In this document: piece after piece, positions 1-33,129 of the stretch
Numbering within the stretch: position 1 is the stretch's first letter
How the letters are laid out: the number at the start of each line of letters is the position of its first letter
Origin: Erysipelotrichaceae bacterium
GTDB lineage: Bacteria > Bacillota_I > Bacilli_A > Erysipelotrichales > Erysipelotrichaceae
NCBI GenBank assembly: GCA_030523555.1
Contig: JAUNIH010000015.1
Location: forward strand, 1 to 33,129
Length of the DNA stretch: 33,129 nucleotides
Direction of reading: 5' to 3'
The notes under the pieces: generated by a model
The model's database searches: none
What the model was told of the DNA's origin: nothing
Seen by the model: the letters and a program-made list of their open reading frames with translations, nothing else
Made by a program: the position numbers and the translations under genes

Positions 1-1
1 A

Positions 2-20
2 GCAGTTATTAATTAACTGC
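2..20. terminator. Small hairpin just after lysS
   Basis: GCAGTTA (2-8) and TAACTGC (14-20) form a perfect 7-bp stem with a 5-nt loop, directly after the lysS stop codon on the minus strand. Any U-tract would lie beyond the window edge, so its role as a terminator is only suggested by position. Confidence 0.35.
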
Positions 21-1529
21 TTAATATAATCGGTCTTTTTCCTTCATCGTAGGGAACAATATTACGTCCCTTATTGATTCGGCTTCGGTAAACAGCATAC
101 ACATTCTGTCTATGCCATATCCTATACCGCCAGCCGGAGGCATACCGTATTCAAGGGCTTCAATGAAATCCATATCGATATCGTTGGCTTCTTCATCACC
201 CAGTTCTCTGGCCTTAAGCTGAGCCTCAAATCTTTCAAGCTGATCGATTGGATCATTAAGTTCGGTATAGGCGTTCGCAAATTCCTTGCCCCCGATAAAC
301 AGTTCAAATCTGTCGACGAATCTAGGGTCTTTTTCATTGGCTCTGGTTAAAGGGGATATTTCTACCGGATGACCATATAGGAAGGTAGGCTGAATGAGTT
401 TATCTTCAACATAGGTTTCAAAGAAAGCGTTGATGATATGTCCTGTCGTAAAGTGTTTTTCTACTTCGATATGATGTTCTTTTGCAAGAGCCGAAGCTTC
501 TTCAAAACTCATTTCTTTAGAGAAATCAATACCTGTTTCTTCCTTGATGGCTTCTACCATAGACAGTCTTCTGAATGGCGCCTTAATGGTGATTTCATGA
601 TCCAGGAATCTGTAGGTATCTTTACCGATACTTTCGGCAACCTTACAGTACATGCCTTCAGTCAGATCCATCATACCTTCAAGATTGGAATAGGCAAGAT
701 AGGCTTCCATTAAGGTAAATTCCGGATTATGCATGGAATCCATACCTTCGTTTCTGAAGGTTCTGCCAATTTCATATACCGCTTCCATACCACCAACCAG
801 CAGTCTCTTAAGATTTAATTCCAATGCGATACGCATATACATATCAAGATCCTGAGCGTTATGATGGGTTACAAACGGTCTGGCGGAAGCACCTGTCAAT
901 AAAGTAGTTAATACTGGTGTTTCTACTTCGGTAAAGCCCTGTTCATCCATATAATTTCTTACGGTCTTGATAATCTGTGGTCTTAAGAAAGCGGTCTTTT
1001 TGGATTCTTCATTCATAATGAGATCCACATATCTTCTTCTGTATCTTTCTTCCTTATCTGTTAAGCCGTGAAATTTTTCCGGTAATGGTGATAAGGCCTT
1101 GGTCAGATGGGTATATTTGAGCACATATACCGATAATTCACCATTTGGATTCTGTTCGCTTGGATTGGTGCGGTAGATATTTCCATCAACCCCGATAATA
1201 TCACCAATATCAGACGCCTTGACCAGTTCATAAGGTTCTTCACCCAGGTCGGCTCTGTTTATAACGAGCTGAATATTTCCGGTTTTGTCCTGAATATTCA
1301 TAAAACACATTTTGCCCATTCTTCTTTTGGACATGATTCTGCCGGCTATAATCACATTTACCTTATCATTTTCCAGTTCTTCTTTTGTTTTATCAGAATA
1401 TCCCTTACGGATATCAGCTACAAAAGCTGTTCTTTTAAACGCATTACCAAAAGGATTTATTCCTTTTTCCTTCAGATCATTCATTTTCTGTCTTCTGACC
1501 AGCTGCTGATCATTTAGATTTCTTTCCAT
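21..1529 (-). CDS. lysS: Lysyl-tRNA synthetase, class II
   Basis: Cytoplasmic class II aminoacyl-tRNA synthetase that charges tRNA-Lys with lysine using ATP. The 502-residue product has the usual LysS length and layout. An N-terminal OB-fold anticodon-binding domain ([18 protein letters not shown] region, about residues 60-140) is followed by the class II catalytic core: motif 1 near TEVETPVL, motif 2 near [14 protein letters not shown], and motif 3 [12 protein letters not shown] close to the C-terminus. The start at 1529 is chosen because AGGAGG lies just upstream (1534-1539 on the minus strand). The frame stays open to 1562, but that extension runs into the T-box terminator hairpin and would not be translated. 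The gene is preceded by a T-box leader, so expression should rise when uncharged tRNA-Lys accumulates. It points away from the origin. Confidence 0.97.
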
Positions 1530-1550
1530 AATTTCCTCCTGCAAATAAAA

Positions 1551-1745
1551 AACGTCCCTCATCTAAGGACGTTATAAACGCGGTACCACCTTAGTTCATA
1601 TGTTTCCATATGCCCTTCATTATTACTTAACGCGTAAGACGTTTCACTCCGGGTTTTTATTCAGATATCAGTCACCGTCCTACTTTCACCATCTAAGACT
1701 CGCTTCTGGTTCTTATATATCCTACTCGTCCCTTCTTTGCGACAA
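1551..1745 (-). promoter_or_regulatory. T-box riboswitch leader of lysS (lysine type)
   Basis: Read on the minus strand, the leader contains the T-box core AAGGTGGTACCGCG (1579-1592). It is followed by a terminator hairpin (AACGTCC/GGACGTT, 1551-1573) and a U-rich tract. The Stem I base pairs GGG (about 1732-1734) with CCC (1651-1653 on the plus strand as GGG). The specifier loop has an AGTA strand opposite a GAA (1660-1662), and the latter is followed by a run of A (1654-1658). This suggests an AAA lysine specifier. T-box leaders bind uncharged tRNA and then favour the antiterminator. The exact specifier frame is inferred. Confidence 0.93.
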
Positions 1746-1749
1746 CGTT

Positions 1750-1758
1750 ATTTTAGCA
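1750..1758 (-). promoter_or_regulatory. Extended -10 promoter for the lysS T-box transcript
   Basis: On the minus strand TGCTAAAAT is an extended -10 (TGn plus TAAAAT at 1750-1755), placed a few bases upstream of Stem I. No good -35 is visible at 17 bp. The promoter abuts the end of the upstream HAD gene, and no terminator is seen between them. Confidence 0.5.
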
Positions 1759-1766
1759 TATATTTA

Positions 1767-2411
1767 TTAAATAATATCCAATAATTCCAAAGGTGTTTCA
1801 ATAAGATAATCAGCGCCGTTATCAACCAGGACTTCAGCGTCCCTGAAGCCATAGGCACAGCCTACAACCTTTAATCCGGCGTTGTGTCCAGTCAGTATAT
1901 CTGATTCACTGTCACCGATATATAAGACTTCATCTTTATTTAATCCCATCTTTTCCATAATCTCATTGGCAGAATATGGATCAGGTTTATTCGGGATATC
2001 TTTTCTTGAACCAATAATATCCACAAAATCTATTTCAGGAAAATTCTGAATGGTCAACTGTTTTGTAAGGTCATCACCCTTATTGGAATTTACTCCCATC
2101 TTTATACCTTTTTCCTGAAGTTTATTAAGAAGTTCTTTTACACCTTCATAAGGAACGGTTTTGACATTGCAGTATTTTGCGTAATAGGCTTTATATACTT
2201 CGGTTGCCTTATCAATAAGTTCATCATTACTTCCTTTGGGAAGGCATGATTGCACAAGAACTCTATATCCTCTTCCCACACCCATTCTTACTTCATCATA
2301 GGTTTTTTCCGGAAATCCAAAATCCCTCATGGTCATATTGATACATTCATGCATATCCAGTAATGTATTTAAAGTTGTACCATCAAGGTCAAATATCAGT
2401 CCTTTAATCAT
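1767..2411 (-). CDS. HAD-superfamily phosphatase (phosphoglycolate phosphatase-like)
   Basis: A 214-residue haloacid-dehalogenase-fold hydrolase. It shows motif I DLDGT (D8, D10) at the N-terminus, an alpha-helical cap, motif II in GVNSNKG, the lysine of NKPDP, and motif IV GDSESD. This is the pattern of the Gph/PpaX/beta-phosphoglucomutase-like subgroup, which removes phosphate from small metabolites such as 2-phosphoglycolate. The real substrate cannot be read from sequence. ATG at 2411 overlaps the upstream gene's stop by 8 nt, which suggests translational coupling. An in-frame TTG three codons earlier (2420) has a closer but short-spaced AAAGG and is an alternative start. Confidence 0.85.
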   Translation of the reverse strand: MIKGLIFDLDGTTLNTLLDMHECINMTMRDFGFPEKTYDEVRMGVGRGYRVLVQSCLPKGSNDELIDKATEVYKAYYAKYCNVKTVPYEGVKELLNKLQEKGIKMGVNSNKGDDLTKQLTIQNFPEIDFVDIIGSRKDIPNKPDPYSANEIMEKMGLNKDEVLYIGDSESDILTGHNAGLKVVGCAYGFRDAEVLVDNGADYLIETPLELLDII

Positions 2412-3066
2412 GTTTGGCAATTACCTTTCCGTTGTTTTTGTAGATACTGTTTTCCGGTACGGTACCTCTGACACAGCTTGTAGGATAGATGTTGCTGTTT
2501 CTGCCAATTATCGTGCCTGGATTAAGGACGGAGTTACAGCCTACTTCCACATAATCTCCCAGCATTGCTCCAATCTTCTTAATACCGGTATCCATGTCTT
2601 CATCGCCGTTATGAACTGTAATAAGTTTTTTGTCTGAACGGATATTGGAGGTGATTGATCCGGCACCCATATGGGATTTGTAGCCGAGAATCGAATCCCC
2701 GACGTAGTTGTAGTGCGGTACCTGTACATTATCAAAGAGGATAACATTCTTTAATTCAACAGAATTTCCAACCACACAGTTATCACCCACAAGCGCTGAA
2801 CCCCTGATAAAGGCACAGTGTCTTACTTCGGTGTTGGCACCAATGATACATGGGCCGTTGATACAGGCTGATTCATAGATGTCAGCACTTTTATGAACCC
2901 AGACCTGATCTTTAATTTCTATATATTCATTCTTATCAAGTCTGTTTCCCAGTTCAACAATATATTCTTTGATTCCCTTTAAGGCTTCCCAGGGATATTC
3001 ATACTCAGACAGATAATCTGAAGCTATGGTATGATTCAAATCAAAAAGATCATTAATTTTATACAT
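2404..3066 (-). CDS. Left-handed beta-helix acyltransferase / nucleotidyltransferase-like protein
   Basis: The product has 220 residues. From about residue 50 it carries hexapeptide repeats typical of the left-handed beta-helix fold (CIIGANTEVRH, ALVGDNCVVGNS, NYVGDSILG, AMLGDYVEVG, GTIIGRNSNI). The HYNYVGDSILG and MGAGSITSN segments resemble the GlmU acetyltransferase domain, but no N-terminal pyrophosphorylase domain is present. Proteins of this shape are often annotated as UDP-N-acetylglucosamine pyrophosphorylase-like, and the substrate here is unknown. The ATG at 3066 is preferred over the TTG at 3072 because GAGG sits 7 nt upstream of it. It is the first gene of a minus-strand pair with the HAD phosphatase, diverging from the origin and dnaA. 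Confidence 0.8.
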   Translation of the reverse strand: MYKINDLFDLNHTIASDYLSEYEYPWEALKGIKEYIVELGNRLDKNEYIEIKDQVWVHKSADIYESACINGPCIIGANTEVRHCAFIRGSALVGDNCVVGNSVELKNVILFDNVQVPHYNYVGDSILGYKSHMGAGSITSNIRSDKKLITVHNGDEDMDTGIKKIGAMLGDYVEVGCNSVLNPGTIIGRNSNIYPTSCVRGTVPENSIYKNNGKVIAKHD

Positions 3067-3089
3067 ATTCAAACCTCTTTTACCCTAAT

Positions 3090-3095
3090 ATTATA
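3090..3095 (-). promoter_or_regulatory. Candidate -10 box for the acyltransferase-HAD operon
   Basis: The minus strand reads TATAAT about 24 nt upstream of the ATG at 3066. The -35 region is an A/T run without a clear hexamer, so this rests on the -10 and its position alone. Confidence 0.4.
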
Positions 3096-3120
3096 TAATC
3101 AATTAATTGTGAAAAAATGA

Positions 3121-3529
3121 ATAATTTTCCACATATGTACAAAAGTTTAAATGTAAACAATATGTATAATCGTGTGTTTAATTTTTAAGTTTTAAACAAT
3201 TGTTTTAAGCAGTTTTCCACGTTGATTGGAAAAGTGGAAAACCTTAAATAAATCCATTAATAAAGGGCTTTATTAATTTATTTTCCACAATTATAATGTT
3301 TGTAAAGTCATTCTTTACACATTTGTCAACAGTGGAAAGAAAAGTGAATTATTAATGCACAAATTATCAACAAAATCAAAATGTGGAAAAATGTGGAAAA
3401 GTATCTTAGAGACTATGGTTATTAGGTTTTTGGGTGTTCTGGATGTGGAATGCGGAAAACTTACTGAATTTTTACATTAAAAATGTGGAAAACTAATGTT
3501 ATTATTATATTCACACACAGGTGTAAATT
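3121..3529. other. oriC: Chromosomal replication origin (oriC), upstream DnaA-box cluster
   Basis: An AT-rich gene-free stretch directly upstream of dnaA. It holds about ten 9-mers matching or close to TTTTCCACA. Forward copies are at 3125-3133, 3213-3221 and 3281-3289. Reverse copies are at 3233-3241, 3331-3339, 3382-3390, 3392-3400, 3444-3452, 3451-3459 and 3484-3492. Position 3 is T where the classical box has A (TTATCCACA). Two palindromes lie inside: ATTAATAAAG/CTTTATTAAT (3256-3277) and TGTAAAG/CTTTACA (3301-3319). Three TTA triplets at 3499-3507 follow the last box and could be part of an unwinding element. The region presumably also carries the dnaA promoter. Confidence 0.9.
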
Positions 3530-4891
3530 ATGAAAACGATAGATATTTATTTGAACGATGTATGGAAAAATACATTCCAGAAGATCGTGGAATCAGGACA
3601 GGTTCCCGAAGCTTCCCTGCCTTACTTTGAGGCAAAACTGCTGTCCCTGGATGATAATGTTGCGGAAATAGAAGTTCCTTTATTTATGAATTATTCTATT
3701 ATGTCTCAATACCACCCGGTTATAGAAAACTGTCTTAGTGATGTTCTGCAGGATAATTATACGGTTAAACTGACCAAGAAAGATCAGAATGAGAAGAATA
3801 AAATTATTGAAGATATTTCTGAAGGTTTTTATGTGTCTAAATATATTACCAGGAAACTGGATGAGAATCAGACTTTTGCCAACTTTGTCGTAGGAAAATC
3901 CAACGCTCAGGCTCAGGTTGCCTCTTTAACCTGTGCTACCAATCCAGGTATGATTTATAATCCATTATTCATATATGGTGCTTCAGGTCTTGGTAAGACT
4001 CATTTATTAAATGCCATTGGAAATCATTATCAGCAGCTTTTTCCTGATAAACATATTGTCTTTTTATCGGGTATAGAATTTGTAGAAGCTGTTCACAAAG
4101 CCTATATGGATAATAAATTTGATGATTTTAAAAATTATTTCAATACTGTAGATCTTCTGCTGGTAGATGATATTCAGTTTATTGCCAATAAACCTAAAAC
4201 TCATGAAATATTTTTTACCATCTTCAATTATCTTGTAAACAACAGAAAACAGATCTGTCTTACAAGTGATCGAACACCTGATGAAATAAAAGGTTTAGAG
4301 GAAAGAATTGTATCCCGTTTCAACCAGGGATTGAATGTCAATATTGAAGCTCCGGAATTTGAAACATCAGTAAATATACTGAAGATGAAATTCTATGCCA
4401 ATCCAAGTTCTGTAAAACTGAATATTGAACCGGAAGTATTTGATTATATTGCTTCCAACTTTTCTCAGGACGTAAGAAGTCTTGAAGGAGCTGTAAACAG
4501 ACTTTTATTCTATTCAATCAATTTTCCTATATCTGAAGATGATGATACTATCTCTTTAAAATTGGCCATGCAGGCATTCTCTACTCAGATCAAGGAAACA
4601 AAGAGTGATATTTCTGTATCTTTAATAAGAAGAAGAGTATGTGATTATTATAATCTGACCAAACAGCAGATTACTTCTGCCAACCGTACCAAAAACATAT
4701 CCAACGCCAGACAGATTGCGATGTATCTGTGCCGTAAGTTATTAGATACAACATATGATGATATCGGCAGAGAATTCGGTGGAAGAGATCATTCAACAGT
4801 CATGAGTTCTATTGAAACTGTTGAAAAGAAAATAAAGAGTGAACCTTTGATTCTGAAAGCTATCAACGAAATAGAAGCTACTATCAAATAA
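3530..4891 (+). CDS. dnaA: Chromosomal replication initiator protein DnaA
   Basis: AAA+ ATPase that binds DnaA boxes, opens the origin and loads the replicative helicase. It has 453 residues, a normal length. Domain I covers the first 80 or so residues, followed by a short linker. The AAA+ core has Walker A GASGLGKTH at about residue 150 and Walker B LLLVDDIQF, with the arginine-containing segment RIVSRF further on. The C-terminal DNA-binding domain IV carries the signature GGRDHSTV. The ribosome-binding site is weak (AGGTG just upstream). The flanking boxes suggest autoregulation, as is common for this gene. Confidence 0.98.
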   Translation: MKTIDIYLNDVWKNTFQKIVESGQVPEASLPYFEAKLLSLDDNVAEIEVPLFMNYSIMSQYHPVIENCLSDVLQDNYTVKLTKKDQNEKNKIIEDISEGFYVSKYITRKLDENQTFANFVVGKSNAQAQVASLTCATNPGMIYNPLFIYGASGLGKTHLLNAIGNHYQQLFPDKHIVFLSGIEFVEAVHKAYMDNKFDDFKNYFNTVDLLLVDDIQFIANKPKTHEIFFTIFNYLVNNRKQICLTSDRTPDEIKGLEERIVSRFNQGLNVNIEAPEFETSVNILKMKFYANPSSVKLNIEPEVFDYIASNFSQDVRSLEGAVNRLLFYSINFPISEDDDTISLKLAMQAFSTQIKETKSDISVSLIRRRVCDYYNLTKQQITSANRTKNISNARQIAMYLCRKLLDTTYDDIGREFGGRDHSTVMSSIETVEKKIKSEPLILKAINEIEATIK

Positions 4892-5026
4892 TCCACTTCT
4901 TATAACTTTTTTTCCAGACCAAAAAGTATTAAAATAGGTTTATAAATAAAGGTTTTTAAGACTTTTCCACATTTTTCAACAAACTAATAGTAATAAGTCT
5001 TAAATTATATACAAAAAGGAGATTTC
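4892..5026. promoter_or_regulatory. dnaA-dnaN intergenic region with a second DnaA-box pair
   Basis: This gap holds TTTTCCACA (4963-4971), immediately followed by the near-match TTTTCAACA (4973-4981), and then an AT-rich tract. In Bacillus the origin is bipartite, with the melting site in this same position. The two boxes plus AT-rich DNA fit that layout. The strong AAGGAG ribosome-binding site of dnaN lies at the end of the gap. Confidence 0.7.
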
Positions 5027-6145
5027 ATGAATTTCAAAATCAGTAAGAAAAGTTTCCTGGATTCATTGACACTTGTATTCAGAGCAGTATCTTCAAATAC
5101 ACCTTTGCCTAGTCTTGGTGGAATCAAAATTGAAGTAGAGGAAAATAAAATAACACTTATAGCTTCTGATTCCAACATTTCCATAAAGAGTGTTATTGAA
5201 GGAAATAATGAAGAAGCACTCATTATAAATGAAACAGGTGAAATTGTTATAGATGGCAAATATCTGATGGATATTGTCAGAAAGATAGATGGAAACCTTG
5301 TAAGTTTTGAAACTATCGATGGATTGCTGGTAAAGTTCTCAGGCGAAAAATCCCAGTTCAAGATCAATGGTATGAATGCAGCTGAGTATCCGGTAATAAG
5401 TTTTGAAATCAACGATAATAAACCTTTTGAAATTGATTCAAAGACATTTATGGAAATTATAGATCAGACAGCCTTTGCCTGTTCCGATAAAGAGACAAGA
5501 CCTGTTTTGACAGGTGTAAATCTTAAGGTTGAAAATGGTGTACTTCACGCCAATGCGACAGATTCCTATCGATTAGCCTATAAAAAAGTAAAGGTAGATT
5601 CAGATATTGGTATAAATATTACTGTACCTGCAAAATATCTTAATGAAATATATCATTCTATCGGTAATAACAGTGAACTGAAGATTGCGATAGATAATCA
5701 GAAGATTTCATTTATTATTGGAAATTCTGTTATTCAGACAAGACTGTTGGATGATGTTTTCCCTGATACATCAAGACTGGTACCGGCAACATTCTCATCA
5801 AAACTTCTTGTTTCATCTAAAGAGATATCAAACGCAATAGATCGTACATCATTTATTAAATCTGATGGTAAGAATACCGTAAGAATGAATATCAGTAATG
5901 AAGCTGTAGAAATTACTTCTTCAAATCAGATCGGATCATCTTTTGAAAAGATTCCGGTAGTATCGTATGAAGGTAATCCTTTAGAGATATCATGTTCAGG
6001 TAAATATCTTCAGGATGCGATCAGATCATTATCATGTGAAACAGTTGAATTTGATTTCTCTGGAGAACTCAAACCAATGATTTTAAAATCAACTGATGAT
6101 GAAAGTCTCATCCAGCTGATATCTCCGGTAAGAACCTACAGATAA
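5027..6145 (+). CDS. dnaN: DNA polymerase III beta subunit (sliding clamp)
   Basis: The ring-shaped processivity clamp that tethers the replicative polymerase and repair enzymes to DNA. The 372-residue product has the usual length for three repeated clamp domains. It ends in the typical clamp C-terminus (LISPVRTYR), which forms part of the partner-binding groove. AAAGGAG lies 6 nt upstream of the ATG. It follows dnaA in the standard order and is closed by two hairpin terminators, so yaaA-recF-gyrB-gyrA begins a separate transcription unit. Confidence 0.97.
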   Translation: MNFKISKKSFLDSLTLVFRAVSSNTPLPSLGGIKIEVEENKITLIASDSNISIKSVIEGNNEEALIINETGEIVIDGKYLMDIVRKIDGNLVSFETIDGLLVKFSGEKSQFKINGMNAAEYPVISFEINDNKPFEIDSKTFMEIIDQTAFACSDKETRPVLTGVNLKVENGVLHANATDSYRLAYKKVKVDSDIGINITVPAKYLNEIYHSIGNNSELKIAIDNQKISFIIGNSVIQTRLLDDVFPDTSRLVPATFSSKLLVSSKEISNAIDRTSFIKSDGKNTVRMNISNEAVEITSSNQIGSSFEKIPVVSYEGNPLEISCSGKYLQDAIRSLSCETVEFDFSGELKPMILKSTDDESLIQLISPVRTYR

Positions 6146-6150
6146 AAATT

Positions 6151-6170
6151 AAACCACTGAAAAGTGGTTT
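6151..6170 (+). terminator. Hairpin with GAAA loop after dnaN
   Basis: AAACCACT (6151-6158), loop GAAA, and AGTGGTTT (6163-6170) form an 8-bp stem closed by a GNRA-type tetraloop. The following T-run is short, so termination may depend on the second hairpin downstream. Confidence 0.65.
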
Positions 6171-6211
6171 TAATTATGTATAAATTTTATCAAGTAAAAT
6201 AAGTGATTTGT

Positions 6212-6256
6212 AAAAAGAGCCCCTTTTTAAGCATTTTAAGGGACTTTTTAATTTTT
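6212..6256 (+). terminator. Second terminator between dnaN and yaaA
   Basis: AAAAAG...CCCTT (6212-6225) pairs with AAGGG...CTTTTT (6238-6249), with a few internal mismatches, and runs into a T-rich tail. The A-run and T-run on the two sides could make it work in both directions. Confidence 0.65.
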
Positions 6257-6294
6257 ATGTGGTTCTATATGTATTATTTTTAAATCTAGTGACA

Positions 6295-6323
6295 TAGAAA
6301 AAATATAGGGAAAATGCTATAAT
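6295..6323 (+). promoter_or_regulatory. Promoter of yaaA-recF-gyrB-gyrA
   Basis: TAGAAA (6295-6300), a 17-bp spacer, and TATAAT (6318-6323) preceded by TGC (extended -10). The -10 ends only 10 nt before the yaaA ATG, so the mRNA leader should be only a few bases long. Confidence 0.7.
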
Positions 6324-6333
6324 AAGGTAGAAT

Positions 6334-6549
6334 ATGGGAAATATTGAAAAGATTGAAATAAGAGATGAATATATCACTCTTGGACAGTTACTGAAGATCT
6401 GTGATTTTGTTTCTACCGGTGGGGCAGTAAAGTGGTTTTTAAGCAATGAAACAGTACTGCTTAATGGAGAATCAGAAAATCGCAGAGGTAAAAAACTGTA
6501 TAAGGGTGATCATATTGTAATAGGAAACAGAGAAATAGAAATATGTTAG
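6334..6549 (+). CDS. yaaA: S4-domain RNA-binding protein, YaaA/YlmH-like small type
   Basis: A 71-residue protein that consists almost entirely of one S4 RNA-binding domain (ITLGQLLKICDFVSTGGAVK through the loop ending in GDHIVIGN). It corresponds to the small S4 protein found between dnaN and recF in many Bacillota. In B. subtilis YaaA is linked to ribosome assembly, and no more precise role can be seen here. Its end overlaps the recF start by 7 nt, so the two are translationally coupled. The only SD-like bases (AAGG, 6324-6327) fall between the -10 and the expected transcription start, so initiation is probably close to leaderless. Confidence 0.92.
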   Translation: MGNIEKIEIRDEYITLGQLLKICDFVSTGGAVKWFLSNETVLLNGESENRRGKKLYKGDHIVIGNREIEIC

Positions 6550-7592
6550 TAAAATCATTAAGACTGAATGATTATCGAAACTATCATGATTTCTATCTTG
6601 AGTTTGATCCTCATCTTAATATCATCACCGGTAAAAACGGTATAGGTAAAACCAATATTTTAGAAAGCATTCTGGTTGTATCCAATACCAAATCCTACCG
6701 CTGCAATGATGATAAATGTCTTATCAATAAGGATAAAGATTATGCCCGTATTATTCTTAAGGCTGATAAAGGTGAATATAAGGTTGTTATAGGTAATAAA
6801 AATAAATCTTTATATTTCAACAACAGTCTTATTCACAGAACATCAGAATATATCGGTAAACTAAATGCCATATTATTCAAACCTGATGATCTGCAAATCT
6901 TTAATGAAACTCCAGCAGAAAGAAGAAAACTTCTTGATATTGAAATAGGTAAGGTCAATAAGAATTATCTTATGGCTGAACTTAAATATCATTCTCTTCT
7001 TAAAGATAAAAATAGACTGCTTAAAGAAGAAAAGGTAGATTCTGTCTTACTGGATGTTATTGAAGAGAGTATGATTCCCTGTATTGAAATTATTTTAAGG
7101 GAAAGAATAAGGTTCTTTGAAGAAATAAACAGATATATATCTGATATCTATTACCGGATATCGAATAAGAAATCAGATATTAAAACTGTTTATAAAAAGT
7201 GCAGTGATATAAAAAATATCAGAGAAAAGATGATTCTATCAAAAGATAAGGATATGTATTATCACTATGCGACTTTCGGTCCCCATCATGATGATTTCTG
7301 TTTTGAGATGGATGGAATTGATGTGAATAATATTGCATCCCAGGGACAGAAGAGAATGATTATGATAGCTTTCCGCTTTGCGGTCATTGAATATATCATT
7401 TCAGAACTTAAGGAATATCCGATAGTACTTCTGGATGATATCTTATCTGAACTTGATAAAAACAATCAGGAAAGACTCTTAAGAAACATTCCTGAAAAAT
7501 GTCAGATAATTATTACCAATACCGATATAAACAAGTTAAATATTAAAAATAAATATAAACATATTGAATTAAAGGAGGAAAAAGATGTCTAA
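6543..7592 (+). CDS. recF: DNA replication and repair protein RecF
   Basis: SMC-like ATPase that acts with RecO and RecR to load RecA at single-strand gaps. It has 349 residues, with Walker A GKNGIGKTN at residues 30-38, the ABC-type signature ASQGQKRM, and Walker B PIVLLDDILSELD near the C-terminus. It sits between yaaA and gyrB, overlapping both (7 nt and 8 nt). Its partner recR is 11 kb away in the dnaX operon. Confidence 0.97.
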   Translation: MLVKSLRLNDYRNYHDFYLEFDPHLNIITGKNGIGKTNILESILVVSNTKSYRCNDDKCLINKDKDYARIILKADKGEYKVVIGNKNKSLYFNNSLIHRTSEYIGKLNAILFKPDDLQIFNETPAERRKLLDIEIGKVNKNYLMAELKYHSLLKDKNRLLKEEKVDSVLLDVIEESMIPCIEIILRERIRFFEEINRYISDIYYRISNKKSDIKTVYKKCSDIKNIREKMILSKDKDMYYHYATFGPHHDDFCFEMDGIDVNNIASQGQKRMIMIAFRFAVIEYIISELKEYPIVLLDDILSELDKNNQERLLRNIPEKCQIIITNTDINKLNIKNKYKHIELKEEKDV

Positions 7593-9522
7593 CACAAGTA
7601 TTGATCATGATCAGTATACATCGGAAGACATTCAGGTCTTAGAAGGACTAGAAGCGGTCAGAAAAAGACCAGGTATGTATATTGGTACTACTTCTGCAGC
7701 CGGTTTACATCATCTGGTATGGGAAATCATTGATAACTCTGTCGATGAAGCTTTAGCCGGATATGCGACAACCATTGAAGTAAGTGTAGATTCTAATGAT
7801 GTGGTATGTGTAAAAGATGATGGTCGAGGTATGCCTGTAGAAATTCATAAAAAGACCGGTATCTCTACTGTTGAAACAATCTTTACCGTACTTCACGCCG
7901 GAGGAAAATTCGGTGGTGGTGCCTATAAGGTATCTGGAGGTCTCCATGGTGTTGGTGCATCTGTCGTAAATGCCTTATCGGTATGGCTTGAAGTAGAAGT
8001 ACATAAGGAAGGTAAAAAATACTTTGCCAGATTCAAGGATGGTGGCAAGGTTGATGTTCCTTTAAAAGAAATCGGAACCTGTAATGATAAAGGTTCTATT
8101 GTAAGTTTCAAGGCTGATGAAAAAATATTCAAGGAAGGTACGGTTTATGATTATGAAACACTCTATAACCGTATCCGTCAGATGGCTTTCCTTAATAAAG
8201 GCATAAGATTCATCTTCAACTGGAACAAGGAAGACAATCACAAAGGTACACATACCTTTATGTATGAAGGTGGTATCAAGGAATATGTCAACTTCCTTGA
8301 TGAATCAGAAACCAAGATCTTTGATGATATCCTGTACTGCGACGGTTATGATGAGACAACCCAGATTGCGGTAGAAGTAGCTTTAAGATACAACTCCAAC
8401 TATTCAGAAAAGACCTATTCTTTCTGTAACAATATCTTTACTCCTGAAGGTGGTATGCATCTGGATGGATTCAGACAGACCTTATCAAGAGTTATAAATC
8501 AGTATGCAAAAGATAAAAAATTATTCAAATCAGAAGATGAAAAACTGACTATTGATGACTTAAAGGAAGGCTTAACTGCCATCGTTTCTGTTAAGCATCC
8601 TGATCCTCAGTATGAAGGACAGACTAAAGGTAAACTTGGTAATGCGGAAGTAAGACCGGTAGTTAATAAACTTTTTGGTGATTACTTCAAAAGATATCTC
8701 TTAGAAAATCCTGATACGGCAAAGATTATTGTGGAAAAGGCACGTTCCGCATCTGAGGCAAGACTCGCTGCCCAAAAGGCCAGAGAATCAGTAAGAAGAA
8801 AAGATGATTTTGGATCAGGTAATCTGCCTACCAAATTAAAGGATTGTGCATCAAGAGATCCATCAATCTGTGAAATCTATATCGTCGAAGGTAATTCTGC
8901 GGGTGGTTCAGCTCAGCAGGGAAGAGATTCCAACTTCCAGGCTGTACTTCCATTAAGAGGTAAGATTCTTAATGTTGAAAAGGCAAGACTGCATCGCGTA
9001 TATGACAACGCCGAAATCAGAATGATGATACAGGCTTTCGGCTGCGGCTTTGGTGATGAGATTGATGTAAGTAAATTAAGATATCACAAGATTGTAATCA
9101 TGACCGATGCCGACGTCGATGGACAGCACATTTCTACACTGATGCTGACATTCCTATACAGATACTTCAGACCTTTGATTGAACAGGGTTATGTCTATAT
9201 TGCAATGCCACCACTTTATAAATTAATAAAGGGACAGCGAACATTAAGATACTGTTATTCTGATGAGGAACTTGAAATCGCCAAGAGAGATTATGGTGAT
9301 GAAAAATATGATATTCAGCGATACAAGGGACTTGGCGAAATGGATCCAAGCCAGTTATGGGAAACAACTCTTGATCCTGAAAGAAGAACATTAAAGCGTG
9401 TAACTATTAAAGATGCGATTGATGCCGATCAGGTATTCAGTATGCTGATGGGCGATGATGTAGAACCTCGTAAGAACTTCATCGTGGAAAATGCCCACTT
9501 TGTCAAGAACCTGGATATTTAA
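7585..9522 (+). CDS. gyrB: DNA gyrase subunit B
   Basis: ATPase subunit of the type II topoisomerase that introduces negative supercoils. It has 645 residues. The GHKL ATP-binding site is seen as EIIDNSVDEAL, DGRGMPVE and GLHGVGASVVNALS. The TOPRIM domain has EGNSAGGSA and MTDADVDGQHI, and the C-terminal tail contains RYKGLGEMDP. AAAGGAGG precedes the ATG, which overlaps the end of recF by 8 nt. gyrA follows after 9 nt, so the two subunits are made together. ParE is a close relative, but the position next to recF and the gyrA partner favour GyrB. Confidence 0.98.
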   Translation: MSNTSIDHDQYTSEDIQVLEGLEAVRKRPGMYIGTTSAAGLHHLVWEIIDNSVDEALAGYATTIEVSVDSNDVVCVKDDGRGMPVEIHKKTGISTVETIFTVLHAGGKFGGGAYKVSGGLHGVGASVVNALSVWLEVEVHKEGKKYFARFKDGGKVDVPLKEIGTCNDKGSIVSFKADEKIFKEGTVYDYETLYNRIRQMAFLNKGIRFIFNWNKEDNHKGTHTFMYEGGIKEYVNFLDESETKIFDDILYCDGYDETTQIAVEVALRYNSNYSEKTYSFCNNIFTPEGGMHLDGFRQTLSRVINQYAKDKKLFKSEDEKLTIDDLKEGLTAIVSVKHPDPQYEGQTKGKLGNAEVRPVVNKLFGDYFKRYLLENPDTAKIIVEKARSASEARLAAQKARESVRRKDDFGSGNLPTKLKDCASRDPSICEIYIVEGNSAGGSAQQGRDSNFQAVLPLRGKILNVEKARLHRVYDNAEIRMMIQAFGCGFGDEIDVSKLRYHKIVIMTDADVDGQHISTLMLTFLYRYFRPLIEQGYVYIAMPPLYKLIKGQRTLRYCYSDEELEIAKRDYGDEKYDIQRYKGLGEMDPSQLWETTLDPERRTLKRVTIKDAIDADQVFSMLMGDDVEPRKNFIVENAHFVKNLDI

Positions 9523-9531
9523 GGAGGAAAT

Positions 9532-11997
9532 ATGGAAGAAATAAAAGACAGATATTTCAACCATGGAAACATGAAAGAAGTAAATATTTCCTCGGAAATG
9601 AGAGATGACTTCTTAAGCTATTCCATGTCGGTTATCATTGACCGTGCCTTACCTGATGTAAAGGATGGTATGAAACCGGTACACAGAAGAGTCCTTTGGG
9701 CAATGTATGATGCCGGATTTACACCTGATAAACCACATGTAAAATCGGCAAATATTGTCGGTGAAGTTATGGGTAAGTATCATCCACATGGTGATACCGC
9801 AATCTATGACACAATGGTCCGTATGGCTCAGCCTTTCTCCTACCGTTATACACTGGTAGACGGTCATGGTAACTTCGGTTCCCTTGATGGTGATGGTGCT
9901 GCGGCAATGCGATATACCGAAGCCCGTATGTCAAAGATATCTCTTGAACTTCTTCAGGATATCCGTAAGGATACTGTAGATTTTAAAGATAACTATGATG
10001 CAAGACACCTGGAACCTTGTGTTTTGCCATCCAAGTTCCCTAATCTGTTAGTCAATGGATCTATGGGTATTGCGGTCGGTATGGCTACAAATATTCCAAC
10101 CCATAACCTTGGTGAAGTAATAGATGGTATTATCGCTCAGATTGATAATCCTGATATTACAACTGTTGAGCTTATGGAAAAGATACCTGGACCTGATTTC
10201 CCTACAGGCGGATACATTGTAGGAAGATCCGGTATCAGACAGGCATATGAAACCGGTAAGGGTTCTATTATTATGAGAGCCAGAGTCATTACTGAAGATC
10301 TTCCTCAGGGAAAACACAGACTGGTAGTTAAAGAAATTCCATATCTTGTCAACAAACAGTCTATGTATGACAAGATTCATGAACTTGCCAAAGAAAAACT
10401 TGTTGAAGGTATTACTGAATTAAGAGACTTATCAAACGACCGTAACGGTGTACGTATTGAAATAGAACTCAAGAAAGATGTACAGCCGGAAGTTGTACTG
10501 AATCAGCTGTATAAACTTACACCTTTACAGACATCATTCAATGTCAACAATAATGTCCTGGTGGATAATACACCGATGCTGCTGTCTTTGAAAGAGATTA
10601 TAAGATGTTATATTGAACATCAGCTGACAGTAGTAAGAAGAAGAACACAGTTTGATCTTAATAAGGATGAAGAAAGAGCTCATTTATTAGAAGGATTAAA
10701 GATTGCCTTAGATAATATCGATAGAATTGTTGAAATTATCAGAAGTTCCAAAGATGATAATGAAGCCTATGAAAAGATGAATGCCGAATTCGGTATTGAT
10801 GAAATTCAGGCTAAAGCGATTCTGGATATGCAGCTTAGAAGACTGACAGGTTTATCCAGAGATAAAATTTATGAAGAACTGAGAATTCTTTATGAAGAGA
10901 TTGCTGATTTAAAAGATATCCTGGCTAATCATTCAAGAGTTGTACAGATTGTTAAAGATGAACTTACAGCTGTCAAAGACAAATACAGTGATGATCGCCG
11001 TACAGAAATAATTGAAGGTGAAGTAGACATGGAAGATGAAGATCTCATTCCTGTTGAAGACGTCGTTATTTCCTTAAGTACAAACGGATACATCAAGAGA
11101 CTTCCGGTTGATACATATCGTCTGCAGAACAGGGGCGGTAGAGGCGTCAAGGGTATGACTCTTAATGAAGATGATATTGTTGATCAGAATATTACAATGT
11201 CAACGCACGACCATCTATTACTGTTTACTGATAAGGGTAAGGTATACCGTATCAGAGGCTTCAATGTTCCAGAAGCCGGAAGAAACGCCAAAGGCATACC
11301 GGTTATCAATATCATTGATATTGAAAAGGAAGAAAAGGTTAAGGCCCTGGTTCCTATCAGTAAAGAAATGGAGTTTGGCGGATATATGTTCTTTGTCACC
11401 AAGAACGGTATCGTTAAACGTGTACCTGATATAGAATTTGAAAGCATCAGAAAGACCGGTAAGATTGCGATTACCTTAAGAGAAGAAGATGAACTGGTTG
11501 CGGTAAGACCGACAACAGGTTCAAATCAGATTATCATCGGTGCTGCCAACGGCAAGGCTGTCCGCTTTGATGAAAGAGGTGTAAGTCCAATGGGCAGAAC
11601 CGCTATGGGTGTCAAGGGTATGAATGTTTCTGGATCTGAAGTAATTGGTATGTGTACTGATGCGGAAGGCGAAAACATCCTGGTTGTATCTGAAAAAGGT
11701 TACGGTAAGATTTCACCATTAAGTGAATACCGTGAAACATCTCGTGGTGCCAAGGGCGTTAAGACCATCAACATAACCGAAAAGAATGGTAATCTTGTAT
11801 CCCTTAAAGCAGTCAAGGGTGATGAAGACTGTCTTATTATGACTAACGACGGTATCATCATAAGAATTCATCTTGAAAATGTTTCAATTATGGGAAGAGT
11901 TACGCAGGGTGTAAGACTGATTAAACCTCAGGAAGGAACCTACGTTTCAACTGTCTCATTAATGATGCATAGCGAAGAAGAGAAAGACGACGAATAA
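9532..11997 (+). CDS. gyrA: DNA gyrase subunit A
   Basis: Cleavage and rejoining subunit of gyrase, 821 residues. The N-terminal winged-helix/tower part contains the catalytic tyrosine at about Y128 in [11 protein letters not shown]. The C-terminal beta-pinwheel carries a GyrA-box variant, QNRGGRG at residues 532-538, which marks gyrase rather than ParC. The quinolone-resistance-determining segment reads [10 protein letters not shown], with Thr89 at the E. coli Ser83 position and Asp93 at Asp87. TAAGGAGG, overlapping the gyrB stop, provides its ribosome-binding site. The last codons form one arm of the operon terminator. Confidence 0.98.
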
Positions 11998-12016
11998 TCG
12001 TCTTTCTTTTTCTTTT
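11981..12016 (+). terminator. Terminator of the gyrase operon, overlapping the gyrA stop codon
   Basis: AGAAAGACGA (11981-11990) and TCGTCTTTCT (11998-12007) form a perfect 10-bp stem whose 7-nt loop contains the gyrA stop codon. The stem is followed by a T-rich run. A ribosome reaching the stop codon would cover the 5' arm. Confidence 0.9.
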
Positions 12017-12018
12017 TG

Positions 12019-12027
12019 TGTTATTAT
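12019..12027 (+). promoter_or_regulatory. Extended -10 promoter of the serS leader
   Basis: TGTTATTAT fits an extended -10 (TG, one base, TATTAT at 12022-12027) and lies in the T-rich tail of the gyrA terminator. No -35 is recognisable. The T-box leader begins right after it. Confidence 0.5.
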
Positions 12028-12032
12028 AGTTT

Positions 12033-12216
12033 TGCGTAGTAAGGACAAGTAATTCAGAATATTTCTTATAGAGAGATAAGGGCTGGTGAAACTTATCAGA
12101 AAGACTGAACGAATCTACCTTATAGTATGTCTAATAAGACACGTGTATTCGCGTTAAGAATGTGAGTTAGAAAAAAGGTGGCACCGCGTCATTGACGCCC
12201 TTGAGGTGCTTTTTTA
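12033..12216 (+). promoter_or_regulatory. T-box riboswitch leader of serS (serine type)
   Basis: The T-box core AAGGTGGCACCGCG is at 12175-12188. The terminator pairs GCACC (12181-12185) with GGTGC (12205-12209), with an inner GCGTC/GACGC helix, and is followed by a run of T. In Stem I an AGTA strand (about 12047-12050) faces GAA TCT (12111-12116), which suggests a UCU serine specifier. Uncharged tRNA-Ser is expected to stabilise the antiterminator and allow serS transcription. Confidence 0.93.
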
Positions 12217-12234
12217 TTTTTAAGGAGAAGAAAG

Positions 12235-13518
12235 ATGATTGATATCAAGTTAATTAGAGAAAATCCTGGACTGGTAAAAGAAAACATCAGAAAAAAATTC
12301 CAGGATGAAAAACTGGTGCTGGTTGATGAAGTTAAAGCGCTTGACGAAGAGTATCGTGCATTAAGAAAAAAAGTCGATGATCTTCGTGGACAGAAGAACG
12401 CCGCTTCCAAAAACATCGGTAAACTGATGGGTCAGGGATTAAAGGAAGAAGCTGAAGCTGCCAAGGCTGAAGTTAAAAAGCTCGGTGAAGAAATCGCTGA
12501 ATGTGAAACAAAGGAACCACAGCTAGAAGAAGAAATCAGAAAGAGAATGCTGATAATTCCAAATATTATCGATGCCTCTGTACCAATTGGTAAGGATGAT
12601 TCAGAAAATGTTGAAATCGAACAGTTCGGTACAAAAAGAGAAATCAACTGTGAAATACCTTATCATGCGGATATTATGGAATCATTTGATGGTCTTGATC
12701 TTGATTCTGCAAGAAAGACATCTGGTAATGGTTTCTATTATCTCTGTGGCGATATCGCAAGACTTCATTCATCAATCCTGTCTTATGCCAGAGATTTCAT
12801 GATTAATAAGGGATTCACTTACTGTGTTCCACCATTCATGATCAGATCGGAAGTAGTAACCGGTGTTATGTCATTCAAGGAAATGGAAAACATGATGTAT
12901 AAGATTGAAGGTGAAGATCTCTATCTTATCGGCACATCTGAACATTCAATGATTGGACGTTTCATTGATACCATCAATGATGAATCAAAACTTCCTTATA
13001 CTTTAACATCCTATTCACCTTGTTTCCGTAAGGAAGTAGGTGCTCACGGTATTGAAGAAAGGGGTGTTTATCGTATTCATCAGTTTGAAAAACAGGAAAT
13101 GATTGTTATCTGTAAACCTGAAGAATCCATGGACTGGTATAACAAGATGTGGAAGATGTCTGTTGAACTTTTCCTTTCATTAAATATTCCGGTAAGAACT
13201 TTAGAGTGCTGTTCCGGTGATCTGGCTGATTTAAAGGTTAAATCATGTGATGTAGAAGCTTGGTCTCCACGTCAGCAGAAATACTTTGAAGTATGTTCGT
13301 GCTCTAACTTAGGTGAAGCTCAGGCAAGAAGACTTAAGATCAGGGTTAAGGGTGAAAACGGCAACTATCTGCCACACACCTTAAACAACACTGTTGTAGC
13401 TCCACCAAGAATGCTGATTGCCTTCTTAGAAAACAACTACAACGAAGATGGTTCTATCAATATTCCTGAAGTATTAAGACCTTATATGGGTGGTCAGGAA
13501 AAGATTGTTAAGAAGTAA
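12235..13518 (+). CDS. serS: Seryl-tRNA synthetase
   Basis: Class II synthetase that charges tRNA-Ser. The 427-residue protein begins with the long coiled-coil tRNA-binding arm (about residues 30-100, rich in Lys/Glu/Ala). The catalytic core includes motif 2 (PCFRKEVGAHGIEERGVYRI) and motif 3 near the C-terminus (NTVVAPPRMLIAFLENN). AAGGAG lies 8 nt upstream of the ATG. The gene is controlled by the T-box leader and closed by a hairpin that contains a parS site. Confidence 0.98.
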   Translation: MIDIKLIRENPGLVKENIRKKFQDEKLVLVDEVKALDEEYRALRKKVDDLRGQKNAASKNIGKLMGQGLKEEAEAAKAEVKKLGEEIAECETKEPQLEEEIRKRMLIIPNIIDASVPIGKDDSENVEIEQFGTKREINCEIPYHADIMESFDGLDLDSARKTSGNGFYYLCGDIARLHSSILSYARDFMINKGFTYCVPPFMIRSEVVTGVMSFKEMENMMYKIEGEDLYLIGTSEHSMIGRFIDTINDESKLPYTLTSYSPCFRKEVGAHGIEERGVYRIHQFEKQEMIVICKPEESMDWYNKMWKMSVELFLSLNIPVRTLECCSGDLADLKVKSCDVEAWSPRQQKYFEVCSCSNLGEAQARRLKIRVKGENGNYLPHTLNNTVVAPPRMLIAFLENNYNEDGSINIPEVLRPYMGGQEKIVKK

Positions 13519-13524
13519 TTTAAT

Positions 13525-13556
13525 AAAGAATGTTTCACGTGAAACATTCTTTTTCT
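13525..13556 (+). terminator. parS: serS terminator hairpin with an embedded parS site
   Basis: AAAGAATGTTTCAC (13525-13538) is exactly complementary to GTGAAACATTCTTT (13539-13552) and is followed by TCTTTAT. The core at 13531-13546 is the perfect 16-bp palindrome TGTTTCACGTGAAACA, which matches the ParB (Spo0J) binding-site consensus of Bacillota. The element is therefore both the likely serS terminator and a chromosome-segregation site about 10 kb from dnaA. Confidence 0.9.
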
Positions 13557-13586
13557 TTATATAATTTGTTTGAAGCGAAGGAGGAT

Positions 13587-14267
13587 ATGTTTCACGTGAA
13601 ACAATTTGTAGAAGCGGCACTGTTTGATTTTAACGGAACAATGTTTGATGATGACGATATAAACAATATTTCCTGGGGAGAAATCATTGATGAAGTCTGC
13701 GGACAGGAATTATATCTGAGCAATGACGACAGTAAATACATTGGCGCAAAGGATTCTATATTCCTGAAATATCTTTTCTCACTTACCGGGAAAGAGATAA
13801 GTGATGAAGAAGCTGATGAATGGGCAGAAAAGAAAGAAATAAAATACCGTCATTACTGTACAGAATGGAAAAGAGATAAATTAAGAAAAGGTCTGGAAGA
13901 TGTCCTTAACTATATAAAAGAAAACAATATTCCTCTGGCTATGGCAACCAATTCCATTAAAAGTAACGTCGACTTCTATTTTAAGAACGTTCAGCTGGAC
14001 AGGTGGTTTGACAGAAAATATGTTGTCTATGATGACGGCAATCATTTCAACAAAATAACCATGTACCGCGAATGTGCCAGAAGACTTGGTGTAAATATCG
14101 AAAACTGTATTATCTTTGAAGATTCGCCAGGATCTGTAAGAAACGCCATCGAAGCCGGATGTCCGCGCATCATCAGAATATCAGAAGACAACATGCTCAA
14201 CTATCCGGAAATAAAACAGAATATCAGAGACTTCTCAGAACTGGACTACTCCTGCTTTGAATTGTAA
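13587..14267 (+). CDS. HAD-superfamily hydrolase, DFNGT variant
   Basis: A HAD-fold protein of about 226 residues. Motif I is DFNGT (D14, N16), so the second aspartate, the usual acid/base, is replaced by asparagine. Motif II is MATNS, followed by a lysine region and motif IV FEDSPGSVRNAIEAG. This resembles the beta-phosphoglucomutase/phosphatase branch, with an unknown substrate. The start is uncertain. AAGGAGG (13578-13584) lies only 2 nt before ATG 13587, while GTG 13596 in the same frame has a wider spacing of 11 nt. An ATG at 13530 is in frame but belongs to the upstream parS/terminator palindrome and is unlikely to be used. The first codons overlap the second parS site. Confidence 0.82.
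   Translation: MFHVKQFVEAALFDFNGTMFDDDDINNISWGEIIDEVCGQELYLSNDDSKYIGAKDSIFLKYLFSLTGKEISDEEADEWAEKKEIKYRHYCTEWKRDKLRKGLEDVLNYIKENNIPLAMATNSIKSNVDFYFKNVQLDRWFDRKYVVYDDGNHFNKITMYRECARRLGVNIENCIIFEDSPGSVRNAIEAGCPRIIRISEDNMLNYPEIKQNIRDFSELDYSCFEL
13588..13603. other. parS: Second parS site (ParB-binding palindrome)
   Basis: TGTTTCACGTGAAACA, identical to the site 57 bp upstream, overlaps the start codon of the HAD gene. Bound ParB could affect translation-start DNA only indirectly, but could reduce transcription through the gene. No parA or parB gene is in the window. Confidence 0.93.
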
Positions 14268-14287
14268 ATAGAGACAAAATACGATAA

Positions 14288-14293
14288 TATAAT
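14288..14293 (+). promoter_or_regulatory. -10 box of the SRP RNA gene
   Basis: TATAAT at 14288-14293 places the transcript start near 14297-14300, at the 5' end of the SRP RNA helix. The -35 region has no good TTGACA match at 17 bp. Confidence 0.6.
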
Positions 14294-14296
14294 AGT

Positions 14297-14374
14297 GGTA
14301 CAACATTCATGTTACTAACTTGGTCAGGTCCGGAAGGAAGCAGCCATACGAACCTCTGTCTGTGTGTACCTTTT
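14297..14374 (+). ncRNA. ffs: Signal recognition particle RNA, small bacterial type
   Basis: The diagnostic apical part, GGTCAGGTCCGGAAGGAAGC at 14322-14341 followed by AGCC, contains the GGAA tetraloop and the symmetric internal loop bound by the Ffh M domain. The 5' GGTACAA (14297-14303) pairs with the 3' TGTACC (14365-14370) to close a single long hairpin, and TTTTT follows. At about 78 nt it is the short form without an Alu domain. It works with Ffh and FtsY in targeting membrane proteins. Confidence 0.95.
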
Positions 14375-14382
14375 TATTTAAT

Positions 14383-14868
14383 ATGGAAGAAAAATTTATG
14401 AAAGCCGCCTATAAGGAAGCTCTCAAGGCATATGAAGAAGACGAGGTTCCAGTTGGTTGTGTAATTGTCAAAGATGGAAAGATTGTAGCCAGAGCACACA
14501 ACAGAAAAGAAAAGAAAAACTGTGCGGTTTTTCATGCGGAAATAGAATGTATTCTCAAGACGACAAAGAAACTTGATAACTGGAATCTTACGGGCTGTGA
14601 TATGTATGTAACCTTAGAACCGTGTTTGATGTGTGCTGGAGCTATCATCCAGACAAGAATAGATAATATATATTATGGCTGCAAGGATCCTAAAGGCGGA
14701 GCTCTGGAATCAAGTATTAATATAAAAGATATTAAAAATATAAATCATTATCCTGATATATATGGTGGAATAATGGAAAAAGAGTGTTCTGGACTGCTGA
14801 AAGAATTCTTCAGAAATAAACGTTTAATCACAAAAGAAAAAAAATTAACGAAAAACGATAAAAAATAG
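14383..14868 (+). CDS. tadA: tRNA-specific adenosine deaminase TadA
   Basis: Converts adenosine 34 to inosine in the tRNA-Arg(ACG) anticodon. It has 161 residues. The zinc-dependent deaminase motif HAE (H51-E53) holds the catalytic glutamate, and PCLMC (C81, C84) completes the zinc site. ATG 14383 is chosen because MEEKFMKAAYKEA matches the family N-terminus. The open frame extends upstream into the SRP RNA but cannot be coding there. No Shine-Dalgarno sequence is visible, and the start lies about 9 nt after the SRP RNA T-run, so tadA may be expressed by read-through from the SRP promoter. The 3' end is A/K-rich and overlaps a possible operator for the next gene. Confidence 0.95.
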   Translation: MEEKFMKAAYKEALKAYEEDEVPVGCVIVKDGKIVARAHNRKEKKNCAVFHAEIECILKTTKKLDNWNLTGCDMYVTLEPCLMCAGAIIQTRIDNIYYGCKDPKGGALESSINIKDIKNINHYPDIYGGIMEKECSGLLKEFFRNKRLITKEKKLTKNDKK

Positions 14869-14926
14869 TTGACAAATATATAATCTCCAATATAAGATGA
14901 AAATGTGATTAACGATAAGCGTTAAT
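14844..14926 (+). promoter_or_regulatory. Promoter and paired inverted repeats upstream of the DUF2975-HTH operon
   Basis: TTGACA (14869-14874), a 16-bp spacer and TATAAG (14891-14896) form a near-consensus promoter. An exact inverted repeat ATTAACG-ATAAG-CGTTAAT lies downstream (14908-14926). A degenerate copy, ATTAACG-AAAAA-CGATAAA, lies upstream (14844-14862). Two similar sites flanking the promoter suggest repression, most simply by the HTH protein encoded in the same operon. That link is inferred. Confidence 0.65.
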
Positions 14927-14959
14927 TATTAAATGAAAATCGAAAAGGAGATTTATTTT

Positions 14960-15550
14960 ATGAAAAACAGTAAATTAATCAGTTCAGCAAAGTTTATGGA
15001 TACAATCGCCAAAATCATTCAGATATTACTGATGGTTGGTGTGTGGATCTGTGGAGTAACGGCGGTATTGCTGCTGGCGGCCTACTTCCTTATGCCTGAT
15101 GCGCTTTCCAGTGTAATCACCGTTGCAGGAGAGCCTCTTGATGCGAATACCTATGGAAGTCTTGTAACAACTTTGATTTATGCCCTGGTATTTGCCTGCG
15201 TGCTTGGTGGTCTTGCTGTACTTCTGTACTGGTATGTCGCTAAAATTATCCGTGAAATTTTAGCACCTATGAAAGAAGGCCTGCCATTTATTGAGGGTGT
15301 CTCCAAAAAAATCAGAAAACTCGGATGGGTTGTACTTATCAGCGGAATTGCCGCATCACTGATCGGGCCTATAACCGGCGGTGTTATGACCTCCATGATC
15401 AACCAGATTCCGGAAATCGCAGGAACAGCAAACAATTCTACCTACACCATGAATATGAACTTCATCTTCACATCCCTGATTATTTTCTTCCTCTCATATG
15501 TCTTTGCCTATGGTGAAGAACTTCAGAAAGAAGCAGACGAAACATTATAG
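14960..15550 (+). CDS. DUF2975 membrane protein (YoaS-like)
   Basis: A 196-residue integral membrane protein with four predicted membrane segments (about 18-44, 68-93, 121-145 and 166-184). Between TM2 and TM3 is the cytoplasmic-looking segment KIIREILAPMKEGLPFIEGV, which is characteristic of DUF2975. Such proteins are commonly paired with a small XRE-type regulator, as in B. subtilis YoaS/YozG, and their function is not known. AAGGAG (14945-14950) and the 9-nt spacing select ATG 14960 over the open-frame ATG at 14933. The pair lies between tadA and dnaX, genes that are close together in many Bacillota. Confidence 0.82.
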   Translation: MKNSKLISSAKFMDTIAKIIQILLMVGVWICGVTAVLLLAAYFLMPDALSSVITVAGEPLDANTYGSLVTTLIYALVFACVLGGLAVLLYWYVAKIIREILAPMKEGLPFIEGVSKKIRKLGWVVLISGIAASLIGPITGGVMTSMINQIPEIAGTANNSTYTMNMNFIFTSLIIFFLSYVFAYGEELQKEADETL

Positions 15551-15558
15551 AGGTATAT

Positions 15559-15792
15559 ATGGGCAAGATAATATTAAGACTCGACAGAGTAATGGCTGAC
15601 CGAAAGGTAAACCTCAAAGACCTCTCCGAACAGGTAGGTGTATCAAATGTCAACCTGTCCAAGATGAAAACCGGAAAAATCAGCGCTATCCGTTTCTCTA
15701 CATTAGAGGCAATATGCGAAGCTTTAAACTGTCAGCCAGGCGACATTCTGGAATATGATCCAAACGCCGAACCCGACGAAGAAGCAGAATAG
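15559..15792 (+). CDS. Small Cro/XRE-family HTH regulator (YozG-like)
   Basis: A 77-residue protein that is nearly all helix-turn-helix. DLSEQVGVSNVNLSKMKTGK forms the HTH, followed by FSTLEAICEALNCQPGDILEY, which is typical of the COG3655 YozG group, and an acidic tail. It starts 8 nt after the DUF2975 gene, with GAGGT as ribosome-binding site, and so shares its promoter. The nearby ATTAACG inverted repeats are the obvious candidate operators. No clear terminator follows. Confidence 0.85.
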   Translation: MGKIILRLDRVMADRKVNLKDLSEQVGVSNVNLSKMKTGKISAIRFSTLEAICEALNCQPGDILEYDPNAEPDEEAE

Positions 15793-15944
15793 ATTATAGG
15801 TATAAAAAAAGAGAATTACAGAATTCCCCCAACAATATAATTATCGCATAAATAAATTTTTAAAAAAAGACTATTCTTTTTGACAGAATCTTTATATATT
15901 GAAAGTGTAAAGAAGTATATATAATCTAAAATATATAATCCAAA
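15793..15944. other. AT-rich region with promoter-like elements
   Basis: No coding potential is seen. TTGAAA (15899-15904) and TATAAT (15920-15925) are separated by 15 bp. A second TATAAT lies at 15934-15939, in a direct repeat of ATATAATC. A perfect TTGACA at 15880-15885 has no -10 at suitable spacing. These could start the structured RNA downstream. Confidence 0.45.
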
Positions 15945-16043
15945 GATAACAAACCAGAATAATACATATATTGGATAATATATGATCAGAAGAAAAATAT
16001 ATATTTTAGGAAAATATATATAACTTTACAGGAGGTAGTAAAA

Positions 16044-16073
16044 ATGAAGGAGATTCTAAAAGAAATTCATTAA
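16044..16073 (+). CDS. Micro-ORF 1, 9 residues (MKEILKEIH)
   Basis: ATG at 16044 has a strong AGGAGGT (16030-16036) 7 nt upstream and ends at TAA 16071. The first five codons (MKEIL) are identical to those of micro-ORF 2. The start codon can pair with CTCCTCAT just after the stop. It could be a leader peptide. Translation is unproven, and the purine-rich start could instead be a purely structural RNA element. Confidence 0.4.
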   Translation: MKEILKEIH

Positions 16074-16138
16074 GCTCCTCATTCAATGAATCAGCGTTGA
16101 ATGAGTGATATTCTAGCTGATGAAAGGTGAATAACAGT

Positions 16139-16165
16139 ATGAAGGAGATTCTACTAAATTATTAG
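16139..16165 (+). CDS. Micro-ORF 2, 8 residues (MKEILLNY)
   Basis: ATG at 16139 follows AAGGTG (16124-16129) at 9-nt spacing and ends at TAG 16163. It shares the exact 15-nt start ATGAAGGAGATTCTA with micro-ORF 1. As there, CCTCAT shortly after the stop codon can pair with the start region. Evidence for translation is limited to the ribosome-binding site and the duplication. Confidence 0.35.
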   Translation: MKEILLNY

Positions 16166-16312
16166 TTATTCCTCATATGTATAAAATATACCAGTAACAT
16201 ATGAGTGTATTAACTGGTTGATTATAAAAAACCAAATAAAAATAATTTAAAAAAATTAAATAGCGAAAAAGTTCGCAAGATAGTAAATCATATTAAAACT
16301 ATACTAAAACAG

Positions 16313-16355
16313 GACCATCAGATATATTCTAAAAAGAATAATGATGGTCTTTTTT
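16313..16355 (+). terminator. Strong terminator ahead of dnaX
   Basis: GACCATCA (16313-16320) pairs with TGATGGTC (16342-16349). An inner TATTC/GAATA helix (16325-16340) stacks on it, and TTTTTT follows. It separates the putative RNA from the dnaX promoter. Confidence 0.92.
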
Positions 16356-16370
16356 ATAGTCCTGATCATT

Positions 16371-16419
16371 CTGGTTACATCTGGTTACATGAATTGGAAA
16401 GAAGGGAACTTGTTATAAT
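16371..16419 (+). promoter_or_regulatory. dnaX promoter with an upstream tandem decamer
   Basis: TGTTATAAT is a full extended -10 (TATAAT at 16414-16419). It ends 6 nt before the dnaX ATG, so transcription would start at or next to the start codon. CTGGTTACAT is repeated twice head to tail at 16371-16380 and 16381-16390, just upstream of the expected -35 region, and may bind a regulator. Confidence 0.65.
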
Positions 16420-16425
16420 ATAGTC

Positions 16426-18174
16426 ATGGCATATCAGGTATTATACAGAACCTACAGACCGCAGCGTTTTGAAGAAGTTGTCGGTCAGAAATATGTAATA
16501 AAGACACTGCTTAACGCAATACAGTCAAAGCGTATCGCACACGCGTATCTTTTTGCAGGACCAAGAGGTACGGGAAAGACAACTATTGCCAAACTTTTTG
16601 CCAAGGCAATCAACTGTGAAAACTTTAATGAAGAAGCCTGTGATTCCTGTAAGAGCTGTAATGCCTACAACATAGCCAATCACCCGGATATTATTGAACT
16701 CGATGCTGCCAGCAACAACTCTGTTGAAAATATCCGTGAAATAATAGATCAGGTACCATATGCCCCAATGCTGGGTAAATATAAAGTCTATATCATTGAT
16801 GAAGTACACATGCTTTCGGCAAGCGCTTTTAATGCGCTTCTTAAAACTCTGGAAGAACCGCCTGCCCATGTCGTATTTATTCTGGCGACAACCGATCCGC
16901 AGAAAGTTATCCCAACAGTACTATCAAGATGTCAGAGATACAACTTCTCCAAACTGACAGCCTACGAAATAAAGAGTAAACTCATCGAAGTACTTGAAGC
17001 TGAACATATAGCTTACGAAGAAAAAGCCGTAGAACAGTTATCAAGACTTGCGGAAGGCGGAATGCGAGATGCCCTGTCTTTACTTGAACAGTGTCTTGCC
17101 TATAATCACGACGAACTAAAAGAAGAAGACGTTGAAAGAATCTTTGGTTTAAGTTCAACTGAAAAAGAACTTAATCTTTATCTTTCGGTTCATGATCATC
17201 AGGTAAGTGATGTCATCAGAGAAATAAGAGAAATGTACCAGAACGGCATTGATACCAAGCGTCTGGCAATCGATCTTCTCGATATTATTAAAGAAACACT
17301 GATATATTCTGACTGCGGTGAAGATAAACTCTTAAACAGAATCACCAGAATGGAAGCTCAGGAAATATTAAACAGAGTTTCAATCAGAAATCTTCTTGAA
17401 GATGCCGGAAATCTCCAGGATATTATTTCCAGGGAAAAACAGAATCAGAATTTCCTGGTATATCTTGAACTGGCTATGATACAGATGGCGGTTTCAAACG
17501 AATATCAGGAAAGAAAAGAACCCGTTTCAAAAGAAGCAGTTAAAGAAAAAGCACCGGAACCTGTAAAAAAGACAGAACCAGTAATAGAAACCCCCGTTAT
17601 AGAAACTCCTATTAAAACAGAAGAAGAAAAACCGGAGATAAAAGAAGATAAACCGCTGCTCAAAGAAATTCCTTTAATTGAAGAAGAAGAAACAGAACCG
17701 CTTAAGGAAGAGTTGGTGGATGTAAATGACGACCTGATTCTGAATATTCTTTTCAATGCCAGCAGAGATATCAAGATAAATGATCAGATTATCTATAACC
17801 GTATGGTGATGTATGAACTGGATGAAGTAAAAAGAAAATACTATCAGCTTTTGAATGGCACGGAATTATATGCCGCAAGTAAGGACGCAATTATCATCCT
17901 TTCAGACAGCCTCAAGAAAAATCAGATCAATACCTTATCTGTAAATAAAGATCTTTACCGTTTTATCAGTACGGAACTTGGTATTGATAAGATGATCTAT
18001 GCGATTGATAACGAAGATAAAAACCGTATCATCGATTTATACAGGAAAACACCGGTCGAAGAAAGAAACAGAGCGCTGGTGATTGATAAATATGATTTAA
18101 GTGAAAAGAAGGAAGAGACAAAAGAAGATCTTCTTGATGGTCTTTTTGGAAATCTCTTAAAGGTGGAAGAATAA
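16426..18174 (+). CDS. dnaX: DNA polymerase III subunits gamma/tau
   Basis: Clamp-loader ATPase and organiser of the replicase, 582 residues. The AAA+ core has Walker A GPRGTGKTT (about residue 45), a zinc-binding cysteine cluster (CDSCKSC), the DEVH box in YIIDEVHMLSASAFNALLKT, and the SRC sensor motif VLSRCQRYNF. Residues about 365-430 form a Pro/Glu/Lys-rich linker that includes two VIETP repeats. A tau-type C-terminal domain follows. There is no Shine-Dalgarno sequence before ATG 16426, and the extended -10 sits immediately upstream, so a leaderless mRNA is likely. It is the first gene of the dnaX-yaaK-recR-Card1-like operon. Confidence 0.97.
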   Translation: MAYQVLYRTYRPQRFEEVVGQKYVIKTLLNAIQSKRIAHAYLFAGPRGTGKTTIAKLFAKAINCENFNEEACDSCKSCNAYNIANHPDIIELDAASNNSVENIREIIDQVPYAPMLGKYKVYIIDEVHMLSASAFNALLKTLEEPPAHVVFILATTDPQKVIPTVLSRCQRYNFSKLTAYEIKSKLIEVLEAEHIAYEEKAVEQLSRLAEGGMRDALSLLEQCLAYNHDELKEEDVERIFGLSSTEKELNLYLSVHDHQVSDVIREIREMYQNGIDTKRLAIDLLDIIKETLIYSDCGEDKLLNRITRMEAQEILNRVSIRNLLEDAGNLQDIISREKQNQNFLVYLELAMIQMAVSNEYQERKEPVSKEAVKEKAPEPVKKTEPVIETPVIETPIKTEEEKPEIKEDKPLLKEIPLIEEEETEPLKEELVDVNDDLILNILFNASRDIKINDQIIYNRMVMYELDEVKRKYYQLLNGTELYAASKDAIIILSDSLKKNQINTLSVNKDLYRFISTELGIDKMIYAIDNEDKNRIIDLYRKTPVEERNRALVIDKYDLSEKKEETKEDLLDGLFGNLLKVEE

Positions 18175-18470
18175 TGGATATCAACAGTTTAATGAAACAG
18201 GCACAGGCCATGCAGAAACAGCTTGAAGAAACAACCAGGAAATTAAATGCCATGCAGTTTGAAGGATCAGCTTCAAACGGGATGGTTAAGGTTGTGGTAA
18301 ATGGTGAATACAGAGTCGTATCGGTAAATATTGATGAAGAAATCATTAATAAGGAAGATAAGGAAATGCTGGAAGAAATGATTATGATTGCGTTTAATGA
18401 CGCAAGTCAGAAAATTGACCAGTCTAAAAAAGACGGCCTTGGATCAATGGCTGATATGTTAGGTATGTAA
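18174..18470 (+). CDS. yaaK: YbaB/EbfC (YaaK) nucleoid-associated DNA-binding protein
   Basis: A 98-residue protein of the YbaB/EbfC family, which forms dimers that bind DNA. An N-terminal helix rich in Met/Gln (NSLMKQAQAMQKQLEETTRK) is followed by a GMVKVVVNGEYRVVSVNID strand region and a C-terminal helix. Its ATG overlaps the dnaX stop by one base (TAATG), and recR starts in the same way at its end. The dnaX-yaaK-recR order is conserved widely in bacteria. Confidence 0.95.
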   Translation: MDINSLMKQAQAMQKQLEETTRKLNAMQFEGSASNGMVKVVVNGEYRVVSVNIDEEIINKEDKEMLEEMIMIAFNDASQKIDQSKKDGLGSMADMLGM

Positions 18471-19066
18471 TGTATCCTTTAAAGTTTGAAGAACTTATCG
18501 CATCTTTGGAAAAGTTGCCGGGAGTAGGAAACAAGACCGCTCAAAGGTATGCCTTTTCACTTCTTGAAAAATCTCATGAAGAAATAGACGCGATGCTGGA
18601 AGGAATTGCGGGAATCAAAGAAATAAAACGCTGCAGGATCTGCGGTTTTTTAAGTGATGAAGATACCTGTCTTTTATGCAGGGATGATACAAGAGACAAT
18701 TCGACTATTATGGTTGTAGCCAACTCTCAGGATGTCGTAGCTATAGAAAAAACACAGTCGTATAAAGGAAGATATCACGTACTCAATGGTCTTATATCTT
18801 CATCAAAAGGTATCTATCCTGATGAGCTCAATATCTCGTCTTTAACAGACAGAATAGATGAAAATATTAAAGAAGTAATAATCGCTACATCTCCAACGCT
18901 TGATGGTGAAATGACAGCCTTATATCTCAACAAGATTCTTAAAGATAAAAATGTTCTGGTGACCAGGCTCGCCCACGGTTTGCCTATGGGGGCGTCTTTG
19001 GATTATGCGGATGATCTGACTTTAATCAAAGCCATGGACAACCGAAGAAAGATAGAAAATGAGTAA
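18470..19066 (+). CDS. recR: Recombination protein RecR
   Basis: RecFOR pathway protein that helps load RecA on gapped DNA, 198 residues. It has an N-terminal helix-hairpin-helix (LPGVGNKTAQRYAF), a four-cysteine zinc finger (C55, C58, C67, C70) and a TOPRIM domain (STIMVVANSQDVVAIEKT). The ATG overlaps the yaaK stop, and the end overlaps the following nuclease gene by 8 nt, which indicates translational coupling. Confidence 0.97.
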   Translation: MYPLKFEELIASLEKLPGVGNKTAQRYAFSLLEKSHEEIDAMLEGIAGIKEIKRCRICGFLSDEDTCLLCRDDTRDNSTIMVVANSQDVVAIEKTQSYKGRYHVLNGLISSSKGIYPDELNISSLTDRIDENIKEVIIATSPTLDGEMTALYLNKILKDKNVLVTRLAHGLPMGASLDYADDLTLIKAMDNRRKIENE

Positions 19067-20180
19067 GATACTGCAGACATATGATACTTACTATCCTTTA
19101 GGAAACGTTGTAGTCTCTTTGGCTTTAAAGGCAGACGAAGTCTTTTTTGTCTATCACGATACAGAAAACGAAAAAGATATCAGGAACGTTCAGAAAGTTC
19201 TTGAAAGAAAGAATGTAAAAGTAAATCTCATTCATCTTCAGAACGATGAAGAAGAAATTGAAAATATTATCAGTAATAATCCCGATATCATTATCGATAT
19301 GAGTGCCGTAAGATATCTTTCGCTCTTTCTTTTTGAAAAAGCTCTTAAACACAATCTTCGGGTAGTCTACTTTGATGATGAAAGATACTGTATCAAAGAC
19401 TATCGTACACATTCAATGATTACTGATAAACTGTATCATCTGAGTATTGAAGATATTGTAAATCTCAAGGGCGGAAAGATTGTATCTTCCATGCATGATC
19501 CGATAAAGGACGAAGAAACAGTTAAGGCGGTATCGGAAACCGTCGAAGAAAATCTTGATCATTATACGGCGTTTATCCATGCCATCCAGAAACTCAACTC
19601 CATTATCACCAACAGCAAGAAAATCGGTTCTTTATCCTATGCCTTAAGCGATGATAATGCCCGTTATGTCCGAAACAATTCCCAGAATTTTTATAGGCTT
19701 CTTGATCTGGAAAATACCGTTCTGACATTCAAAAACTCTCATTTTAAAAAACTTACGGAAATATCCGGATCCTTCCTGGAACAGTATCTGTATAACAAAC
19801 TTATCTCCAGCAATCTTTTCGATGATGTAAAGATGTCGGCGGTTGTAGATTTTTCCGGCGGCAGTTATGAGACTGTAAGATGTGAAATAGACTGTCTTCT
19901 TGTCTCCAACAACAAACTGCTGTTTATCTCCTGTAAATCAACGAAAGCTTCAACCGAAGCACTCAATGAGATTTATGTCCATAACAGTATGTTTGGTAAC
20001 GTAATATCCGAGCCGGTGCTGGTAATTGTTGAAGATATGAGCAGGCTCTCCCCTTCAATCTATGCCAAGGGTAAAGAGATGGGTGTAAAGATAATAGATA
20101 ATACCGATTTTGTGAATGATAATGTAACGGAAAAGATAAATGATATCATTCATAACAGATATGAATATGAAGAAGACTGA
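19059..20180 (+). CDS. CARF-like/PD-(D/E)XK protein of the Card1/Can2 (DUF1887) type
   Basis: The 373-residue size and two-domain layout match Card1/Can2. These enzymes sense cyclic oligoadenylates with a CARF domain and cut DNA or RNA with a PD-(D/E)XK domain in type III CRISPR immunity. The N-terminal alpha/beta domain (1-140) alternates strands and helices. Where CARF proteins usually have a GGT-K ligand motif, this one reads DMSAVRYLS (80-88), so ligand binding may differ. The C-terminus shows GSFLEQYLY (E241), CEIDCLL (E276, D278) and LFISCKSTK (K293). Serine 291 stands where the ExK glutamate is expected, and I recall an SCK form as common in DUF1887 proteins. It overlaps recR by 8 nt and ends at the operon terminator. 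No CRISPR array or cas gene is nearby, so its role may be in DNA repair or in defence. Confidence 0.8.
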   Translation: MSKILQTYDTYYPLGNVVVSLALKADEVFFVYHDTENEKDIRNVQKVLERKNVKVNLIHLQNDEEEIENIISNNPDIIIDMSAVRYLSLFLFEKALKHNLRVVYFDDERYCIKDYRTHSMITDKLYHLSIEDIVNLKGGKIVSSMHDPIKDEETVKAVSETVEENLDHYTAFIHAIQKLNSIITNSKKIGSLSYALSDDNARYVRNNSQNFYRLLDLENTVLTFKNSHFKKLTEISGSFLEQYLYNKLISSNLFDDVKMSAVVDFSGGSYETVRCEIDCLLVSNNKLLFISCKSTKASTEALNEIYVHNSMFGNVISEPVLVIVEDMSRLSPSIYAKGKEMGVKIIDNTDFVNDNVTEKINDIIHNRYEYEED

Positions 20181-20206
20181 CGGAAGCTGAAACTTCCGTT
20201 TTTTTG
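20180..20206 (+). terminator. Terminator of the dnaX-yaaK-recR-Card1-like operon
   Basis: ACGGAAG (20180-20186) and CTTCCGT (20193-20199) form a 7-bp stem with loop CTGAAA, followed by a seven-base T-run. The first base is the last base of the TGA stop codon. Confidence 0.9.
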
Positions 20207-20218
20207 GTATCAGAATTA

Positions 20219-20247
20219 TAGAAAAGGGCTTATTTAAGAAATATAAT
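20219..20247 (+). promoter_or_regulatory. Promoter of the EVE-like gene and MATE operon
   Basis: TAGAAA (20219-20224), a 17-bp spacer, and TATAAT (20242-20247). The -10 ends 10 nt before the ATG. The -35 and spacing are identical to those of the yaaA and gltB promoters. Confidence 0.65.
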
Positions 20248-20257
20248 TAAATTAAAG

Positions 20258-21121
20258 ATGTCCTGTATTGCCTATATAACTGATTCTAAAATGCTGGAGC
20301 TTCATCGTCTGAACAATCATAAAACGATGAATTTTTGGCGTTTGTCCAACAACGTCAGTTTCTCTGATTTTTCTATTGGCGATCTCGTTTTCTTTTTATC
20401 CAAAGACAGGGAACACTCCAATAAAAAAGAAAAAGGAATAGTTGGTTTCGGAAGACTCAAATCCATTGAAATATCATCCGTCACAAAGATGTGGGATAAA
20501 TACGGCGAACTTAACGGTTACTGGAATCTTGAAGATTTCAAGACGGCCATAGCCAAGGTATCAAAGGATAAAAAGATTCCCAAAAAGATATCAAGTTTTT
20601 ATCTTGAATCCGTAACCTTCTTTCAGCCTTTGTATCTGAGTGAATGCGGAATGAATATCTCCAATAATGTTGAATCATATATCTATCTTGATGATGAAGT
20701 AAGCAGGAAGCTTCTTGAACTGTCAAAAGATCACAGCGATCTATGGTCAGCATCTGAAAACAATACCGAAATTATTGACCGGGAAATATTATTGCGTAAT
20801 CTTTTTGAAACACACAAGAAGATTGGCGATGTATCTTACAATCATAAACAGGAAAAAGCCATAAAAGACAGAATGAACAGTTTGTGTGAAAAAGGTTTTT
20901 ATCAGCATATGAACAGTTCCATAAACGAAGTATATTATCTTAAGGACAGATATCTGGAAATAGTCTTTTATCATGACCGGAAAACAGATATTAAAGCTCT
21001 GATCGGTCAGGCAAGACTGTATGCGTATCATATGTCGGCTTATCTTGATGATAATCTGACTATGGTTTTTAAAACATCGGATGATGATGAGGATCTACAA
21101 TATTTACTTAACAGAAGATGA
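20258..21121 (+). CDS. Uncharacterised protein: EVE/PUA-like N-terminus, nuclease-like C-terminus
   Basis: I do not recognise a named family for this 287-residue protein. The first 145 residues look like an EVE/PUA-type fold. NFWRLS, then FSIGDLVFFLSKD and KGIVGFGRLKS match the GD-hydrophobic strand and the following G-x-G strand of EVE domains, which bind modified bases. The C-terminal part (about 175-287) ends with YLEIVF (E234), TDIKAL (D244, K246) and GQARLYAY. The spacing E-x9-D-x-K followed by QxxxY (Q251, Y255) resembles a compact PD-(D/E)XK core. EVE-nuclease fusions are known in modification-dependent restriction, but this assignment is inference. There is no Shine-Dalgarno, and the -10 is 10 nt upstream. 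ATGA links it to the MATE gene. Confidence 0.6.
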   Translation: MSCIAYITDSKMLELHRLNNHKTMNFWRLSNNVSFSDFSIGDLVFFLSKDREHSNKKEKGIVGFGRLKSIEISSVTKMWDKYGELNGYWNLEDFKTAIAKVSKDKKIPKKISSFYLESVTFFQPLYLSECGMNISNNVESYIYLDDEVSRKLLELSKDHSDLWSASENNTEIIDREILLRNLFETHKKIGDVSYNHKQEKAIKDRMNSLCEKGFYQHMNSSINEVYYLKDRYLEIVFYHDRKTDIKALIGQARLYAYHMSAYLDDNLTMVFKTSDDDEDLQYLLNRR

Positions 21122-22458
21122 ACAGATCATATAACGACATTCTTAATGGAAACATCACAAAGCAGTTAATACTGCTTCTTTTTCCGGCTTTTGTAGGTTT
21201 ACTGCTGCAGCAGGTATATGGTTTTGTTGACTCAGTTATCCTGGGAAGATTTGTCTCAACAGAAGCTCTGGCTGGTGTTGGTGCGACAGCCATGATGATT
21301 AACATGTACCAGAATTTCATCAGCGGTATTACCGCGGCAATAATGGTCATGATGGCTCAGGCTATGGGAAAAAGAAATTATGAAGACATACACAATACCG
21401 TAAAGACGGGATTCTTTATTTCGATTGTGATGGGAATCATTTTTACCCTGATGGGGCTTTTTCTTTCTGAACCGTTACTCAAAATAATGAATACGCCCGA
21501 AGATGTAATAAACTATTCTTTAACCTACACCTTCTGGTATTTTCTTTCGGTTACTTTCTATATTATCTACAATGCCGGCATATCAATGCTGAGAGCGATG
21601 GGCGACTCCAGAAAACCGGTTTATTTTATTGTGGTCATATGTGTTATTAAAATAGGTTTTGATTTACTGCTGGCGGGAGTATTCGGGCTGGGTGTTCTGG
21701 GAACCTCAATCGCGACCTTCCTTTCACACTTTATATGTGCCGTTCTGATATTCCTGCTGTTTATGTCTACCAGCGATATCTACCGCTACAACATTAAAGA
21801 GGATTTCGGTTTTGATATGAAGACCCTTAAGGATACCTTTAAGATAGGAGTTCCAGCCGGCATTCAGAGTATGGTCTTCGCTTTGACGTCTGTCTTTATT
21901 CAGGTCAAGATCAATTCCTTCGGTACCGATGTTGTGGCGGCCTTCTCAGCCTACAATAACGTCGATGATCTTTTCTGGTGTTATGTCGGTGGTGTCAATG
22001 CGGCAGCTACCACTATTGCCGGACAGAATTATGGCAATAAAAATATTGAACGTGTAAATAAAACCCTGATATACAGTCTTGTCTTATATGCGGCAGGAGC
22101 TTTGATATATGGATTCGGTTTTGGCTGTTTTGGAGCCAACCTGATGTCTTTGTTCAGCTCTGATCCGGATGTCATATCAATCGGATATGAAATGCTGAAA
22201 GTCGTATGTTTCACCTATATCATCTATGGACCGTTAGAAATGATAAGCTGTATTCTCAAATGTACAGGCGACAGTTTCATATCAATGATTATTTCCATCA
22301 TTACCATCTGTGTAGTAAGAATCATCTTCCTGATGATTGTTCCATTAAACGCTCCAAGCACCCCTATCTGGTCTTATCCTGTTTCCTGGGCAATATCTTC
22401 CCTGGTATTTATCATCTACTATATGTTTGATAAGAAACTTAAGGTTAAGAAAGATTAG
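21118..22458 (+). CDS. MATE-family multidrug efflux transporter
   Basis: A 446-residue membrane protein with about twelve hydrophobic segments in two similar halves. The family-typical start is ITKQLILLLFPAFVGLLLQQ, and the loop GRFVSTEALAGVGATAMM corresponds to the conserved segment after the second helix. The repeat of that pattern in the second half includes AFSAYNNVDDLF and the GQNYG motif. MATE proteins export cationic drugs or metabolites in exchange for H+ or Na+, and the substrate cannot be read here. The ATG overlaps the stop of the EVE-like gene by 4 nt, so the two are coupled. No clear terminator follows. Confidence 0.92.
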   Translation: MNRSYNDILNGNITKQLILLLFPAFVGLLLQQVYGFVDSVILGRFVSTEALAGVGATAMMINMYQNFISGITAAIMVMMAQAMGKRNYEDIHNTVKTGFFISIVMGIIFTLMGLFLSEPLLKIMNTPEDVINYSLTYTFWYFLSVTFYIIYNAGISMLRAMGDSRKPVYFIVVICVIKIGFDLLLAGVFGLGVLGTSIATFLSHFICAVLIFLLFMSTSDIYRYNIKEDFGFDMKTLKDTFKIGVPAGIQSMVFALTSVFIQVKINSFGTDVVAAFSAYNNVDDLFWCYVGGVNAAATTIAGQNYGNKNIERVNKTLIYSLVLYAAGALIYGFGFGCFGANLMSLFSSDPDVISIGYEMLKVVCFTYIIYGPLEMISCILKCTGDSFISMIISIITICVVRIIFLMIVPLNAPSTPIWSYPVSWAISSLVFIIYYMFDKKLKVKKD

Positions 22459-22494
22459 AAAACTGACTTATATATTTAATATAATACGTCAATT

Positions 22495-22537
22495 TGGCAT
22501 ATTAGATATTTAACAATATGCCATTTTGGCATATAAT
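22495..22537 (+). promoter_or_regulatory. Promoter with operator repeats for the HTH-MNT/HEPN pair
   Basis: TTAACA (22510-22515), a 16-bp spacer and TATAAT (22532-22537) make a good promoter. An exact inverted repeat ATATGCCA-TTT-TGGCATAT (22516-22534) fills the spacer and overlaps the -10. A third half-site TGGCATAT lies at 22495-22502. Binding of the HTH protein here would block RNA polymerase, which fits autoregulation of a toxin-antitoxin operon. Confidence 0.8.
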
Positions 22538-22554
22538 TAATATAGGTATAGACA

Positions 22555-23031
22555 ATGAGTTTAAAAGAATACAGGATAAATCTAGGAATCTCAGCACAGA
22601 AAGCCGCATTAAGCTGTGGGGTTCCTTTCCGCACATACCAAAGATATGAACACGACGAAAATTATGGCAACGGCCTGAAAAGAGAGGCGATGCTGGAAAT
22701 TCTTAAAAAGACCTACGAAATCAACGAAGACAAGGGAATTCTTACGGTTAATCAGATAAGAAAAGGGGTATCAGAAGTTTTCGAAAAATATAAGGAGAAA
22801 ATAGATTTCTGTATGCTGTTTGGCAGTTATGCCAAAGGATACGCCAAAGACAGCAGTGATATTGATTTGTGTATTTCTACCGATATCGGTGGGCTTGAAT
22901 ATGTCGGTCTGATAGAGGAGTTAAGATCCGCTCTGAAAAAAAGAGTTGAACTGCTGCGTCTTAAGGATATAACAGATAACGTTGAGCTTGTTTCGGAAAT
23001 AATGAAAGATGGGATAAAGATATATGGATAA
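22555..23031 (+). CDS. HTH-MNT nucleotidyltransferase antitoxin (MntA-like)
   Basis: A 158-residue fusion. An N-terminal Cro/XRE-like helix-turn-helix (about 1-35, ISAQKAALSCGVPFRTYQRY) is joined to a minimal nucleotidyltransferase domain. The catalytic motif GS-x10-DxD is exact (G90, S91, D102, D104, in FGSYAKGYAKDSSDID), and E132 may be the third acidic residue. In characterised MNT/HEPN pairs the MNT protein adds AMP residues to a tyrosine of the HEPN toxin and so neutralises it. The HTH provides a plausible operator-binding part. It overlaps the HEPN gene by 8 nt. A housekeeping nucleotidyltransferase role is less likely given the partner. Confidence 0.9.
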   Translation: MSLKEYRINLGISAQKAALSCGVPFRTYQRYEHDENYGNGLKREAMLEILKKTYEINEDKGILTVNQIRKGVSEVFEKYKEKIDFCMLFGSYAKGYAKDSSDIDLCISTDIGGLEYVGLIEELRSALKKRVELLRLKDITDNVELVSEIMKDGIKIYG

Positions 23032-23353
23032 TATAAAAAACGATAAATATTATATTGATAAAGCGCTTGAAAATATTAATGCGATTATCGGCTATACTCA
23101 AGGAATGGATAAAGAAACTTTTGTATCGGAAGAAATGCTGTTAGATGCAGTAATGTTCAGGCTTGTACAGATGACAGAAAATATAAACCGCATATCTGGT
23201 GAATATAAAGAAAAACATCCGGAAATTCCCTGGGGACTCATTGCGGGATTCAGGAACGGAATTGTTCACGATTATGGCAAAACCGACTATACGATTGTTT
23301 ACGAAATAATATCATCAGATATTTATAATCTGAAAGATATGTTGGAAAGATAA
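23024..23353 (+). CDS. HEPN-domain toxin (HepT-like, DUF86)
   Basis: A 109-residue all-helical protein with the HEPN ribonuclease motif R-x4-H-x-Y at R77, H82 and Y84 (FRNGIVHDYG). This is the DUF86/HepT signature. HepT toxins cleave RNA when active. The tyrosine of the motif is the AMPylation target of MntA in the systems studied (type VII toxin-antitoxin). The start overlaps the MNT gene by 8 nt, as expected for a coupled pair. All key residues are present, so the toxin looks intact. Confidence 0.9.
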   Translation: MDNIKNDKYYIDKALENINAIIGYTQGMDKETFVSEEMLLDAVMFRLVQMTENINRISGEYKEKHPEIPWGLIAGFRNGIVHDYGKTDYTIVYEIISSDIYNLKDMLER

Positions 23354-23410
23354 GTGTTTCTAATCTGATAATTTTATATTCTGTTTAAGTATCAATAATA
23401 TTGTTTTCTA

Positions 23411-23416
23411 TATAAT
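23411..23416 (+). promoter_or_regulatory. -10 box for the sensor kinase gene
   Basis: TATAAT ends 11 nt before ATG 23428, and no Shine-Dalgarno lies between. The -35 region does not show a clear hexamer. The expected leader is about 5 nt. Confidence 0.5.
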
Positions 23417-23427
23417 ATCTTTGTAAT

Positions 23428-24891
23428 ATGAAGAACAAAAAAGACATGACCATCAGAAAGAGATTGTTTATCTCCAACATCATCATGATTGTCATTCCAG
23501 TCATATCAACGATTCTGGCAGGGCTTATCTGTGCCGGACTGATCTGGCTGTTTTTTGTCAGTGGAGCAGGATTAAAGGTAAGTGATTCTGAAGACTTTAA
23601 CGTTGTCTGTCAGGCAATGACGGAAATGGCAGAAAGAAATATCCAAAGCGGCGGCGATTATTCAGTGCTCGAAGAGATGATGGATTTTAACGGCATCGAA
23701 GCGCAGATTATATCCGAGGGAAAAGTCATATACAGCTATGGAGATGAAGATCATTTTGATGATGAAGTGTTTACTGATGCTAAAAATGTCGGTGGCGACA
23801 TGATGCTAAGAGTTGATGGAAGAAACATCTACCATAGTGTAAGAAAGATCGATAATTCAACTTATGATATCTATTTTGTTTCCGGCAATTATCTTGGAAA
23901 AGGTGACTATGGAACATTAAAAGTGTTGCTGGGATTATCGGCTATTGTGATAGCTTTTGTAGTATTTATATCAGTTATACTGACCAACAGATTCCTGACA
24001 AGCTTTGTCTTTGAAAAGATTGAAGAACCACTGGATATCCTAGGTAAAGGCGTTGGTGAAATAGCGGAAGGCAATCTTGATTATCAGATAAGTTACGATT
24101 ATGAAGATGAGTTTACGCCGGTATGTAATGACTTCAACGATATGGCGAGACACTTAAAAGAATCGGTTGATACCATACAGTCTCAGGAAAAAAGCCGTAA
24201 GGAACTGCTGGCAGGAATATCTCATGATATAAGATCACCTTTAACTTCTATTCAGGCATATGTCGAAGGACTTCTTGATGGGGTTGCCAGTACGGAAGAA
24301 ATGAAAAAACATTATCTTGAAGTAATTCATGATAAAACCCTCGATCTTGACCGTCTGGTATCTCAGCTATTCCTTTTCTCCAAGATGGATATGGGTGAAT
24401 TTCCGGAAACACCGGAAATTATAAAACTTGATGAAACGATTAAGGATATCCTTGATAATTCTTTAGAAAACTACCAGAATCAGGGATTAAGCATAAGTGA
24501 AGAGCTAAATCCGGTACCTGTGAATGCTGATCCTGTATGGATACAGCGCATCGTTTCCAATATTCTTGATAACAGTGTTAAATACAAGAACAAAGACGAA
24601 GGACACGCCGAAATAAAACTGTATAAGGAAGACGACAAGGCTATCCTTACCATAAGCGATGACGGACCGGGTGTACCCGAAGAAAATCTTCCATATATCT
24701 TTGATGTCTTCTACCGTGCTGATTCTGCAAGGAAGGATCCTGGCAAAGGAAGCGGGCTTGGCCTTGCGATTGTTTCAAGAACCATTGAACATATGGGTGG
24801 CACCGTCAGTGCTGAAAAATCAGATATGGGCGGACTGGAAGTTAAAATGAGCTTCCCTTTAACAGATAAAAAGGAAACAGAAAATGAGTAA
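23428..24891 (+). CDS. Membrane sensor histidine kinase
   Basis: A 487-residue sensor of a two-component system. An N-terminal membrane helix (about 15-45) and a second one (about 165-187) enclose an extracytoplasmic domain of roughly 120 residues. A HAMP linker follows, then the HisKA segment with phospho-accepting His266 (SHDIRSPLTSI) and the ATPase domain with N-box NILDNSVKYK, DDGPGVPEE and GSGLGLAIV. The sensor domain has no recognisable motif, so the signal is unknown. The gene overlaps the response regulator by 8 nt, kinase first, which is the less common order. Confidence 0.95.
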   Translation: MKNKKDMTIRKRLFISNIIMIVIPVISTILAGLICAGLIWLFFVSGAGLKVSDSEDFNVVCQAMTEMAERNIQSGGDYSVLEEMMDFNGIEAQIISEGKVIYSYGDEDHFDDEVFTDAKNVGGDMMLRVDGRNIYHSVRKIDNSTYDIYFVSGNYLGKGDYGTLKVLLGLSAIVIAFVVFISVILTNRFLTSFVFEKIEEPLDILGKGVGEIAEGNLDYQISYDYEDEFTPVCNDFNDMARHLKESVDTIQSQEKSRKELLAGISHDIRSPLTSIQAYVEGLLDGVASTEEMKKHYLEVIHDKTLDLDRLVSQLFLFSKMDMGEFPETPEIIKLDETIKDILDNSLENYQNQGLSISEELNPVPVNADPVWIQRIVSNILDNSVKYKNKDEGHAEIKLYKEDDKAILTISDDGPGVPEENLPYIFDVFYRADSARKDPGKGSGLGLAIVSRTIEHMGGTVSAEKSDMGGLEVKMSFPLTDKKETENE

Positions 24892-25573
24892 AGTACTGAT
24901 TGTTGAAGATGATAAGGCCATTGCCACTATTGAAAGAGATTATCTATTGGCTTCGGGTATAGAATGTGATATCGCTGAAGATGGTGAAAAGGGTCTATGT
25001 ATGGGGCTTGATGGAGAATATGATCTGATACTGTTGGATTTGATGCTGCCGAAGATGGATGGTTTTGAAGTATGCCGCAAGTTAAGAGAAAAGATTGATA
25101 TTCCGATTCTTATGGTAACCGCAAGAAGAGAAGATATCGATAAGATCAGAGGTCTTGGTTTAGGGGCTGATGATTATATCGAAAAACCTTTTTCTCCAGG
25201 CGTTCTTTTAGCCAGAGTAAAGGCAAACATCGCCCAGTATGAAAGACTCACCGGCAACAGACACAATACATCCGATATTGTGTTTGGTGATATCCGTTTA
25301 AACACCAAGGCTCACAGAGTCTATGTGAAGAACGAAGAGATAACTCTAAAGAATATGGAATATGAACTTCTTTATTTTATGATGCTGAATGCGGATGTGG
25401 TGTTTGATAGAGAAACCTTATATGAAAAAGTCTGGGGTATGGAGGCTATGGGAGACAATGCGACCGTAGCTGTTCATATCAACCGTTTAAGAGAAAAGAT
25501 TGAAGAAGATCCCGCCAACCCCAAGTATCTACAAACCGTGTGGGGTGCAGGATACAGATTCCGTGGAAACTGA
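24884..25573 (+). CDS. OmpR-family response regulator
   Basis: A 229-residue DNA-binding regulator. The receiver domain has the acidic pair E8/D9/D10 (VEDDK), the phosphorylation site D52 (LILLDLMLPKMDG) and the conserved lysine in YIEKPF. A winged-helix OmpR/PhoB-type output domain follows (LKNMEYELLYFMM to GYRFRGN). It is translated with the upstream kinase, which is its obvious partner. Possible targets are the zinc-ribbon membrane protein and PAP2 genes just downstream, but no operator can be shown. Confidence 0.96.
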   Translation: MSKVLIVEDDKAIATIERDYLLASGIECDIAEDGEKGLCMGLDGEYDLILLDLMLPKMDGFEVCRKLREKIDIPILMVTARREDIDKIRGLGLGADDYIEKPFSPGVLLARVKANIAQYERLTGNRHNTSDIVFGDIRLNTKAHRVYVKNEEITLKNMEYELLYFMMLNADVVFDRETLYEKVWGMEAMGDNATVAVHINRLREKIEEDPANPKYLQTVWGAGYRFRGN

Positions 25574-25613
25574 CATATTCTATAAATGTTTATATACAGT
25601 TTATAAATTATTT

Positions 25614-25660
25614 AAGCCCTCTATGTATGATTTAATTGTAAAAAGTCTGAAGGAGGGCTT
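25614..25660 (+). promoter_or_regulatory. Long-range hairpin that pairs the ribosome-binding site
   Basis: AAGCCCTC (25614-25621) is exactly complementary to GAGGGCTT (25653-25660). The second arm overlaps the Shine-Dalgarno AAGGAGG (25650-25656) of the next gene, and the loop is about 31 nt. It is followed by TTATTT. It may be a weak terminator after the response regulator or a switch limiting translation. Confidence 0.4.
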
Positions 25661-25665
25661 TATTT

Positions 25666-26412
25666 ATGGATAAACTAAACGAAAAAATCAATAAGAAAAT
25701 TGAAAAAATAATGACTCTGGATTATCCTGCGGTATTCAAGAAACTGATCATTTCCGGAATCATCGTCGGACTGATATGCGCGGTTGTGACCGGCATATCA
25801 CTAAGTCCTCAGATAACAGAAGTAATCAATTATAAGAAGGAAGCCGAAACTGCTGAAAAGGCTCAGGATACTACAACTACCCAGACCACCACTCAGAACA
25901 CCACCACAGTTAACGCTCAGGATGATGAAGCAAACGAATATGGTGAAAAAGGTGGCGATGGTGAAAGAGATGGACACGGTAAGGAACATGGTAAAGATCA
26001 TTTTGGCTTTGAAGGTGTAATTTCTCAACCAAGCATGTTCTCCAAGATTATGATGGGTGTTACAGGTTTACTGGCGATGGCTTTCTTTGCAGCATACTGG
26101 CTACTGGTAGTTGCCTTCTTATATAAGAGCGCAGCTGTATCCAATATGTCTACAATTCTGTGGCCTTTACTTGGTTTATTCATGAACCTTGGTGCTGTAG
26201 TGCTGTTCTTCTTAGTAAGAAAGTTCTTCTTTAAACAGTGCAAGGTATGCGGTAAATATCAGAGATCTGGCAAGTACTGCGTATACTGTGGTGCATCCAT
26301 GGTTAACGCATGTCCAAAGTGCGGCACAGAATGTGAAACAGAGTACTGTCCTAACTGTGGTACAAAGATGAATCATGAAAAGGAAGAAGAAGCTAAGGAA
26401 ACAGAAGAATAA
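25666..26412 (+). CDS. Membrane protein with His-rich segment and double zinc ribbon
   Basis: A 248-residue protein of unknown function. One membrane helix (27-47) precedes a Thr/Gln-rich stretch (69-82) and a Gly/Asp/His-rich stretch (93-113, with GHGKEHGKDH), probably outside the cell. Two more helices follow (about 129-153 and 163-184). The C-terminal tail holds two zinc ribbons: C192/C195/C205/C208, and C216/C219/C228/C231 with C223 between. The layout suggests a membrane protein with metal-binding parts on both sides, and topology is inferred. A strong AAGGAGG precedes the ATG. The next gene begins 2 nt after its stop. Confidence 0.75.
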   Translation: MDKLNEKINKKIEKIMTLDYPAVFKKLIISGIIVGLICAVVTGISLSPQITEVINYKKEAETAEKAQDTTTTQTTTQNTTTVNAQDDEANEYGEKGGDGERDGHGKEHGKDHFGFEGVISQPSMFSKIMMGVTGLLAMAFFAAYWLLVVAFLYKSAAVSNMSTILWPLLGLFMNLGAVVLFFLVRKFFFKQCKVCGKYQRSGKYCVYCGASMVNACPKCGTECETEYCPNCGTKMNHEKEEEAKETEE

Positions 26413-26414
26413 TA

Positions 26415-26945
26415 ATGACCGCTTTTGAATTACAGATACTTGATCTGATTCAGAAATACATGGCATCCCCTTTGATGAATACCGTAATGGTATTCATCAC
26501 TTCTTTAGGGGACTATGGTATCTTATGGATCATCATAACGGGAATACTGCTGTTTAATTCCAAGACCAGAAAAGAAGGTATCGCTTCAGCGATAAGTCTT
26601 ATTCTGTGTGCGATTATCTGTAATGGAATATTAAAACCTCTTGTTGGTAGAATAAGACCCTGTGATCTTAATACAGCAGTAACCCTGCTGGTAAATAGAC
26701 CCCCTGATTATTCCTTCCCATCAGGTCATACCGCATCTTCTTTTGCTTCAGCTGTTGCGATATTTGCTTCAGGGAACAAAAAGCTGGGCATTGTATCTAT
26801 AGTTATTGCGTTTTTAATCGGTTTTTCAAGGATGTATGTCTATGTTCATTTCCCTACAGATGTTTTAGCGGGAATGATGTTAGGGATAATGCTTGGGGTA
26901 ATCGGAAAGATACTGACAGATCACACATCCACAAAAAACACATAA
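26415..26945 (+). CDS. PAP2-family membrane phosphatase
   Basis: A 176-residue membrane phosphatase with all three PAP2 motifs: KPLVGRIRP (K-x6-RP), PSGH, and SRMYVYVHFPTD (SR-x5-H-x3-D). Around five or six hydrophobic segments surround them. Family members dephosphorylate undecaprenyl pyrophosphate or lipid phosphates such as phosphatidylglycerol phosphate. The small size fits an undecaprenyl-pyrophosphatase-like enzyme, but the substrate is not determined by sequence. It is separated from the zinc-ribbon gene by 2 nt and is terminated just after its stop codon. Confidence 0.9.
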   Translation: MTAFELQILDLIQKYMASPLMNTVMVFITSLGDYGILWIIITGILLFNSKTRKEGIASAISLILCAIICNGILKPLVGRIRPCDLNTAVTLLVNRPPDYSFPSGHTASSFASAVAIFASGNKKLGIVSIVIAFLIGFSRMYVYVHFPTDVLAGMMLGIMLGVIGKILTDHTSTKNT

Positions 26946-26968
26946 GTCCTTAAGGGCTTTTTCTTTTA
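26944..26968 (+). terminator. Terminator after the PAP2 gene
   Basis: AAGTCC (26944-26949), loop TTAA, and GGGCTT (26954-26959), including one G-U pair, followed by TTTCTTTT. It overlaps the stop codon. Confidence 0.75.
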
Positions 26969-27038
26969 TATATGATGAAAATATTTCATACTTTGAAAAC
27001 AATGTGTAAAAGTAATGGAAATGTTTATCATAAATATA

Positions 27039-27067
27039 TAGAAATGGTATATTAATAAGAATATAAT
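27039..27067 (+). promoter_or_regulatory. Promoter of gltB-gltD
   Basis: TAGAAA (27039-27044), 17 bp, TATAAT (27062-27067). A transcript starting near 27074 would include GAGGAA (27082-27087) as ribosome-binding site. A second TATAAT at 27076-27081 overlaps that site and is less likely to be used. Confidence 0.65.
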
Positions 27068-27094
27068 TTTTTATATATAATGAGGAAATATGCG

Positions 27095-30000
27095 ATGAAT
27101 ACACTGCTTGATCAGACATATGAACATGATAACTGCGGCATTGGTGCCGTAGTATCAATAGATGGCATACGTACCCATCAGACGATTGAAAACGCCTTAC
27201 ACATCGTAGAAAACCTGGACCATCGTGCCGGAAGAGATGCGGAAGGCACAACCGGTGATGGTGTCGGTATTTTAAGTCAGATACCATATAATTTCTATCG
27301 CAAAGAAATAAAAGATCTGCCTGAACACTTTGGTGTAGGTATGTTTTTCTTTCCGGTTTCGGAAAGAAAAAGAAAACAGGCGATGAAGATGTTTGAAATG
27401 ATTGTCGCCAAAGAAGGACTGAAGTTTTTATCATGGAGAGAAGTTCCGGTACATAAGGAACTGATATCAGATAAGGCGAGAAATTCATGTCCTTCCATCT
27501 ACCAGGGTTTTGTGGGTGGTCCCAAAAACCTTAAGGCAGGCATAGACTTTGACCGCAAACTCTATGTCGCAAGAAGAGTCTTTGAAAACGCAAATCCCGA
27601 TACCTATGTCTGTTCCTTAAGCAGCAGAACCATCGTCTATAAAGGAATGCTGCTGGTAAAACAGCTCAGAAAATTCTATCCCGATCTTGAAGATGAAGAT
27701 TTCATCTCCGCTATAACTCTGGTTCATTCACGTTTTTCAACCAATACCTTCCCGAGCTGGAACCGCGCCCATCCAAACAGGTATATCATGCATAATGGTG
27801 AAATCAACACAATCAAGGGCAATTCCAGTAAGATGCTCGCAAGAGAAGATGTCATGAAAAGTGATGTCTTAAAAGAAGATCTTGAAAAGGTCTATCCGGT
27901 AATAAATTCCAATGGTTCAGATTCAGCGATGTTAGATAATATCCTTGAATTCCTGATGATGAACGGCATCGAAATGCCTAAGGCTGTATTGCTTACTATC
28001 CCTGAACCATGGCAGAACAACGAAGAGATTGATTCTCATTTACGAGATTTCTATGAATACAACGCAACCATCATGGAACCATGGGATGGACCTGCCTCTA
28101 TCATCTTTTCTGATGGTACAATCATGGGCGCCGTTTTGGACCGTAACGGTTTGCGTCCATCAAGATACTATGTCACCAAAGACAATTATCTGATTCTTTC
28201 AAGTGAAGTCGGCGTTCTTGATATCGACAGTGAGAATATCGTTTTAAAAGACCGTCTTCATCCAGGAAGAATGCTGCTGGTTGATACATCAAAGAAGAAA
28301 ATTATCTCTGATGATGAGATAAAACATAAATACGCATCTGAACATCCATATGGTCAGTGGTTAAAGACCAATATCCTCCAGTTAAAAGATATTAATATCC
28401 CAAATAAGAAAACACCGGTCATTAAAGGTGAAGAACTGCAGAAGATGAAAAGGATGTTTGATTATTCATATGAAGATATCTATAACTACATCCTTCCAAT
28501 CGCTGAAAAAGGAAATGAACCGGTTATCTCCATGGGTGCCGATATTCCTCTGGCTGTAATGAGTGACAGGCACCAGCCTTTATTCAATTATTTCAAACAG
28601 CTTTTTGCCCAGGTTACCAACCCACCTATTGATGCCTTAAGAGAAGAGGTCGTTACTTCAAGCTGGGTATATACCGGTAAGGATGGAAACCTTTTAAACG
28701 ATCAGGCTGAAAACTGTCATATCATGAAAATCAGAAATCCGATTCTGACAAACACCGATCTTTTAAAGATCAGAAATCTTCAAAAGGATGGTTTTGAAAT
28801 TGCGGAAATCAGCCTGCTCTACTATAAGCACACACCTTTGGAGCACGCTCTCGATAATATGTTCTTACAGGTAGATAAGGCTTTAAAGAGCGGACATACG
28901 ATACTGATCTTATCTGATAGAGGTGTAGATGAATACCACGTGCCGCTTCCTTCTTTGCTGGCGGTATCAGCGCTTCACCAGTATCTGGTTCGAACCAAAA
29001 GAAGAATGAGCTGTGCCATAATCCTTGAAACCGGTGAGCCTAAAGAGGTTCATCATTTTGCAGCTTTACTGGGTTATGGTGCCAGTGCGATAAACGCCTA
29101 TATGACACAGGATATCATCAGAGAACTTGTGACTGATGGAACGCTCGATAAGGATTATTATGCGGCGGTTGATGATTATAATCACGGAATGTTAAAGGGT
29201 GTTATCAAGATTGCCTCCAAGATGGGTATTTCAACTTTACAGTCATACCTAGGTTCCCAGAACTTTGAAGCTATTGGAATTGATGGCGAAGTAATAAGAG
29301 AATATTTCGGTCAGACGATTTCAAGAATCGGCGGTATTACCTTAAAAGATATTGAAGAAGACATGGACAGACTTCATGATTCCGTCTATGATCCTTTAGG
29401 TATGCGTTTAGACATGGTGGAAGAAAGCCGTGGCGAACACAGGGCCCGTTCCAATAAGGAAAAACACTTATATAATCCAGAAACCATTCACTTATTACAG
29501 AAAGCCGTAAGAAACAGTGATTATGAAACATATAAAGAGTTCGCAGAAAAGATAGATGAAGAATCGGCGGAGACCAATCTTCGTGGACTTATGCAGTTTA
29601 AACATGTAAGACCATCTCTTCCTATAGAAGAAGTAGAAAGCGAAGAAGAAATTGTTAAGCACTTCAAGACCGGAGCCATGAGTTTTGGATCTATCTCAAG
29701 AGAAGCTCATGAGACGATGGCGATTGCGATGAATCGTCTTCAGGGTAAGAGTAATACCGGTGAAGGCGGCGAAGAAGAAAACCGTTTTGTGAAAGATGAA
29801 AACGGTGATGACCGCAACAGCCGTATCAAACAGGTGGCTTCAGGAAGGTTTGGAGTTACTTCAAATTATCTCAATCACGCGGATGAAATACAGATCAAGA
29901 TGGCTCAGGGTGCAAAACCTGGTGAAGGTGGACAGCTTCCGGGTGAAAAAGTCTATCCTTGGGTAGCCAGGGCAAGACACGCCACACCTGGTGTATCTTT

Positions 30001-31594
30001 AATATCCCCTCCTCCACATCACGATATCTATTCAATAGAAGACCTTGCGGAACTTATCTATGACCTTAAATGCGCCAATGATGAAGCAAGAATCTCTGTA
30101 AAACTGGTATCGCAGGCAGGTGTAGGTACAGTTGCCAGTGGTGTTGCCAAGGCGGGAAGCCAGGTTATCCTTATTTCCGGATATGACGGCGGTACCGGCG
30201 CAGCTCCTAAAAATGCCGTTTATAATGCCGGCTTACCATGGGAACTGGGAGTCTCTGAAACCCATCAGTCTTTACTGGCAAACGGTTTAAGAAACAAGGT
30301 TGTCGTAGAAGCGGACGGCAAGATGATGAGCGGTAAGGATGTGGCTATCGCATGTCTTTTGGGTGCAGAAGAATTCGGTTTTGCGACCGCACCGTTAGTG
30401 GCGATGGGTTGCGTGATGATGAGAGTCTGCAACCTTGATACCTGTCCTATGGGTGTCGCCACACAGAATCCGGAACTCAGAAAACGTTTTATGGGCAAGC
30501 CTGAACATGTCGAAAACTATATGTTATATACCGCAAGATATCTAAGAGAAATCATGGCGGAACTCGGTTTCCATTCCATCAAAGAAATGTGCGGACATGT
30601 CGAATGTCTGGAAAAGAAGAGCTATCCTAAAAATCATCGATTCAACAGGATATCTTTAGATAATATCCTTAACTATGAAAGAGATGAAGATGTCGCTTTT
30701 GATGATAAGAAGATCTTTGATTTCCACCTGGAAAATACCAGAGATATTGAACTGCTGAACACCGGATTAAATGAATATATCGAAAAGAATATACCGTGTA
30801 TGCTCGATGTAGAAGTTCATAATACCGATAGAGCCTTTGGTGCACTCATCGGATCAAGAATTACCCGTAAATATAATCACGGTGTAAAAGACAATTCCTT
30901 TGTGCTTAACTGTAAAGGCTCAGCCGGACAGAGTTTTGGTTCATTTATTCCTAAAGGTATGACCCTTAATCTTGAAGGCGATGCGAATGATTATCTGGGT
31001 AAAGGCTTAAGTGGTGGTATCATTTCGGTCACTACCGATAAGAATGTAACATTCAAGGCTGAAGACAATATCGTTATCGGTAACGTAGCCTTTTATGGGG
31101 CAACAAGCGGCGAAGCCTATATCAATGGCGTGACGGGTGAAAGATTCGGCGTAAGAAATTCAGGTGCGGAGATTGTATCTGAAGGATGCGGCGATCATGC
31201 GCTTGAATATATGACCGGTGGACACGCGCTGATACTTGGTGAAACAGGCATCAATGTGGCGGCAGGCATGAGCGGCGGTATCGCCTATATCTATGATCCG
31301 GACAACACCCTGTACACAAGACTCAACACCGGCCTGGTAGAAATGAGCTATGTAGAAGAAAAGGCTGACAGGGAACATATTCTTTATATGTTGGAGAATC
31401 ACGTAAAATATACCGGATCAAAGAAGGGTAAAAAGATACTTGATCATTTTGATAAGGAAATTGATAACTTCAAGGTTATCGTTCCTTTGGAATTTAAGAA
31501 GATGTTAGAACTGATTAAGTTCTATGAATCCAAGGGCATGAGTACGGAAAGTGCTGAACTCGAGGCTTTCAACCAGGCGAAAGGAGGTCATTAA
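27095..31594 (+). CDS. gltB: Glutamate synthase large subunit
   Basis: Transfers the amide nitrogen of glutamine to 2-oxoglutarate to give two glutamates, together with GltD. The product has 1499 residues, normal for the alpha subunit. The N-terminal glutamine amidotransferase domain starts at Cys14 (HDNCGIG), which should become residue 1 after removal of a 13-residue propeptide. The central domain and the FMN-binding synthase domain follow (GGQLPGEKV, ISGYDGGTGAAP). The iron-sulfur cysteines are in RVCNLDTCPMG. The C-terminal GXGXG beta-helix domain ends the protein. ATG 27095 is chosen over 27080 because GAGGAA lies 7 nt before it. Confidence 0.97.
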   Translation: MNTLLDQTYEHDNCGIGAVVSIDGIRTHQTIENALHIVENLDHRAGRDAEGTTGDGVGILSQIPYNFYRKEIKDLPEHFGVGMFFFPVSERKRKQAMKMFEMIVAKEGLKFLSWREVPVHKELISDKARNSCPSIYQGFVGGPKNLKAGIDFDRKLYVARRVFENANPDTYVCSLSSRTIVYKGMLLVKQLRKFYPDLEDEDFISAITLVHSRFSTNTFPSWNRAHPNRYIMHNGEINTIKGNSSKMLAREDVMKSDVLKEDLEKVYPVINSNGSDSAMLDNILEFLMMNGIEMPKAVLLTIPEPWQNNEEIDSHLRDFYEYNATIMEPWDGPASIIFSDGTIMGAVLDRNGLRPSRYYVTKDNYLILSSEVGVLDIDSENIVLKDRLHPGRMLLVDTSKKKIISDDEIKHKYASEHPYGQWLKTNILQLKDINIPNKKTPVIKGEELQKMKRMFDYSYEDIYNYILPIAEKGNEPVISMGADIPLAVMSDRHQPLFNYFKQLFAQVTNPPIDALREEVVTSSWVYTGKDGNLLNDQAENCHIMKIRNPILTNTDLLKIRNLQKDGFEIAEISLLYYKHTPLEHALDNMFLQVDKALKSGHTILILSDRGVDEYHVPLPSLLAVSALHQYLVRTKRRMSCAIILETGEPKEVHHFAALLGYGASAINAYMTQDIIRELVTDGTLDKDYYAAVDDYNHGMLKGVIKIASKMGISTLQSYLGSQNFEAIGIDGEVIREYFGQTISRIGGITLKDIEEDMDRLHDSVYDPLGMRLDMVEESRGEHRARSNKEKHLYNPETIHLLQKAVRNSDYETYKEFAEKIDEESAETNLRGLMQFKHVRPSLPIEEVESEEEIVKHFKTGAMSFGSISREAHETMAIAMNRLQGKSNTGEGGEEENRFVKDENGDDRNSRIKQVASGRFGVTSNYLNHADEIQIKMAQGAKPGEGGQLPGEKVYPWVARARHATPGVSLISPPPHHDIYSIEDLAELIYDLKCANDEARISVKLVSQAGVGTVASGVAKAGSQVILISGYDGGTGAAPKNAVYNAGLPWELGVSETHQSLLANGLRNKVVVEADGKMMSGKDVAIACLLGAEEFGFATAPLVAMGCVMMRVCNLDTCPMGVATQNPELRKRFMGKPEHVENYMLYTARYLREIMAELGFHSIKEMCGHVECLEKKSYPKNHRFNRISLDNILNYERDEDVAFDDKKIFDFHLENTRDIELLNTGLNEYIEKNIPCMLDVEVHNTDRAFGALIGSRITRKYNHGVKDNSFVLNCKGSAGQSFGSFIPKGMTLNLEGDANDYLGKGLSGGIISVTTDKNVTFKAEDNIVIGNVAFYGATSGEAYINGVTGERFGVRNSGAEIVSEGCGDHALEYMTGGHALILGETGINVAAGMSGGIAYIYDPDNTLYTRLNTGLVEMSYVEEKADREHILYMLENHVKYTGSKKGKKILDHFDKEIDNFKVIVPLEFKKMLELIKFYESKGMSTESAELEAFNQAKGGH

Positions 31595-31595
31595 G

Positions 31596-33038
31596 ATGGG
31601 CAAGATAAACGGTTTTATGGAATATGAGCGTAAAGAAAACGAAGAAATTCCGGTTAAACAGCGAATCAGAAATTTTAATGAGTTTCATACGCCATTAGAT
31701 AAGAAGACCAGAAAGGAACAGGCATCAAGATGTATGAACTGCGGCGTACCATACTGCCAATGGGGCAAACCCATAGGAAGATTTGTGGTAGGCTGTCCTT
31801 TAAACAACCTCATTCCAGAGTTCAATGATGCCTTATATAAGGACAATGAAGCTCTGGCTATAAAAAGACTGTTAAAGACCAATAACTTCCCGGAGTTTAC
31901 GTCAAGAGTATGTCCGGCGCTGTGTGAAAAAGCCTGCGTCTGCAACGTCAACGATGAACCTGTTTCGACAAAAGACAACGAGTTTGAAATCATTGAAACG
32001 GCTTTTTCTAAAGGGCTGATGAAACCTTTGAATATAAAGGATAGAACTGATCTTAAAGTTGCGGTTGTGGGCTCGGGACCTGCGGGTCTTGCGGCAGCTG
32101 ATCAGCTCAATCACAGAGGATATAACGTCAGCGTTTTCGAAAAGAACGATCGTTTCGGAGGTTTACTGATGTATGGTATCCCTAATATGAAACTCGATAA
32201 ATCGGTAATAGACCGAAGAATTGAACTGATGAAAAAGGAAGGTGTTGAATTTTATCCAAACTATGAAGTTAAGGATAAAAACGACGCCGATAAACTTTTA
32301 AAAGAATATGATGCGGTTATTCTGGCATGTGGAAGCGAAAAGCCAAGAAGCCTTAATCTTGAGGGTATGGATTCTAAAGGCATACATTACGCTGTTGAAT
32401 TTCTGAGTGAATCAACTAAGGCACTACTTAACGATAAGAAATCAAAGATTGATGCGAAGAATAAAAAAGTTGTCATCGTCGGAGGTGGCGATACGGGCAA
32501 TGACTGTGTCGGTACATGTATCCGTATGAAGGCCAAGAGCGTTATGCAGCTTGAGATGTTAAGTGAACCGCCATTAGAAAGAACAAAAGACAATCCGTGG
32601 CCTGAATGGCCTAATGTAAAAAAGACGGATTATGGTCAAAGCGAAGCCATTGAAGTCTTTGGTGAAGATCCCAGATTATATGACACGACAATATCATCTT
32701 TAAGAATCGAAAAAGGAAAACTTACAGGCGTTGAAATTGTAAGTCTACAAACCGTTACGGAAGATGGTAAGAAGGTTCTAAGACAGATTGAAGAATCAAA
32801 GAAGATGGTGGATTGCGATCTTTTACTGATTGCGGCAGGATTTGTGGGATGTAACGATGAAATAGTTAAAGCCTTTTATCTGAGTCTAGATAAAGGTAAG
32901 GCAATCGCTGATAACTATCAGATTCAAGATAAACTGTTTACCTGTGGTGATATGCGTAAAGGTCAGTCTCTGGTAGTACACGCCATAAACGAAGGAAGAC
33001 TCTGCGCTGAAGCTGTAGATAGATATCTTTCATATTAA
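31596..33038 (+). CDS. gltD: Glutamate synthase small subunit (NADPH-dependent)
   Basis: A 480-residue FAD protein that feeds electrons from NAD(P)H to GltB. The N-terminal cysteine clusters (CMNCGVPYC, GCPLNN, CPALCEKACVC) bind two [4Fe-4S] centres. The FAD site is VAVVGSGPAGLAAA, and the NAD(P)H site is VVIVGGGDTGNDC. AAGGAGGT (31580-31587) selects ATG 31596, one base after the gltB stop. The frame is open upstream into gltB but is not coding there. The gene is closed by a terminator. Confidence 0.97.
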   Translation: MGKINGFMEYERKENEEIPVKQRIRNFNEFHTPLDKKTRKEQASRCMNCGVPYCQWGKPIGRFVVGCPLNNLIPEFNDALYKDNEALAIKRLLKTNNFPEFTSRVCPALCEKACVCNVNDEPVSTKDNEFEIIETAFSKGLMKPLNIKDRTDLKVAVVGSGPAGLAAADQLNHRGYNVSVFEKNDRFGGLLMYGIPNMKLDKSVIDRRIELMKKEGVEFYPNYEVKDKNDADKLLKEYDAVILACGSEKPRSLNLEGMDSKGIHYAVEFLSESTKALLNDKKSKIDAKNKKVVIVGGGDTGNDCVGTCIRMKAKSVMQLEMLSEPPLERTKDNPWPEWPNVKKTDYGQSEAIEVFGEDPRLYDTTISSLRIEKGKLTGVEIVSLQTVTEDGKKVLRQIEESKKMVDCDLLLIAAGFVGCNDEIVKAFYLSLDKGKAIADNYQIQDKLFTCGDMRKGQSLVVHAINEGRLCAEAVDRYLSY

Positions 33039-33057
33039 ATATTTAACAATATATATG

Positions 33058-33080
33058 ACCCACATTATGTGGGTTTTTCT
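33058..33080 (+). terminator. Terminator of gltB-gltD
   Basis: ACCCACA (33058-33064), loop TTA, and TGTGGGT (33068-33074), followed by TTTTCTTT. The last 50 bases of the window after it show nothing I can support. Confidence 0.9.
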
Positions 33081-33129
33081 TTGTTTAAAGAGAACGTAAA
33101 GAGAAGCCGGGACAATGGACAATTTATGT

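Follow-up and report, generated by a model that had tools for sequence, protein, structure and literature searches.

A probable new family of RNA genes with tandem micro-ORFs and post-stop pseudoknots, apparently from Erysipelotrichaceae

In the repY-repZ system of plasmid ColIb-P9, a short leader ORF is followed by a hairpin after its stop codon, and the loop of this hairpin pairs just before the next Shine-Dalgarno (SD) sequence. Other described systems include the dual-function small RNAs, of which SR1 and RNAIII are examples. Leader-peptide attenuators, including the uORF candidates of PMC11109978, are found upstream of one consistent gene. The repY-repZ pseudoknot is cited in PMC10724649. 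Here we describe an RNA element in a window of 33,129 nt (contig C90 of a 1.79-Mb assembly), in which positions from about 15905 to 16355 are almost certainly one copy of a new conserved RNA gene family.

Among leader-peptide switches, the predicted anatomy of this RNA most closely resembles the repY-repZ pseudoknot: a putative hairpin-loop pseudoknot adjoins the next SD in the window, and the corresponding helix covaries in homologues. Unlike repY-repZ, the RNA appears as a free-standing chromosomal gene with a terminator, a conserved peptide of 8-9 codons and tandem units; its predicted tiny RNA is divergent and is not an antisense overlapping the leader, no replication protein gene adjoins the loci examined, and there is no sequence match to plasmids. 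Operation as a switch of this kind is only inferred, and membership among such switches fails since there is no constant downstream gene. As in the attenuators of PMC11109978, a conserved short ORF with an SD is followed by potentially switchable stems and a terminator (the short ORF, SD and structure are present according to sequence and conservation; translation is inferred), whereas the family lacks a consistent downstream gene and its peptides do not consist of a run of a single regulatory amino acid. The consistent controlled gene that would define a cis-acting leader-peptide attenuator is missing, and the layout without a terminator is limited to three copies in two genomes. With dual-function small RNAs the family shares, as far as the sequence alone can tell, its own promoter and terminator, a structured RNA and a conserved small ORF; unlike in SR1 and RNAIII, the ORFs are much shorter, arranged in tandem and each equipped with its own hairpin, no target is known and there is no Rfam match.

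According to the sequence, the gene order in the window is dnaA, dnaN, recF, gyrB, gyrA, serS, SRP RNA, a tadA-like deaminase gene, a gene for a DUF2975-like membrane protein, an HTH_26 regulator gene, the RNA element and dnaX (best named relative: dnaX of Solobacterium sp. UBA1761, 51% identity). This dnaX match makes the organism a probable member of the Erysipelotrichaceae. The original prediction placed an unrecognised structured RNA in a gap of about 630 bp between the HTH gene and dnaX, with two units of about 95 bp that share an identical 15-nt micro-ORF start, and with a strong terminator closing the gap. All of this could be confirmed: the gap measures 633 bp (15793-16425), the two starts are identical in sequence and 95 bp apart, and a terminator lies at 16312-16355. 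Instead of at 15945, where the start had been placed, the RNA probably begins near 15905. Folding of a 416-nt segment gave z = -5.5 against dinucleotide shuffles, with 0 of 100 as good.

The following features of the window copy lie on the plus strand. The predicted promoter (15872..15900) has a -35-like TATTCT (15872-15877), a 17-nt spacer and a -10 TATATT (15895-15900); the match to the consensus is weak by itself, and the call rests on alignment with the conserved promoter region of the homologues. The predicted RNA gene (15905..16355, from fold and homologues) begins at the conserved GTGTAAAG and ends with the terminator. Hairpin P1 (15996..16021; 11 pairs; z = -4.6, 0/200 shuffles), just upstream of the first SD, is wholly unlike in sequence the GATCCGG..CCGGATA stem found at the same place in homologues. 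Unit 1 comprises the SD AGGAGG (16030..16035), micro-ORF 1a (MKEILKEIH*, 16044..16073; supported by peptide conservation), in which an SD-like AAGGAG directly follows the AUG, and hairpin P2a (16078..16105), which begins 4 nt past the stop codon and pairs CTCATTCAA (16078-16086) with TTGAATGAG (16097-16105); the homologous stem covaries, and a 65-nt segment beginning at the stop codon gives z = -3.9. Unit 2 comprises the SD-like AAAGGTG (16123..16129), micro-ORF 1b (MKEILLNY*, 16139..16165; MK(E/K)(I/V)LLNY peptides are found in other genera) and hairpin P2b, pairing CTCATATGT (16172-16180) with ACATATGAG (16197-16205). Both of the proposed 9-bp hairpins are present, but each is part of a predicted H-type pseudoknot that had been overlooked: ATCAGC (16090-16095) with GCTGAT (16116-16121), spanning 16090..16121 and with a covarying homologous helix, and ACCAGT (16190-16195) with ACTGGT (16213-16218), giving 16172..16218 together with P2b. 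A single nucleotide separates the end of the unit-1 pseudoknot (16121) from the SD of unit 2 (16123). The segment from the stop codon of micro-ORF 1b gives only z = -1.4, and there is an alternative, competing fold in which the start of ORF 1b pairs with the 5' strand of P2b. The intrinsic terminator, GGACCATCA..TGATGGTC followed by T6 (16312..16355), has z = -4.7 (0/200 shuffles) and a related terminator in locus L005.

Homologues span about 12 genera within one GTDB family, apparently Erysipelotrichaceae. In the genus of the window, blastn detects the element in about 20 of 36 genomes, mostly at unrelated genomic positions; the RNA is dispersed within the genus. These loci have in common the conserved promoter region, hairpin, SD, MKEILKEIH micro-ORF, pseudoknot and terminator, and most also have a GGAGGAnAGACC box; the MKEIL-like second unit of the window is unusual in this genus, as most other members carry the GGAGGAnAGACC box at that place. 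A covariance model (R1) built from 16 same-genus loci, with the window left out, matches unit 1 of the window at E = 2.1e-11 and unit 2 at E = 0.005. Using R1 and a degenerate micro-ORF pattern, we obtained hits in 84 of the 316 genomes from the order, representing 12 genera; two of these hits fall in the sister family and look like chance, and the reversed pattern gave no match in the same survey. The common plan consists of a promoter, one to four units (SD, micro-ORF and a hairpin right after the stop codon), usually a core and usually a terminator, the latter being found at 65 of 92 loci as compared to 10 in shuffles. Many loci have a single unit, and four is the maximum per RNA. Some genera have several copies per genome; copy numbers in these genomes are probably underestimated because contigs end at near-identical repeats, as expected (contig ends within or near RNA copies: G206:C29, C39 and C54; G205:C46 and C128; G024:C11). 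Anchoring on dnaX homologues retrieved only distant relatives. The claim that the RNA belongs to no known family stands: Rfam gave one chance-level match below the cut-off on the window, and none of its covariance models exceeded the gathering cut-off at 20 homologous loci. No occurrence of the micro-ORF peptide strings was found in the literature searched.

Covariation among homologues, which had been suggested as a check, was observed for the pseudoknot. In the same-genus alignment, pairing in the two helices of the pseudoknot reaches 98.3%, and 16 cells are doubly changed; none of 500 shuffles reached its paired percentage, doubly-changed-cell count or covariation score, and 7 of 500 reached its number of covarying pairs. 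This significance is somewhat overstated, since the aligned sequences are related. Outside the alignment, wholly different pairs occupy the same place in L005 (CTAAGAG with CTCTTAG) and in both units of the window. The argument that stems differing between the two units with pairing kept are a mark of selection is weak for two stems in one molecule alone, but the homologues supply strong evidence for it. In 119 units, the 65-nt segment that begins at the stop codon has a median z of -2.7 (70% below -2), as compared to -0.15 (8% below -2) for control segments from the same loci. The post-stop stem sequences vary widely among genera, and in several other genera a plain hairpin takes the place of the pseudoknot.

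Micro-ORF 1 encodes 8-9 aa with the consensus MK(E/K)(I/V)L(L/K)(E/N)(Y/F/I/L) plus zero or one further residue. Within the genus, ORF variation is almost wholly synonymous (ATT/ATC/ATA, CTG/CTA/CTC/TTG, AAA/AAG, TAA/TGA), the sole exception being Lys6 to Leu. All six leucine codons (CTA, CTG, CTC, CTT, TTA, TTG) are found at Leu5 and Phe in none of 120 units, even though the search pattern permitted Phe at this position, which argues that the peptide of micro-ORF 1 is under selection. Homologues that lose both stems and micro-ORFs would have refuted the original prediction; they keep both, and its description as an unrecognised structured RNA with tandem micro-ORFs is supported by the absence of an Rfam family, the covariation and the mostly synonymous codon variation. 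Codons 2-4 are mostly AAGGAGAUN, AAAGAGGUN, AAGAAGGUN or AAAAAGGUN, each of which contains an SD-like run. Because one survey pattern had fixed the third base of codon 3, we redid the count using only loci found with the core model, from which micro-ORF 1 is absent (a few loci are counted twice in this list): the base is G in 43 of 43 (GAG 30, AAG 12, AGG 1), so the SD-like sequence is under selection as well. The Glu7 codon, in contrast, is GAA in 104 of 104.

The usual core has the form GUCUG-n-GAGG-n-CAGACCAAUGGACAA, which opens a second micro-ORF; outside the genus of the window, GAAAGUGaaGUCUGnnnGAGGnCAGACCAAUGGACAA usually comes after the last unit. The core hairpin GUCUG/CAGAC is 94% paired, with modest covariation (12/500 shuffles as high). 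The ORF opened by the core AUG is short, often five codons (MDKIT, MDKFY, MANFG, MGNSI and others), and is present at 61 of 67 loci with a recognised core; mainly its start and short length are conserved. The window and its genus lack the core AUG, so micro-ORF 2 is dispensable there, and the window has no recognisable core. In one genus, the whole 3' half yielded no usable consensus with RNAalifold, as sequence lengths vary too much there. The core model (R2) has matches in 77 of the 268 genomes of the family, spread over 9 genera. It also provides the better class-wide survey, since our first class-wide pattern demanded nine codons and its negative result is weak. In 336 genomes of the class, R2 finds four family members and one doubtful outsider. 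This outsider (L385, G538:C3:7712-7784, E 8e-5), the only core-model match outside the family, sits behind an 18-codon ORF, MTKVLLLMTRLRELKDLT, which has an RLR motif and is not of the MKEIL type; whether it is a chance match or a distant relative is unclear.

Upstream on the minus strand, a -10 element is followed by TGTTG(G/A)GG, a variable hairpin and a T-run at 70 of 95 family loci, as compared to 2.8 expected from mononucleotide shuffles. The -10 is TGnTATAAT or TGnGATAAT, usually exactly 5 nt from TGTTG(G/A)GG, and the predicted self-terminating transcript of about 30 nt starts with UGUUGGG. In the window, an extended -10, TGCGATAAT (15840..15845, minus), lies 5 nt before a predicted transcript of about 31 nt, UGUUGGGGG (15804..15834, minus; called from the sequence and the layout common to family loci), with a GAAUU/AAUUC hairpin (15813-15826, minus) and then a U-run; taken alone, this fold is no better than shuffles. 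In many genera the -35 regions of both promoters overlap in a AAACAGaCTGTTT palindrome. The bidirectional promoters of PMC12825309 likewise face apart and share pseudo-symmetrical elements; in contrast to those, it is apparently the -35 region that is shared here, and the divergent arm carries a conserved UGUUGGG start and soon meets a terminator. The simplest reading of these predicted signals is a bidirectional promoter whose other arm is terminated early. The putative tiny RNA may possibly be functional. Pairing of its start UGUUGG with CCAACA/CCAAUG of the core is merely an idea, as it would involve only six pairs.

Across 89 loci we counted 57 downstream gene families. A divergent nudC-like NADH-pyrophosphatase gene adjoins 33 of 92 loci and pepP is downstream in 28 of 92, mostly in one large genus (loci with such neighbours include L005, L134-L137, L164, L172, L183, L209 and L339, among others). 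This site is probably the ancestral location, and a functional link between the RNA and nudC is not excluded; in G025, from the genus of the window, nudC still adjoins the RNA, on the other side. The copies without a terminator, two in G172 (L334, G172:C3:89000-98000) and one in G048 (L196, G048:C2), consist of the 5' part of the RNA leading into ORFs whose products would be a lipoprotein-like protein of 254 aa, a small protein that looks secreted and a glycine-rich protein of 101 aa; Pfam gave only a sub-threshold match for the first and none for the other two. G172 has a second core copy after the small secreted-looking ORF.

Our main reading, to which we assign a probability of about 45%, is that the family encodes a translated, ribosome-responsive regulatory RNA that is usually free-standing and acts in trans; there are no expression or ribosome data and no known target, so expression, translation, a ribosome-driven switch and an output in trans are all inferred. 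Ribosomes would load at the SD of micro-ORF 1 and translate its 8-9 codons, possibly slowed by the SD-like run across codons 2-4; pausing at internal SD-like sequences is debated. Further points against this reading are that the window and its genus lack micro-ORF 2, that several other genera have only a plain post-stop hairpin, and that covariation in the core hairpin is modest. A ribosome near the stop codon would melt the hairpin or pseudoknot that starts a few nucleotides downstream, and its occupancy may set the choice of fold and the accessibility of the ribosome-binding site that comes next. In the window this site belongs to unit 2, and in other genera it would be the GAGG that the GUCUG/CAGAC hairpin presents in its loop ahead of micro-ORF 2. 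At most loci the RNA would signal translation status in trans; the three copies in two genomes would do so in cis. A more tentative proposal, which we regard as possible and no more, is that this is a new class of ribosome-read regulatory RNA, a free-standing multi-step translation sensor with tandem 8-9-codon micro-ORFs, each bearing an SD-like run past its AUG and a hairpin or pseudoknot past its stop codon, and accompanied by a conserved RNA of about 30 nt from the divergent promoter.

The main rival to a ribosome-responsive RNA, itself somewhat improbable, is a micropeptide gene, whose product would be the peptide of 8-9 aa itself (fMKEILKEIH and its relatives), serving as a signal inside the cell or after export, or as a microprotein that binds a protein, with RNA structure merely tuning translation and stability. 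It would account for the selection on the peptide, for tandem units with different peptides (e.g. MKEVLLNYR then MKEILLEIH) and for the several copies per genome in some genera, but not for the conservation of core and pseudoknot beyond the ORF, the SD-like constraint inside the codons, or a micro-ORF 2 that conserves mainly its start and short length; so short a peptide also shows no export signal. That amino acids are conserved with free synonymous change is likewise unexpected if the RNA were a trans base-pairing sRNA whose micro-ORFs only recruit ribosomes for protection or processing, a reading that we find unlikely even though the free-standing transcription unit with its terminator and conserved non-ORF stretches such as GUGUAAAGAG and AACUGAAUA fit it. 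The original prediction had offered both a new sRNA and a small-peptide locus; both are still possible, and a combination of them fits the data best.

Conserved peptide residues are also left unexplained by a ribosome or 30S sponge, or translation brake, in which strong SDs and futile minigenes would take up ribosomes or sequester tRNA during stress; each unit has a strong SD and a second SD-like run past the AUG, and an RNA can have as many as four units, but many loci have one, and we consider this very unlikely. Least credible of all is a dnaX leader (attenuator), or a decayed functionless remnant in the genome of the window. In favour of these, dnaX lies downstream and the window copy is AT-rich and without recognisable core. 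The cis attenuation of dnaX that had been envisaged is nevertheless not supported, and dnaX is an incidental neighbour: the RNA is closed by its own terminator and a separate TATAAT (16414-16419) precedes dnaX, other loci adjoin other genes, with neither dnaX nor the HTH and DUF2975 genes found as neighbours there (two weak dnaX-neighbour matches are diverged sequence, 38%), and the ORFs, stems and pseudoknots of the window are intact.

The family adds to the known RNAs a gene that is absent from Rfam and conserved over about a dozen genera, apparently of Erysipelotrichaceae, with two kinds of micro-ORF that are among the shortest callable by conservation. If translated, it would provide a natural test system for the effects on ribosomes of 5- to 9-codon ORFs and of SD-like sequence after the start, and possibly a hub of regulation in gut bacteria that are common. 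A second testable oddity is the mirrored divergent promoter and its early terminator.

Other types of element were considered and rejected. A phage or plasmid element has no match in phage or plasmid records (matches of the micro-ORF pattern on viral contigs lack the core), and a type I toxin does not fit peptides of 8-9 aa that are charged, nor a predicted minus-strand transcript that does not overlap the RNA. For tmRNA, ARAGORN found none in the window and the tmRNA of this genome is at G000:C2:22253-22601. For 6S RNA there is no RF00013 match at the locus, and a sub-cut-off candidate is found elsewhere in the same genome (G000:C59:4295-4460, E 6.8e-6). In genus g1 (36 genomes), detectable 6S RNA and the RNA element are nearly complementary in distribution, both being present only in G000 and G024, which probably reflects phylogeny and model sensitivity. 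Other structured RNAs in the window include two T-box leaders, upstream of a lysS-like gene (1562-1746, minus) and of serS (12028-12205, plus), and a bacterial small SRP RNA (14287-14382, plus).
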